Assembly (NCBI GenBank): GCA_024643655.1
Contig: JAHEMM010000002.1
Location: forward strand, 1-64,000
Length of the DNA: 64,000 nt
From: Chitinophagaceae bacterium
GTDB lineage: Bacteria > Bacteroidota > Bacteroidia > Chitinophagales > Chitinophagaceae
Direction of reading: 5' to 3'
A program made the position numbers and the translations under genes. Below are positions 1 through 64,000 of this stretch, piece after piece; position 1 is the first letter of the stretch, and each line of letters opens with the position of its first letter. Under the pieces are notes generated by a model. That model saw only the letters and a program-made list of their open reading frames with translations, was not told the origin of the DNA and made no database searches.

Positions 1-2
1 CT

Positions 3-893
3 TTGATTGGTGCTAACGGAAAAGGAAAATCTACATTACTTCGAATTATAGCTGGTGTTGAAAATTTTTCAATCGGAGAACGAAAATGGGGACATAATGT
101 AGAAGAAAGTTTTTATGCGCAGCATCAGCTGGAAGCATTAAATGTTGAAAATACCATCCTTGATGAAATGAAAGAATGTGGTAGTCAGATGAATGATCTC
201 GAATTAAGAGGACTATTAGGCTGTTTCCTATTTAGTGGTGATGATGCTGACAAAAAAATAAAAATATTGAGTGGTGGAGAAAAAGCCAGAGTAGCATTAG
301 CAAAAGTAATTGTAAGCAAGGCCAACTTCCTGATGCTCGATGAGCCTACAAACCACCTGGACATGCATAGCTGTGATTTATTAATTGACTCCTTAAAAAA
401 ATATGAAGGCAGTATGATCCTTGTAAGTCACGACCGTTATTTTGTTTCGAAAACAGCAAATAAAATATGGGAAATTGTTGATCATGAAATAAAAGAATTT
501 AAAGGCGGCTATGAAGAATGGGTAAGTTGGAAAGAAAGAATGGCATTACAGAAAAAAGAAAAGGAAACAGAAAAAAAAACAGTTACAGCACCTAAAAAAG
601 TGGAGGCCCCAGCACCTGTTCAAAAATCTGTTTATACAGCTATAGATAAAGAAGCAAAAAAGGAATTACAAAAAGTGCAGAAACAGTTTCAGCAACTTGA
701 GGAAAAGATTGCAATATTGAATATAAAAAAAACAGCATTAGAAGCTTCGCTAACTGACCCTGCTATTTATTCAGAAAAATCAAAATTTATAGAGGCTGAA
801 AATGCTTATAAAAAAGCAGAAAATGAATTGTCGATTCTCAATGCTGATTATGAAAAAGTTTTTGAGAAAATTATGGAGTTAGAGAAAAAATAA
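3..893 (+). CDS. ABC-F family ATP-binding protein, C-terminal part (5' end outside the window)
   Basis: Walker A GANGKGKST, signature LSGGEKARVALAK, Walker B NFLMLDEPTNHLD, second-domain layout and Lys/Glu-rich coiled-coil C-terminus typical of ABC-F; the frame is open to the window edge. Confidence 0.9.
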   Translation: MIGANGKGKSTLLRIIAGVENFSIGERKWGHNVEESFYAQHQLEALNVENTILDEMKECGSQMNDLELRGLLGCFLFSGDDADKKIKILSGGEKARVALAKVIVSKANFLMLDEPTNHLDMHSCDLLIDSLKKYEGSMILVSHDRYFVSKTANKIWEIVDHEIKEFKGGYEEWVSWKERMALQKKEKETEKKTVTAPKKVEAPAPVQKSVYTAIDKEAKKELQKVQKQFQQLEEKIAILNIKKTALEASLTDPAIYSEKSKFIEAENAYKKAENELSILNADYEKVFEKIMELEKK

Positions 894-921
894 ACTTTTC
901 TCCTCATAGAAAATCATGAAA

Positions 922-951
922 GAAAGCAGCTCTGAGCTGCTTTCTTTATTT
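922..951 (+). terminator. Rho-independent terminator after the ABC-F gene
   Basis: Perfect 10-bp stem GAAAGCAGCT/AGCTGCTTTC with 3-nt loop, followed by TTATTT. Confidence 0.8.
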
Positions 952-1001
952 ATAGCAAAAATTAAAAAAAAGTGTAACTTTTCATACTTAAACCGCGGCA
1001 A

Positions 1002-2744
1002 ATGAAATCTCCACTTCTTTTATTGTCTCTGCTTGCCTTATTAACTGCATCCCTGGCATTCAGATTAAAGGAAATCGTCACAAAGAAAACCCAAACATTA
1101 TCAATTGTAGAAAACAAAAAAAAGAATATAGTCCGCTGCGGGCCGGACTGGAAGGCTTTGAAGAAATGGATGAACGAATCTGATATCCCTCCTATTCCCG
1201 GAGCAGGATCATACAAATGGAAAATAAGTACTACTAATGATAGTGCACAATTCTATTTTAATCAGGGTGTCAATATGTATTACAGCTTTCATATAATTGA
1301 AGCAATGGCTTCTTTTAAAAAAGCAGCAAAGTTTGATGCTTCCAATGGAATGTTATATTGGGCACAGGCATTGGCTTTTGGCCCCAATATCAATGATTTA
1401 GGCTACGCTGCTTCGCCAGATGCATTATTAGCAATTGAAAAAGCCATGGAGCAAATGGATTTTGCAACTGATAAAGAAAAAATGCTTATTCAAGCTCAGA
1501 GATTACGTTATTCAACTGATTCAACAAAAAGCAGGGAGAGTTTAAATCAGCTTTATGTTGATAAAATGAAAGAAGCCTATCAAAAATATCCAATTGATGC
1601 AGATATCGCAGCACTATATGCTGATGCACTTATGCTTCAGCATCCCTGGGACTTATGGAAAATAGACGGTACATCTAAACCATGGACACCGTTAATAAGA
1701 GAAGTTTTAGAAAAGCTTTTGATCAGAACACCAGATCATCCAGGAGCAAATCATTATTATATCCATGTTATGGAACCATCTCCTTTTGCTTATCTGGCAA
1801 TACCAAGTGCAGACAGGCTCGGCAAGTTAACACCAGGACTTTCACATACCGTACATATGCCTTCTCATATTTATCTGCGAACAGGTGATTATGAAAAAGG
1901 GGTTGCAGTAAACGAAGAGGCAGTGAAAAGTTATAAAAAAATAATTCCATTATATGCACCGGTCACCGGAAATGATTTTTTATATATTATTCATAACCTG
2001 CATATGCAAACCAATAATGCAATGTTAGCGGGACGATCAGCTTATTCCAATATATCAGCAAAAGAAACAGTAAAAAGTATTCCAACTGATTATTTAGGTA
2101 TCCCCGATGCATTGGGCAATTATGTGCAATATATTTATATGACTCCGGTTCTTGTTGATATACGTTTTGGCAATTGGAATAATTTATTAAATCAGGCTAA
2201 GCCCGAAACAACCATGACCTATGCGAACATCCTTTATCATTTTGGCCGGGGCATGGCATTTGCCCACCAAAATGATTTGATAAGTTCATATAAAGAATTA
2301 GCAAAATTGCAAGAACTAATGAAGGATAGTGTACTCACAATTCCACTAAGTCCATTTTCTGCTGCTATTGATGGTGCTGTAATAGCAAAAAGTATACTGA
2401 AGGGTTCAATCGCATTAAAAGAAAATAAATTCAACGAAGCTATTGCAGCATTTAAATTGGCTGTAACAACTGAGGAAAATATGGTTTACAATGAGCCAAG
2501 GGACTGGCTATTAAATCCAAAACATTATCTCGGTGATGCTTTTATTAAAGCTGGACGATTAGCTGAAGCAAAGGATATACTTCTGAAAGACCTGGAGAAT
2601 AATAAAGAAAATGGATGGGCATTATTTGGGCTTTGGCAAATTCTGATAAAAGAAAAGAAAATAGATGATGCCAATAATATGATTGTTCGTTTCAGAAAAT
2701 CATTTGATAAGGCCGATATTAAAATATATGGCCCGGTATTCTGA
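1002..2744 (+). CDS. TPR-like repeat protein, probably exported
   Basis: 580-aa ORF, N-terminal hydrophobic segment LLLLSLLALLTASLAF, repeated helical motifs (FNQGVNMYYSFHIIEAMASFKKAAKFDASNGMLYWAQAL). Confidence 0.8.
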   Translation: MKSPLLLLSLLALLTASLAFRLKEIVTKKTQTLSIVENKKKNIVRCGPDWKALKKWMNESDIPPIPGAGSYKWKISTTNDSAQFYFNQGVNMYYSFHIIEAMASFKKAAKFDASNGMLYWAQALAFGPNINDLGYAASPDALLAIEKAMEQMDFATDKEKMLIQAQRLRYSTDSTKSRESLNQLYVDKMKEAYQKYPIDADIAALYADALMLQHPWDLWKIDGTSKPWTPLIREVLEKLLIRTPDHPGANHYYIHVMEPSPFAYLAIPSADRLGKLTPGLSHTVHMPSHIYLRTGDYEKGVAVNEEAVKSYKKIIPLYAPVTGNDFLYIIHNLHMQTNNAMLAGRSAYSNISAKETVKSIPTDYLGIPDALGNYVQYIYMTPVLVDIRFGNWNNLLNQAKPETTMTYANILYHFGRGMAFAHQNDLISSYKELAKLQELMKDSVLTIPLSPFSAAIDGAVIAKSILKGSIALKENKFNEAIAAFKLAVTTEENMVYNEPRDWLLNPKHYLGDAFIKAGRLAEAKDILLKDLENNKENGWALFGLWQILIKEKKIDDANNMIVRFRKSFDKADIKIYGPVF

Positions 2745-3845
2745 TCAGATTGAATTACCTTTTATAAAGTCACTTACAAGGTAACTTATCAATTTACCAC
2801 TGGTAGCATCTGTTCGGCCATCACTTAACCTTGTTGCTCCTTCACAAATATGCAGGTAAGCAGGCTTACTATCTGCTGCAGCAAAAGAAACATATTGTCG
2901 GGCCATTGAAGGTGTTATACCAACCGGTGTCATAGCGCTACTTAATGTATTTTGAATGGCATCCAGGTCAAGATCAATACCTGTCAATGTATCTTCTGTA
3001 AATCCTGTTGCATGAGAAACGGCTTGCATAAACGTTCTTTTTTCATGTACAAAAATGTCTTCAAACGTAATACAATCAATAAATGGATTATTCACAATAT
3101 CGATCCACACATTTTGAGGTATATAATTTTCATGCAAACCAATGACACAATATTTCTGCAAATAACCATCTTCTTCAGCATATCGGAAAGCGTTACCACT
3201 ATGTCTTCCTTCCATTGGTCTATAATCAGCATGCGTATCCAAATTAATACAATTAATCTGCGCCAATTGTAATACACCAGCTTTATGCCATCCCTTAGAA
3301 CTTCCTTTTACCAAAGGATATGTATTATTATGACCACCGCCGATAACTATAGGAATCTTTTTTGATTCAGTAATGATTTTGGCCAGATGTTCTACTTCAT
3401 CGTCTACAGCAATAACAGCATGTCTGAATGCTTCAATCTTCTCTTCTTCACTTTTTGCAGTTGTATCTATCAGATATTGAATATCACCAAAATCAAAATG
3501 GCCAATTAATAAGACATTTCCTCCGTCGAAAAAATCATTGCTTTGAATATTGAGAAAACTCTGCATAAATGGTATCCATAGAGTATCAGCACCACCTATA
3601 CCAAGATTTCCCTTTACTCCAAGATCTTCAGGCACACCAAACAAAACATACTTTGCAGTTGAATTAGCTATAGATGCAGCTAAATCCGTCACATCATGTA
3701 GCACTTCAACTCTCTCACCTACCTTGGTTTCAAACCTTCGGATCTTTGTCAGCGACAAAACATCTTCTTTACTGTATACTTTAAGATGTTTCATCTCTTG
3801 TATAATAACCTCTTGCATTGTTGTATTAATTTCCAAGTTTTCCAT
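2745..3845 (-). CDS. hutG: Arginase/agmatinase superfamily, formimidoylglutamase-like
   Basis: Metal-site motifs GGGHNN, LDTHADYRP, GIDLDLDA; placed directly after ftcD and hutI. Confidence 0.75.
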   Translation of the reverse strand: MENLEINTTMQEVIIQEMKHLKVYSKEDVLSLTKIRRFETKVGERVEVLHDVTDLAASIANSTAKYVLFGVPEDLGVKGNLGIGGADTLWIPFMQSFLNIQSNDFFDGGNVLLIGHFDFGDIQYLIDTTAKSEEEKIEAFRHAVIAVDDEVEHLAKIITESKKIPIVIGGGHNNTYPLVKGSSKGWHKAGVLQLAQINCINLDTHADYRPMEGRHSGNAFRYAEEDGYLQKYCVIGLHENYIPQNVWIDIVNNPFIDCITFEDIFVHEKRTFMQAVSHATGFTEDTLTGIDLDLDAIQNTLSSAMTPVGITPSMARQYVSFAAADSKPAYLHICEGATRLSDGRTDATSGKLISYLVSDFIKGNSI

Positions 3846-5478
3846 CTACAATATTTAATATTTCTTGTTCTAAAGCTATGGTTTTGTTTTCAATTTCTTT
3901 TCCCTTCTGTAAAATATCGTTCACATATCCCTTGTCATCATAATCTGTAGCATTAATCCTAACATTCATAAAAGCACCCATCACGGCCGATCTGGCGCAT
4001 AATGCTCCTACACCAGCATCAGAAACCGAATTAGGATTTCCTATTTCAGCCATCGCTTTAATTACTATCATGCTATGGTAAGACAATTCCATTACTTTAT
4101 AAGGAATTTCAATTGCAAACTTAGTTGCAGCCTGAATAGCATTCGTTCTTATTACTTTTTCCTCATTTGTTGATTTGGGCAACCCAAACGCATCCATTAT
4201 TTTATTAAAGGCTTTTGTATCTGCATCCACCAAATTGATTAGTTCACTTTTAAAGGATTCACCTTTTTCTGCCCATTCACTGAATTCTTCCCATCGGTCA
4301 TCCCATCCTCTTTTGTGCGATGAAAGATTTGCTACCATCGTTGCTAAAGAAATACCTAAAGCTCCTACATAAGCGGCTATTGAGCCACCACCCGGGGCAG
4401 GGCTTTCACTAGCCGTTTCATCAGCAAAATCAACCAATGTCATATTCACCAACTTACTATCACTTTCTTTTTTCAATAAATATTCAATTACTCTTTCTTC
4501 GGGCTTGAAAGGACTCAGCTCATCTAATCCCATCGACTTTACAGCTATCTTAATTAATTCTTTTTCTGAAACACCAATAGATCGTTTTTGCTTTTTTAGA
4601 AAATATTTTCCTGCATCGGTTAATGATTTCAACGGTACAAGCCCAACCAATTCACTACCCGTTACTCTTATACCTCTTGCATCTGCTCTTTTACAAACTT
4701 CATCAAAAGCAATATGCACCGGTACGGTATTAATATTTGTAAGGTTCATTGATATCTGTGCTACACCATATTCTTCAATGAACCAGCCAATGGCTTTCAC
4801 CGACTTCAATGTTCCTGGCTTATTTACTTTTACTCCGTTTTCTTCTACATTTCTTCCAGCTTCTCTTACATCGAAAGCAATCGCATTGGCTCGTCTGGTT
4901 GATGTTGTATTAAGATTAATATTATACGCTACTAAAAAGTCTCTGGCTCCAATCACAGTTCCGCCTCGCTTCGCATCAAACTCTGCAGGGCCAAAATCAG
5001 GTTTCCATTCCGGTTGTTTTATTTTTTTGAAAAAACCTTCGTACTCACCGGCTCGTATCACCGATAAGTTATTCCTGCTCTTATCAGGTTGTGCAGCTTC
5101 ATATAAATAAACAGGTATTTGCAACTCATTCCCTACTTTTTCAGCTAAGCGTTGAGCATATTTAGCTGTCTCTTCCATTGATATATCAGCAATCGGAATC
5201 AAAGGGCAAACATCTGTGGCTCCCATTCTTGGATGCTCCCCTTTATGTTTACTCATATCAATCAACTCGCCGGCTTTTTTAATAGCAAGAAACGCTGCTT
5301 CTATCACTGCTTCCGGATTCCCTACCATTGTAACAACAGTTCTGTTAGTTGCTTTTCCAGGATCTACATTGAGTAATCGAACACCTTCAACCAACTCAAT
5401 CTGGTCGGTAATTTGCTTGATGATATGCATGTCATTCCCTTCGCTGAAATTGGGAACACATTCTATTATTTGTGGCAT
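3826..5478 (-). CDS. ftcD: Bifunctional glutamate formimidoyltransferase / formimidoyltetrahydrofolate cyclodeaminase
   Basis: 550 aa; N-terminus IIECVPNFSEGND...HKGEHPRMGATDVCPLIPI (formiminotransferase) and C-terminus ESPAPGGGSIAAYVGALG (cyclodeaminase). Confidence 0.92.
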   Translation of the reverse strand: MPQIIECVPNFSEGNDMHIIKQITDQIELVEGVRLLNVDPGKATNRTVVTMVGNPEAVIEAAFLAIKKAGELIDMSKHKGEHPRMGATDVCPLIPIADISMEETAKYAQRLAEKVGNELQIPVYLYEAAQPDKSRNNLSVIRAGEYEGFFKKIKQPEWKPDFGPAEFDAKRGGTVIGARDFLVAYNINLNTTSTRRANAIAFDVREAGRNVEENGVKVNKPGTLKSVKAIGWFIEEYGVAQISMNLTNINTVPVHIAFDEVCKRADARGIRVTGSELVGLVPLKSLTDAGKYFLKKQKRSIGVSEKELIKIAVKSMGLDELSPFKPEERVIEYLLKKESDSKLVNMTLVDFADETASESPAPGGGSIAAYVGALGISLATMVANLSSHKRGWDDRWEEFSEWAEKGESFKSELINLVDADTKAFNKIMDAFGLPKSTNEEKVIRTNAIQAATKFAIEIPYKVMELSYHSMIVIKAMAEIGNPNSVSDAGVGALCARSAVMGAFMNVRINATDYDDKGYVNDILQKGKEIENKTIALEQEILNIVDGKLGN

Positions 5479-5585
5479 ATTTTTTTGTTTATCCTGCTAA
5501 GGTATTGTTTGTGGTTGAATTTTATAGCCAACAATAATACTAACCTGAATAGCAATAAGTTCCATTTTTGCTCTTTGCAAGTAAA

Positions 5586-6824
5586 TTAAACCCACTCACC
5601 ACCAATCATCACTCTGTCTATCAGATCAGAACCAAAGGCATAAGGCAGATAAGCTAAAGATGGAATAGATTTCGTCAAAATAAGATTTGCTTTTTTCCCA
5701 ACCATAATACTTCCCACTTCATTTTCAAGCTCCATTGCAAAAGCGCCATTGATTGTTGAAGCATTAATTACTTCTTCCGGCAACATTTTCATCTGAATAC
5801 AACTCATTGCATTCACCAGATTCATGTTACCAGAAGGTGATGAACCTGGATTGTAATCTGTCGCCAATGCTATGGCGCATCCTGCATCAATTAAAGCTCT
5901 TGCGGGTTGAAATGGCATACGTAAAAAGAAAGCAGCCGTTGGTAATAATGTACCAATTGTATTTGAACTTGCTAAAGCAGCAATTGCATCATCATCCATT
6001 GTCTCCAGATGATCGACACTTACAGCCCCTAACTTTACTCCCACTTGTGTGCCCCCCGATAAGCTCAACTGATTGGCATGTATTTTAGGTTTTAATCCAT
6101 AATTCATTCCTGCCCTGCAGATTGTTTCAGTTTCTTCAGGAGAAAAGAACCCCGTTTCACAAAACACATCAATATAATCTGCCAGTTTTTCTTTCGCAAT
6201 TTCAGGCAGCATTTCATTGATGATGAGATCAATATAACCCTGATGATTTTCTTTATATTCAACAGGGAATGAATGTGCACCAAGAAAAGTTGCTTTGATT
6301 AAAAGTTTCGATTGTTCTTTTAGTCTTTTGATAACCCGAAGCATCTTCAATTCACCTTCTATAGACAATCCATAACCGCTTTTTATTTCAATTGCTCCGG
6401 TTCCCAGCTTACTAACTTCGATAATTCTTTTCCATGCCGAAGAAAACAATTCATCTTCAGATGCATCATTCAGTTTTCTTGCTGAATTTAAAATCCCACC
6501 ACCTCTTGCTGCAATATCTGCATAACTCAATCCCTTTATTTTATCAACAAACTCCTCCTCTCTGCTTGCGGCAAAAACTATATGTGTATGGCTATCACAC
6601 CATGCAGGCAATATAAATTTATCGGATGCATCTATAGTTGTTAGCGATGTAGATAAAGAAGAAGGATGAACATCCATGCTTCCAAAATCAACTATCATCC
6701 CATCTTCGATTATTAAATATGCGTTTTCAATACAAGGAAGTTCTGCTAATTCTTTTCCACGAAGAAGCTTATTCTCATTTCTTGTATTTATTAGCTTTTT
6801 AATATTAACTATTTCTATTCGCAT
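5586..6824 (-). CDS. hutI: Imidazolonepropionase
   Basis: 412 aa; amidohydrolase motifs CDSHTHIVFAASREEEF, IEIKSGYGL, HANQLSLSGG, ALATDYNPGSSPSGNM. Confidence 0.93.
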   Translation of the reverse strand: MRIEIVNIKKLINTRNENKLLRGKELAELPCIENAYLIIEDGMIVDFGSMDVHPSSLSTSLTTIDASDKFILPAWCDSHTHIVFAASREEEFVDKIKGLSYADIAARGGGILNSARKLNDASEDELFSSAWKRIIEVSKLGTGAIEIKSGYGLSIEGELKMLRVIKRLKEQSKLLIKATFLGAHSFPVEYKENHQGYIDLIINEMLPEIAKEKLADYIDVFCETGFFSPEETETICRAGMNYGLKPKIHANQLSLSGGTQVGVKLGAVSVDHLETMDDDAIAALASSNTIGTLLPTAAFFLRMPFQPARALIDAGCAIALATDYNPGSSPSGNMNLVNAMSCIQMKMLPEEVINASTINGAFAMELENEVGSIMVGKKANLILTKSIPSLAYLPYAFGSDLIDRVMIGGEWV

Positions 6825-6847
6825 TTTTTTTGTTTGATGTGCAGCAA

Positions 6848-6895
6848 TTTAATCTATTACATTTAAAATCCCGTGTCAAAATGTATTAGATTAAA
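6848..6895. promoter_or_regulatory. Inverted repeat upstream of hutI, candidate operator
   Basis: TTTAATCTATTACATTT (6848-6864) / AAATGTATTAGATTAAA (6879-6895), 17-bp arms with one mismatch, 14-nt spacer. Confidence 0.55.
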
Positions 6896-6932
6896 TCTAT
6901 TTAAATTATTTGTCCTAAAGTTGAATAGCTAT

Positions 6933-7397
6933 TTACTTATTTGTTGAAATATTTGATTCTATTTTCCAACCAGATTTTTGCTTTCGATAAATTGACACCC
7001 AAGCATAATTCGACGTATCAATATATAGCTTCCCTAAACTATCAGGATAAGATAATATAACTTGCTTTTGAACAACCGCATATGCAAGAGAGCCATCTTC
7101 TGAGAATCTTATAAGAGGAGGTTGCACATCATCCCATTTAATAAACTCAACACTATTGAAATATGGTGTAATACGAGTCTTATTTTGTTCGATTGATAAA
7201 GTTCTTACTATTCCTTTATTTACTGAAATCATACTATCAGCAAATTCTGAAACAAAAAGATCAACATTTTTCTCAAAATGTGCTTTTCGTTCCATTTGTA
7301 ACATCTCCCTTATTTCCCTTTCATCTTTTAGAAGATCAGCTTTTTGATGACAAGAAAAAGTAAAAAAAACAAGGACACAAAAATATAGTTTTCCCAT
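6933..7397 (-). CDS. Small exported NTF2-like/DUF4440-type protein
   Basis: 154 aa; signal/lipobox-like LYFCVLVFFTFSCHQ; NTF2-like pattern EREIREMLQMERKAHFEKNVDLFVSEFADSMISVNKG. Confidence 0.6.
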   Translation of the reverse strand: MGKLYFCVLVFFTFSCHQKADLLKDEREIREMLQMERKAHFEKNVDLFVSEFADSMISVNKGIVRTLSIEQNKTRITPYFNSVEFIKWDDVQPPLIRFSEDGSLAYAVVQKQVILSYPDSLGKLYIDTSNYAWVSIYRKQKSGWKIESNISTNK

Positions 7398-7471
7398 TTT
7401 AAATATTTTTGAGTATAAATATCAAAAACAATATTTGATTATATGAGTAATTTATTTAAACGGTTTATAGC

Positions 7472-7500
7472 AAAAAAAACTCTCTGTAATAGAGAGTTTT
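7472..7500 (-). terminator. Terminator downstream of the thiolase gene
   Basis: Perfect 10-bp stem AAAACTCTCT/AGAGAGTTTT, loop GTAAT; run of T on the minus strand. Confidence 0.8.
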
Positions 7501-7522
7501 AATATATCATTAAACTGTTTCT

Positions 7523-8704
7523 TTAGTCACAATTCTCAATAACCATTGCACTTGCACCTCCACCTCCATTACAAATGCCTGCTGCTCCATATTTAGCCTT
7601 GTTTGCTTTAAGTACGTTAATTAATGTGACAATTATTCTTGCTCCACTACATCCAAGAGGATGACCTATCGAAACAGCACCTCCATGCACATTTACTTTA
7701 GTAGGGTCAAGTTTCAAACGTTTTGTATTCTCAATTCCAACCACAGCAAATGCTTCATTCAATTCCCAGAAAGCAATGTCTTCCATTTTCAATCCTGCTT
7801 TTGCAACAGCTTTTGGTACCGCCAAAGATGGTGTTGTCGTAAACCATTCCGGAGCTTGTTCCGCATCTGCATATCCTCTAATTTTTGCAATTGGTTTTAA
7901 TCCAAGTTCATCCGCTTTTTCTTTACTCATCAAGACTAATGCGGCGGCGCCATCATTCATGGTAGATGCATTGGCTGCCGTAACCGTACCTTCTTTTTGA
8001 AAAGCCGGATTTAAGGTTGGTATTTTTTCAAACTTTACATTATATGGATCTTCATCTTTTGCAAAAACTATAGGATCTCCTTTTCGTTGTGGAATTTCGA
8101 CTGGTACGACTTCATTATCGAACAATCCTTTTTCCCAAGCGGACTGGCTTCGCTTATAACTTTCAATGGCAAATGCATCCTGGGCTTCACGACTTATTCC
8201 ACATTCTTTTGCACAAAGTTCTGCAGCATTACCCATTGCTTTTCCATCATACACATCTGTCAAACCATCTTTTGCTAATCCATCAATCATGGAGGTATTG
8301 CCATACTTACTTCCCCAACGTTGAGCATCATTATAAAACGGGACATTACTCATACTTTCCATCCCACCTGCCACTACAATATCTGCATCGCCCAATAAAA
8401 TACTTTGCGTTGCCTGTGCAATAGCTTTCATACCACTGGCACAAACCTTATTGATAGTCGTACAATTAACTTCATTGGGCAGACCTGCAAATTTTGATGC
8501 CTGTCTTGCAGGTGCCTGTCCAAGATTAGCTTGTAATACACAACCCATTAAAACATCCTGCACCTGATCACTATTTATTCCGGCTTTGCTGATTGCCGCT
8601 TTAATTGCTGTTGCACCTATTTGTGTTGCTGAAAATGCTTTTAAAGCCCCGCCAAAACTCCCCATAGGGGTACGAACTGCGGAAATAACATAAACTTCTT
8701 TCAT
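7523..8704 (-). CDS. Acetyl-CoA C-acetyltransferase (thiolase)
   Basis: 393 aa; NKVCASGMKAIAQA, GGMESMSNVPF, WELNEAFAVV, NVHGGAVSIGHPLGCSGARI, GICNGGGGASAMVIE. Confidence 0.95.
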   Translation of the reverse strand: MKEVYVISAVRTPMGSFGGALKAFSATQIGATAIKAAISKAGINSDQVQDVLMGCVLQANLGQAPARQASKFAGLPNEVNCTTINKVCASGMKAIAQATQSILLGDADIVVAGGMESMSNVPFYNDAQRWGSKYGNTSMIDGLAKDGLTDVYDGKAMGNAAELCAKECGISREAQDAFAIESYKRSQSAWEKGLFDNEVVPVEIPQRKGDPIVFAKDEDPYNVKFEKIPTLNPAFQKEGTVTAANASTMNDGAAALVLMSKEKADELGLKPIAKIRGYADAEQAPEWFTTTPSLAVPKAVAKAGLKMEDIAFWELNEAFAVVGIENTKRLKLDPTKVNVHGGAVSIGHPLGCSGARIIVTLINVLKANKAKYGAAGICNGGGGASAMVIENCD

Positions 8705-8723
8705 ATAACTTAAAATTAGACTG

Positions 8724-8731
8724 CAAAGATA
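8724..8731 (-). promoter_or_regulatory. Bacteroidota-type -7 box (TATCTTTG) upstream of the thiolase gene
   Basis: Exact TAnnTTTG match on the minus strand 20 nt upstream of the start codon. Confidence 0.55.
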
Positions 8732-8906
8732 CGAAATATGAATCCCTTAGATAAGCTCATGAATAAGAATGAACCAATGATAACCTCTCGATAATATAGT
8801 ATAAACTGAACAGCGTTAAAATCAAATTATTTTTTTGAGGATAAGCGGGGATTATTCAGACTTTCCCATTTTAACTCAATCAATTAGTATTTACCGATTT
8901 CTTATG

Positions 8907-8914
8907 TACATTTG
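8907..8914 (+). promoter_or_regulatory. Bacteroidota-type -7 box (TACATTTG) upstream of the RRM gene
   Basis: Exact TAnnTTTG match 14 nt before the ATG. Confidence 0.55.
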
Positions 8915-8928
8915 TCAAAATCAATTTC

Positions 8929-9309
8929 ATGAAGATATTTGTTGCCGGTTTACCTTATGATATGGACGATGCTGAACTCGAAGAGTTTTTTGAAAAATTT
9001 GGAACCGTTGCTTCGGTAAAAGTTGCTATGGACAGAGAAACCGGAAAAAGTAAAGGCTTTGGGTTTGTTGATATGCCAAACGATGAAGAAGCAAAAGAAG
9101 CCATTGAAGGTTTGAATGACATTTCTCTTGGCAAAAAACCATTAGTGGTAAAACAAGCTGAAGAAAAGCCAGGCGGCGGTAGTGGCGGTAGTGGCGGTGG
9201 ATATAAAGGTGGAAACAGAGGCGGAGGACATGGTGGCAACCGCGGTGGCGGAGGATACAATGGTGGTGGATATGGGAATAGAGACAACCGTGATAGAAAC
9301 AGATACTAA
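8929..9309 (+). CDS. RRM-domain RNA-binding protein with Gly/Arg/Asn-rich tail
   Basis: RNP2 IFVAGL, RNP1 KGFGFVDM; tail GGGSGGSGGGYKGGNRGGGHGGNRGGGG. Confidence 0.93.
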   Translation: MKIFVAGLPYDMDDAELEEFFEKFGTVASVKVAMDRETGKSKGFGFVDMPNDEEAKEAIEGLNDISLGKKPLVVKQAEEKPGGGSGGSGGGYKGGNRGGGHGGNRGGGGYNGGGYGNRDNRDRNRY

Positions 9310-9339
9310 ACTAAACTTAAATTTATTTATATTGTAATT

Positions 9340-9367
9340 AGCTATCCTTATTAGATAGCTTTTTTAT
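9340..9367 (+). terminator. Terminator after the RRM gene
   Basis: AGCTATC/GATAGCT stem followed by T-rich tail TTTTTATT. Confidence 0.75.
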
Positions 9368-9464
9368 TGCCAATTAAAAAAATACTATCAGGTTATTTTC
9401 ACTTACAAAAAAACAAAAGGAATGTTTGGATTGAAAAGAATTCCTTATCTTAAAGAAAAAAATA

Positions 9465-9722
9465 ATGCCAAGATCAAGTCATCGTAAGAAACATAAAACA
9501 CATGTTCAACAATTTAAAAAAGACCATGGTCATGCAGCCAGTTCTATAAGACGTAGTAGTAGTTTTCCTGTTTTCACAATTATTGGAGGTTTGCTAGGCG
9601 CTATTGTTGGTTATATAGCTACGAATGGTGAATTACTATGGGTAGGTGTCGGACTTGCTATTGGAGCACTTGCAGGCTATCTGATAGGCAGAAAAGTCGA
9701 TGCTGATAATGCAAAAAAATAA
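9465..9722 (+). CDS. Small membrane protein with glycine-zipper helices
   Basis: 85 aa; basic N-terminus PRSSHRKKHKTHVQQFKKDHGH; two Gly-rich hydrophobic segments GGLLGAIVGYIA and GVGLAIGALAGYLIGRK. Confidence 0.75.
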   Translation: MPRSSHRKKHKTHVQQFKKDHGHAASSIRRSSSFPVFTIIGGLLGAIVGYIATNGELLWVGVGLAIGALAGYLIGRKVDADNAKK

Positions 9723-9937
9723 TTTTACATTTTTCTACCTGAATTTTCTAAAAAATGCAACTGCATTTATAGAAGTTTTGTTTCGGCCAGAAAATTGATT
9801 TTCAAGCTCCCAATTTTGAGACTGCTTTTTTTCTGACTTTTACAACTCAACTAATTTGAAATAATAAGGTCATATAGTTCTGCCTTTCAATAAATAAATT
9901 TCATTTTCATAAAATGTATATAACTGAACTTTAAAAT

Positions 9938-10591
9938 ATGCACATGAAAAGCAGGACTATTTCGCTAACTTTTATTTTATGTTTCGTAATTAATTCAAAT
10001 TGCATATCCCAAAATAATAATTATGTGGCTGGCTATTTCTTAAATCAAAAAGGCGACACAATTAAAGGATATTTTTTAGCAGAAAAGAACAACCAACTAG
10101 CTGATTTGAAATTTAAAAAAAATATAAAAGAAAGCAGCTTTTTGAATATTTCATTTGATACATGTCAGGCTGTCTCTTTTGAAGGTTTTTCTTATCTCAA
10201 TTGGTATGGTAAACGAAGTATGACTTACATTAGTAATTCTGATTTAATGATTGTTAATCAAGATAGCATCAAAACAGAAATGATTCCATTAAAATTAATA
10301 TACAACGGAAAGCATTTGTCACTATATTATTATAGTGATGTAACAGATCATTTTTTCATGGGTGTAGATGGCGTAATTGAAGAGTTAGCTATTTATTATA
10401 GATATAGTACTGATTGGGAGAAGCGACGATATACGATCAATCCCCCGACCTACTTTATTAGTCCAAATTACAGGTATCAAATATTAAAAGCGATAGCTAA
10501 TACACTTTCTAAAAAGAAAAAGTATCTCATAGAAAATTGCAAATTTAATATCGTTGATTTGAAAAATCTATTCAAAAAAATTGACGATTAG
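9938..10591 (+). CDS. Exported hypothetical protein
   Basis: 217 aa ORF with signal peptide-like N-terminus; GYFLNQKGDTIKGYFLAEKN. Confidence 0.65.
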   Translation: MHMKSRTISLTFILCFVINSNCISQNNNYVAGYFLNQKGDTIKGYFLAEKNNQLADLKFKKNIKESSFLNISFDTCQAVSFEGFSYLNWYGKRSMTYISNSDLMIVNQDSIKTEMIPLKLIYNGKHLSLYYYSDVTDHFFMGVDGVIEELAIYYRYSTDWEKRRYTINPPTYFISPNYRYQILKAIANTLSKKKKYLIENCKFNIVDLKNLFKKIDD

Positions 10592-10739
10592 TTAGTTGCT
10601 GTTGATAAAGTTTAAAGTTGGCAGCCAACATTTATTTTTTTAGCCTTATTACTTTTTAGCCAGTTCTGAAGTTGAAAAAAATACTTTTGTAAGGTTTGAC
10701 GTTGAATTCGCATTAGTTCACGCAAAGCCCTATTAAATG

Positions 10740-11471
10740 CTAAGGGCAGTTTTTCTTTTTTCTTTGCCACCATTTTTTCTTTTTAACGATAACAACTTCC
10801 CCTATGAGTACTTGTGTGGATGGCATACTTTTGACTTCGATATTAATTGGTAAATCATTCTTGTTAATCTGAATTTCAATTTTTTCGTATCCAATTGATG
10901 ATACTTCCAAATAAAAAATTTTTGTAATTAAACTATCTGGAAGGGAAAGTTCAAATTTTCCATTTATGTCTGTCGGAGTTCCTTTTTTAGTTCCTTTAAT
11001 AATAATTGATGCAAATGGTATAGGCTCTTTTGTCTTTGAGTCAATTACAATCCCTTTAACAGCTTTATGCAAGGTGTCTTTTATTTGTCTGGAATTTATT
11101 TCTCTTAGTTTTAAATATGAGTTGTCTACCAAAGAAATGATGTCTTGATACAAAGGTTTATTATCTGTCGCTAATAAATTTTTACTAGCGCCTAATAACA
11201 AGATTCCAACAAGTATTTTATAAAGCCGTGAGTTGTTTGCTGGTTGGTATAATTTTATTGTTCGATTGAGCTGTTCTTTTGTTAATCGTCCGCACAATTT
11301 GCCTGAATTTTGTTCTATAATTTGGAAAATTTCATTGTCAACTAAATTAGTAAAGTCTATTACATTCTTAGAGCAATGTGAACAAAATTTGCCAGTATTT
11401 GACTTGGTCATTGATGTCCATTCTTGTTGACAAGGTTTCTCGATTTCCAATATGTAACTTTTCCTGTCCAT
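10740..11471 (-). CDS. Cys-rich N-terminal domain plus TM plus carboxypeptidase-regulatory-like domain
   Basis: CQQEWTSMTKSNTGKFCSHCSKNVIDFTNLVDNEIFQII...LCGRL, TM KILVGILLLGASKNLLA, then VKGIVIDSKTKEPIPFASIIIKGTKKGTPTDINGKFELSLPD. Confidence 0.8.
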   Translation of the reverse strand: MDRKSYILEIEKPCQQEWTSMTKSNTGKFCSHCSKNVIDFTNLVDNEIFQIIEQNSGKLCGRLTKEQLNRTIKLYQPANNSRLYKILVGILLLGASKNLLATDNKPLYQDIISLVDNSYLKLREINSRQIKDTLHKAVKGIVIDSKTKEPIPFASIIIKGTKKGTPTDINGKFELSLPDSLITKIFYLEVSSIGYEKIEIQINKNDLPINIEVKSMPSTQVLIGEVVIVKKKKWWQRKKKNCP

Positions 11472-11595
11472 AAAGTTGCCTCTATAGCATAAATATATAC
11501 AGTTATATCAGGATTTTAAAATCGAATAAGCATTAAAAACCAACAAATAAATCTTACACTTTTAAATGGCAAGGCATAATTACAAAATCCTTAAC

Positions 11596-11787
11596 TGTAT
11601 TTCTCATTGCCGAATAAAGTACAGAAATCCCGTTAAATATCGGGATGCTGTATTTTGCCGAATAGTATTTATGCAGTACAAGAGTGCTACGCAAGGGACG
11701 ATCCTTGAAATACTACAGCTGGGCTACAAAAAAAAATCAGCGAATAAATTGAGCAAACACATCTTCGGCGAAGCTAAGCAGTACAAG
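11596..11787. repeat. Mosaic of short direct and inverted repeats in an intergenic region
   Basis: GCCGAATA at 11609-11616 and 11657-11664; CTGTATTT preceding each; hairpin ATCCCG/CGGGAT 11627-11646; GCAGTACAAG at 11673-11682 and 11778-11787. Confidence 0.55.
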
Positions 11788-11878
11788 TGTGTAGAAATAA
11801 ATCTCTTCTTTTTCGAATACCCGATTGCAAATCTGTAAATTGTTGCTTTGTAATCATTATTAAAACATTGTTTGCCAT

Positions 11879-13627
11879 ATGGGAGATTTTCAAGTTAAGA
11901 AACAAACAAAGAAATACGATGTAATTATTGTGGGCTCAGGTGCTGGTGGCGGCATGAGTGCTTATATGCTGGCCAAGGCTGGTTTGAAAGTTTGTCTGTT
12001 GGAAGCTGGTTATTTGTATGACCCGCAGAAGAATGTAACGCAAATGAAAAATCCATGGGAATCGCCACGGCGTGGAGCCAGTACTAAGATTCGCCCTTTT
12101 GGGGATTTTGATGCCTGCTATGGTGGTTGGTCGTTAGAAGGAGAACCCTATACAAAAGAAGATGGAACAGATTGGGCATGGTGGCGGGCAAGAATGCTGG
12201 GTGGACGGACGAACCATTGGGGAAGGATTTCGCTTCGCTTTGGTCCGAAAGATTTTAAAAGAAGAAGTATTGACGGCCTTGGGGAAGACTGGCCGATAGG
12301 CTATGATGATATAAAACCATACTACGACAGAGTAGATAAAATGATTGGTGTCTTTGGCACCAATGAAGGGCTTGAAAATGACCCCGATGGTTTTTTTCTG
12401 AAACCACCAAAGCCCAGATTGCATGAATTGTTTATTAAAAATGCAGCTACACAAGCAGGAGTTAAAGTGATTCCATCCCGGCTTTCGATACTTACAGAAA
12501 AAATAGAGAATGATGCAGGCCGGGGCACCTGTTTTTTCTGCGGACAGTGTAACCGTAACTGTAGTATGGCAAAAGCCGACTTCTCCTCTCCCAACGTTTT
12601 GATCTATCCTGCATTGAAAACGGGTAACATTGATATGATCACTAATGCAATGGCAAGAGAAGTACTGACGAATAAAGATGGACTGGCAACAGGTGTGTCG
12701 TACATAAGTAAAGATGATATGATGGAATATCAGGTAGAAGCCAAAGTGGTGATACTGGCTGCCAGTGCATGTGAGAGTGCAAGAATTTTATTGAATTCAA
12801 AATCAGAACGACACCCGAACGGATTGGCGAATAACAGTAATGTGGTGGGAAAATATTTACATGATTCTACAGGAGCTGCATTAGGTGGGCTGTTACCACA
12901 ATTATTCGATAGAAAAAGATATAATGAAGATGGTGTGGGTGGTATGCATATTTATTCGCCCTGGTGGCTGGATAATAAGAAACTGGATTTTCCGAGAGGT
13001 TATCATGTAGAATATTGGGGTGGTATGAGCCAGCCATCATATGGATTTAATTGGGGAATAGAAAACCTGAATGGGAAATATGTTGTGAATGGCACACAGA
13101 AAGAAGGCGGCGGTTATGGTAAATCGCTCAAAGAAGACCATCGCTACTTTTATGGTTGCGGTGTAGGTATGGCCGGCCGTGGCGAAGCTATAGCATTGGA
13201 AAGCAATTATTGTGAGATCGATAAAAACACGGTTGATAAATTTGGTATCCCTGTATTAAAGTTTAATGTAAAATGGAGTGAGCATGAAATAAAACAGGCT
13301 AAACACATGAAGGAAACCTTTAAAGAAGTGATGCATAATATGGGTGCCGTAATAACCTGGGGTGGTGATGATGATGAAAAAAATCAATGGGGCTTAGCTA
13401 AACCAGGAGAAATAATTCATGAAGCCGGAACAGTGCGAATGGGTAACGATGCTAAGAAATCTGCTTTGAACAAATGGAGCCAGGCGCATGATTGTAAGAA
13501 TTTGTTTTGTGTAGATGGAGGGCAATTTGTAAGTCAGGCTGATAAAAATATTACCTGGACTATCCTGGCTTTGAGTATGCGGGCCAGTGAATATATTATA
13601 GATGAAATGAAGAAACAAAATTTATAA
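11879..13627 (+). CDS. GMC-type FAD-dependent oxidoreductase
   Basis: 582 aa; DVIIVGSGAGGGMSAYMLAKAGLKVCLLEAG; MLGGRTNHWGR; C-terminal EAGTVRMGNDAKKSALNKWSQAHDCKNLFCVDGGQF. Confidence 0.92.
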   Translation: MGDFQVKKQTKKYDVIIVGSGAGGGMSAYMLAKAGLKVCLLEAGYLYDPQKNVTQMKNPWESPRRGASTKIRPFGDFDACYGGWSLEGEPYTKEDGTDWAWWRARMLGGRTNHWGRISLRFGPKDFKRRSIDGLGEDWPIGYDDIKPYYDRVDKMIGVFGTNEGLENDPDGFFLKPPKPRLHELFIKNAATQAGVKVIPSRLSILTEKIENDAGRGTCFFCGQCNRNCSMAKADFSSPNVLIYPALKTGNIDMITNAMAREVLTNKDGLATGVSYISKDDMMEYQVEAKVVILAASACESARILLNSKSERHPNGLANNSNVVGKYLHDSTGAALGGLLPQLFDRKRYNEDGVGGMHIYSPWWLDNKKLDFPRGYHVEYWGGMSQPSYGFNWGIENLNGKYVVNGTQKEGGGYGKSLKEDHRYFYGCGVGMAGRGEAIALESNYCEIDKNTVDKFGIPVLKFNVKWSEHEIKQAKHMKETFKEVMHNMGAVITWGGDDDEKNQWGLAKPGEIIHEAGTVRMGNDAKKSALNKWSQAHDCKNLFCVDGGQFVSQADKNITWTILALSMRASEYIIDEMKKQNL

Positions 13628-13660
13628 ATAACAACATTGTAATAACAATAAATCTTCGAT

Positions 13661-14323
13661 ATGGATAGACGTAAATCGTTAAAACTAATTGTAACCGGTG
13701 CAGTGGCTGCACCAGCGGTATTGACAGGTTGTAAAACGAATGATAAGAAAACAGAAGCTGCAGCTGATGACCCAAAGTTTACACTTGATCGCAACCCTGA
13801 TGAACTGAAGTATGAAAAAAAATTGTTGGCGGAAGAGAAGTTCTTTACCGAACATGAAATGGCAACGATAACAATACTTGCAGATATTATTATACCGAAA
13901 GATGAAATAAGTGGCAGTGCATCAGATGCAAAAGTTCCTGAATTTATTGAGTTCATTGTCCACGATATGCCAAACCATCAGGTTCCCATGAAAGGAGGGC
14001 TTCGTTGGTTGGATATGTATTGTTTAAAAACGTATGAACAATCATTTGTGGATTGTACCAATTTGCAGCAAATAGAACTGATTGATCAGATCGCTTATCC
14101 CAAAAAAGCAAAACCAGCAATGAGCCAGGGAGTAAAATTCTTTAGTCTGATGAGGGATTTAACTGCCAGTGGTTTTTATACTTCTGCAATTGGTGTAAAA
14201 GATATTGGCTATGCAGGCAACACTCCCACACAATGGAATGGTGTTCCGGAAGAAGTATTACAACAATATAAACTGGCTTACACTGAAAAAGAATTAAATG
14301 AATGTGTGAGTTTTAATAAATAA
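13661..14323 (+). CDS. Gluconate 2-dehydrogenase subunit 3-like protein, lipoprotein-like N-terminus
   Basis: 220 aa; MDRRKSLKLIVTGAVAAPAVLTGC; FFTEHEMATITILADIIIPKDEISGSASDAKVPEFIEFIV. Confidence 0.85.
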   Translation: MDRRKSLKLIVTGAVAAPAVLTGCKTNDKKTEAAADDPKFTLDRNPDELKYEKKLLAEEKFFTEHEMATITILADIIIPKDEISGSASDAKVPEFIEFIVHDMPNHQVPMKGGLRWLDMYCLKTYEQSFVDCTNLQQIELIDQIAYPKKAKPAMSQGVKFFSLMRDLTASGFYTSAIGVKDIGYAGNTPTQWNGVPEEVLQQYKLAYTEKELNECVSFNK

Positions 14324-14359
14324 CTATTACGAACATCATCAACCAAACTACAAAACACT

Positions 14360-15358
14360 GTGACAATATTTGCTGCTGGAAAAACAATTGGGTCCTTATA
14401 CAGCAGTGTTAAAAGACAGCATAGCTTTATCAATAAAGAACTCGGGAACATCTTAGCAAATGCGCAAGCTACAAATGACGGCAGTTTAGAAGCATCCGAC
14501 TTTAAAAAAATAACCAATTATTACGGCTTGGCCGTACCTGCTATACTAGGCGATGCTATCTGCGCATTACGAGGTTTTAAAATGAGCTATAAGGAAAGAC
14601 TTGCACTTACTTATCAAGGAGCTATGACTGGATTATTTGACGATTTTTTTGATAAATATGATATGAGTGATGAAAAAGTGATGACTTTTATGGAACACCC
14701 TGAAGAATTAGAAGGAGACAACTCTGCTGAAAAACTTTTCCTGTTCTTTTATAAAAATGCATTGGCTAATGCACACAACCCTTCATTGGTTTTACAATAC
14801 CTCCGTGAAGTATATAAAGCTCAGGTAGAAAGTAAAAAACAGGCAACGACAGGATTAACCAAAGAAGAGATTCTTGACATTACTATACGAAAAGGAGGAG
14901 TTTCTGTTTTGTTTTATAGAGCAGCTTTATGTCATCCATTTGTAGCTAATGAAGAAACTGCATTACATCAAATGGGAGGATTAATGCAATTCGGTAATGA
15001 TGTGTTTGATATTTATAAAGATAATAACGCAGGTATCCATACACTCGTTACAACAATGCAAAATACAGACAGTGTAAGAAAATTATTTACTGCAGAACTA
15101 AATAAAAGCATTGCGTTAACAAATTCACTGTCATACCCATTAAAAAACAAAAAAAAATCTCTGCAATTGGTAATAATGAGTCTTTGTAGCAGATGTTATG
15201 TATTCTTTGACCAATTGGAAGAAAATGAAAAATCGACTAATAATATTTTTACAATTGAGAAATATTCCAGAAAGCAGCTTGTTTGCGATATGGATTTATT
15301 GATTAATAAATGGAAAACAATACGCTATTTTATTAAGCAGAAATATCACATTTATTAG
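14360..15358 (+). CDS. Putative class I isoprenoid (terpene/prenyl) synthase-fold protein, GTG start
   Basis: 332 aa, all-helical appearance; first acidic motif GLFDDFFDKYD and second GGLMQFGNDVFDIYKDNNAGIHT, preceded by RKGGVSVLFYRAAL. Confidence 0.6.
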   Translation: MTIFAAGKTIGSLYSSVKRQHSFINKELGNILANAQATNDGSLEASDFKKITNYYGLAVPAILGDAICALRGFKMSYKERLALTYQGAMTGLFDDFFDKYDMSDEKVMTFMEHPEELEGDNSAEKLFLFFYKNALANAHNPSLVLQYLREVYKAQVESKKQATTGLTKEEILDITIRKGGVSVLFYRAALCHPFVANEETALHQMGGLMQFGNDVFDIYKDNNAGIHTLVTTMQNTDSVRKLFTAELNKSIALTNSLSYPLKNKKKSLQLVIMSLCSRCYVFFDQLEENEKSTNNIFTIEKYSRKQLVCDMDLLINKWKTIRYFIKQKYHIY

Positions 15359-15415
15359 CCAGTTGAAATGATAAGATATCTTCTATTGCTATTAAGTGTT
15401 ATTGTTAAAGAATAT

Positions 15416-15448
15416 AAAAAAAGGCTACTTAGTATGTAGCCTTTTTTA
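15416..15448. terminator. Bidirectional terminator between convergent genes
   Basis: AAAAAAAGGCTAC-TTAGTAT-GTAGCCTTTTTT. Confidence 0.85.
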
Positions 15449-15468
15449 TTAAATGATAACATTAGTTA

Positions 15469-17604
15469 TTATGCAAATTCTTCTTTTTCAGTTCTACTAT
15501 ATTCATCAATCAGCTTACGCTGAAGTTCATATGGAACTGCTTCATAAGATTGAAACTCCATTTTAAACTTTGCTTTTCCTTGTGTGATGGAACGTATTGA
15601 GGATGAATAGCCTTCCATTTCTGCCAATGGTACTTTTGCTATTATTTTCTGAAAGTGACCTTCACTATCAATACCCTCTACAATTGCACGACGACTTTGC
15701 AAGTCGCCCATAACAGAACCGGTAAGATCATCAGGACATAGTACTTCAACATGATAAATCGGCTCAAGAATCTGAGGATCTGCCTGTTGAAACGCCTGGC
15801 GGAATGCTTGTAAGCCAGCAATCTTAAATGAAATATCATTACTATCTACCGGATGCATTTTACCATCATACACACAAACTCTAATATCTCTTGCATAAGA
15901 ACCTGTCAACGGGCCGTTATGCATTTTCTCCATTACTCCTTTTAAAATCGAAGGAAGAAATCTTGTATCGATAGCACCACCAACAATACAATTATAAAAT
16001 ACAAGTTTGCCGCCCCAATCTAGTTCATGAATATCTCTGGCTCTTACATTCAAATCATTTGGTTCCGGCATACCCTCATACCAGGGCTCAATTCTCATGT
16101 ACACTTCGCCAAACTGCCCGGCACCACCGCTTTGTTTTTTATGTCTATAATTTGCATCCGCCATTTTACGAATCGTTTCCCGATATGCAATTTTGGGTTT
16201 TACAAATTTTACATCCAATCGATGCTGATGTTCAATTTTCCATTTGGCAACAGCCAAATGCATATCACCCTGACAATGGATTAGTGTTTGTTTTAATTCT
16301 GATGATACTTCTACTATTAATGTTGGATCTTCTTCTCTTAGCTGATGTAATGCAATAGAAAGTTTTTCTTCCTCCCCTTTCTTTAACGACTCAATAGCTA
16401 CCGTCATATTATAAGAAGGGAATTCAATCGGAGGAAGCTCATAGTTTTTCCCTTTTGAATGCAAAGTGTTATTTACATGTGTATTTTTTAATTTTAATGT
16501 GGCGCCAATATCTCCTGCTACCAATTCATGTATTGTAGTTCTTTTATTACCTTCTACCAGAAAAAGTTGGTTTATCTTTTCAGATACACCAGTACTCTCA
16601 TTTTCCAACTCCATTCCTACTTTTACTGTACCAGAATAAACTTTAAAGAAAGACATTTCACCTACATGTGCTTCTGAAATGGTTTTATAAATAAAAATAC
16701 ATGTGGGTCCGTTTGCATCACAAGTTAATTTATCGCCATTCTTTGTAATTTGAGGAGGCATCTCATTAGCACTCGGGCATACATTATCAATGAAGCCCAT
16801 TAATCTTCCACTTCCCATGTTTCTTTCTGCAGACAAGCAGAATAATGGAAAAAGATCATGGTTGATCATGGCTTTTTTTAGTCCGGTTTTCATTTCATCT
16901 TCATCCAACTCACCTTTATCAAAATACTTTTCCATTAAAGTTTCATCATTACTGGCAATAGCTTCAATCAATTGCTTATGTAATTCATTTGCTTTTTCTT
17001 TTTCATTATCCGGTATAGGAAGTTTTTCAGGTTTGCCTCCTCCATCTTTGAATTGATACATTGTCATTCGCAACACATCAATAATTTCGTGAAACCCAAC
17101 TCCAGTTTGATTTGGATACTGAACTACAACAATTTTATTTCCAAAATGTGCTTTTGCTTCGCTTACCGTTTTGTCAAAATCAGCGCTATCTTGATCAAGT
17201 TTGTTTACAGCAAAGATCATCGGTGTTTTAAACTTTTCTGTATAATCCCAAATGATATCAGCACCAACTTCTACACCCATTTCAGCATTCAATAACATTA
17301 CTCCAGTATCAGCTACTTTTAATGCTGAGATTACTTCCCCTTTAAAATCATCATACCCAGGCGTATCAAGTATATTTATTTTATATCCCCGCCATTTTGT
17401 ATGTAATAATTTACTGAAAATGGAATTACCTCGTTCTTGTTCTAATTCGTGGTAATCACCCGTTGTGTTTTTTTCCTGAATACTGCCTCGTCGGGAAATT
17501 AATCCGGCTTCGAAAAGCATGCATTCGGATAAAGTTGTTTTGCCGACACCTGCATGTCCAAGCAAAACAATATTTTTTACATGTGAAGTATCAAAATCTG
17601 GCAT
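15469..17604 (-). CDS. Elongation factor G paralog (EF-G2-like)
   Basis: 711 aa; GHAGVGKTT, NILDTPGYDDF, NKLD; EF-G domain IV/V sequence KKQSGGAGQFGEVYMRIEP, VMGDLQSRRAIVEGID. Confidence 0.88.
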   Translation of the reverse strand: MPDFDTSHVKNIVLLGHAGVGKTTLSECMLFEAGLISRRGSIQEKNTTGDYHELEQERGNSIFSKLLHTKWRGYKINILDTPGYDDFKGEVISALKVADTGVMLLNAEMGVEVGADIIWDYTEKFKTPMIFAVNKLDQDSADFDKTVSEAKAHFGNKIVVVQYPNQTGVGFHEIIDVLRMTMYQFKDGGGKPEKLPIPDNEKEKANELHKQLIEAIASNDETLMEKYFDKGELDEDEMKTGLKKAMINHDLFPLFCLSAERNMGSGRLMGFIDNVCPSANEMPPQITKNGDKLTCDANGPTCIFIYKTISEAHVGEMSFFKVYSGTVKVGMELENESTGVSEKINQLFLVEGNKRTTIHELVAGDIGATLKLKNTHVNNTLHSKGKNYELPPIEFPSYNMTVAIESLKKGEEEKLSIALHQLREEDPTLIVEVSSELKQTLIHCQGDMHLAVAKWKIEHQHRLDVKFVKPKIAYRETIRKMADANYRHKKQSGGAGQFGEVYMRIEPWYEGMPEPNDLNVRARDIHELDWGGKLVFYNCIVGGAIDTRFLPSILKGVMEKMHNGPLTGSYARDIRVCVYDGKMHPVDSNDISFKIAGLQAFRQAFQQADPQILEPIYHVEVLCPDDLTGSVMGDLQSRRAIVEGIDSEGHFQKIIAKVPLAEMEGYSSSIRSITQGKAKFKMEFQSYEAVPYELQRKLIDEYSRTEKEEFA

Positions 17605-17720
17605 AGCAATCTTTTTAAGTGATAAGAAATTGAAAAACGCAAGAATCTAATGGGTATTAAGAATCGGATTTCATTTAATCACAAACGAAAACTAGTTGGC
17701 ACAGATTACAAAAAAAATAA

Positions 17721-18098
17721 TTAACTATTTTCTAAAAAAACGTTGAATTCGTTTTTAAGATCAATCAATGTTTCTTCTAAGAGACGGAATTCTGTTAAAA
17801 GGCTTTCATGTTTTGCGTAACTATCTTCATTTACATTACCATTGAAAGCAACTTTTTCGAAATTCATTTTTCGATCATGTACTTTAATAGATTGCTTTAG
17901 GTCGTGGATATTAATTAGTTGAATGTGAAATTGATTGTGAAGATGCTCTACATCTTTAAGCTGTTCCTTGGAAAGCGGCTTCCCGGCAACTTGTCGGAGC
18001 TTTGTTTCATCAATGTTTAATTCCTCCCGATATTGACGAAGTTTTTCTCTCCAAACATTACACTGCGATGAAAGCTGTGAAATATCAACCTGAACCAT
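17721..18098 (-). CDS. Hypothetical coiled-coil protein
   Basis: 125-aa ORF with helical, charged composition; no recognised family. Confidence 0.6.
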   Translation of the reverse strand: MVQVDISQLSSQCNVWREKLRQYREELNIDETKLRQVAGKPLSKEQLKDVEHLHNQFHIQLINIHDLKQSIKVHDRKMNFEKVAFNGNVNEDSYAKHESLLTEFRLLEETLIDLKNEFNVFLENS

Positions 18099-18551
18099 AG
18101 CATTAAATTTTAGTGCTTGCCCAATTATTGTAATTAATCAATAATCATGGCAAACTGGGTTTACAATAATTAACTAAAATTTCCTGTGGGGTTGGGATCG
18201 AAACTGGGATTAAATATTCGTTGGTAAATTAAGAAAGAATCCTGTAAATCCAAATAAACTAAAGTTTATTTTTTCAACAGATTTCTATAATTTATAAATT
18301 CAACAAACTGAGCCTGCAATTATTACTATGCCAAGCACCTCTTGAAAATTTAGAAATATTTTTCATGCATTTAGGACTTAATCAACTCTGTAACCATTAT
18401 GCCATGAATTTGACTTTCAGCATCTTAGAGCTATAATAATGACTTGTTGACAAATACTGACTTTACCGATTAATCAAATCCAAATTTCTCTGTATATTAA
18501 AAATAATTGCTATTGAAATATAGCAAAATAGTATTCTGCTAATTCTAGTAA

Positions 18552-18589
18552 ATAGTGAAGCCCCGATTTAATAATTGGGGCTTCACTAT
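18552..18589 (-). terminator. Strong hairpin downstream of the alpha/beta-hydrolase gene, possible terminator
   Basis: 13-bp perfect stem ATAGTGAAGCCCC/GGGGCTTCACTAT; no clear T tract. Confidence 0.5.
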
Positions 18590-18618
18590 AATATCGATTT
18601 TAAAAGATTGCAATTATT

Positions 18619-19401
18619 TTACCAAATTGTATTCTTTAACCAACTAGATGCCTGTTGTAAATAGGCTATATAATCGCATGGTTTGTAATGTGTTAATCCA
18701 GGCGCTACAACAAAAGTAATATTACTTCCAGCAGCTTGTGAAAGTTGCACCCAATTTTGTGTTTGTGCTACAGGAAATAACTGATCATTCTGACCATGTA
18801 TTACATATAGTGGAATATTTATTTTCCTTCCGCCACCACCTTGTGCAGTCATATCGTAAGATGAAGCCATTGGGATAGCTGCTGAATAGGATTGAGGTTG
18901 TGTCTCTGCAAAAAACCAACTTCCATTTCCTCCATTACTATAACCAGTAACAGCTACTTTATTCAATTCTATTGGCCAATACTTTTTAGCCAAATCAATA
19001 AGCGTATTAACTTCCTGATTAAAATAAGGCTGGTACCAAAGTCCTTCTGCACCATATGGACTTAGAATAAAAGCATTAAGACTTGCTAATCCAGGCTCTG
19101 CCAAGCAAGCTGTAGCCTTGTAAGCTTCAGGATTTCCGCCAGAAGCGCCATGTAGTGAAAGTATTAATGGCCGTTTTTCACCAGGTGCTCTAACTGGAGC
19201 AATAACCCTAAATTCATATGTATCACCTCCCAACATAGTGAGAGAAATATCATGAACTCCTGCACTTAGATCAAGTGCTGCAAAATCATTTTCTACATCG
19301 GCAAATGTCCTGGCTGTTGTACCACCATCTTTTTTACAACTGCTTAATACAATAATCCCAATTAACATAAAAGGGAATATTATTTTTTTAAATTGTACCA
19401 T
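18619..19401 (-). CDS. Secreted lipoprotein alpha/beta hydrolase (poly(3-hydroxybutyrate) depolymerase/esterase-like)
   Basis: 260 aa; lipobox LIGIIVLSSC; nucleophile motif GYSNGGNGS; His region GLTHYKPC. Confidence 0.8.
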   Translation of the reverse strand: MVQFKKIIFPFMLIGIIVLSSCKKDGGTTARTFADVENDFAALDLSAGVHDISLTMLGGDTYEFRVIAPVRAPGEKRPLILSLHGASGGNPEAYKATACLAEPGLASLNAFILSPYGAEGLWYQPYFNQEVNTLIDLAKKYWPIELNKVAVTGYSNGGNGSWFFAETQPQSYSAAIPMASSYDMTAQGGGGRKINIPLYVIHGQNDQLFPVAQTQNWVQLSQAAGSNITFVVAPGLTHYKPCDYIAYLQQASSWLKNTIW

Positions 19402-19650
19402 AATCTTGGTTTTGGTTTAGTAAAGTAGATTGAGTATCTAATATTATTTAATAAGACGTATTGGAATAAAATAATGTTACAGATATATACTTAATATATT
19501 TCTTTCTTTTCCAAACCAAGCCAAATTGTAAAAAAAACATTATAATATCCTCGTTTTCTTTCAATTCTTCTTACGTTACTCTTCATATTAATGACAATAG
19601 CTATATGAAAAATGCTGCATTTAGATCATCGAATTATAGATTTAAATAAA

Positions 19651-19680
19651 AAACAGGTTCGCATCAATACGAACCTGTTT
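19651..19680 (-). terminator. Terminator downstream of the SnoaL-like gene
   Basis: 11-bp stem AAACAGGTTCG/CGAACCTGTTT; minus-strand T-rich tail. Confidence 0.8.
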
Positions 19681-19701
19681 AAAATATCAATCCTTTAGTT
19701 G

Positions 19702-20196
19702 TTATTTGTTTAATGTTGTAGAGTCCATTGGTGCCGGAGGTGGTGGCATCATGTTCATCATATCCTTTGGATCCATATACATCCAATGCTCTACTGCTTT
19801 ACCATCTTTAAACTTTGCAATATCAACACCTGTCATTTTCATTTGCTGACCATTCATTGTTCCTGATGACTCTGACCAGGTAAAAACATATTCATCATCT
19901 GCCAAAGTTTTTGTAGTTGTTCCTTTCATATCAGGCATCATTGTTTTCCATTTCTTCATTTCTGCAATTATATTATCAAGTCCTTTTATATCGCCTTCCT
20001 CTCCTGCATGATCAACCGCATCAACGGCTATATAATCTCCTAACTTATCAAACTCACCAGCCTCATATGCTTTTGTAATAGCATCATTTACTTCGATATT
20101 TTTTTTGGCGGTAGCCGACATTCCTCCTGAATTGCCAGAACAGGAAAAAAAAGTGCTGCATACAGCAATTAATAACAGAGAGAGCAAATTTTTCAT
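19702..20196 (-). CDS. SnoaL/NTF2-like lipoprotein (start trimmed from the track ORF)
   Basis: Lipobox at MKNLLSLLLIAVCSTFFSCSGNSGG; polyketide-cyclase-like AEMKKWKTMMPDMKGTTTKTLADDEYVFTWSESSGTMNG; upstream 29 codons of the track ORF look non-coding. Confidence 0.75.
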   Translation of the reverse strand: MKNLLSLLLIAVCSTFFSCSGNSGGMSATAKKNIEVNDAITKAYEAGEFDKLGDYIAVDAVDHAGEEGDIKGLDNIIAEMKKWKTMMPDMKGTTTKTLADDEYVFTWSESSGTMNGQQMKMTGVDIAKFKDGKAVEHWMYMDPKDMMNMMPPPPAPMDSTTLNK

Positions 20197-20351
20197 AATT
20201 TTTGATTTGTTGATGAAGTAAAAAGGTAAAACAATTTTAAGAATAAGCAAAACCAGTATTTTAATAAGAAGAAAGATCAGCAATAAATAAATTTTTACGC
20301 CATTGATACTGAATATTTTACAACAATCATTTTACAATAAATTCTTTTCGA

Positions 20352-20513
20352 TTATTTACTAACCTTTAAAAATTTTTGATTACCAACCAAAAGTTGACCA
20401 TCAATATCAATTTTTGTAACACTGATATAATTTCCTGTGTGTTTTATTTTAACCAATATTTTGTTTGTAGCACTTTCACAATTGCAATCATCTGATGTCC
20501 AATCCCATTTAAA
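20352..20513 (-). pseudogene. Decayed fragment, C-terminal remnant of an unidentified protein
   Basis: Minus-strand translation FKWDWTSDDCNCESATNKILVKIKHTGNYISVTKIDIDGQLLVGNQKFLKVSK* is protein-like but has no start and is preceded in frame by a stop; an adjacent frame reads KFKLLTNDILDLNG just upstream. Confidence 0.45.
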
Positions 20514-20708
20514 TCAAGTATATCATTGGTAAGCAGTTTGAATTTTTTAATAGAGTTGGAACTTCATATTATACTAATGTTATTTGAAATTGTAATTCTA
20601 CTATTTAATAAAAGTCAAAAAAGTATACAAAGTACTTTTTATTACTACTAAGCCGGCTACTCCTTCGGAAGACAATGCAGAAAATTAATTATTTTCTTCT
20701 GCAAAATA

Positions 20709-20734
20709 AAAGCCCCAACTACTGTTGGGGCTTT
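20709..20734 (-). terminator. dnaK terminator
   Basis: AAAGCCCCAAC-TACT-GTTGGGGCTTT, 11-bp perfect stem. Confidence 0.85.
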
Positions 20735-20754
20735 GTAATTATAGCAATTTGTGA

Positions 20755-22677
20755 TTACTTCACTTCCTCATACGGCACATCCGTCACATCATCACCTCCC
20801 ACATTTGCATCGGCAGTTTGTTGTCCTGCATTTGCATCATGGCCTTGTTGGCCATCTGCTCCAGGCGCACCTTCCTGTGTGTTCTTATACATATCCTCAC
20901 TGGCGGCAGTCCATGCAGCATTTAGTTCGGTCATTGCAGTATCGATAGCTGCTAAATCCTGACTCTTGTGTGCTTCTTTTAATTTTTCTGCCCCTGCTTC
21001 AATTGCTCCTTTCTTTTCTGCCGGGATTTTTTCACCGTATTCTTTTAATTGCTTTTCCGTTTGAAAGATCAAGCTATCCGCCTGGTTCAACTTTTCTACT
21101 TTTTCTTTCTCAATTTTATCAGCTTCTTCATTTGCTTTTGCTTCAGCTTTCATTTTCTCTACTTCTTCTTTACTTAAGCCGCTACCTGCTTCAATATGTA
21201 TCTTTTGTTCTTTACCAGTTCCTTTATCTTTTGCTGTAACATGTAAGATACCGTTGGCATCTATATCAAAAGTTACTTCAATCTGTGGAACACCTCTTGG
21301 TGCCGGTGGAATATTATCAAGATTGAACGTACCAAGGCTCTTATTATCCTTACTCATACTTCTTTCGCCTTGCAATACATGTATCTGTACACCCGGCTGG
21401 TTATCGCTGGCAGTTGAGAACACTTCTGATTTTTTCGTTGGTATGGTAGTGTTAGATGGTATCAACGGAGTCATTACACCACCCATAGTTTCAATACCTA
21501 ATGATAATGGTGTAACGTCGAGCAACAATACATCTTTAATATCACCCGTCATTACTGCACCTTGTATAGCAGCACCTACTGCAACCACTTCATCCGGATT
21601 TACTCCACGATTTGGTTTTTTACCAAAGAATTTTTCTACGATTTCCAATACTTTAGGAATACGGCTGCTACCTCCTACCATAATTACTTCATCAATTTCT
21701 GAAGGATTCAATCCTGCATCTTTCAATGCTACTTCGCATGGCTTCAGGCAACGATTGAATAAATCATCCGCAAGGCTTTCAAATTTTGCACGGGTTAATT
21801 TTTTAACCAGGTGTTTTGGCACTCCGTCAACTGCTGTTATATAAGGAAGATTGATCTCTGTTTCGGATGAAGAACTTAATTCTACTTTTGCTTTTTCTGC
21901 TGCCTCTTTCAAACGTTGCAAAGCCATCGGATCTTTACGCAAATCGATTGCTTCGTCTTTTTTAAATTCATCCGCCAGCCAGTCCATCACTACTTTATCA
22001 AAATCATCACCACCTAAATGCGTATCGCCGTTAGTAGATTTTACTTCGAATACACCATCGCCCAATTCAAGGACAGAGATATCAAACGTACCTCCACCTA
22101 AATCGAACACAGCAATCTTCTGGTCATGCTTTCCTTTATCCAATCCGTAAGCCAATGCGGCTGCAGTTGGCTCGTTCACAATTCTTTTTACAGTAAGGCC
22201 GGCAATTTCACCAGCTTCTTTAGTTGCCTGGCGCTGCGAATCGTTGAAATAAGCAGGCACGGTAATTACCGCTTCTGTAACCTCATGCCCCAAATAATCT
22301 TCAGCCGTTTTCTTCATTTTTTGCAGCACCATCGCACTGATTTCCTGTGGCGTATACAATCTGCCATCTATGTCAATACGAACGGTATTATTGTCACCTT
22401 TTGCTACTTTATAGCTCCAATGGCTTATTTCTTCGGTTACTTCGTCGAACTGGCGACCCATAAAACGCTTTACAGAGCTGATGGTATTATGCGGATTGGT
22501 AATGGCCTGTCGTTTAGCCGGATCACCTACCTTACGTTCACCGTTTTTCAAAAAAGCTACAACTGAAGGGGTGGTACGGCGGCCTTCGTCATTGGCAATT
22601 ACCACTGGTTCGCCGTTTTCCATTACGGAAACACAGCTATTGGTGGTTCCTAAGTCTATTCCTATTATTTTTCCCAT
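20755..22677 (-). CDS. dnaK: Molecular chaperone DnaK (Hsp70)
   Basis: 640 aa; [78 protein letters not shown]. Confidence 0.99.
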
Positions 22678-22832
22678 GTCTTTATTTTTTTAATTCACTA
22701 TAAATAGTCAATCATTATGCCGACAGGGGGAAAAGTGCAAAAATGTCAGTCACATTTGTTTTTTTGCCAGCTTCAGTGCCTTGATTGAGCTGACGTTGCG
22801 ATGCTCCGTTCTGGGTTCGGTTCGTTGGGCAT

Positions 22833-23537
22833 CTATTTAAAATTCCCGATGATTTCATCTTGTGTTTCGCTGAATTTTTTCATCGTATTGGAAGCTGCTG
22901 TATTCGCTTTGTTTTGCCTCTCCATATAGATTTGCATCTTTAGCTGTTGCTGCTCCCCAATTTCACTTAAAGAATCAAGGTCATCCTTAATTTGCTTTTT
23001 CATTAGTCCCAGCTCAGCTTTTGAAGTTTTTTGTACAACAGAATTACTACGAACCAGTTTTACAGTATCTGGATTTTGGCTTTTTTGTATCGCAATAGTT
23101 TTACTTCTTAACAGATTAAAAGAATCCAGCTGTACAGAAGTCACTGATTGCTGCTTCTCTTTCAATATAGATTGCATGTCTCGCAGTTCCTGCTTTTGTT
23201 TGTTGATGGCTTTTACACTATTCATAATCGCTTTCAAATCTTCTTGTGCACTTTTGGATGCCTGCATCAAAATAAAGAAAGTCATTGCCTCAATATCATT
23301 GTTACTCAACTTAACGAGCCTCACATATTCTCTAGCCATTTTATGCGCTTCACTATCCGGCAGGTTTCTAATATGCATTTTCAATCCAAAAGCATTGATT
23401 GATCTTATATGGCTGGCATTGATTTCTGACATGGCTTTATTAAAAAAAGCTTCTGCTTCGGGAGAAGGTTTGTCCTGTGCGGTGGTTGATGAAATAGCCA
23501 ACAGGAAAAGCAAGCTGCTTACAAGTATTGACTTCAT
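22833..23537 (-). CDS. Exported hypothetical protein, helical
   Basis: 234 aa; signal peptide SILVSSLLFLLAISSTTAQ; Lys/Gln-rich helices. Confidence 0.7.
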   Translation of the reverse strand: MKSILVSSLLFLLAISSTTAQDKPSPEAEAFFNKAMSEINASHIRSINAFGLKMHIRNLPDSEAHKMAREYVRLVKLSNNDIEAMTFFILMQASKSAQEDLKAIMNSVKAINKQKQELRDMQSILKEKQQSVTSVQLDSFNLLRSKTIAIQKSQNPDTVKLVRSNSVVQKTSKAELGLMKKQIKDDLDSLSEIGEQQQLKMQIYMERQNKANTAASNTMKKFSETQDEIIGNFK

Positions 23538-24016
23538 GGTTTAAGGTTTAGATTAATGAAGTTCTACTTTTTCTTTGAATTGTGAACAAAGTAATTTTGT
23601 AGAAAAGATAGCCTGTAATAGCTATTATATTTGTACAACAAACCCGATTTTTTAAAAATTTCCATTGCTGATAAGTTGATGATAAAAGCAAAAAATGTGT
23701 TGATTACACTCCATATTCGGGCATATATTTAAAATAGATTGAAAAGATCACCAGCAGTAAATGAAACATATTTTTCAATTTCAAATGCAAAAAATCAAAT
23801 GCCAATCCTGATTATTTATTACAAATAATAAACACAACTGCTTATTTTTTTAAGCCCCATACCTTTTTTTAAAAATCCAAGAGTTTAAAAAAATAAATTC
23901 TTAATTGAATGATGTAAAGTCTACTGGATAATATCCGACTATTACTTGATAATTCTTAGCCTATTCTTCACAAATCCTTACTATTTCTTTAGCTACTTTT
24001 ACAATTAATTGTAAAC

Positions 24017-25471
24017 ATGAAGGGAAAGTATTTTTTATTAACAATCAGCTTAATTGCTTCGCTTTGCTCCTGCTCACAAAAAATAAGCAAAGGCAATCAA
24101 AAAATTGACCCGGCAAACCCAGACTTGTCCGCTGGAAATTTTAAACTCGATTCTTTACCAGAGTCAGAAATTAATATCCCCATACAGATTAATCTGAAGC
24201 CCATGTATGCCATGGCAGATAAAAGTGTGGATACGGTTTTTAATTCTCCCGGTTACCCCGACAAATGGATACAGGATGGATGCGACTCAAGATACAAATA
24301 TGAATTCCGCCGTAGTCCGTTAAAAATAACCGGCGCTGGCAATACATTGAATATTGGATTTACAGGATTTTATAGAATTATCGGCTCTACCCGGATTTGT
24401 GTGAACGGCACTGTAATTTCTCCCTGGACACCCGAATGTAGCTGTGGATTTGGCAAAGAAGCTGAACGAAGAGTAGAAGTTTCGCTATCTAATTCACTCA
24501 CTGTTTCCCCAGACTACAAAGTAAAATTAGCCGTAAAAAGAAATGAACCCAAGCCATTGGATAAATGTGAAGTATGTTTCTGGGGGCAGGATATTACTAA
24601 ACAAGTGATGAAAGGGTTAATTGAAGAATTGGATGCTTCTAAAAAAGATATGGAGAAAACGTATGGTTCTGTGGATCTGAAACCCTACTTCCAGCAAGTA
24701 TGGGACAAACTTAATCTTAACTACAATCTCTACAACTTGGGATGGTTGCAGATGAACCCACAAAAATTCCGTATCAATAATTTATTTATAAAAAATGATT
24801 CACTCAACGTTTTTCTTGGATTAACAGCAAAACCTTATATCAGTTTTGAACAACCAACCGATAAAATTTCAAAGCTTCCCAACCTGGGGCCTTTTAGCAG
24901 GCAACAGGGATTTTCCATCTTTTTAGATGCGGTGCTGAATTATGACTCCTTAAGTGCTATTATGAACAGTCAGGCAAAAGGAAAAGAGTTTGATTTTAAA
25001 AAAGGATTTATCAAAAAGAAATTTATTATTGAAGATTGCAGTGTATACGGTGGTGGATTTGACAAAATGGTAATAAAGGTGAAATTCACCGGTACAAATG
25101 ACGGCGTAGTTTATTTAACCGGTAAACCCGTTTATGATGATGATAATAAAACAATTGAAGTCGAAGACATTGATTTCGACATTAAATCAAAAAATATTTT
25201 ATTAGGCTCCGCTGATTGGTTATTCGACAAAAAAATAACCAAAGAAATAACAAAGTATGCCCGCTTTGATTTGAAAGACTATATCGACTCTGCCAAAATT
25301 ACAATCAACGAACAGTTAAATCAGGAATGGTACACCGGCATAAGAAGTGTGGGAAATATCAAAGACATGAAACTTATTAAAGTTTATCCTATGGAAAAGC
25401 ATCTTGTTATTAGAAGTAACTGTACGGGTAACCTTGCCGTTAAAGTGGAGTCAATCGATTTCAGTCTTTAA
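24017..25471 (+). CDS. DUF4403-type lipoprotein
   Basis: 484 aa; lipobox LIASLCSCSQ; two-domain pattern with SEINIPIQINLKPMYAMADKSVDTVFNS; family name from recognition only. Confidence 0.75.
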   Translation: MKGKYFLLTISLIASLCSCSQKISKGNQKIDPANPDLSAGNFKLDSLPESEINIPIQINLKPMYAMADKSVDTVFNSPGYPDKWIQDGCDSRYKYEFRRSPLKITGAGNTLNIGFTGFYRIIGSTRICVNGTVISPWTPECSCGFGKEAERRVEVSLSNSLTVSPDYKVKLAVKRNEPKPLDKCEVCFWGQDITKQVMKGLIEELDASKKDMEKTYGSVDLKPYFQQVWDKLNLNYNLYNLGWLQMNPQKFRINNLFIKNDSLNVFLGLTAKPYISFEQPTDKISKLPNLGPFSRQQGFSIFLDAVLNYDSLSAIMNSQAKGKEFDFKKGFIKKKFIIEDCSVYGGGFDKMVIKVKFTGTNDGVVYLTGKPVYDDDNKTIEVEDIDFDIKSKNILLGSADWLFDKKITKEITKYARFDLKDYIDSAKITINEQLNQEWYTGIRSVGNIKDMKLIKVYPMEKHLVIRSNCTGNLAVKVESIDFSL

Positions 25472-25985
25472 TATCATCTGTATACTCATCAGGCAATGAT
25501 GCTTTGAAAGAGAAATTGCGTTGTGCTATATAGCTGAACATAATTACAATACAAATTGTTATTATTTGCGCAAAAATTGGATACACATAAAATTTTTCGA
25601 CCATAATTTTTAATAGCAGATAATTGATAAAGAGATTAAACAAGCAAACCAGCAAATACCGGAAAAGCTGAATCCTACCCTTCATGTTGGAATCATTAAA
25701 AACTACGTACTTCGACATAAAGAATCCAACCGGAAAAGTCACACAAAAAGATAAGAACAATGCTGCGTTATGGCCTTCAAAAGCAAAGAATCCAAAATGA
25801 AAGACTTTCTCTGCAAAAATGTATTTAAAAGCAATATAATAGACAATGAGACCAAGCAATGTATTCCCACCACCCGAAGCTGCATATCGAAAGGTTTGAA
25901 TATTCATTAGCCTCTTAAAAGGAGGATAAAAAAAATCAATAATCGGGAGCACAAAATCCCTGGCACTATGTATATGTCTACGCAC
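25461..25985 (-). CDS. GtrA family membrane protein
   Basis: FRYAASGGGNTLLGLIVYYIAFKYIF, four TM segments, C-terminal YIAQRNFSFK; true start probably downstream of the track start. Confidence 0.85.
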   Translation of the reverse strand: MRRHIHSARDFVLPIIDFFYPPFKRLMNIQTFRYAASGGGNTLLGLIVYYIAFKYIFAEKVFHFGFFAFEGHNAALFLSFCVTFPVGFFMSKYVVFNDSNMKGRIQLFRYLLVCLFNLFINYLLLKIMVEKFYVYPIFAQIITICIVIMFSYIAQRNFSFKASLPDEYTDDIKD

Positions 25986-25993
25986 TAGTCTTG

Positions 25994-26001
25994 CAAATGT
26001 A
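25994..26001 (-). promoter_or_regulatory. TAnnTTTG box (TACATTTG) for the GtrA gene
   Basis: Exact consensus match on the minus strand just upstream of the GtrA ORF. Confidence 0.5.
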
Positions 26002-26041
26002 CTATTGAAATGGTAATTAAGGAATTAGCAATTGGGTTTCG

Positions 26042-26049
26042 TAAATTTG
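26042..26049 (+). promoter_or_regulatory. TAnnTTTG box (TAAATTTG) for argS
   Basis: Exact consensus match 19 nt before the argS ATG. Confidence 0.55.
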
Positions 26050-26068
26050 CCGACTAAACACCCATTGG

Positions 26069-27847
26069 ATGAGTATAGTAATAGAGATAAAGACACATAT
26101 CGCAAAAGCCCTGAAAGACCTTTTTGATGTTGAAGTAGCTGAACAAAGCTTAACGATCAATACGACAAAACCAGAATTTGAAGGCGATTATACATTGGTG
26201 ATGTTTTCCTTTATTAAGGAATTAAAAAAATCGCCGGAAGATCTTGGTGCAGCAATTGGCAAAGCACTGGAAACTACGAACCCTGAAATCTTTACAGCAC
26301 ATAATACAATAAAAGGGTTTTTGAACCTTACCATAGCAGATACATACTGGTTAAGCTTTCTGGAAAAAAATTATGCAAATCAACAATTTGGTTCTTCGCC
26401 GGCTAACGGGAAGAAAGTAATGGTTGAATACTCATCTCCCAATACAAATAAACCTATTCATCTTGGCCATTTACGAAATAATTTTCTGGGATGGAGTGTA
26501 GCACAAATGCTTAAAGAAAGTGGATATGAAACTATTAAAAGTTGTATTGTAAACGACAGAGGTATTCATATTTGTAAAAGTATGATCGCCTGGCAACAAT
26601 TTGCTGATGGTGCAACTCCACAATCAACCCAGACAAAAGGCGATCATTTTGTTGGTGAATACTATGTTCGTTTTAATGATGAATATAAAAAGCAGGTGGA
26701 AGAATTGATAGCTGGCGGAATGACAAAAGAGGTTGCTGAAAAAGAAGCTTCAATTATGAAAGGAACACAACAGATGTTATTGGATTGGGAAGCTGGTAAA
26801 CCTGAAGTGATAGAGCTTTGGAAAAAAATGAATGGCTGGGTTTATGAAGGGTTTGATGTAACCTATAAAAGAATAGGCTCCGACTTTGCAAAAATGTATT
26901 ATGAAAGTGATACTTATTTATTAGGTAAAACATTTGTTGAAGAAGGTCTGAAGCAAGGCATTTTCTTTAAAAAAGAGGATGGCAGTGTATGGATAGATCT
27001 TACAGAAGATGGATTAGATGAAAAACTGGTATTGAGAAAGGATGGGACATCTGTATATATTACACAGGACTTAGGTTTAGCCCAGGAAAAATATGAGGAC
27101 TTCAAATATGATCAAAGCTTGTATGTAATCGCTGATGAACAGAATTATCATATGAAAGTGTTGAAGCTCATCTTACAAAAGTTTAAAAAACCTTATGCTG
27201 ATGGCATTTTTCATTTGAGCTATGGCATGGTGGAACTGCCAAGTGGCAGAATGAAAAGCAGAGAAGGTACTGTAGTAGATGCTGATGAAATGATTGAAGA
27301 GATGGTGAACGTAGCAAAAAACAAAACAGAGGAGCTGGGAAAAGTAAAAGACTTTTCGGCCGAAGAATTGAATGAATTATATGATATTATTGCACTGGGT
27401 GCATTAAAATTTTTCTTATTAAGAGTTGATCCCAAAAAGAGAATGATTTTCAACCCGGAAGAGTCGATAGATTTTCATGGATTCACCGGGCCTTTTGTAC
27501 AATATACTCATGCAAGGATTAAGTCTATACTTCGTAAGGAATCAGAAGTTAGGAGTCAGGAGTCCGAAGCCAGGAGTCTGTTAAAGTTGGAAAAGGACTT
27601 GATAATGTTACTGGAGCAGTATCCTGCAACAATTGAACAGGCTGTTACCGAACACAATCCTTCTGTTATCGCCATCTATGTTTTCAATGTAGCAAAATTG
27701 TTCAATAGCTTTTATGCCGAACATTCAGTAATGAAAGCCGAATCAGATGAAAAGAAACAATTGCGTTTACATATTGCCGGCATGACAGCAAATGTAATTG
27801 CATCTGGCATGGGGTTACTTGGGATAAAAGTGCCGGAGAGAATGTAG
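26069..27847 (+). CDS. argS: Arginyl-tRNA synthetase
   Basis: 592 aa; VEYSSPNTNKPIHLGHLRNNFLGWSVAQML, GMVELPSGRMKSREGTVV, C-terminal anticodon-binding/DALR end GLLGIKVPERM. Confidence 0.97.
   Translation: MSIVIEIKTHIAKALKDLFDVEVAEQSLTINTTKPEFEGDYTLVMFSFIKELKKSPEDLGAAIGKALETTNPEIFTAHNTIKGFLNLTIADTYWLSFLEKNYANQQFGSSPANGKKVMVEYSSPNTNKPIHLGHLRNNFLGWSVAQMLKESGYETIKSCIVNDRGIHICKSMIAWQQFADGATPQSTQTKGDHFVGEYYVRFNDEYKKQVEELIAGGMTKEVAEKEASIMKGTQQMLLDWEAGKPEVIELWKKMNGWVYEGFDVTYKRIGSDFAKMYYESDTYLLGKTFVEEGLKQGIFFKKEDGSVWIDLTEDGLDEKLVLRKDGTSVYITQDLGLAQEKYEDFKYDQSLYVIADEQNYHMKVLKLILQKFKKPYADGIFHLSYGMVELPSGRMKSREGTVVDADEMIEEMVNVAKNKTEELGKVKDFSAEELNELYDIIALGALKFFLLRVDPKKRMIFNPEESIDFHGFTGPFVQYTHARIKSILRKESEVRSQESEARSLLKLEKDLIMLLEQYPATIEQAVTEHNPSVIAIYVFNVAKLFNSFYAEHSVMKAESDEKKQLRLHIAGMTANVIASGMGLLGIKVPERM
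27545..27579 (+). repeat. Five tandem degenerate heptanucleotides inside argS
   Basis: GAAGTTA GGAGTCA GGAGTCC GAAGCCA GGAGTCT; translated as the 7-aa-periodic SEVRSQESEARS. Confidence 0.8.
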
Positions 27848-27940
27848 GCTAAGAGTTTAAAGAAGTAAAAGAGAAAAGGAGACAGAGAAATGAATTTTCA
27901 CATTTACTCTTTGCCTCCTTTTCTCTTTGTTTCTCTTAGC
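27848..27940. repeat. Imperfect intergenic inverted repeat, possible bidirectional terminator
   Basis: GCTAAGAG (27848-27855)/CTCTTAGC (27933-27940) and AGAGAAAAGGAG (27870-27881)/CTCCTTTTCTCT (27915-27926). Confidence 0.7.
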
Positions 27941-27948
27941 TAAATATT

Positions 27949-29016
27949 TTACATGCCAGCCATCATCTTCTTTTGTTTCAAATTTGCCAAAGAAGGATCT
28001 TTCTGTATAGCAATATCACAAAGTTTTGTACCTTTTTCTGTGTTTACTTTTCCGCCTTTTTTCTGGTAAGCCATGCCAATCATATAAAGTGAAGTATAAC
28101 TTTCCTTGTCATACTCAAGTACTTTATCCCAGTACTCTATAGCCTGATCAAATTTGCCTTTATAATAATAAGCTTCAGCAACCATATTAAGAATGTTCAT
28201 ATCGCTTGGCTTTCTCTTCAGTATCTCATTCAACATAGCTACACCCTGGTCAAGATCACCAACATTAAGATAAGCGATAGCAAGATTCTCCAGATAATCA
28301 TTGTCTTTTTTCAACCCCTTTTCACCTGCTTCAAGCATATATTTCAACGCATCCTTATCATTATTCATAGCATAAAAGATAAGACTGAGTTCATAAATCC
28401 AGTAGCTTTCTGTTGGCTTTAATTCGATTGCTTTTTTGAAATAAGGAACGGCTAATTTATAATTCATCATATCTGCATAGCTATGTGCTATAAGATATGG
28501 CACTTCTGCATTTGAAGGATCTTCGTTTGCAGCTTCGTTTAAGTATTTTATAGCTTCTCCATAATTATCCATATCATAATTTACACGACCAATAAAGTAT
28601 GCTACCTTTTCAGATGGATCTGCTTTCTTTAATTTATTGGCATACAGAATTACATCTTCTTTCTGTTTTAATTGAAATGACAAGGTAAGTATTTGCTTAA
28701 AATTGACAGCTGTTTCCTCCCCCATCGATACCAGTTTAATAAACATTTCTCTCGCCTTAGCATAGCGTCGAAGATCAAGATAAACAAATGCTAATTCAGT
28801 ATTAATAGGAATACTTTTCTCATCGTAACTGATTGCTTTTTCAAAATTCTTTAACGACTCCAGCTTACGGCCATTTTGCTTTTCTACTAAACCTTTTTGC
28901 AGAAAATAATCGCCACTATCCACTTTAGGCAATGCTTCTATATTCGTAAAGGAATTCTGAGCTTTTGCTGATGTTATCATCAACAATAAAGCAAATATTA
29001 AAAAGTTGCGGGTCAT
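27949..29016 (-). CDS. Exported tetratricopeptide repeat protein
   Basis: 355 aa; signal peptide; repeated TPR units (KAISYDEKSIPINTELAFVYLDLRRYAKAREMF; YYKGKFDQAIEYWDKVLEYD). Confidence 0.88.
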   Translation of the reverse strand: MTRNFLIFALLLMITSAKAQNSFTNIEALPKVDSGDYFLQKGLVEKQNGRKLESLKNFEKAISYDEKSIPINTELAFVYLDLRRYAKAREMFIKLVSMGEETAVNFKQILTLSFQLKQKEDVILYANKLKKADPSEKVAYFIGRVNYDMDNYGEAIKYLNEAANEDPSNAEVPYLIAHSYADMMNYKLAVPYFKKAIELKPTESYWIYELSLIFYAMNNDKDALKYMLEAGEKGLKKDNDYLENLAIAYLNVGDLDQGVAMLNEILKRKPSDMNILNMVAEAYYYKGKFDQAIEYWDKVLEYDKESYTSLYMIGMAYQKKGGKVNTEKGTKLCDIAIQKDPSLANLKQKKMMAGM

Positions 29017-29130
29017 AGGGTTTTAATTTGGATTGGATTTAAATTGCTACTCATATGCAAGATATATTTTGCCTTATTGTAATCAAAGATTAACCAAAAA
29101 TTATTGTGCTAATATCGTTCCAAATTGGTA

Positions 29131-31080
29131 TTATTTCAGAATTATTCCGGAAAGTGCTGGTAAATTTACTGTAACTGTGTAAAGTTTTTGATTCTTATCA
29201 ACTAAATCACATCTGATATCCGGGTTAAAGACATCTCCGGTGCCCCAGTAAAGTTTGGCATCGCTATTAAACAATTCCTTTGTGTAAACTTTTGAACAGT
29301 TTTCAATTTGCCAATCCAATCGTACGACCGGGGTCATATTTAAAATAACTAAAAGGTCATCTGCAGGTAGCTTTCCTTTTCTTTTAAAAACTATTACTGA
29401 CTCCGCTCTATGGCTGAGATCAACCCATTCAAAGCCTTCTTTTTTAAATTGATTAAAATGTAGTGCTGATTCAGCTTTGAGTAATTTATTAAGATCGGTA
29501 ATGCAATTTTTTAATAACCGGTGACAATCGAATTGCAATAACTCCCATTGTAACTCAGATTTATAATTCCACTCACTTGTTTGTCCGAACTCATTTCCCA
29601 TAAATAGAAGCCTTGCACCCGGATGTGTCCACATATAGGTATACATCAAACGAAGATTTGCAAATTTCTGCCATTCATCTCCCGGCACTTTATACAACAT
29701 CGGGCTTTTACCATGTACTACCTCATCATGGCTGAAGGGTAACATGAAATTTTCATCATAATAATACATCATACTAAATGAAAACTTATCTTGATGGTCC
29801 TTTCGCATTAATGGATCCAATTTAAAATAATCCAATGTATCATGCATCCAACCCATCATCCACTTCATTCCAAACCCCAGACCGTCATCATATGTTGGCC
29901 TAGAAATTCCAGGCCAATCGGTTGCTTCTTCAGCAATCGTTTGTACATCAGGGAAATCTCTGTAGATAGTATGATTAAGGTCTTTGATAAATTCAATAGC
30001 TTCAATATTTCCATTACCTCCAAATTCATTTGGTTCCCATTCTCCTTCTTCTCTTGAGTAATCCAATTTAAGCATAGAGCTTACTGCATCTACTCTGATT
30101 CCATCGATATGAAAAAGATCGAACCAATATCTGGCACTGCTGATTAAAAATGATTTTACTTCCCCCCTTTTGTAATTGAAAATATAACTTTTCCAATCGG
30201 GATGATAACCCTTACGCATATCAGCATACTCATAGGTATGATTGCCATCAAACAGGTATAAGCCATGAGCATCGTAAGGAAAATGCGAAGGCACCCAATC
30301 AAGTATAACACCAATATCTTCCTGATGAAAAGCATCTATTAATCGCATCAACCCTTGGGGATCTCCAAACCTGGAAGTTGCTGCAAAAAAACCTGTACAT
30401 TGATAGCCCCAACTGCCATCAAAAGGATGTTCCATTACTGGCATAAATTCCACATGGGTAAATCCTAATTCTTTTACATACGGAACTAAACGTTCCACCA
30501 TCTGATCATACGTATTATAGCTTTCCTCATCATTTTTATCAGGTCGCTGCCAGCTTGCCAAATGCACTTCATATACACTCCAGGGTGCATCTAATGAATT
30601 TCTTTCTTTTCTTTTCTTCATCCAGGCACTATCCTTCCATTCATAATACATATCCCAGGTAATGCTTGCCGTTTGTGGTCGTTTTTCCCAGAAATTAGCA
30701 AAGGGATCGCCTTTGTCAATTTTACTATTTCCAAATCCTATAATATGGTATTTATAAGCTTCGCCTAATTTAAACCCAGGAATAAACCCTTCCCAAATAC
30801 CACTTTTATCCCATCTGGGATTTAATTCGTATTGGTTGTTCTTCCAATCATTAAAATTTCCTTTTACTGAAACGGCTGTTGCATTGGGTGCCCATACACA
30901 GAAATACATCCCCCATCTATCGTTTACCTGAATAGAGTGAGCACCAAATTTTTTATAGAGTTGATAATTGGCACCATTTTGATAATTTGTTACATCTTCT
31001 TCTGTTAGCAGCGAATAATTCCAAACCAGTTTGGTAGTATCAATGAAATTATTGTCTTCATATTTTTTTATGGTGCCCAA
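29131..31080 (-). CDS. glgB: 1,4-alpha-glucan branching enzyme
   Basis: 649 aa; CBM48-like FCVWAPNATAVSVKGNFNDW; GH13 motifs DWVPSHF, DGIRVDAVSSML, TIAEEATDW, FSHDEVVHGK. Confidence 0.92.
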   Translation of the reverse strand: MGTIKKYEDNNFIDTTKLVWNYSLLTEEDVTNYQNGANYQLYKKFGAHSIQVNDRWGMYFCVWAPNATAVSVKGNFNDWKNNQYELNPRWDKSGIWEGFIPGFKLGEAYKYHIIGFGNSKIDKGDPFANFWEKRPQTASITWDMYYEWKDSAWMKKRKERNSLDAPWSVYEVHLASWQRPDKNDEESYNTYDQMVERLVPYVKELGFTHVEFMPVMEHPFDGSWGYQCTGFFAATSRFGDPQGLMRLIDAFHQEDIGVILDWVPSHFPYDAHGLYLFDGNHTYEYADMRKGYHPDWKSYIFNYKRGEVKSFLISSARYWFDLFHIDGIRVDAVSSMLKLDYSREEGEWEPNEFGGNGNIEAIEFIKDLNHTIYRDFPDVQTIAEEATDWPGISRPTYDDGLGFGMKWMMGWMHDTLDYFKLDPLMRKDHQDKFSFSMMYYYDENFMLPFSHDEVVHGKSPMLYKVPGDEWQKFANLRLMYTYMWTHPGARLLFMGNEFGQTSEWNYKSELQWELLQFDCHRLLKNCITDLNKLLKAESALHFNQFKKEGFEWVDLSHRAESVIVFKRKGKLPADDLLVILNMTPVVRLDWQIENCSKVYTKELFNSDAKLYWGTGDVFNPDIRCDLVDKNQKLYTVTVNLPALSGIILK

Positions 31081-31177
31081 AATGCCTGACTTTCTTTAAA
31101 GATAAGCATCTGTATGTTGAACTGAACAACGGACTATTCTATTTAATAAATAAAGTGATTTGAGATTCTGAAAAATA

Positions 31178-32470
31178 CTAAATAACAAATCCATTTGGAA
31201 TAACAGCTCCTTTTTTCACGACAACAATACCGTCTTTGACTGCATATAAAGCATGATCAACATTTTCAATATGTGTACCGCCATTTATGCGTACATCATT
31301 ACCTATTCTTACATTTTTATCAAGAATTGCATTTTTGATATAACAACGGTCGCCAACACCTAGTAACGGAAGTCCATTTGCAGACACATCAGCAATATCA
31401 TTAAGTGTTTCATAATAGTCGCTACCCATCATATATGTACTAACAACAGTACTTCCATTGCCAATTCGGGATCTGATACCAATTACACTGCCCTCTACTC
31501 TCGAAGCATGTATGATAGATCCCTCAGCTATTAATGTTCTTTCCAGCGTTGTGCCACTAATTTTTGCTGGAGGCAACATACGGGGTCTTGTATATATATT
31601 TCTATCGTTATCAAAAAGATTAAACAACGGAATTTCCTTGGTAAGATCAAGATTTGCCTCAAAAAATGAATAGATATTACCAATATCAGTCCAATACCCA
31701 TCATATTGGTAACTGGCCACTTTATACTTATCAATAGAGTTTGGAATAACCTCTTTACCAAAATCGGTTGCATCTTTATATTCCTCTCTTAATAATGCAT
31801 AAAGCAACTTTGTATTAAAAATATAAATCCCCATAGAAGCCAGGTAGTTTCTACCAGCACCCCGCATCATATCGCCGGTTTCGCTTATCCAGTCTGGTAG
31901 TAATTCTTTGTTTGGCTTTTCAATAAATGACTTTATTAATCCATCGCCAGATTTTAAAATACCAAACTCCGGTGCTTCTCTATCAGTAACCGGAATTGTT
32001 GCTACTGAAATATCAGCGCCTAATTGTTTATGGTTATCCAGCATTTCAGCAAAATCCATCTGGTATAACTGATCGCCGGATAGAATTAAAATATATTCAC
32101 TTTCAAATGGTTCTATATGACGTAAGCCCTGTCTTACAGCATCAGCTGTTCCTTGATACCACGTTGGATTATCTGGTGTTTGCTCTGCAGCAAGTATATC
32201 TACAAAAGCCCTGCTGAATGCACTGAAGTGATAAGTATTTTTAATATGCCGGTTTAATGAGGCTGAATTAAATTGTGTTAAGACAAACATTCTACCTACA
32301 CCATTATTTAAACAATTTGAAATAGGAATATCTACCAACCTGTATTTACCAGCAATTGGAACAGCCGGTTTTGAACGGGTGGCTGTTAATGGGAATAATC
32401 TTGAACCGGCACCTCCACCTAAAATAATAGCCAGCATTTCTTTTGAATGTGTAATCGTCTTGATTGCCAT
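31178..32470 (-). CDS. glgC: Glucose-1-phosphate adenylyltransferase
   Basis: 430 aa; AIILGGGAGSRLFPLTATRSKPAVPIAGKYRLVDIPISNCLN. Confidence 0.96.
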   Translation of the reverse strand: MAIKTITHSKEMLAIILGGGAGSRLFPLTATRSKPAVPIAGKYRLVDIPISNCLNNGVGRMFVLTQFNSASLNRHIKNTYHFSAFSRAFVDILAAEQTPDNPTWYQGTADAVRQGLRHIEPFESEYILILSGDQLYQMDFAEMLDNHKQLGADISVATIPVTDREAPEFGILKSGDGLIKSFIEKPNKELLPDWISETGDMMRGAGRNYLASMGIYIFNTKLLYALLREEYKDATDFGKEVIPNSIDKYKVASYQYDGYWTDIGNIYSFFEANLDLTKEIPLFNLFDNDRNIYTRPRMLPPAKISGTTLERTLIAEGSIIHASRVEGSVIGIRSRIGNGSTVVSTYMMGSDYYETLNDIADVSANGLPLLGVGDRCYIKNAILDKNVRIGNDVRINGGTHIENVDHALYAVKDGIVVVKKGAVIPNGFVI

Positions 32471-32481
32471 AATTTAATTAT

Positions 32482-33903
32482 TTATTTGAGCGACTTATAT
32501 AAATCGATGTACTGCTGTGCTGAGTTGTCCCAAGAATGATCAATAGTCATCATATGGCCTCGCATCCAGGTATAAAGGTCAGGTTTATTATTGTATAAGT
32601 CAATAGCCCTGCCAACCGAATATGTAATATCACTTACACTTGCCTGATCAAAACGAATTCCGAATCCTTGATCATCTCCCATATCAGTAACAGTATCTCT
32701 TAATCCACCTATACTCCTTACCATTGGAACAGTTCCATACCTTAAAGCATACATTTGGTTTAATCCACATGGCTCCACCCTGCTGGGCATTAACAAAAAG
32801 TCGGAACCAGCATACATTAAATGGCTTAGCGGTTCACTATAACCGATATAAGAATTGAAGTAACCCCCGAATTTATGTTTCATCTGATCTAATTGGTCTT
32901 CCAAATGAGGATCACCAGATCCAAGTACCAGAAAATTGGCATGCCCATTATGCTGATAAATAGATTCACTAATAGCTTCAGGCAATAGATCTGCGGATTT
33001 CTCACCAACCAATCTACCTATAAATGAAATAAGTGGCTTATCGGGATCCAAACCAAATTTACCTGCCAGTTCTTTTTTATTTTTTCTCTTCCCTTTTTCA
33101 ACTAATTCTTTGTCGTAATTTTTTGCAATGAGGCTATCAGTTAACGGATCCCAAACCTGCGTATCAATTCCATTTAAAATGCCTCTACTTTTTCCCTGTT
33201 CAAATTGAAACAAATTTTCCAAACCATTTGCAGAGTCCTTTAATTCATCCATATAACTATTACTGACAGTTGTCACTTTCCAGGCACATTTTACTGCAGA
33301 TGCTAATGGGTTTATTGTTTTATCCCAATCCAGCATACCCCATTTCCAACTATCAAATGATGGTAGTAAATAATATTGATCCCAACCAATCCATCCCTGA
33401 TACTGTGCATTGTGAATAGTAAATACAGAAGGAATATCAGCCAGCTTTTCCCGAAACTCAAGTGCATATTTCATAAAAAAAGGAATCAGTCCTGTATGAT
33501 GATCATGACAATGAATCACATCAGGTTTATGGGACCATTTATTAATCCAATCACAAACTGCTACCTGAAAAGATAGAAATCTTTGTGTGTCATCATCATA
33601 ACCATAAACTTTTTCTCTGTCAAGCAACCCATTTATATCTACTAAATAAAGATCAAATCCAAGTTTATTTGTTTTCTCTTTTATGATGCTGTAATGAAAA
33701 AAATGTGAACCGGTATGTTGTCCACCTTCATGCACTAGCTCCCATTGATTATCGTATAAGAATTTAGTACGATACATTGGCATTACCACTTTTACAACAT
33801 TTCCTAACTCTGCCTGATATTTTGGTAAAGCACCAACTACATCTCCCAATCCGCCAACTTTCGCTACGGGATAACATTCTGCTGCTATATGTACGATTTC
33901 CAT
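32482..33903 (-). CDS. glgA: Glycogen synthase
   Basis: 473 aa; IVHIAAECYPVAKVGGLGDVVGALPKY; FLLMPSRVEPCGLNQMYALRYGTVPMVRSIGGLRDTV. Confidence 0.96.
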   Translation of the reverse strand: MEIVHIAAECYPVAKVGGLGDVVGALPKYQAELGNVVKVVMPMYRTKFLYDNQWELVHEGGQHTGSHFFHYSIIKEKTNKLGFDLYLVDINGLLDREKVYGYDDDTQRFLSFQVAVCDWINKWSHKPDVIHCHDHHTGLIPFFMKYALEFREKLADIPSVFTIHNAQYQGWIGWDQYYLLPSFDSWKWGMLDWDKTINPLASAVKCAWKVTTVSNSYMDELKDSANGLENLFQFEQGKSRGILNGIDTQVWDPLTDSLIAKNYDKELVEKGKRKNKKELAGKFGLDPDKPLISFIGRLVGEKSADLLPEAISESIYQHNGHANFLVLGSGDPHLEDQLDQMKHKFGGYFNSYIGYSEPLSHLMYAGSDFLLMPSRVEPCGLNQMYALRYGTVPMVRSIGGLRDTVTDMGDDQGFGIRFDQASVSDITYSVGRAIDLYNNKPDLYTWMRGHMMTIDHSWDNSAQQYIDLYKSLK

Positions 33904-34117
33904 AATCTATTTATAAATATTTTTTTGAAATATAGGTTGTTTAAAGGTGAAAACAAAAAGAGTAAAATTGAATTAATATAAGTTTCTACTCTCCAATTTA
34001 ACTATAATTGAATTTAATCTTTTCTTTTACATTGTCCAATATTAGAATTAAGTGTTTTCATACATAAAAGAAAAATGTTATAATTTCAGCACCTTATTAA
34101 AAAACTAAAAGATTATT

Positions 34118-35797
34118 ATGAGTCAGGAAACAAATATAATGGCAGATACTAAGCAACCAACAAATTTTGGAGCATTGGGAACTCTAGTAACAGTTTTTTT
34201 CTTTTGGGGTTTTATAGCTGCTGGCAATAGTGTTTTCATTCCATTTTGTAAGCACTATTTCAATCTGGATCAGTTTCAGAGCCAGTTGATAGACTTCGCA
34301 TTTTATACAGCTTATTATATTGGAGCATTATTATTATTCATTTTTGGGACAATAGGTGGCAAAGACCTGGTTGGGAAATGGGGATATAAAAAGAGTATTG
34401 TTTATGGCTTACTCTTTTCAGCTTTAGGAGCTGCTGCAATGATTTTGGCTGTAAATGGAAATAGCTTTTCCGGAATGTTAGTTGGTTTATTCATCGTTGC
34501 ACTTGGTTTTTCATTACAGCAAACCGCTGCTCAACCATTTACTATAGCCATAGGCGATCCTGCAACTGGAGCAGCCAGGGTTACATTAGGCGGAGCGGTT
34601 AATTCATTTGGCACTTCCATTGGCCCATTGGTAGTTGCATTGGCATTATTTGGGACTACTGCGGCCATTACAGATGAACAAATTGCATCTCTTAGTCTAT
34701 CTAAAGTGATTGTTCTATATGTGGGAGTAGGTGCTTTATTTTTAAGTGCTGCTGCCTTATTTAATTTCTCGAAAAAAGTACCTGCTGGTATTATAGTTGA
34801 AAAAACAGAAAGTGGAAACAAGGCGTTGGTGATGCTGCTAATCATGACAGTTTTATTGGGAGCGATGTTTGTTCCTGTATTTGGTACATATAAAAACCAA
34901 TTGGTAAATCCATCAGAAGCCGAACAAAAAGCTTTAGAAATGTATCGTCTTCGCTGGCTACTTGGTGCATTAGCTGTGGTAGTTATTGGTCTTTTGGCTT
35001 CAAACCTTAGTGCAAAGAAAAGACCAGACGGATGGGGGGCTATGCGATACCCACAGTTAGTACTGGGCATGTTGGGCATATTTACCTATGTAGGTGTTGA
35101 AGTTGCTGTTGGTAGTAATCTTGGCGAGTTATTAAAACAAAAAGAATTTGGTTCGTTATCCGCATCTCAGGCTACACCTTATATTATGATGTATTGGGGA
35201 AGTTTGATGATCGGACGATGGACCGGAGCAGTAGGCGCATTCAATTTCAGCAAATCCAGAAAGCAACTTTTACAGGTTGTAGTTCCATTAATCGCATTTG
35301 GAATTCTTATACTTATCATCTACCTGTCGAACTATAATGTATCTGCCTTATACTATTATATAATATGTGTAGTAGTGATGATTGCAGCTTTTTTCTTAAG
35401 TAAAGACAGACCAGTACAAACATTATTAATATTTAGCTTGCTGGGTATAGCAGGAATGGCAATTGGCTTATTATCAACCGGCACAGTAGCTATTTATGCA
35501 TTCCTAAGTGCAGGACTGTGCTGCTCTATTATGTGGCCATCAATTTTTAGTTTATCTATTGCTGGGCTTGGAAAATATGAATCGCAAGGCTCGGCCTTTT
35601 TAATTATGATGATTCTCGGAGGAGGTATTATTCCACCTATTCAAGGAAAACTTGCAGATATTATTGGCATACATCAATCTTATATTATTGCAGCAATTTG
35701 CTTTGCTTACCTCGCCTTGTTTGCATTCCTGGTAAAAGGTATTTTGCGTAAACAAGGAATTGATTATGATGCTGAAATAAGCAGCGGCGGACATTAA
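34118..35797 (+). CDS. MFS sugar transporter (FHS/fucose-permease-like)
   Basis: 559 aa, about 12 or more TM segments; FFFWGFIAAGNSVFIPFCKHYFNLDQFQSQLIDFAFYTAYYIGA. Confidence 0.88.
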   Translation: MSQETNIMADTKQPTNFGALGTLVTVFFFWGFIAAGNSVFIPFCKHYFNLDQFQSQLIDFAFYTAYYIGALLLFIFGTIGGKDLVGKWGYKKSIVYGLLFSALGAAAMILAVNGNSFSGMLVGLFIVALGFSLQQTAAQPFTIAIGDPATGAARVTLGGAVNSFGTSIGPLVVALALFGTTAAITDEQIASLSLSKVIVLYVGVGALFLSAAALFNFSKKVPAGIIVEKTESGNKALVMLLIMTVLLGAMFVPVFGTYKNQLVNPSEAEQKALEMYRLRWLLGALAVVVIGLLASNLSAKKRPDGWGAMRYPQLVLGMLGIFTYVGVEVAVGSNLGELLKQKEFGSLSASQATPYIMMYWGSLMIGRWTGAVGAFNFSKSRKQLLQVVVPLIAFGILILIIYLSNYNVSALYYYIICVVVMIAAFFLSKDRPVQTLLIFSLLGIAGMAIGLLSTGTVAIYAFLSAGLCCSIMWPSIFSLSIAGLGKYESQGSAFLIMMILGGGIIPPIQGKLADIIGIHQSYIIAAICFAYLALFAFLVKGILRKQGIDYDAEISSGGH

Positions 35798-35819
35798 TAA
35801 ACTAAACCCATAAATAAAC

Positions 35820-36770
35820 ATGTCAGATTTTGCTATAGGAGTAGACATTGGTGGAACAAACACAAAGTTTGGAATTGTTGATCAGCAAGGAAATATCTTA
35901 ATCCAAGATAGGATGCTGACAAATGCTGGAGACGATGTGCAAGATTTCATTGATGAATTACATCAAAAGCTTTTGCCAATGATAGAAAAATCAGGTGGCA
36001 TTGAGAAGTTTATTGGAATAGGTGTTGGTGCACCCAATGGAAATTTTTACTCTGGGAATATTGAGTATGCAGCTAACCTAAAATGGAAGGGAATTATTCC
36101 GTTTTCAAAACTAACAAGTGAAAAATTCGGGCTACCAGTAAAACTTACAAATGATGCTAATGCAGCAGCAATGGGAGAAATGAAGTATGGTTGCGCTAAA
36201 GGAATGAAACACTTTATTACAATCACTTTAGGTACTGGAGTTGGCAGCGGTATTGTTATTGATGGAAATATAGTACTTGGCCATGATGGCTTTGCAGGAG
36301 AATTAGGACATACAATTATACGACCAGGGGGAAGATTACATAAAGGCACAGGTATCCGTGGTACATTAGAATCCTATGCATCTGCAACAGGTGTAAGAGA
36401 AACTGCTTTAGAAATGTTATCTGATAATCCAACTATAAAAAGTACGTTAAGAGAGGTTTCAATCAATGACCTTACAAGTCACACCGTTTTTGAAGCTGCA
36501 ATTAAAGGAGATAAAATTGCCAATGATATCTTCGACTATACCGGTCAAATTTTAGGAGAGGCTTTAGCAAATTTTGTAATGTTCTCTTCTCCTGAAGCTA
36601 TTGTATTATTTGGTGGACTCACAAAAGCTGGTGAATTAATATTAAACCCAACCAAAAAAGCAATGGAAGCAATGCTTGTCGAAAACTTTAAGAATAAAGT
36701 AAAAATACTTTTTAGTGATTTGAAAGAGGCAGATGCTGCAATTCTCGGAGCAAGTGCTTTAGTTTGGTAA
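35820..36770 (+). CDS. ROK family sugar kinase (glucokinase-like)
   Basis: 316 aa; IGVDIGGTNTKFGIVD, LTNDANAAAMGEMKYG, TLGTGVGSGIVIDG; second-half GELGHTIIRPGG. Confidence 0.9.
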   Translation: MSDFAIGVDIGGTNTKFGIVDQQGNILIQDRMLTNAGDDVQDFIDELHQKLLPMIEKSGGIEKFIGIGVGAPNGNFYSGNIEYAANLKWKGIIPFSKLTSEKFGLPVKLTNDANAAAMGEMKYGCAKGMKHFITITLGTGVGSGIVIDGNIVLGHDGFAGELGHTIIRPGGRLHKGTGIRGTLESYASATGVRETALEMLSDNPTIKSTLREVSINDLTSHTVFEAAIKGDKIANDIFDYTGQILGEALANFVMFSSPEAIVLFGGLTKAGELILNPTKKAMEAMLVENFKNKVKILFSDLKEADAAILGASALVW

Positions 36771-36790
36771 ACTATAGATGAGTTTCTACA

Positions 36791-36820
36791 AAAAATGCCT
36801 TGATAAATCAAGGCATTTTT
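36791..36820. terminator. Bidirectional terminator between convergent genes
   Basis: 13-bp perfect stem AAAAATGCCTTGA-TAAA-TCAAGGCATTTTT. Confidence 0.88.
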
Positions 36821-36837
36821 CATTATAGGCAAATGCT

Positions 36838-39036
36838 TTAAAATGCTTTCTTTGGTTGTTCATTAGTCTTCGACTTAACAAGATTTTGCTGATTAATCAT
36901 ATCAGTCATCACTTTCATAGTTTGATCCAGATAAATATCTTTTTGCAACGATTTTAGCCATAGCTGAAATCTATCCTGTTTGCTCTTATCATTTTCCCAT
37001 TTGTTCTCTTCATTTTTCAATGCTGAAACATCTAACTCTTTTGAAAGTTTTTGCAATGCGCTAAGCTTATTAATAACAACATCTATTTCTTTTTGTTCCT
37101 TTGTGTATTTATCTAATTGCAAAGAATATTCTTTATCCCGCTGAATAGAAAGCCATTCTGTATACTTTTTTATTAGACTAAAAGTACTATCCCTTTGTAA
37201 CCGATTTTCGCTCAAATTTTGAATTGTCTTCAAGTCATATCCAGGATCCAGTGTTTTATAAGTAGCCTTACTAATTTCATCCCATGGTAAAGCATCTTTA
37301 TCATCCTTTTCTCTCACTTTAAGATATTCTAGTTGATCAGGCAATACAACATCAGACTTTACACCTTCTAATTGTGTAGAACCTCCATTAATACGATAAA
37401 ACTTCTGTAAAGTGAGCTTTACTGTCCCAAGTTCAGCACTTGATAATGAAAATCCGTTTTCGTCCAATCCAATATTTCTTTGTACTGTTCCTTTTCCATA
37501 AGTAGAGGTACTGCCAATAATAACGCCCCTTCCATAATCTTGAATTGCAGCGGCAAATATTTCAGATGCTGATGCGCTAAATTCATTAACCATGACTGCC
37601 AATGGGCCAGTATATAAAACATTACGATCCTTGTCTTTTAAAACACTTGCATTGTTCTCTCTATCTTTTACCTGCACAATAGGTCCATCTTCAATAAACA
37701 ATCCCGCCATTTGAACTACATCATACAAAGATCCTCCTCCATTATTTCTCAGATCAAGTACAATGCCATCCACTTTTTCTTCTTTCAGTTTTTTTACTTC
37801 CATTGCAACATCGGTGAAACTTCTATTTCCATTTGGCCGATCAAAGTCAGCATAGAATTCAGGTAAAAAGATGTACCCAATTTTTGATGTTTCATTTTTA
37901 ACAATTGCACTTCTGGCAAACGTCTCATCCTGTACAATTTCATCTCTTATAATAGAGACAACTTTTAAAGCTCCATCTTGCTTCCGTATTGTTAGATTTA
38001 CTTCTGTCCCTTTTTTACCTCTGATGATTTTAACAGCATCTGTAACGATATAGCCAGTTAGATCTACAGGTTCTTCTTTACCCTGAGCCACTTTAATAAT
38101 TAAATCTCCAGCTTGTATTTCGCCAGACTTCCAAGCAGGACTTCCAGTTATAACACTAGCAATTTTTATATTTCCATCTTCATATTGAAGTGATGCTCCG
38201 ATGCCATAAAAACGACCACTCATTTCTTCATCAAAATATCTTTTATCTACTGGAGGAAAGAACTCTGAATGCGGATCCATTGTAGTGGTTATCGCATTTA
38301 CAAATAGATTAAACTTATCATCATTACTGAACTTTAATTTGTAACGGTCAAATGTTCTGTCCATCACTTTTCTAACTTTCTCTCTTGCTTCTGATTCAAG
38401 TTCTTTGTCAGTCTTTATTACAAATCCTTCTTTCCCTTTGTTTTTCTCTCTAGCCTCAAGCAAGTCAACATAACGTTCTAGTGTCATGTATTTCAATTTT
38501 TTTCTCCATTGGTCTCTTCTTTCATCTTCTGAAACCGGATAGTTATATTTTTCTGCATCAAGCACAATTGATTCATCAATGGTGAAATCAAACGGCTTTA
38601 AAAGATATTCATTAACAATTAAAGAAGCTTCTGTCATTCTTGTAGTAAATAAATTCCCAGCTGCGAGAAAAAATGCAATTGGAGCCCCTTTTATTTCTTC
38701 ATCAATTTTAGTTTCATAAACTTTTAGTTTTTCAATGTCACTTTGCATTAAAATATTCTTCTCAGGATTGAGATCATTGATATACTTATTGAAAATCTTT
38801 TTAGAGAAATCATCATTAATATCTTGTGGATTATAATGGGCTTGTTTTAACATCTCCCCTACCAACTTTAGAATCTGTTCGTATTTATCAGGTGGATTAG
38901 CACCATTTTTTGTGCTATTGCCCATTGATTTAAAAGCAAGAAATGAAGCCGCTACTACTACAAGAATTACTATAGGAAGTCTTTTCATATTCAAAAGATA
39001 TTTTAATGTCTTAGACATAATCCAAAAATAATGCAA
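36838..39036 (-). CDS. prc: Carboxy-terminal processing (tail-specific) protease, S41 family with PDZ
   Basis: 732 aa; PDZ YGIGASLQYEDGNIKIASVITGSPAWKSGEIQAGDLIIKV; catalytic NEFSASASEIFA and STYGKGTVQ; true start may be an internal Met. Confidence 0.92.
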   Translation of the reverse strand: MHYFWIMSKTLKYLLNMKRLPIVILVVVAASFLAFKSMGNSTKNGANPPDKYEQILKLVGEMLKQAHYNPQDINDDFSKKIFNKYINDLNPEKNILMQSDIEKLKVYETKIDEEIKGAPIAFFLAAGNLFTTRMTEASLIVNEYLLKPFDFTIDESIVLDAEKYNYPVSEDERRDQWRKKLKYMTLERYVDLLEAREKNKGKEGFVIKTDKELESEAREKVRKVMDRTFDRYKLKFSNDDKFNLFVNAITTTMDPHSEFFPPVDKRYFDEEMSGRFYGIGASLQYEDGNIKIASVITGSPAWKSGEIQAGDLIIKVAQGKEEPVDLTGYIVTDAVKIIRGKKGTEVNLTIRKQDGALKVVSIIRDEIVQDETFARSAIVKNETSKIGYIFLPEFYADFDRPNGNRSFTDVAMEVKKLKEEKVDGIVLDLRNNGGGSLYDVVQMAGLFIEDGPIVQVKDRENNASVLKDKDRNVLYTGPLAVMVNEFSASASEIFAAAIQDYGRGVIIGSTSTYGKGTVQRNIGLDENGFSLSSAELGTVKLTLQKFYRINGGSTQLEGVKSDVVLPDQLEYLKVREKDDKDALPWDEISKATYKTLDPGYDLKTIQNLSENRLQRDSTFSLIKKYTEWLSIQRDKEYSLQLDKYTKEQKEIDVVINKLSALQKLSKELDVSALKNEENKWENDKSKQDRFQLWLKSLQKDIYLDQTMKVMTDMINQQNLVKSKTNEQPKKAF

Positions 39037-39180
39037 AAAGCTTGTTTTTCTTAGGTTTATACGCTTTTAACAACAGTTTTGGAAGAACGGTAAAAAATAC
39101 TAAGTAAAAATGCAAGACATTAAAAACTTATAAATATTTCATTATCGCTTCTTTTATTTTTACCGAAATGTCATTTTACC

Positions 39181-39188
39181 TATTTTTG
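39181..39188 (+). promoter_or_regulatory. TAnnTTTG box (TATTTTTG) upstream of tRNA-His
   Basis: Consensus match about 45 nt upstream of the tRNA. Confidence 0.45.
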
Positions 39189-39233
39189 CAATCCGAAATA
39201 GTCACCTTCGGAAAAAAGTGGTGTGCAAAAATG

Positions 39234-39310
39234 GTGGTTATAGCTCAGTTGGTTAGAGCATCAGATTGTGATTCTGAGGGTCGCCGGTTCGAGCCCGGTT
39301 AGCCACCCCA
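39234..39310 (+). tRNA. tRNA-His (anticodon GTG), CCA encoded
   Basis: Cloverleaf: GTGGTTA/TAGCCAC acceptor, anticodon stem-loop TCAGA-TTGTGAT-TCTGA, T arm GCCGG-TTCGAGC-CCGGT; G at 39233 can serve as G-1 opposite C73; CCA at 39308-39310. Confidence 0.97.
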
Positions 39311-39314
39311 AAAG

Positions 39315-39346
39315 ACCCCGTTTCAAACGAGACGGGGTTTGTTTTT
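39315..39346 (+). terminator. Terminator after tRNA-His
   Basis: ACCCCGT/ACGGGGT stem followed by TTGTTTTT. Confidence 0.85.
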
Positions 39347-39364
39347 CCAGATTAAAAAATCAAA

Positions 39365-39976
39365 ATGAGTTATTGGTTTCTTCTATTCCCGATTATTTCT
39401 GCTTTTATTGGCTGGATTACAAACTGGGTAGCAATTAAAATGTTATTCCATCCAAAAACTCCAAAAAAAATTATAGGAATTACATTTCAAGGAATATTTC
39501 CAAAACGACAACAAAAATTTGCTGAACAGCTGGGCAAACTTGTGAGTAAAGAATTCCTTTCTTTTGATGATATAGAAGACAAAATCAGTAATCCAGAAAA
39601 TCTGAAAAAGATAATGCCATTAATAGAAACACATATTGACGATTTTTTAAGAATCAGACTTAAAGATGAAATGCCAGTCATCAGTATGTTTATTGGAGAT
39701 AAAACTATAGTTAATTTAAAGACAACTTTCATGAAAGAGATTGAAACGTTGTTACCAATTGTAATGAAACAATATGCTGCCAACCTTAAAACTGAATTGG
39801 ACCTCGAACAAATTGTAGTTACTAAAGTTGCAGCTTTCTCATCTGATAAATTAGAGGAAGTACTTTACCAAATCATGTCAAAAGAATTCAGGTTTGTAGA
39901 AATAATAGGCGCTATTATCGGCTTCTTAATTGGAACTTTACAAGTAGTTTTCACTTATTTTATAAATAAGGCTTAA
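39365..39976 (+). CDS. DUF445-type membrane protein
   Basis: 203 aa; SAFIGWITNWVAIKMLFHPKTPKKIIGITFQGIFPKRQ. Confidence 0.85.
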   Translation: MSYWFLLFPIISAFIGWITNWVAIKMLFHPKTPKKIIGITFQGIFPKRQQKFAEQLGKLVSKEFLSFDDIEDKISNPENLKKIMPLIETHIDDFLRIRLKDEMPVISMFIGDKTIVNLKTTFMKEIETLLPIVMKQYAANLKTELDLEQIVVTKVAAFSSDKLEEVLYQIMSKEFRFVEIIGAIIGFLIGTLQVVFTYFINKA

Positions 39977-40084
39977 ATATCTGAACAATTACCACTTATA
40001 ATTGTCATTTACAGTTCATCAAGTAGGGTAAAGTATTAAAGCAAGTTCATACACCTTTTCCCGTCTAAATATCAAATCAAAAAA

Positions 40085-42700
40085 ATGAGACCTGTATTAT
40101 TCCTTTTGTATTCATTATTAATTAGTTATGTATCAATTGCCCAGTACCCAGGTGGCAGTGGAAGACCCGGTGGGGCTACTCCAAAGATGACGGGTACCAT
40201 GTATGGAAAAATAGTAGAAGGCACAACTTCAAAACCAATTGGTTATGCCTCTGTACAATTACTACAAGACAAATTTGACTCTGTTACAAAAAAAATGGTT
40301 AAAGATGTAGTAATAAATGGGATGTTAACGGAAAGTAATGGTGACTTCAGACTTGAAAATGTACCAGTGTTTGGAAAATTAAAACTTCGGATATCAGTAG
40401 TTGGGTTTAAACCTTATGAACAACCCGTTTCCTTTGATATTAAAAGACCAGAAGGTGGTGGAGCCCCTGATATGAGTGCAATGATGAATGCACTTGATAA
40501 AGACCTTGGGAATATTGCTATAACAATAGAAGAGAAAATGCTCGAAAATGTAACTATAACAAGTGAAAAACCAGGTTTACAGTTAGGAATAGATCGTAAA
40601 GTTTTTAGTGTAGATAAAAATATTGTTTCGGCTGGAGGTACAGCAGTAGATGTAATGAGAAATGTTCCTTCATTAAATGTAGACATTGATGGAAATGTTT
40701 CGTTAAGAAATAATTCACCACAAATATTTGTAGATGGAAGACCAACAACTATGGAGTTGGACCAAATTCCAGCAGATGCAATAGAAAGTGTTGAAATAAT
40801 TACCAACCCTTCTGCTAAGTTTGATGCATCTGGCGGAACAGCCGGCATCTTAAATATAATATTAAAAAAGAATAGAAAAGTAGGTTACAATGGTAGTCTT
40901 CGTACAAATATTGACAGCCGTGCTCAAGTTGGTTTTGGAGGAGATATTAATGTACGGCAAAATAAAGTAAATGCATTTGCCAGTATTAATTATAACCAAA
41001 GGCTCTCTAAAAGTTTTGGAACGACAGATAGAACAACATTTGGCTCTTCCTCTACGATTGTAAGTAAGCAAATAGATACATCAAACTTCAGTGGGAATTT
41101 TACATTTGGAAGAGCTGGTATAGATTATTTTATTAGTAACAGATCCACATTATCTGCCAACTATAGCATTGCTGGTGGAAAATTTGATCCATTTTCCAGC
41201 AATACTTTGCTCACTAATACGACTGGCGCCTCTACATCTGCATCAAAAACTATACGATTATCTAATTCAAACAGGGAATTTAATAGAAGTGGCGGATCGG
41301 TAAGTTTCAAACACAATTTCCCTCAGCCAGGCAGAGAATTTACTGCCGATATAAACTATAGAGAAAGAAAAGGTCCAAGCGACAATCTTATATCTACAAT
41401 ATTTTTTAAAGATGATCTTACAACAATTGATAGTATCGGAAATCAACGACAAATTGGTGATGGGAAAAGTAAGGATTTTACCTTCCAGGCAGATTATGTG
41501 AATCCGATAAATGAAAATTCAAAAATGGAATTTGGTATCAGAGCTTCATTTGAACAAGACATAAATTATAATGGCTTTTATAATGTTGATAAAATTAGCG
41601 GACAGATAAATCCAAATGCTACATCATTTATTGATTATAAAAGTAATGACAGAGTATTAGCTGCATATGGAACGTACAGTAATAAAATTAATAATTTTGG
41701 ATACCAACTTGGTTTAAGAGCAGAAAGTTCAAATTATAAAGGTGACCTTTTAACTACCAACGAAAAATTCAACATAGATTATCCAATTAGTTTATTTCCA
41801 AGTGTGTTTGTAAGTCAAAAATTAAAAGCTAACCAGGAACTTCAGATTAATTATACAAGAAGAATTAATCGTCCTAACTTCTGGCAATTAACACCATTTC
41901 TAGATTCATCAGATATACTTAATCCAAGAATTGGCAATCCAAGATTACAACCGGAATTTACAAATTCTATGGAATTATCTTACCAAAAGATTTTTAAAAA
42001 TAAAGACAACTTCCTTGCTTCAATATATTATAAAAACACAAATAATCTTATAACTACTTTTCAAGAAACATTGCCTTCAATAGCAAATGGCAAAGACCAG
42101 TTGTTAACAAAATATATTAATGCTAATTCCAGCTATATAACAGGTTTGGAATTAACAATGAGAAACAACATTACAAAATGGTGGGAATTGACAACAAATT
42201 TCAATCTTTTTACTTCAAAAATCACTTTGGACGACCCTTCATTAAATCAAGATCAATTTGCAAGCTGGTTTACGAAAATAAATAACACATTTAAAGTTTC
42301 AAAAAATCTTAGTATCCAATTATCAGGAAGTTACCAATCTAAAACAGTTTTACCTCCTGGTGGTGGTGGTGGTGGTAGATACGGTGGAATGTTTGGCCAA
42401 ACTTCTTCTGCACAAGGTTATGTAAATCCGGTTTATTATATTGATGCGGCTGTAAGATATACGTTTCTTAAAGAAAATAGAGGCTCTTTATCACTTAACA
42501 TGAGCGATGTATTCCGTACCAGAATTTCTGATATTCACTCTGAATCTGCAATATTTATTCAAGATGTTTCTCGCAGAAGAGATCCACAGATTTTAAGGTT
42601 GAATTTTAGCTGGCGTTTTGGAAAGTTTGATGCTTCCTTATTTAAGAGAAAAAATAATAAACAACAAGGCGATCAGGGTGGAATGGAAATGGGAATGTAA
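40085..42700 (+). CDS. Outer-membrane beta-barrel/TonB-dependent receptor-like protein
   Basis: 871 aa; signal peptide; carboxypeptidase-regulatory-like domain GKIVEGTTSKPIGYASVQLL; plug SAGGTAVDVMRNVPSLNVDIDGNVSLRNNSPQIFVDGRPT; barrel strands to the C-terminus. Confidence 0.9.
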   Translation: MRPVLFLLYSLLISYVSIAQYPGGSGRPGGATPKMTGTMYGKIVEGTTSKPIGYASVQLLQDKFDSVTKKMVKDVVINGMLTESNGDFRLENVPVFGKLKLRISVVGFKPYEQPVSFDIKRPEGGGAPDMSAMMNALDKDLGNIAITIEEKMLENVTITSEKPGLQLGIDRKVFSVDKNIVSAGGTAVDVMRNVPSLNVDIDGNVSLRNNSPQIFVDGRPTTMELDQIPADAIESVEIITNPSAKFDASGGTAGILNIILKKNRKVGYNGSLRTNIDSRAQVGFGGDINVRQNKVNAFASINYNQRLSKSFGTTDRTTFGSSSTIVSKQIDTSNFSGNFTFGRAGIDYFISNRSTLSANYSIAGGKFDPFSSNTLLTNTTGASTSASKTIRLSNSNREFNRSGGSVSFKHNFPQPGREFTADINYRERKGPSDNLISTIFFKDDLTTIDSIGNQRQIGDGKSKDFTFQADYVNPINENSKMEFGIRASFEQDINYNGFYNVDKISGQINPNATSFIDYKSNDRVLAAYGTYSNKINNFGYQLGLRAESSNYKGDLLTTNEKFNIDYPISLFPSVFVSQKLKANQELQINYTRRINRPNFWQLTPFLDSSDILNPRIGNPRLQPEFTNSMELSYQKIFKNKDNFLASIYYKNTNNLITTFQETLPSIANGKDQLLTKYINANSSYITGLELTMRNNITKWWELTTNFNLFTSKITLDDPSLNQDQFASWFTKINNTFKVSKNLSIQLSGSYQSKTVLPPGGGGGGRYGGMFGQTSSAQGYVNPVYYIDAAVRYTFLKENRGSLSLNMSDVFRTRISDIHSESAIFIQDVSRRRDPQILRLNFSWRFGKFDASLFKRKNNKQQGDQGGMEMGM

Positions 42701-42720
42701 TATTTAAATAATAGAAAATA

Positions 42721-42760
42721 AACAGAAGAGGTTTTACAATTTGTAAAGCCTTTTCTGTTT
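42721..42760 (+). terminator. Long hairpin after the receptor gene
   Basis: AACAGAAGAGGTTTTACA-ATT-TGTAAAGCCTTTTCTGTT, about 18 bp with two non-Watson-Crick positions. Confidence 0.75.
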
Positions 42761-42852
42761 GGATAATAAAGGAATAACCTGATTTTTCGAATCAAAGAAA
42801 TGCAACAATCCATGTACAAATCCGTTTCTTTGTGATTAATTGATTAATTAGT

Positions 42853-43944
42853 TTGAAAAAAATATTTTTTACTGTTACAAACGATTTAACCTACGACCAG
42901 CGAATGCATCGAATATGCACTTCATTGGCTCAAAACGGTTACAATATAACATTGGTTGGTTATAATAAACCGTCTTCACTTCCACTCACGAAAAAAAAAT
43001 TCAAACAAAAAAGAATACATTGCTGGTTTTTAAGAGGGAAAATATTTTATGCAGAATATAATTTTCGTTTATTTCTGTATTTAATCTTTAAAAAAATGGA
43101 TGCCATTTGTGCTATTGACCTCGATACAATTATTCCTTGTCTTAATATTTCACGATTAAAAAAAATACCAAGAATATATGACGCTCATGAATTATTTACA
43201 GGTTTAAAGGAAGTAATTGAAAGGCCAAAAGTCAAAAGAATATGGGAGAATGTTGAAAAAAAAACAGTGCCGAAATATCCGTATGGATATACAGTTAGTG
43301 AAAGTATTGCAGAAGTGTTTTATAAGAAATATAATGTTTCTTATAAGGCTATCAGAAACATTCCGCTACTCAAACCTCTTTCAGTTATTCCGAATACAAA
43401 CAAATTCATATTATATCAGGGTGCTGTTAATATAGGTCGGGGATTTGAATTCCTGATTCCGGCCATGCAATGGGTAGATATGAAGCTCATTATTTGCGGA
43501 GATGGTAATTATATGCCAGCATTAAAAAAACTGATCGTTGAATATAAACTAGAAGAAAAAATTGAATTAAAAGGGATGATGGAGCCAGAAGAATTGAATT
43601 TATTTTCTCAATCTGCTTATATTGGGATTGCCACTCCAGAAAGCACTGGGTTGAATCAACTTTTGGCACTTCCAAATAAGTTTTTTGATTATTTACATGC
43701 GGGACTTCCTCAGATTAATGTTAATTACCCAGAATATGAAAATTTAAACAAAAAATATGAAGTTGCCATACTACTCGAAGACCTTTCTCCAAAGAATATT
43801 GCAACTACAATAAACAATTTAATAACAGATGATGTTTTATATAATAAATTAAAGGATAACTGTATGAAAGCCAGAGAAGAATTGAATTGGCAAAATGAAG
43901 AAAAAAAATTACTTTCTTTTTATCAATCATTATTAAATAATTGA
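42853..43944 (+). CDS. Glycosyltransferase (GT4-like), TTG start
   Basis: 363 aa; VTNDLTYDQRMHRICTSLAQNGYNITLVG; GCDGN-like ICGDGNYMPALKKLI; PLKG region with ATPESTGLNQLLALPNKFFDYLHAGLP. Confidence 0.85.
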   Translation: MKKIFFTVTNDLTYDQRMHRICTSLAQNGYNITLVGYNKPSSLPLTKKKFKQKRIHCWFLRGKIFYAEYNFRLFLYLIFKKMDAICAIDLDTIIPCLNISRLKKIPRIYDAHELFTGLKEVIERPKVKRIWENVEKKTVPKYPYGYTVSESIAEVFYKKYNVSYKAIRNIPLLKPLSVIPNTNKFILYQGAVNIGRGFEFLIPAMQWVDMKLIICGDGNYMPALKKLIVEYKLEEKIELKGMMEPEELNLFSQSAYIGIATPESTGLNQLLALPNKFFDYLHAGLPQINVNYPEYENLNKKYEVAILLEDLSPKNIATTINNLITDDVLYNKLKDNCMKAREELNWQNEEKKLLSFYQSLLNN

Positions 43945-45071
43945 AAAAACATCTACATATCGTTTGTTTAGATACACCTTGGCCTGCTGATTATGGTGGA
44001 GCTATTGACATGATGAATCGATTAATAATGTTCAAAAAAATGGACATTGGTATTCATCTTCATTATTTCAGTTATAATGAAAGAGGCACTCCAAATGAAC
44101 TTAATCAATTTTGCGAATCGATTAATGTTTATGAAAGAAAGAAAAAACAAACTGCTTTTTTTTCGAAACTGCCATTTATTGTTTCATCTCGGATAAATGA
44201 AGATTTGATTATAAACCTTAATAAGGATAATCATCCTATCCTATTGGAAGGCCTTCATTGCACAGGAATACTTCCTTTTGTAAATATCCAAGAAAGAAAA
44301 GTTGTGATAAGGATGCATAATGAAGAATCAATTTATTATGAAGAATTAGCGGGCACAACTTCCTCATTATTAAAAAAATTATATTATATAAAAGAAAGCA
44401 AACTTATCAAAAAATATAATCACCAGTTACCTACGGAATGTGTATATGCCTGTGTTTCTACAAATGACATTTTGCAATTAAAGAATAATTATAACTTAAA
44501 AAATAGTATATCTATACCTATTTTTCCTTCATGGCAGCAGGTATCAGGAACTGAAGGAATCGGAAATCTTTGTTTATATCACGGCAACCTATCTGTAGCA
44601 GAAAATGAAAAAGCGGCTATCTGGTTAATTAAAAATGTGTTCTCCAAAATTAAAACTCCGTTCGTACTTGCTGGTAAAAACCCATCCAAACGTTTAAAAA
44701 AGATGGCTCACTTATTTCAACATACTTGTCTTGTAGCCAATCCTACAGATAATGAATTGAATGATCTGATTCGAAAAGCACAAATTAATATATTACCAAG
44801 CTTTACTAAAAAAAGTACAGGGGTTAAATTAAAACTACTACATGCACTTTATGAAGGAAGACATTGCTTAGTCAATGAGCAAATGGTAAAGGGCACAGGA
44901 CTTGAAGGGGCATGTCATATTGCAGAAAACAGTGATGCATTTGCATCTGTTATTCTACAACTTTTTCATCAACCATTTACAAGTGATGAAGTCCGGTTAA
45001 GAGAAAAGTTATTAGGTAATAATTTTGACAACGAAAAAAACAGCCAATTACTTATTCCATATTTATGGTAG
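43941..45071 (+). CDS. Glycosyltransferase-like protein, TTG start, overlapping the previous stop
   Basis: 376 aa; HIVCLDTPWPADYGGAIDMMNRLIMF; C-terminal NILPSFTKKSTGVKLKLLHALYEGRHCLVN. Confidence 0.78.
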   Translation: MKKHLHIVCLDTPWPADYGGAIDMMNRLIMFKKMDIGIHLHYFSYNERGTPNELNQFCESINVYERKKKQTAFFSKLPFIVSSRINEDLIINLNKDNHPILLEGLHCTGILPFVNIQERKVVIRMHNEESIYYEELAGTTSSLLKKLYYIKESKLIKKYNHQLPTECVYACVSTNDILQLKNNYNLKNSISIPIFPSWQQVSGTEGIGNLCLYHGNLSVAENEKAAIWLIKNVFSKIKTPFVLAGKNPSKRLKKMAHLFQHTCLVANPTDNELNDLIRKAQINILPSFTKKSTGVKLKLLHALYEGRHCLVNEQMVKGTGLEGACHIAENSDAFASVILQLFHQPFTSDEVRLREKLLGNNFDNEKNSQLLIPYLW

Positions 45072-45741
45072 CATTGTCTACTACTCTACCTCTTTCTGTA
45101 CGTATCATCCTGGCCGGAAATTTTTGTACAACAATATAATCATGCGATGCCATTACAATTGCTGTATTATAATCTCTCGAAATACTTACTAACAAACTCA
45201 TGATTTCGTCTGAAGTTTCAGGATCAAGGTTTCCGGTAGGTTCATCTGCAAGAATTAGTTTTGGAGAATTTAGCAATGCCCTGGCGATATCTATTCTTTG
45301 TTGTTCTCCACCGCTAAGTTCAAAAGGCATTTTAAATCCCTTTGCCTTTAAACCGACTTTATCCAGTACGTCTGCAATTTTTTCGTCCATTAATTTTTCA
45401 TCTGTCCATCCGGTTGCACGAAGAACAAACTTCAGGTTGTTATTGACATTTCTATCTGTCAATAACTGAAAATCCTGAAAAACAACACCAAGATTCCTAC
45501 GTAGATATGGAACTTTTTTCCAATCCATACCACGTAAACTAAAACCGGCTATTGTGCCTTCTCCTTCTGTTAGCGGCAATTCGCCATACATTGTTTTTAA
45601 TAAACTTGACTTACCTGTTCCTGTTTTACCAACCAGGTAAACAAATTCACCCTTATTTACTGTAAGATTTACGTCCTGTAATACAAGATTGCTTCCTTGA
45701 TAAATATTTGCATGTTGCAATTCAATAATAACTTCAGCCAT
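45052..45741 (-). CDS. ftsE: ABC transporter ATPase FtsE-like
   Basis: 229 aa; [66 protein letters not shown]. Confidence 0.85.
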
Positions 45742-45945
45742 TTATTTTCAATTTGTTGCAAAGTAAAGAAAAGATAAGCAAGAGCGAATTAAAAAAAACA
45801 TAAATAAAATATTAAACCTCAGCGAATTAAAAAAATCATGGGTTGAAAAGGAAAGCACCCCAAAAAAATCACTACTTTAGTCCAAAGTCAAAAAGTTATT
45901 TTTACTTTAATAATCTTAATTATATAAGTGATTAAAAAGAGGAAA

Positions 45946-46230
45946 ATGGAAACTGAAATGTACACATACGATTTGTTAGAAAAAAATTGTTACTATCTTA
46001 TAAAAATGAAAGAAGACTCTCCAGTCACTTTAATTAAAGTGGCAGTTGCTTCCGATCATTGTCTTTTTATACAACGGTATGACGACCCCATGGAAACTGC
46101 ATGGAAATTGAAAAAAGACACCATTTTTGACATTATTGAATGCTTAAGTGACGAAGCTGTAAAAGCCTGGGAAGAACAATTTCTTGGCACTAAAAATCCT
46201 TTTTTTGAAGACGATTCTACAGATGAATAA
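45946..46230 (+). CDS. Small conserved-looking hypothetical protein
   Basis: ORF starting at the internal ATG (METEMYTYDLLEKNCYYLIKMKEDSPV...), acidic C-terminus. Confidence 0.65.
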   Translation: METEMYTYDLLEKNCYYLIKMKEDSPVTLIKVAVASDHCLFIQRYDDPMETAWKLKKDTIFDIIECLSDEAVKAWEEQFLGTKNPFFEDDSTDE

Positions 46231-46308
46231 AAAGTAAAACCGTTTATCCAATTTGCAATTGTTTGGTGATTAAAATAGACTATTTTTAGTTTAATCAATC
46301 GCCATTTT

Positions 46309-47790
46309 ATGTACAAGAAAACGAATCCAAAAAAAATAATCACCAGTTTCTTATTACTTATTTCTTTCCATCTTTTTGCACAACCTTCTCCTGCAGAATC
46401 CAAGGAAGAACTCCCCACGGATTATTTAAAAAAAGAATTTCATGAAGGTAGAAGGGAAGCATTACGACAAATAATGCCAGACAGTTCTGTGATAGTCGTA
46501 TTTGCATTCCCTACCCGTACTTTTTCTAATGATGTTGAATATGTATATCATGCAAATCCGGATATGTACTATTTCTCCGGATACAAAGAACCTCACTCTA
46601 TGTTACTGATATTTAAAGAGGAGCAATCTGATGCAGATGGAAATAAATTCAAAGAAATTCTTTTTGTACAAAAGAAAAATGCACAAGCAGAACAATGGAC
46701 TGGTAAGCGATTAGGTGTAGAAGGTACGAATGAAAAACTTGGTATAAAGATGGCATTAAATGGTGCTGATTTTAAAAATTATACTATTGATTTTTCAAAG
46801 TTTACAAAAATTATTTTTGACAAATTCCCAGATGATATTCCTAACAACTATGACAATGCAGATTTATATGATCTCGTTCAGCAATTTAAGCAAAAAGCTG
46901 AAATACCTGAAACTCTTGCTAAACAAACGAGATTTGATACAAGATCTTATCGTCAACTTACCGGTGAATTAAGAGCAATAAAAACGCCGGAGGAATTGGA
47001 CCTACTTCGTAAGGCTGTTGAAATATCCTGTCAAGGGCAAAATGAAGTAATGAAAGCAATTCGACCCGATATGTCTGAACTCGAAATTCAAGGGTTACAT
47101 GAATATGTACATAAAAGATACGGTGCCGAAGGTGTTGGGTATGGATCAATTATTGGTTCAGGAGAAAATGGTTGTATTCTTCATTATATGGAAAACACAA
47201 AAACGAAAATTGGCACTTCAATGATATTGATGGATGTTGGTGCCGAGTATCATGGGTATAGCGCAGATGTTACAAGAACAGTCCCTGTTGATGGGAAATT
47301 TTCAACAGAAGAAAGAGCCATCTACCAATTGGTATATGATGCACAAGAAGAAGCATTTAAAACATTAAAAGATGGATCAAAATTTAGTGATGCCAGTAAA
47401 GCTGCAATGGATGTAATAGCAGAAGGATTAGTGAAATTAGGGATTACCAAAAGTAAGAGTGAAGTACATAAATACTATCCGCATGGATTAGGACATCATA
47501 TTGGACTTGATGTTCACGACAGAGGAGCGATGAGTACATTGAAAAAAGATATGGTGATTACCATAGAACCGGGCATCTACATACCTGAAGGAAGTAACTG
47601 TGATAAAAAATGGTGGAGTATTGCAGTACGCATTGAAGACGATTTGTTAATTACGCAAAATGGTTATGAACTACTCTCCCATTTTGCCCCTAGAAAGATA
47701 GAAGAAATTGAAAAATTGATTAGCCAAAAATCGGTCTTGGATAATTACAAATTGCCACCACTTGAATCTGGGAAGAAGAAAGGGTTTTAA
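46309..47790 (+). CDS. Aminopeptidase P family metallopeptidase (Xaa-Pro aminopeptidase), exported
   Basis: 493 aa; signal peptide; metal-site motifs MDVGAEYHGYSADVTRTVPVDG, HGLGHHIGLDVHD, ITIEPGIYI, VRIEDDLLI. Confidence 0.93.
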   Translation: MYKKTNPKKIITSFLLLISFHLFAQPSPAESKEELPTDYLKKEFHEGRREALRQIMPDSSVIVVFAFPTRTFSNDVEYVYHANPDMYYFSGYKEPHSMLLIFKEEQSDADGNKFKEILFVQKKNAQAEQWTGKRLGVEGTNEKLGIKMALNGADFKNYTIDFSKFTKIIFDKFPDDIPNNYDNADLYDLVQQFKQKAEIPETLAKQTRFDTRSYRQLTGELRAIKTPEELDLLRKAVEISCQGQNEVMKAIRPDMSELEIQGLHEYVHKRYGAEGVGYGSIIGSGENGCILHYMENTKTKIGTSMILMDVGAEYHGYSADVTRTVPVDGKFSTEERAIYQLVYDAQEEAFKTLKDGSKFSDASKAAMDVIAEGLVKLGITKSKSEVHKYYPHGLGHHIGLDVHDRGAMSTLKKDMVITIEPGIYIPEGSNCDKKWWSIAVRIEDDLLITQNGYELLSHFAPRKIEEIEKLISQKSVLDNYKLPPLESGKKKGF

Positions 47791-47794
47791 AAAA

Positions 47795-47822
47795 AGTAGT
47801 AGTCGCTTAAACGACTACTACT
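47795..47822. terminator. Bidirectional terminator
   Basis: 11-bp stem AGTAGTAGTCG-CTTAAA-CGACTACTACT between convergent genes. Confidence 0.75.
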
Positions 47823-47836
47823 CAATTCAAACTTTT

Positions 47837-49492
47837 CTATAATACTATATATCTTCTTAATTCTTGTAAAGAATTTCCTAAAGGGCTTGTTAATTCTACT
47901 TTAATTAATCCTATACCTCTAGCATAATAGCTTTTAAGAAAGCCAAGACTAGCTGACATGTCTTGCCATCCAATCACAGGAAATTCGGCTTCTATTCTCT
48001 GCTCTACAACTATTACGTTGTTATATGCAACAGGTGTTGGAGATGTTGAAGTAGTTAAAGAAATTGAAACATCCTTTTGTAATATGGTATTGCTAAACCT
48101 AATTTTTGTTGGAGTACCACCAAGATCAATGGTTACTCCGGCTGAAGGAGTTTTCCAATTAGTTGATGCCGCAACATTATCTTTTAGCATAATATATTCA
48201 ATCCAGACTGGAGTAGTTGCCCCAAAATCTTCAAGATTTACCCATTCAAAATAATCGCCTCCGCTTTTCCGATAATACCCTGAAGAATCTAAAGCTGGTA
48301 ATGGCATTGTACCATCGTTTTCCATGAAAATGTTGAAAGTGCCAGCAGGAACAACATTTGTACCTGAAATTACGGTTCTATATAAACTATCGGTTGCAAT
48401 ATCATCAAACTCATAGCTCCAATTACTACCAATTGTTCTGGGAAAATAATCATTTGATATTGGGGGAGAATAAGTTTGACTAAAAGTACAAGTGCTAGTT
48501 CCCCATTTAACTGTATAAGTGAAAGATCCGGAGTTAATAGGTGTACCATTAGCAGTAAGTGTAAATGGAGTAGTTGTAGCAGTCGTAAAATTTCCTGTTC
48601 CACTAAACCAAACCCCATTCATTGTATCTGATGTTATGCTATATACTCCAGTTGAAGTTACTGTTGCATTTAACTGTACTGTATTAGATGTTGTCATGGC
48701 CTGACCAGCAGTATAAGTGCCAGCAAAAGTCGCACCACTGCAATCAATTGTACCAGCAGCTGGGCCAGCAACATTAACAGGAAAGGTACATTGGCTTGTA
48801 CCTAATTTAACTGTGAATAGTTTATTTCCAGTTGCAGTTGCCGCAGGTATACTTCCATTAGCAGTTAACACTACTGTTTGAGATGAAGAAATAACTCCAG
48901 CAAAATAAAACCAAATGCCAGCGATAGTGTCTGTACTAATAATAAAATTTCCAGGTGTTGTAACATTAACTTGTACACTCACATTATTGGCCGATGTTAA
49001 TGCAATACCAGGGCTATAAGCTCCATTCACAGAAATTGGAGCACAAGCTGTTGGCGAGCCACCTAAAGCCCCAACCCCAGGTTGAGCTACAACTACTTGT
49101 ATGTCACAAACAGTACTATCAAAACTAACTACAAAATTATTAGTGCCCGAAGTAAATGGAGTACCAAAACCTCTCAATTTTACTGAGTTAATACCAGGTG
49201 TAGTAAAAATGCCAGTTGCACGGAAAAAGTATCCATTCACCGTATCTGTTGAAATAATATAAGTTCCAGTGGTAATGACATTGACGGAAACAGTCATAGT
49301 ATTAGAGTCGGCAACCAATGGCTTAGTAGCCTGATATATACCGTTTACAGTTTTTGGAAGACAATCTCCCGATATATCAGCTTGAAGGCTACCTTTTGCG
49401 GGTGAATTATTTCCTTCAAAGCTTAGTTCTTTCTGGCATCCAATAACGAAAATGACACACATTACTAACCAGAAGAAAAAGTGTTTTTTCAT
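47837..49492 (-). CDS. Lipoprotein with three tandem beta-rich repeats of about 95 aa
   Basis: 551 aa; lipobox VIFVIGCQKE; repeats each with C..VNG.Y, STDT.NG..F, TANGTP.., and a terminal Cys (STVCDIQV, TSQCTFPV, TSTCTFSQ). Confidence 0.82.
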   Translation of the reverse strand: MKKHFFFWLVMCVIFVIGCQKELSFEGNNSPAKGSLQADISGDCLPKTVNGIYQATKPLVADSNTMTVSVNVITTGTYIISTDTVNGYFFRATGIFTTPGINSVKLRGFGTPFTSGTNNFVVSFDSTVCDIQVVVAQPGVGALGGSPTACAPISVNGAYSPGIALTSANNVSVQVNVTTPGNFIISTDTIAGIWFYFAGVISSSQTVVLTANGSIPAATATGNKLFTVKLGTSQCTFPVNVAGPAAGTIDCSGATFAGTYTAGQAMTTSNTVQLNATVTSTGVYSITSDTMNGVWFSGTGNFTTATTTPFTLTANGTPINSGSFTYTVKWGTSTCTFSQTYSPPISNDYFPRTIGSNWSYEFDDIATDSLYRTVISGTNVVPAGTFNIFMENDGTMPLPALDSSGYYRKSGGDYFEWVNLEDFGATTPVWIEYIMLKDNVAASTNWKTPSAGVTIDLGGTPTKIRFSNTILQKDVSISLTTSTSPTPVAYNNVIVVEQRIEAEFPVIGWQDMSASLGFLKSYYARGIGLIKVELTSPLGNSLQELRRYIVL

Positions 49493-49625
49493 ATGTATAA
49501 ATTATAATAAACCCTAAAAATAAGATAATTTATTAACCCGTAGTGTTGAAAATCAAATAAATACCCAATTATTATACCAAAGCACTGTCTAAAACAATAC
49601 TTATTTTTGAACCTAATACGATAAT

Positions 49626-50318
49626 ATGAAAAACGTAATATTCGCATATTTATTATTATTTACATTTTCCTGTCAATCACAAACTGAAATGAAAGAAAAG
49701 GTGTTGGCAGATGAGTTTGAGAAAGAAATACAGGATTCGGAAGTACAGGTATTGGATGTAAGAACTGCCGGAGAATTTAAAACCGGTTATATTAAAAAAG
49801 CATTACAGGCCGATTGGACAAATAGAGAACAATTTAATGATCGTATACAATATGTAGATAAAAACAAACCAATTTATGTCTATTGCCTGGTTGGTGGACG
49901 AAGTAATGCCGCAGCAAAATGGTTAAGGGAAAATGGATACACTAATGTAGTGGAATTGCAAGGTGGTATTAATGCATGGAAAGCCGAAAAAAAACCATTA
50001 GAAGGAAGCAGCAATGAAATACAATTAACTATGGAGCAATACCTGGCAAGTATTCCAAAGGATAAAACAACATTAGTTGACTTTGGAGCTAATTGGTGTC
50101 CACCTTGTGTAAAAATGGAACCTGTATTGGAAGAGTTAAAAAAAACAAAAGCAATTGACTTTACATTTTTAAAAGTTGATGCTGGGGTTCATACTGAACT
50201 TTTGACTGCACTGAATATTGAACCAATTCCGGTTTTCATCATTTATAAAAAAGGTAAAGAAGTTTGGCGCAAAGAAGGTCTTGTAAGTAAAGAAGAATTT
50301 ATAGCACAATTGAAATAG
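49626..50318 (+). CDS. Rhodanese-thioredoxin fusion protein, lipoprotein-like
   Basis: 230 aa; lipobox LFTFSCQS; rhodanese VYCLVGGRSNAAAKWL; thioredoxin VDFGANWCPPCVKMEPVL. Confidence 0.93.
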   Translation: MKNVIFAYLLLFTFSCQSQTEMKEKVLADEFEKEIQDSEVQVLDVRTAGEFKTGYIKKALQADWTNREQFNDRIQYVDKNKPIYVYCLVGGRSNAAAKWLRENGYTNVVELQGGINAWKAEKKPLEGSSNEIQLTMEQYLASIPKDKTTLVDFGANWCPPCVKMEPVLEELKKTKAIDFTFLKVDAGVHTELLTALNIEPIPVFIIYKKGKEVWRKEGLVSKEEFIAQLK

Positions 50319-50336
50319 CTTGCGAAAATACAAACG

Positions 50337-51263
50337 ATGAAAAGAAAAGATTTTTTACAAACTACAACTGCTATCGTTGGAGGTAGTCTCCTGCCAGTAG
50401 ATTCATTTTCAAATGAATCTTTAAAAAAATCTATTCGCTTTGCACATATAACGGATATACATATTAAACCTGGCCTTATTCCTGAAAAGGGTATGGCTAA
50501 TGCTTTGCAACATGTACAAAAACAAAAAGTAAATTTCATTATCAACGGCGGTGATGCTATCAATGATGCATTGGGTGCAGACAAACAAAAAACAAAAGAA
50601 CAGTGGAATCTCTTTCATTCAATATTAAAAAAAGAAAATAATTTACCGGTGTATCATACAATCGGTAATCATGATGTGTGGGGATGGTTTATTAAAAATG
50701 ATAAACCTGAAAACGATCGGCTATATGGCAAAGTTTGGGTAACTGAAGAATTGCAATTAGAAAACAGATATTATAGTTTCAAAAAAGAGAAGTGGAATTT
50801 TATTGTACTCGATAGCACCCAATTAAATCCAGCTGGTGGGTATATTGGCAAATTAGATGAAGAGCAATTTTCCTGGTTACAAAAAGAATTAGCAAAAATC
50901 CCTGCAACCGAATTTGTATGCATTGTATCTCATATACCAATACTTTCAATTTGCGCAGGTTTGTTTTTTAATAAAAACCAACCTAACGGCGATTTACTTA
51001 TACAAAGAAATCTGATGCATACTGACTTTCTTGCTTTGAAAAAATTATTTTTAAATTATCCGCAAATAAAAGTTTGTATAAGCGGACATATACATTTACA
51101 AGATGAATTAAATTATCTTGGCATACAATATTTCTGTAATGGTGCTGTTTCTGGCAATTGGTGGAATGGTTCATTTCAGGAGTTTGCTCCCTCGTATGCA
51201 ATAATGGAATTATTTAATGACGGTACAGTAAAACGAACAATGATACCTTATGAACAACAATAA
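50337..51263 (+). CDS. Calcineurin-like metallophosphoesterase
   Basis: 308 aa; FAHITDIHI, NGGDAIND, TIGNHDVWG, VSHIPI, ISGHIHLQDE. Confidence 0.92.
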   Translation: MKRKDFLQTTTAIVGGSLLPVDSFSNESLKKSIRFAHITDIHIKPGLIPEKGMANALQHVQKQKVNFIINGGDAINDALGADKQKTKEQWNLFHSILKKENNLPVYHTIGNHDVWGWFIKNDKPENDRLYGKVWVTEELQLENRYYSFKKEKWNFIVLDSTQLNPAGGYIGKLDEEQFSWLQKELAKIPATEFVCIVSHIPILSICAGLFFNKNQPNGDLLIQRNLMHTDFLALKKLFLNYPQIKVCISGHIHLQDELNYLGIQYFCNGAVSGNWWNGSFQEFAPSYAIMELFNDGTVKRTMIPYEQQ

Positions 51264-52293
51264 ACTTTCTCTACCCCGCATTTTCTTATTGACAATTTGT
51301 ATTACTATTTCTTTCAATGTTATTGCGCAACAAAGATTATCAGTTGAAATATTAACATCCGGTAATGGAATTAGTCTTCGTGGGTTGAGTGTTGTAAATG
51401 ACAATGTAATTTGGGTAAGTGGCAATAAAGGAACTGTAGGCCGATCAAATAATGGAGGGAAAACATGGAACTGGATGACTGTGAAAGGTTTCGAGAAAAC
51501 CGATTTCAGAGATATTGAAGCCTTTGATGGCGCAACTGCAGTTATTATGGCCATTGCAGAACCTGCTTATATTTTGAAAACTACTGATGGTGGTGCTACC
51601 TGGAAAGTTGTTTATGAAAATAAGACAAAAGGTATGTTTCTTGATGCAATGGAATTCTGGAATGAGCAAGCTGGTATAGTAATTGGTGATCCTATCAATG
51701 GCCGGTTTTTCGTTACCAGAACTTTTGATGGTGGCAACACCTGGCAGGATATTCCTTTTGCTAACCGACCAGTTGCTGATAGTGGTGAGGCTTGTTTTGC
51801 TGCTAGCGGAACCAATATAAGAGCATTGGATAGAGATGAAGCAGTTTTTATTACCGGTGGCTTGAAATCAAGATTATTTATCAGAGACACACCTATTCCC
51901 TTACCTATTTTGCAGGGGCAAGAAACAACTGGTGCAAATTCTTTAGCCGTTTGGGATAAATTAAAATTAAGCGGGGGGAAACGATTGATAGTTGTTGGAG
52001 GTGATTTCAATAATCCAACATCAACTGATAAAAATTGCTTTTATACTACAAATGGTGGTAAGTCCTGGTTAGCACCGAATAAACCTCCTCATGGCTATCG
52101 TAGCTGTGTAGAATATTTTTCAAAAACTGATTTATTTAGTTGTGGGTTGAACGGAGTTGATTTTACGCATGACGGTGGCAAAAATTGGAAATGGATAAGT
52201 AAAGAAAGCTTTCATGTAGTGAGAGCATCCAAATTAGGAGCAGCAATTTTCCTTGCTGGTGCAGACGGAAAAATTGGCAAAATTGTTTGGTAG
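51250..52293 (+). CDS. YCF48/BNR-like beta-propeller protein, exported
   Basis: 347 aa; repeated W-x-(T/S)-x-NGG-K-W type motifs (SNNGGKTWNWM, TTDGGATWKVV, TFDGGNTWQDI, TTNGGKSWLAP, THDGGKNWKWI). Confidence 0.88.
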   Translation: MNNNKLSLPRIFLLTICITISFNVIAQQRLSVEILTSGNGISLRGLSVVNDNVIWVSGNKGTVGRSNNGGKTWNWMTVKGFEKTDFRDIEAFDGATAVIMAIAEPAYILKTTDGGATWKVVYENKTKGMFLDAMEFWNEQAGIVIGDPINGRFFVTRTFDGGNTWQDIPFANRPVADSGEACFAASGTNIRALDRDEAVFITGGLKSRLFIRDTPIPLPILQGQETTGANSLAVWDKLKLSGGKRLIVVGGDFNNPTSTDKNCFYTTNGGKSWLAPNKPPHGYRSCVEYFSKTDLFSCGLNGVDFTHDGGKNWKWISKESFHVVRASKLGAAIFLAGADGKIGKIVW

Positions 52294-52358
52294 TAAATAA
52301 CAATAGATTATTAACCAATAAAGATGCAAAAAACTGAATAATTAAATCTATCCTTTTT

Positions 52359-52940
52359 TTATAAATTATCTAAAATCTCTTTTACACTTGGTCGTTTTTT
52401 ATAATTTTCATCAAAAAAACGATACGTAATTGTAGATTCTTTATCAATAATGTATACTGCAGGTACTGGTAAGTTTGCACCATTCTCTCCATTAAGCTTT
52501 TCCAAATCCAATCCTGCATTTCTATATCTGGTCACTGTGTTTTCAGGAACTTCAAATGCTACTTTGTAAGCTTTCATGATCTTTAAATCCTTATCATGCA
52601 GAACGGAATATTCAGCCTTTGTTTTTTCAATTGTCTTTTCAACCATTTCACTCTTTTCGGGACTAACTGCCAAAAGTGTAGCACCCTTATCCAAAATAAA
52701 TTGAAGTGAGTCTTGTAATGCTGACAATTGTCTGTTACAATACGGACACCATTGTCCACGGTAAAACACCAATACAACTTTACCTTCTTTCAATAAATCT
52801 TTTAAACGTATTTCTTTATCATTTTGATCTGTCGCTTTAAAATCCGGCGCTTTAGATCTTATAAATAATCCTTCTGGGGCTTCTTGTGCAAAAGCACCAA
52901 TTGAGATTACCATTAATACTAACAAAACTAATTTTTTCAT
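52359..52940 (-). CDS. Peroxiredoxin (AhpC/TSA)-like, exported
   Basis: 193 aa; signal peptide; VLVFYRGQWCPYCNRQLSALQDSL. Confidence 0.9.
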   Translation of the reverse strand: MKKLVLLVLMVISIGAFAQEAPEGLFIRSKAPDFKATDQNDKEIRLKDLLKEGKVVLVFYRGQWCPYCNRQLSALQDSLQFILDKGATLLAVSPEKSEMVEKTIEKTKAEYSVLHDKDLKIMKAYKVAFEVPENTVTRYRNAGLDLEKLNGENGANLPVPAVYIIDKESTITYRFFDENYKKRPSVKEILDNL

Positions 52941-53079
52941 ACTACTAAAATTATTTTTAATTCGAAAATAAGTTATTAAAGATCATTTATTTGTCATACC
53001 TGCGACTTAAAAAGAGATTAGTTTTTTTCTTATTTTTACCCGCCTCGAAAGTAAATTATTAAACATAAACCTTCTATCA

Positions 53080-53334
53080 ATGTCAAATTCTCATAGTGAA
53101 AGATTCCTTACCAAATTACTTTTTGGTTTCGGTTGTGTTATTGGTGGAATTTTCTTTATTCTTTTTGCAAGTTTTGACAGAGTAAAGTATGATGATTGGT
53201 ATCCGTGGGCAATCGTTGCATCTGTTTTAATTTGTACCGGCCTTTATCTGCTACTGAGTGCTTTTGTACATAAAGTAAAGTCAGATTTTATTAAGAGACA
53301 AAAGGATAAGGAAAAGCAGAAGTCCGCAAAATAA
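53080..53334 (+). CDS. Small two-TM membrane protein
   Basis: 84 aa; two hydrophobic segments, basic C-terminus. Confidence 0.7.
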   Translation: MSNSHSERFLTKLLFGFGCVIGGIFFILFASFDRVKYDDWYPWAIVASVLICTGLYLLLSAFVHKVKSDFIKRQKDKEKQKSAK

Positions 53335-53426
53335 CATGATACTTTGCATAAAAAGTATGAATTTAAATAATTAGACCTCTAGTCATAATTAAAAATTCCT
53401 TTTTACTACTATTCAATTGATAAAAC

Positions 53427-56400
53427 TTAATTCTGCTTTTCCAGATTTCTGAAATCTACGGATACTAATTTACTCACTCCCGGCTCCTGCATTGTTACTC
53501 CATAAATAACATCTACTGTACTCATGGTCATTTTATTGTGTGTAACAATAATAAATTGTGAGTTATCGCTAAACTGACGAATCATATTTGTAAACTTTCC
53601 CACATTCGCATCATCTAATGGAGCATCTACTTCATCCAAAATGCAAAAAGGAGCTGGTTTAATAAGATAGATCGCAAATAATAAAGCTGTTGCAGTTAAT
53701 GTTCTTTCTCCACCACTTAGTTGTGTTAAAGATGACGGCCTTTTGCCTTTAGGCTTTGCAATTACATCTATTCCAGTTTCTGCAATATTCTCAGGGTTTT
53801 CCAACACCAGATCACATTGATCATCTTCTGTAAATAAGGTTTGGAATACCTTTTGAAAATTCTCTCTTACTAAATGGAATGTATCTAAAAACTTCTGATT
53901 TGCTGTTAATTCTACTTCTTCTATTGTTTTCAATAGACTATCTTTTGCATTTACTAAGTCAGTCTTTTGCTCTACAATAAAATCATAACGCTTTTTCATT
54001 TCGGTAAATGCTTCAATCGCAGTTGGATTTACTTCTCCCAGATTTTCCAAACGCTTCTTCATCCTGTCAGCTTTCTCCTGCAACTCTTCTACTGGCACCT
54101 CTCCTGTCCTTTCTTCTCCGAGTATAGATTCAAGGTCAATTCTGAATTCTACATTCAACCTTTCTTTCATCCCCGCCAATTGTAGCTTTAGTTCATTTAA
54201 CTTGTCTTTTATAGCTGCAAGCATATGCTCAACCTGCTCTTTATCTTTTACTTTATGACGTATTGTACTTTCTTTTTCTGCCAACTTATTTCTAAAATTA
54301 TAGTAAGCCTGATCAGCCTCGTTCAATTTCTTTTCTTCATCTTCTTTACTTTGTAAAAGACCCAAAAGAGCCTCTTCAATTTCTTTTAACGCAACGGTAG
54401 ATTGCTCAATATTGCTAACCGTTTCACCAAACTGAGTTGTATTCGTCTCAATCTGTAATTTCAAATCATGTAGTTGATTGCTCTTAAATTCCAACTCTTG
54501 TTTCAACCCATTAATCTTACTCTGTTGTCTAGTAACATTCAGGTTGAATTCATTGAATTGTCGTGATGCATCATTATAATTTGCATCAACTGCTTTAAAT
54601 GATTCATCTGCTTCAGCTAATCGTGAAGCCGCCATTTGCAACTGTTCATTAAATAATCCCAGTTCATTTCTCACAATTTCAACTGAGCTTAGTACCTGTT
54701 TTGACTGTACATTCAATTCTTCAAGACGTTGTTCGCTTGAATGTTGTGATGCATGTAGATTTTCCAATTTATTATGCAGCGAAAAAACTTCATTCGTTAA
54801 TTGCTGAATTCCTTTTTCAGTATCTCTAATCACCGTCTCTCTTAGATCTTCATTAAAAGCGATTACTTCATTATGACGTAGCTGAATTTCGGATCTCAAT
54901 GCCTCAACAACAATGTCTTGTGCTGCAATTTCTTCTTCTATTTTTTCAAGATTCTTTACACGACCAATTTTTTTCCCTTCTATCAATCCAACACTTCCAC
55001 CAGTCAATGAATATTTACCCTTTACATATTTACCATTCTTTTCAATTACTACAAATCCATTGCTATTTTGCAGGGCATCTTCATTATCTGCAATGAATAC
55101 ATTACTTAATAAATGTTCTGCCAATTTTTTGTATTTACTATCTACTTCAATAACACTTAATGCCGGAATTGCACCTTGTAATTGGTGATTTGAAACCTCA
55201 GCCTGATTGTCTATAAATTTATTCAACAAAAAGAAATTTGCTTTACCCTTTTTGTTTTGATCCAATAAATGTACTGCCTGCAAACCCTCTTGCAGGTCAT
55301 TTACTACATAATAACTCAGATAAGGTTCAAGTACATTTTCCAACGCCGTTCTGTATTCTTCCTTAACATATAAAACATCGGAAAGTATTGGTGAGTTATG
55401 GCTCCAATTAGAATTATTATGAAGAAACTTTACCGAATCAGGATAACCTTCCATTGAATCGATCATGCTTTTTAATAATTCATGCTCATTCTTTTTGGCA
55501 TCCAGCTTTCTGGTTTCAATTGCTAAATTATTTCTTAGTTCGTCTAAAACAGATTGTGTTTGTAAAATCTGTTCTTTAGTATTTTCCTGGTGATGCTGTA
55601 ACTGCTCAAGGTCAACTTTTTTGATCTCTAGCTCCTTCTCTTTCAAAATTCTTTCCTGATCAAGACTAGTTCGTTGCTCTTCTCTTTGCTTCCTTTCTTC
55701 TTCTATTTGTCCTATAACTCTTTGCAAATTCTGAACTGAAGTATCAGCCACCGCCACTTTCTTTTCTGCATCAAATTGGCTACGCTGTAATTGTTGGTTT
55801 TCATTACGAAGATTATCCAATGCTGAACGTTTTTCATCAAGCACTTTTCTTTTTGCCTCAACATCATTCCGAAGCTGCTCCAGTTGTTCATTTAAGCCTA
55901 TTAATACTTTTTCTTCTTCTTCTACTTGTAAGTTAGTAAAGCCAATACTTTCATCAATCCCTTTTAATTGTCCCTCTGCTTTTTCTAAGAAGCCTTTCAG
56001 ATTTGCTTCTTTTTCCCTCAAATGTTCTAAACGCTGTGCTGATAAATTTTTGTCGTTCTCCTTGCTACGAACAGTTTGCTGCATTTCATTAAATGCATGT
56101 TGCATTGACTGTAATGCTTTTTCCTTCTCAATAAATACTACTTTCTCATTTTCTAAAGCCGCTTCATCCGTAGCTATCTCGGCCTCAAGTTTTACTCTTT
56201 TATCAGTTTCAATATCTTGTTGTTCATTCAATTCTTTATAAGAAAGATTAAAGCCTTCCAATGCAGCTTTGGCCAGTTCAATACTAATCTCTCTGTATTC
56301 TTTTTTAATCTCATGATATTTCTCTGCCTTCTTTGCCTGACTTTCTAAAGCTTTCAACTGATTGTTGATTTCAAAAAGAAGATCTTCTATACGAGCAAGA

Positions 56401-56960
56401 TCTTGTTCTGTTGCGTCTAGTTTTAATTTTGCTTCTCTTTTTCTGGTCTTATAAATCGATATACCTGCTGCCTGTTCCAGCATTTTCCGGCGGCTGTTAT
56501 CTTTATCCTTGATTAAATCATCAACCATACCCAATTCGATAATAGCATAACTATCCGTACTGATACCTGTATCCATAAATAAATTCTGGATATCTTTTAG
56601 GCGGCATTGTACATCATTCAAGCGATATTCACTTTCACCGCTTTTATAAAATTTACGGGTTACTGTAACTGTACTAAACTCAGTTGGTAACAATCCTTTG
56701 GTATTTTCAAAAGTTAGATTTACCTCAGCCAATCCACTGGCACTACGGCTTTTGGAGCCATTGAAAACAAGGCTATCTAGGTTTTCACTTCTTAACTGAC
56801 TTATTTTTTGTTCACCTATTACCCAGCGAATGCTATCTACTATATTGGATTTACCACATCCGTTAGGCCCAACAATTCCAGTAATATTATCGTCGAAACT
56901 AACAATAGTTTTGTCTGCAAAACTTTTGAATCCCTTTATTTCTAAGCTCTTTAATCTCAC
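53427..56960 (-). CDS. smc: Chromosome segregation protein SMC
   Basis: 1177 aa; MRLKSLEIKGFKSFADKTIVSFDDNITGIVGPNGCGKSNIVDSIRWVIGEQ; long coiled coils and hinge; LSGGERTLTATALLFAIYLIKPAPFCILDEVDAPLDDANV. Confidence 0.98.
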   Translation of the reverse strand: MRLKSLEIKGFKSFADKTIVSFDDNITGIVGPNGCGKSNIVDSIRWVIGEQKISQLRSENLDSLVFNGSKSRSASGLAEVNLTFENTKGLLPTEFSTVTVTRKFYKSGESEYRLNDVQCRLKDIQNLFMDTGISTDSYAIIELGMVDDLIKDKDNSRRKMLEQAAGISIYKTRKREAKLKLDATEQDLARIEDLLFEINNQLKALESQAKKAEKYHEIKKEYREISIELAKAALEGFNLSYKELNEQQDIETDKRVKLEAEIATDEAALENEKVVFIEKEKALQSMQHAFNEMQQTVRSKENDKNLSAQRLEHLREKEANLKGFLEKAEGQLKGIDESIGFTNLQVEEEEKVLIGLNEQLEQLRNDVEAKRKVLDEKRSALDNLRNENQQLQRSQFDAEKKVAVADTSVQNLQRVIGQIEEERKQREEQRTSLDQERILKEKELEIKKVDLEQLQHHQENTKEQILQTQSVLDELRNNLAIETRKLDAKKNEHELLKSMIDSMEGYPDSVKFLHNNSNWSHNSPILSDVLYVKEEYRTALENVLEPYLSYYVVNDLQEGLQAVHLLDQNKKGKANFFLLNKFIDNQAEVSNHQLQGAIPALSVIEVDSKYKKLAEHLLSNVFIADNEDALQNSNGFVVIEKNGKYVKGKYSLTGGSVGLIEGKKIGRVKNLEKIEEEIAAQDIVVEALRSEIQLRHNEVIAFNEDLRETVIRDTEKGIQQLTNEVFSLHNKLENLHASQHSSEQRLEELNVQSKQVLSSVEIVRNELGLFNEQLQMAASRLAEADESFKAVDANYNDASRQFNEFNLNVTRQQSKINGLKQELEFKSNQLHDLKLQIETNTTQFGETVSNIEQSTVALKEIEEALLGLLQSKEDEEKKLNEADQAYYNFRNKLAEKESTIRHKVKDKEQVEHMLAAIKDKLNELKLQLAGMKERLNVEFRIDLESILGEERTGEVPVEELQEKADRMKKRLENLGEVNPTAIEAFTEMKKRYDFIVEQKTDLVNAKDSLLKTIEEVELTANQKFLDTFHLVRENFQKVFQTLFTEDDQCDLVLENPENIAETGIDVIAKPKGKRPSSLTQLSGGERTLTATALLFAIYLIKPAPFCILDEVDAPLDDANVGKFTNMIRQFSDNSQFIIVTHNKMTMSTVDVIYGVTMQEPGVSKLVSVDFRNLEKQN

Positions 56961-57185
56961 TTTTTTTCTGTTTAAGTCAGCAGCGAATTTACACTAAAGA
57001 GACTATAAACAAACTTTGGCTATCAGGCAGTTATTCACAATAATTAGTGAAAAATGTGAGAAGAAAATAAATCGATTCTGATGCTGAAGATTTTAAAACG
57101 CCGCCTAATATTTAATTCTTAGTTATTGACCCAAAAATTGACAAATTTCATACTGAAAAGCTCATGGTTTTAGTACAAAATCAGG

Positions 57186-57476
57186 ATGGTGTTACGTCAA
57201 ATAAAACTTCAGTTCATAATTGCTTTTTTCATTTTGGCACAGTTTTTTAACCAACTTCTGAAAACAAAACCATTGACACCAATATACACCTCCTATGCTA
57301 CTAAAAAATTAGTATTGCAATTCGTAACGGAGAATATTAATATCAGAAAAAATACAACCTATTTATTGAAAATGATATCAAAAAGGCAGATTGATAATAT
57401 GTGGAAAAAAGTGTTCCACCTCTGCTTTGAAGCACAATTAAAAGGAAATAAAAAGGAACTCTTTAGCAAAAACTAA
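57186..57476 (+). CDS. Hypothetical ORF, uncertain
   Basis: 96-aa ORF; no recognised motif; overlaps the stop of the next gene. Confidence 0.3.
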   Translation: MVLRQIKLQFIIAFFILAQFFNQLLKTKPLTPIYTSYATKKLVLQFVTENINIRKNTTYLLKMISKRQIDNMWKKVFHLCFEAQLKGNKKELFSKN

Positions 57477-57724
57477 TTCTCGCAATCTGTTTCAAAAAAA
57501 CCAAGATCCGCAAGAATTATTTCAGCATCTGTATAATTCATAAGGCTTTTTTTCAAATTAGATCGTAGTTCCTCTCTTGTTTCTTTAAATGAAGATTTTA
57601 TCATAGAGAGTTTATAGGAATTTATCTTGAATATTGCTAAACGAGCTGTTTGAGAAGTAAAATCGTCAATTAGATGAAACGCTTCAGCAATATGTGCCTG
57701 ATCGTTGTAGTAAACCTGGTTCAT
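57473..57724 (-). CDS. Small hypothetical protein
   Basis: 83 aa, helical composition. Confidence 0.5.
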   Translation of the reverse strand: MNQVYYNDQAHIAEAFHLIDDFTSQTARLAIFKINSYKLSMIKSSFKETREELRSNLKKSLMNYTDAEIILADLGFFETDCEN

Positions 57725-57904
57725 ACAATCGGATATTGGTTTAAAAAGGAATGGACAACAAAAAAACGTAACTAAAAATGTAAAATTGTAGTCAAGTATA
57801 TGAAGAACAATCTTTTTTTCTGTAGGGACGTAGTTTAGTCAAGTTTACAAGTAGATTAACTAAGTAGAAAATCAGTTTGACAAATGAAACCAGGAATAGG
57901 AAAG

Positions 57905-58270
57905 TTAGTTTCCTTTATTTTCTACTTCTTCTTCGGGAGTATCTTCTGTTGATTCAGGAGGTGTAATGTTTTTTATGGTAAGCAAGAAATCACCATTCAA
58001 ACTTATATTAAATTGATACTGACGCATTAATGACCTAGTAGTCTCATCTTCTTGTAAAATTTCTATCAAATCTCTAGCCGGAACCGATTTGTTTATAGGG
58101 TTTAAACGACCCTTTATAACTTCCACATTAAAAGTAACTACTGGCTTTCTGAGCTTTGTAGTACGCTCAAAATCAATCCTATTTAGATTTACTGTTTGCT
58201 CTGCTTCAGCAGATTTTTTTAATAAAATTCGTATTACAGGTAAATATTTCTTCCAGGTGTAAGTGTACAT
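57905..58270 (-). CDS. Hypothetical protein with acidic C-terminus
   Basis: 121 aa; TWKKYLPVIRILLKKSAEAEQTVNLNRIDFERTTKLRKPVV. Confidence 0.7.
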   Translation of the reverse strand: MYTYTWKKYLPVIRILLKKSAEAEQTVNLNRIDFERTTKLRKPVVTFNVEVIKGRLNPINKSVPARDLIEILQEDETTRSLMRQYQFNISLNGDFLLTIKNITPPESTEDTPEEEVENKGN

Positions 58271-58554
58271 TAAATATAATTATTTATTCTGCGCTGATAA
58301 ATTTCAAGAAGTACGAAGGTCAGTTTTTATTTTTAGAAATACCCTTTTTTTGCTATTTAAATTGTAAAAAATGCCATTCTTTAGTTATTCAGCTGTTCTG
58401 AACCATTTTTAAATGCTTATCTTCACCAAGTTTCAGTTTAAAGCTTCACAAATAGTAAAATTCTTTACTTTTTTCTTTCAACTGTACTTTATTTAAAAAA
58501 CCGGTTTTATTACTTGAGTGCTATTTAATTTAAACCGGCACAACAATACATAAT

Positions 58555-58815
58555 ATGACGAACGAACAGATCGAGAAATTTGTAACCCAACATAACAATG
58601 TTGATAAGGCGCCAGTAACTATCAGTTTTAAAACCAGATCGGCTATAACCGGCTTATTTATTAAAACTGCTGATTATTCTGAATTAAGAGCTAAAAACTT
58701 ATGGCGTATTGTAAATGGCGCCAGTATTGAAGAATATCAAAAATCTAAGGATTTGAACCTTGCCCGAATTTTTAATGGCGTAGAATTCACTAGATTGAAT
58801 GTTATCAATTCCTGA
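58555..58815 (+). CDS. Small hypothetical protein
   Basis: 86 aa; coding-like composition; FKTRSAITGLFIKTADYSELRAKNLWRIVNGAS. Confidence 0.65.
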   Translation: MTNEQIEKFVTQHNNVDKAPVTISFKTRSAITGLFIKTADYSELRAKNLWRIVNGASIEEYQKSKDLNLARIFNGVEFTRLNVINS

Positions 58816-58885
58816 TTACTTCTTTATTCTCCCTTTTTTATTGGAAAGAAAAATTAATTTCCCGGTTAAATACCTACTTTAAAGT

Positions 58886-60055
58886 ATGAATTCCGGTGCA
58901 AGTAAATTTTTTTATGCTCGTTTGCCGGTAAATCACATACCGCTTGGCGAATTACTTACAGAAAATCATTTATTCTTTTCTGTACCAGCAGATTGGCATG
59001 TATTAATAACAGATGTCAAGAAATCTACGGAAGCAGTAAAAAAAGGATTACATGAAACAGTAAACCTAGTTGCTACCGGGAGTATTGTTGCAGTACTCAA
59101 TATTGCTCATGATAAAAACCTTTCAGTTCCCTATTTCTTTGGCGGAGATGGTGCTACTTTCATAGTACCACATTTTATTTTGAAAGATGTATTAATCGCC
59201 TTATCCATACACCAAAAAAATACTTTTAAAAATTTCAATTTAAATTTACGGGTAGGACATGTCCCAGTTACAGAACTCTATCAAAAAGGACACTTGCTTT
59301 CCATATGTAAACTAAAAGCTGCTGAACAATATGCAATTCCAATAGTCTTAGGAAATGGTCTTTCAATAGCAGAAAAAATCATAAAAGGTGAAGACTACCA
59401 ATTGAATACACCTGTTTATCAAAAACAAGAGCTTGATTTAAGCGGTATGCAGTGCCGATGGGATAAAATAAAACCACCTCAAAATTATAATGAAGTAGTA
59501 AGTCTTGTTGTAATTGCATGTGATGGGAATAAGCAAGCCAAAGTGTTTAAAAAGGTGATCGACTTTATTGATGAAATATATGGCAAACCAGAAACCAGAA
59601 CCCCAATTTCTGTAGCTAAACTAAAACTAAAAGCAACTTTAAAAAAGATCGGCGAAGAAATGAAAGTAAAGATTGGCGGCTATCGTCCATTGCTTGTTTT
59701 CAAAAATTGGTTGACGACAATGATGGGAGTTTTATATTTTAAAACAAAACCAGGTAAAAATTATTTAACTCAATTAGTAGACTTTTCAGACACTCTTGTA
59801 ATTGATGGAAAGATAAATACTGTCATATCCGGCACTAGTATACAAAGGGAGTTACTAGAAAATGCATTAAATGAATTAGAGATAAAGAATGAAATTATCT
59901 ATGGATTGTTTGTAAGCAAAGAATCTGTCATGTCCTGTTATGTTAGAAACATGGGCAACAATCATGTACATTTTGTAGATGGCTCGGATGGTGGATATAC
60001 AAAAGCGGCTGGTGTATTAAAAACCAAAATAACCTCATTTAATGCTAAAGATTGA
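58886..60055 (+). CDS. DUF3095-type protein with a class III nucleotide-cyclase-like N-terminal domain
   Basis: 389 aa; HVLITDVKKSTEAVKKG and PYFFGGDGATFIVPHF resemble cyclase metal/nucleotide motifs; C-terminal GGYRPLLVFKNWLTTMMGVLYF. Confidence 0.75.
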   Translation: MNSGASKFFYARLPVNHIPLGELLTENHLFFSVPADWHVLITDVKKSTEAVKKGLHETVNLVATGSIVAVLNIAHDKNLSVPYFFGGDGATFIVPHFILKDVLIALSIHQKNTFKNFNLNLRVGHVPVTELYQKGHLLSICKLKAAEQYAIPIVLGNGLSIAEKIIKGEDYQLNTPVYQKQELDLSGMQCRWDKIKPPQNYNEVVSLVVIACDGNKQAKVFKKVIDFIDEIYGKPETRTPISVAKLKLKATLKKIGEEMKVKIGGYRPLLVFKNWLTTMMGVLYFKTKPGKNYLTQLVDFSDTLVIDGKINTVISGTSIQRELLENALNELEIKNEIIYGLFVSKESVMSCYVRNMGNNHVHFVDGSDGGYTKAAGVLKTKITSFNAKD

Positions 60056-60177
60056 TCAATACAAATATTTCATTTTATACTTATAAATCAGTTAGTTTTT
60101 ACTAAACTACATACAAATTCTCATCATAAGATAAAAGCAAATTAAAAATAGCTATATCTTTATAGCAAAATAATACT

Positions 60178-60333
60178 ATGTCACTGTTGAATCAAAATAG
60201 CAAAAAAGGGAAAAAGAAAGATGGGAAAAAAAATGCGCCAGCTTCTGGGAAAAGTTCAAAATTTATTCAAAAAACAAAGTCTTCTGGATTTGTAAGTAAA
60301 CAATCTAACACTGGTTCTCAAAGAGGAAGTTGA
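60178..60333 (+). CDS. 51-aa Lys-rich small protein (not in the ORF track)
   Basis: ATG...TGA: MSLLNQNSKKGKKKDGKKNAPASGKSSKFIQKTKSSGFVSKQSNTGSQRGS; isolated between annotated genes. Confidence 0.5.
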   Translation: MSLLNQNSKKGKKKDGKKNAPASGKSSKFIQKTKSSGFVSKQSNTGSQRGS

Positions 60334-60430
60334 TCCATCATTTCATATTCATTACTTTTTTTTATATTTAATAATGTCAGGCAAATTAAAATTAGCTGGA
60401 TAAGCCATTGTACTATGGCAGCAGATGCTA

Positions 60431-61147
60431 CTACCTTTTCAAAAATTTATTTTTTAATAATTTTTCCAAAACGTCATCCTTTTGACTACGGCTGATTGGT
60501 ATATGTTGCTGGCCAATTAATATATCATTCCCTTCAATACTATCAACTTTTGATATACTAACGATATAGGACTTGTGAACTTTGAAAAAATCATTTTTAG
60601 GCAAATAATCTTCAACCGATTTAAAAGTAAGGTACGTCATATATTTTTTTTCAATTGTATGTATTAATACATAATTCTGAAGTGCTTCTACATACAATAC
60701 ATCTTCAAAAAGAATTTTAACAAGCTTGTTATCTGCCTTTATAAAAAAGTAGTTGGACGAAGCTGATTCTTTGTCATTGGTTTCTCTTATTTCGTAAAAC
60801 TCTTTAGCTTTTAAAACTGCTTTTAAGAAACGTTCAAATGAGATTGGTTTTACAAGGTAATCCAATGCATTCACTTCAAATCCTTCTAAAGCATATTGTG
60901 GATATGCAGTTGTAAAAATAACTGGAGGTGGAAGTTGTAGAGATTTAAAAAAAAGCAGACCTGATATTTTAGGCATTTGAATATCCAAAAACAATAATTG
61001 AACATCCCCGCTATGCAGCAATTCAGTTGCCTTTAAAGGAGAATCAAATTCACCTATGAGATTTAAAAAATCAACATCACCAATATATTCCTTTAATCCT
61101 TTTCTTGCTAATGGCTCATCATCAATAATTACACAATTAATATTCAT
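60431..61147 (-). CDS. LytTR-type response regulator
   Basis: 238 aa; receiver CVIIDDEPLARKGLKEYI, LLFLDIQMPKISGL, LVKPISFERFLKAV; LytTR FFKVHKSYIVSISKVDSIEGNDILIGQQHIPISRSQK. Confidence 0.95.
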   Translation of the reverse strand: MNINCVIIDDEPLARKGLKEYIGDVDFLNLIGEFDSPLKATELLHSGDVQLLFLDIQMPKISGLLFFKSLQLPPPVIFTTAYPQYALEGFEVNALDYLVKPISFERFLKAVLKAKEFYEIRETNDKESASSNYFFIKADNKLVKILFEDVLYVEALQNYVLIHTIEKKYMTYLTFKSVEDYLPKNDFFKVHKSYIVSISKVDSIEGNDILIGQQHIPISRSQKDDVLEKLLKNKFLKR

Positions 61148-62165
61148 GAATTTCCAGTTTTAACTTTACAGTGAATTTATTCTCAATTTCGTTGATCGCC
61201 AATTGATGTTTTCCCGGATATAACAACTCCAACCTCCTTTTAACATTAGCAAGTCCAATACCACCAGATACATTTTTGGTTACCGCTTCTGTACTATTTT
61301 CTACTATAAAACAAAACGATCCGTTTTCTCTGCTCATGTTAATTGTAACATCATTCGGCTTAGTTGTGTAATGGGAAATGTGCTTAAAAGCATTTTCGAC
61401 AAATGGAATTAATAACAGTGGTTCAATTGTAAAACCCTTTACGTCTGGTGCACAAATAAATTTAACACCATAGTTTTCGTCTTTTCTTATTTGCTGAAGT
61501 TCAGTATAATCTTTTATATAATGAATCTCTTTTTCAATAGGTATTTTCTCTCCATTCATTTCATAAAGCTGATATCTTAGAATTTCTGAAAATTGATGTA
61601 ATGTTGTCCTTGCATCAGCATTATCCTTATTAATAAGAAAATAGATAGCATTTAGGGAATTGAAAACAAAATGAGGATTGATTTGAGATTTTAGGAAATT
61701 TAGTTCTGCTTCAGCTTTTTCTTTTGCCGTTTCAGCCATTCGTTGTTGCAACTTCCCGTAGTCAAAAATCAATTTTACTGCCGCACCTGCGATGACCAGA
61801 AAAAAGTGAGGTAGTATATTGTCATAAATCCTACTTTTTATATCAGAAGTCCAGGTATATAATGCTGGATTATCAATAATAATTCCAAGTATCCTCATTT
61901 TTATCATACTGCTTGAAAGTATAAGTACAATAAAAATGAAGCCAAACCAGAGGTATTTTTTTTTATATAAAAATCTTGGAATTAATACAAAATTTGTTAC
62001 ATAAATCAAAAATGCAAGATCAACAACTTTGATAAGACTAACTAAAAATGCAATGCCTGAAGTAGCATAATTTTCTCTTCTAAGAAAAAACCAACTACCT
62101 AACACCAACATCCAAAAAATGAAATGATGTAGTTTGTATTTTATAAAAAAAGATGCGTTTTGCAT
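61137..62165 (-). CDS. LytS/YehU-type sensor histidine kinase
   Basis: 342 aa; TM segments; His_kinase LKSQINPHFVFNSLNAIYFLI; PLLLIPFVENAFKH. Confidence 0.94.
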   Translation of the reverse strand: MQNASFFIKYKLHHFIFWMLVLGSWFFLRRENYATSGIAFLVSLIKVVDLAFLIYVTNFVLIPRFLYKKKYLWFGFIFIVLILSSSMIKMRILGIIIDNPALYTWTSDIKSRIYDNILPHFFLVIAGAAVKLIFDYGKLQQRMAETAKEKAEAELNFLKSQINPHFVFNSLNAIYFLINKDNADARTTLHQFSEILRYQLYEMNGEKIPIEKEIHYIKDYTELQQIRKDENYGVKFICAPDVKGFTIEPLLLIPFVENAFKHISHYTTKPNDVTINMSRENGSFCFIVENSTEAVTKNVSGGIGLANVKRRLELLYPGKHQLAINEIENKFTVKLKLEIHEY

Positions 62166-62194
62166 TATTCAAATTAAATGTACAAAATCTATTC

Positions 62195-62261
62195 TTTACA
62201 ATAAGTTTACATATACTGCCTACTTTACATGACCAAACGTAATGCTGCTGTTTGTAAAGTA
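62195..62261. promoter_or_regulatory. Cluster of TTTACA/TGTAAA words including a 9-bp inverted repeat
   Basis: TTTACA at 62195, 62206, 62224 and TGTAAA at 62253; TACTTTACA (62221-62229)/TGTAAAGTA (62253-62261). Confidence 0.5.
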
Positions 62262-62326
62262 AAATATACAATTGATGTAAAAGAAGAAGCAAAAACGATA
62301 CATCTGCTCAATTTTATAAAAAAAAT

Positions 62327-62986
62327 ATGAGAGTCATTATTTACATTTTACTAATTTGTCAATATTGTCTGATTGCTTGTGCACAAAACAATTCAAAATC
62401 AACAATAAAAAACCAGCCTTCAACCAGCGACTTAAGTGTTGGTGGTACTTGCGAAGGGTGCGAAGGTATTTTTGAATCTCCGGTTCCATTTAATAGTTTA
62501 AATGCTATTGACACGCTGCCTGACTTTTATGAACCTGGACCAAAAATCGAAATAAGCGGAACGATATATCTTTCAGATGGAAAGACGCCAGCTTCTGAAA
62601 TAATAATGTATCTGTATCATACAGATCAAGCAGGATTATATTCAAACGGCAGTAATTACTCTGTTTGGAGTAAGAGACATGGGTATATAAGGGGATGGAT
62701 AAAAACAGATAAAAATGGATACTATAAATTTTACACACTTATACCAGCATCCTACCCGAATAGCAACATTCCAAAACATATACATCCTACTATAAAAGAA
62801 CCAGGGAAAACAGCTTACTGGATTGATGATTTTGTATTTGAAAACGATCCTTTATTAACTGAAAAAGAAAAAAACAAAAAAAAGCCTGTTGGAGGAAATG
62901 GTGTTTTAGTATTAATAGAAAAAGATGGTTTTTTGAAAGCTTCACGAGATATAATTCTTGGGTTAAATGTCGAAAATTATCATTAA
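62327..62986 (+). CDS. Intradiol-dioxygenase-like lipoprotein
   Basis: 219 aa; lipobox CLIACAQ; ISGTIYLSDGKTPASEIIMYLYHTDQAGLYS; YKFYTLIPASYPNSNIPKHIHPTI matches the Tyr...His-x-His ligand layout. Confidence 0.82.
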   Translation: MRVIIYILLICQYCLIACAQNNSKSTIKNQPSTSDLSVGGTCEGCEGIFESPVPFNSLNAIDTLPDFYEPGPKIEISGTIYLSDGKTPASEIIMYLYHTDQAGLYSNGSNYSVWSKRHGYIRGWIKTDKNGYYKFYTLIPASYPNSNIPKHIHPTIKEPGKTAYWIDDFVFENDPLLTEKEKNKKKPVGGNGVLVLIEKDGFLKASRDIILGLNVENYH

Positions 62987-62999
62987 CAACTCGAAATGC

Positions 63000-63476
63000 T
63001 TATTTAATAAATAAATTTGCTTTCACTCGAAAATAACTAACATCTCTTTCTACTAGGTTGGCTATCAATCCATTTACTTTCAAATTCCAATATTCAGTTT
63101 CCTTATTATAACTAACATCAATTGTACCGTTGGATAAAGAAATGTAAGATGCTTGTTCGCCAGATTTGAATGAATAAATGGCTTCAACTTCCATACTACC
63201 TCTAGAACCAGGCATAATATCATAAGTTCCTTCCTTCAGCCTTCTTGAATGGAAATAAAATGATACCAACTGCCCTTTCTGATCTACGGCTATTGTCAAT
63301 TTCCCTCTTACTCTATACACTTTTAATAATGAGGGCCTGGCTTCGATAAAAAAATTGTTTGTGCTAACAGTGTCCGTAATATACACAGGACAATTGCTTA
63401 AAGTTGAATCCCTATCTTCCTGTGCATTAAGATTGAATGAAAGAAGAATTAGTAGAAATATGATGAAGGTTCGCAT
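63000..63476 (-). CDS. Exported hypothetical protein
   Basis: 158 aa; signal peptide FIIFLLILLSFNLNAQ. Confidence 0.65.
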   Translation of the reverse strand: MRTFIIFLLILLSFNLNAQEDRDSTLSNCPVYITDTVSTNNFFIEARPSLLKVYRVRGKLTIAVDQKGQLVSFYFHSRRLKEGTYDIMPGSRGSMEVEAIYSFKSGEQASYISLSNGTIDVSYNKETEYWNLKVNGLIANLVERDVSYFRVKANLFIK

Positions 63477-63534
63477 TAATTAAAAATTGAGGGATAAAAA
63501 ATACATATAATTATCAATATTCAGCTTTTTAGAC

Positions 63535-64000
63535 TTAACTATTTTTCTTTGTTTCTCTAACCCCAAATAATAGGCTACCAATTCTTACCATATTACTTCC
63601 AACCTCTATTGCAATTTTGTAATCGCTACTCATTCCCATAGAAAGGATTTTCAAATTACCTAACTTATCAAACATCGAATTTAATAATTGAAATTCACTT
63701 TTTACTTTAGCCATGTCGGTTGTAAAACTTGCCATACCCATCAAACCACTAATCCTAACATTTTTCAAATTAAGTTCTTCAGATTGTTTTATTGTTTCAA
63801 TAAGTTCATGCATATCAAACCCAAACTTGGTGTCTTCCTGAGCAATGTGCATTTGAAGCAAACAATCAATTACTCTATTACTTTTTTCAGCTTGCTTGTT
63901 TATCTCTTTTAATAGTTTCAGACTGTCAACCCCATGTATCAGTTGCACAAAAGGAGCAATTAACTTTACTTTATTGGTTTGAAGATGCCCAATAAAATGC
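63535..64000 (-). CDS. YggS-family PLP homeostasis protein (5' end outside the window)
   Basis: Frame open to the edge: HFIGHLQTNKVKLIAPFVQLIHGVDSLKLLKEINKQAEK...ILSMGMSSDYKIAIEVGSNMVRIGSLLFGVR. Confidence 0.93.
   Translation of the reverse strand, partial: HFIGHLQTNKVKLIAPFVQLIHGVDSLKLLKEINKQAEKSNRVIDCLLQMHIAQEDTKFGFDMHELIETIKQSEELNLKNVRISGLMGMASFTTDMAKVKSEFQLLNSMFDKLGNLKILSMGMSSDYKIAIEVGSNMVRIGSLLFGVRETKKNS

Follow-up and report, generated by a model that had tools for sequence, protein, structure and literature searches.

Squalene, phytoene and dehydrosqualene synthases (PF00494, among them CrtM) carry the motif pair DxxxD and QxxNxxxDxxxD. Prenyl diphosphate synthases (PF00348) have DDxxD and Q-x2-(N/D)D-x2-D, and canonical class I terpene synthases (Terpene_syn_C_2, Terpene_synth_C) have a second metal motif of the form (N/D)Dxx(S/T)xxxE, the NSE/DTE triad, followed by a downstream Arg. 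In the UbiA-superfamily prenyltransferases, which are integral membrane proteins, an NDxxDxxxD motif comes first. We analysed a window of 64,000 nucleotides from a Chitinophagaceae bacterium (contig JAHEMM010000002.1), which encodes a 332-aa protein that has features in common with each of these groups. Judged from its sequence and predicted structure, this protein very probably resembles the carotenoid-, squalene- and terpene-making enzymes in both fold and mode of action. We consider it highly probable that the gene encodes an all-helical enzyme of the class I isoprenoid-synthase fold, belonging to an unnamed family, with predicted Mg2+/allylic diphosphate chemistry, and that it is an accessory gene in a core block of a GMC oxidoreductase and a subunit-3-like gene.

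Gene layout, motifs and nearest known enzymes

The open reading frame with its GTG start was recovered at the coordinates given in the initial annotation, and so were the positions of its two acidic motifs (DDFFDKYD from D94, nt 14639, and NDVFDIYKD from N213, nt 14996). The stretch RKGGVSVLFY begins at R177 (nt 14888), and its K178-G179-G180 probably marks the site of the class I diphosphate-sensing Lys and helix kink. The reported distance of 36 nt to the subunit-3-like gene, itself downstream of the GMC oxidoreductase gene, was reproduced as well; the gap between these two genes is 33 nt, and all three genes lie on the same strand. The subunit-3-like protein carries an Arg-Arg leader and a lipobox-like LTGC. 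A terminator-like hairpin sits between the 332-aa gene and the convergent EF-G-like gene (Table 1).

Table 1. Features of the locus, in window coordinates
Feature	Position	Strand	Details
GMC oxidoreductase	11879..13627	+	PF00732/PF05199
Gluconate-2-dehydrogenase subunit-3-like protein	13661..14323	+	PF13618, E 6e-34
Class I isoprenoid-synthase-like gene	14360..15358	+	GTG start, 332 aa; ORF, family alignment, AlphaFold2, Foldseek PDB
First metal motif DDFFD (D94, D95, D98)	14639..14653	+	C-terminal end of helix 77-98 (DSSP of model)
K178-G179-G180	14891..14899	+	Within helix 168-187; K178/G179 invariant, G180 >90% (n=71)
Second metal motif Q210-x2-N213-D214-x2-D217-x3-D221	14987..15022	+	End of helix 198-216
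Arg304 near C-terminus	15269..15271	+	94 residues past Q210; >90% conserved; putative role
Terminator-like palindromic hairpin		15417..15447	none	A-/T-runs either side; reported as -, palindrome reads both ways
Elongation factor G-like gene	15469..17604	-	Closes conserved GMC block

In the 332-aa protein, D94-x3-D98 is followed 116 residues after D94 by Q210, which opens the arrangement Q210-x2-N213-x3-D217-x3-D221. Phytoene-synthase-type enzymes of the Chitinophagales, including the one of the host genome, show D-x3-D and, 116 residues after the first Asp, Q-x2-N-x3-D-x3-D, whereas the corresponding spacing in the prenyl diphosphate synthases of these genomes is 124-127. The two motifs had initially been described as having the order and approximate spacing of class I prenyl/terpene synthases. 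The order is confirmed, but the spacing matches squalene/phytoene synthases better than prenyl diphosphate synthases, and the strict NSE triad is absent. By sequence, the motif geometry is nearest to that of the head-to-head synthases.

The PF00494 synthases also have in common with the 332-aa protein a Gly at Q-4 and an Arg at Q-130, in the same register. Their Arg three residues before motif 1 and the Arg of RDxxxD correspond to G91 and F216, and the 332-aa protein has an extra Asp beside the Asn (ND), a longer N-terminal region and no clear similarity beyond the motifs. When an ungapped profile was slid against phytoene synthase over 490 offsets, the motif register ranked first (z 6.3), with controls reaching z 6.0; it fell to rank 21 of 490 once the two motif blocks were masked. 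Comparisons by hhalign with IDS, phytoene synthase and a Bacteroidota terpene synthase were not significant and were little or no better than those with reversed or unrelated controls. The kinship to phytoene synthases is therefore carried mainly by the motifs.

Profile searches gave a similar picture. The 332-aa protein alone returned nothing of note in Pfam, NCBIfam or PDB sequences; neither PF00494 nor, over the cut-off, any terpene-synthase Pfam matched it. PF00494 was also missing among the families listed for 36 relatives, and two distant relatives matched Terpene_synth_C weakly. PF00348 matched four of the 36 relatives weakly (best E 6.7e-5) and the 332-aa protein itself not at all, while weak sequence matches in register led to the prenyl synthases 1rtr, 8a7b and 1v4j. 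Because the protein lacks the SQS/PSY arginines, the IDS elements GGKxRP and RR, and also the Ser/Thr and Glu of the NSE triad, we did not file it in any of these families. It represents an uncharacterised new family within a known superfamily, which carries no name yet in Pfam or NCBIfam, and no description of it was found in the literature searched. A match to the NCBIfam anti-phage model DS41_1 (E 7e-4; 18.7 bits, with the cut-off at 370) was rejected: it occurred in one of 36 relatives, and similar weak matches appeared in unrelated genomes.

Conservation and predicted fold of the family

Relatives of the 332-aa protein were present in five of 35 congeneric genomes, in 61 of 399 genomes sampled from the order and in 10 of 396 from a phylum-wide sample, which again included members of the order. 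A scan of GTDB genomes yielded 80 named loci, nearly all from Bacteroidota (Chitinophagaceae, Bacteroidales, Paludibacter, Cytophagales, Flammeovirga, Roseivirga, Crocinitomicaceae), with one bin labelled Chlorobiota. No homolog was found in the plasmid collection.

In a core alignment of 71 relatives (31-61% identity), Q20, R80, D94, D95, D98, Q161, K178, G179, G206, Q210, N213, D214, D221, T228, V281 and C309 are invariant; more than 90% of the sequences also keep D217 and R304. The check on the acidic motifs also held in a merged set of 99 sequences reaching down to ~25% identity, where D94, D98, K178, Q210, D214, D217 and D221 are 98-100% conserved. Since the metal-motif residues are invariant or nearly so across such divergent relatives, the motifs exceed what chance would produce.

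AlphaFold2, run on the 71-sequence alignment, returned an all-helical model (mean pLDDT 96.1, pTM 0.93) in which both acidic motifs lie near helix C-termini, the helices ending at residues 98 and 216. A Foldseek search of the PDB with this model listed 50 matches, all of them class I isoprenoid-synthase or UbiA folds (prob 0.90-1.00). The best match among those listed was the dehydrosqualene synthase CrtM (prob 1.00, TM up to 0.57 on the target); others were human squalene synthase, UbiA, hydropyrene synthase, trichodiene synthase, and GGPP and FPP synthases. The UbiA enzymes share the NDxxDxxxD motif with the 332-aa protein, where it comes second. The E-values were modest (0.003 and up, none reaching 0.001) and TM was about 0.5 to any single known family, so that the fold class is clear but none of the known families is close. 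The predicted structure thus is an isoprenoid-synthase-type alpha bundle. Together, the Bacteroidota-wide relatives, the correctly ordered and near-invariant metal motifs, the AlphaFold2 model and the Foldseek matches support the class I reading. The core call of the initial annotation, a divergent class I isoprenoid-synthase-like protein, had been reached from motifs alone and was right.

Predicted reaction and neighbouring genes in other branches

In the proposed mechanism, Mg2+ would be bound by the two acidic clusters where the helical bundle opens, and K178 and R304 may assist in holding an allylic diphosphate (e.g. FPP or GGPP) and in ionising it. The resulting carbocation would then either undergo cyclisation or be coupled to another chain. 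Given the PSY/SQS motif geometry, we give equal weight to terpene cyclisation and to a reaction of the head-to-head or a related type.

The protein could conceivably be a true terpene cyclase that takes a single prenyl diphosphate at its DDxxD and NDxxDxxxD motifs and closes it into a ring, as the canonical bacterial class I terpene synthases do, although we lean against this. Such an enzyme would share the class I fold, and hydropyrene and trichodiene synthase are indeed among the structural matches; NDxxDxxxD is spaced like (N/D)Dxx(S/T)xxxE, and the conserved Arg about 90 residues downstream is placed like that of the RY motif. However, nearly all members of the family have Asp where the NSE triad calls for Ser/Thr and Glu, the Pfam terpene-synthase profiles stayed below cut-off for the 332-aa protein, and the motif spacing fits phytoene synthase best.

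The gene pairing found in a sister branch also speaks for cyclisation. DxDD is the motif of class II terpene cyclases. In a sister branch from Chitinophagaceae, the next gene encodes a member of a 370-410-aa family with a hydrophobic leader and an invariant DxDD (DLDDT, DADDS, DIDDT and similar), to which no Pfam model matched. Examples of ~385 aa are found at L171:5825-6988 (-), L176:6578-7804 (+) and L124:9019-10185 (+). Eleven of the 12 best-scoring members adjoin a homolog of the 332-aa protein, co-directionally or convergently, and the two families co-occur in 21 genomes against 5.7 expected (Fisher p 6e-10, uncorrected for kinship). The best PDB matches of a first profile of the DxDD family were drimenol synthase (E 0.012) and a related HAD-fused protein (E 0.033). 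Bacterial drimenol synthases have a class II DxDTT motif, located at 331-335 in AsDMS (PMC9128629). A larger profile lost the drimenol-synthase match in the PDB, and the single-sequence fold of the partner failed (pLDDT 36), so that we treat the class II reading as a lead: the family is possibly one of class II terpene cyclases. In the host genome of the 332-aa gene, neither a member of the DxDD family nor a PF13243 squalene-hopene cyclase was found.

Nine further loci have a SAM methyltransferase gene (PF02353/PF08241) next to the homolog or one gene off, in two orientations, and this proximity suggests C-methylated isoprenoids. The CMAS/UbiE-type genes include L061:6501-7364 (-) and those upstream of the homolog in L059, L073 and L079. 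Directly upstream and co-directional in L055, L056, L070, L105, L109, L116 and L119 is a gene for a 102-158-aa protein, SRPBCC/AHSA1-like by eye; this arrangement may reflect local synteny. We tentatively propose, as a doubtful but possible reading of these neighbourhoods, that this family supplies the class I component of a Bacteroidota terpenoid system that has so far gone unrecognised. The family would be paired with a possibly exported DxDD class II-type cyclase in the Chitinophagaceae branch and with a C-methyltransferase in other branches, and might give rise to cyclised or methylated isoprenoids.

The GMC block and the remaining alternatives

The initial annotation had further suggested that the GMC oxidoreductase, the subunit-3-like protein and the 332-aa enzyme might make up a small cassette for forming and oxidising terpenoids. 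Recurrence of the three-gene order was confirmed in part. In a tree of 102 relatives, the six sequences encoded after GMC-subunit 3, or one gene further, form one clade that includes the 332-aa protein (support 100/99), and in these six loci the genes are co-directional and tightly spaced. In other branches of the family no GMC gene lies next to the homolog, and the immediate neighbours are mostly housekeeping genes.

The GMC gene itself was found in 34 of 35 congeneric genomes (79-100% identity), 29 of which lack the 332-aa gene; only five of the 35 genomes have it. In congeners without the 332-aa gene the block usually runs GMC-subunit 3-beta/gamma-crystallin-like gene, often followed by a convergent EF-G-like gene. 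Where both are present, the homolog of the 332-aa gene precedes the crystallin-like gene in L045, L046, L047 and L048 and comes after it in L088. We conclude from these distributions that the 332-aa gene is an accessory in a core block. Because the GMC/subunit-3 pair is such a genus-core block, a cassette specific for terpenoids is not supported, and we regard it as unlikely. Cotranscription of the 332-aa gene with GMC-subunit 3 is plausible, but the GMC enzyme need not act on the product of the 332-aa enzyme.

In the locus studied here the crystallin-like gene is absent from the block (15358-15469), and related genes are found on another contig of the genome (G000:C168). In two congeners (G009 and G024) an unrelated 406-aa gene fills the position after subunit 3 (L270, ~5830-7048), which suggests that genes turn over at this position.

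The two remaining alternatives concern the 332-aa protein itself. A chain-elongating prenyl diphosphate synthase might be considered, given the likeness of the second motif to FQxxDDxxD of IDSs and the weak in-register matches to PF00348 and to IDS structures in the PDB. However, GGKxRP and the RR after DDxxD, both present in the canonical short-chain IDSs of the genus, are missing, the spacing deviates as described above, and the host genome already encodes two canonical IDSs; we thus consider elongation very improbable. That the fold was kept and catalysis lost, leaving a binding or regulatory protein, is hardly to be expected either, since the metal ligands are almost invariant across a very divergent family, apart from a few distant members (e.g. 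L036 and L040) that miss part of motif 1.

Terpenoid genome mining depends on profile libraries, and this Bacteroidota-wide family is invisible to Pfam and NCBIfam. If the terpenoid-system reading is true, there would be products that profile-based mining would miss. If active, the family would constitute a new branch of class I isoprenoid synthases, and its mix of motifs, with the spacing of phytoene synthases and an NDxxDxxxD second motif, would bear on the divergence of prenyl-coupling and cyclising enzymes. Its activity would also point to unexplored isoprenoids in environmental bacteria.
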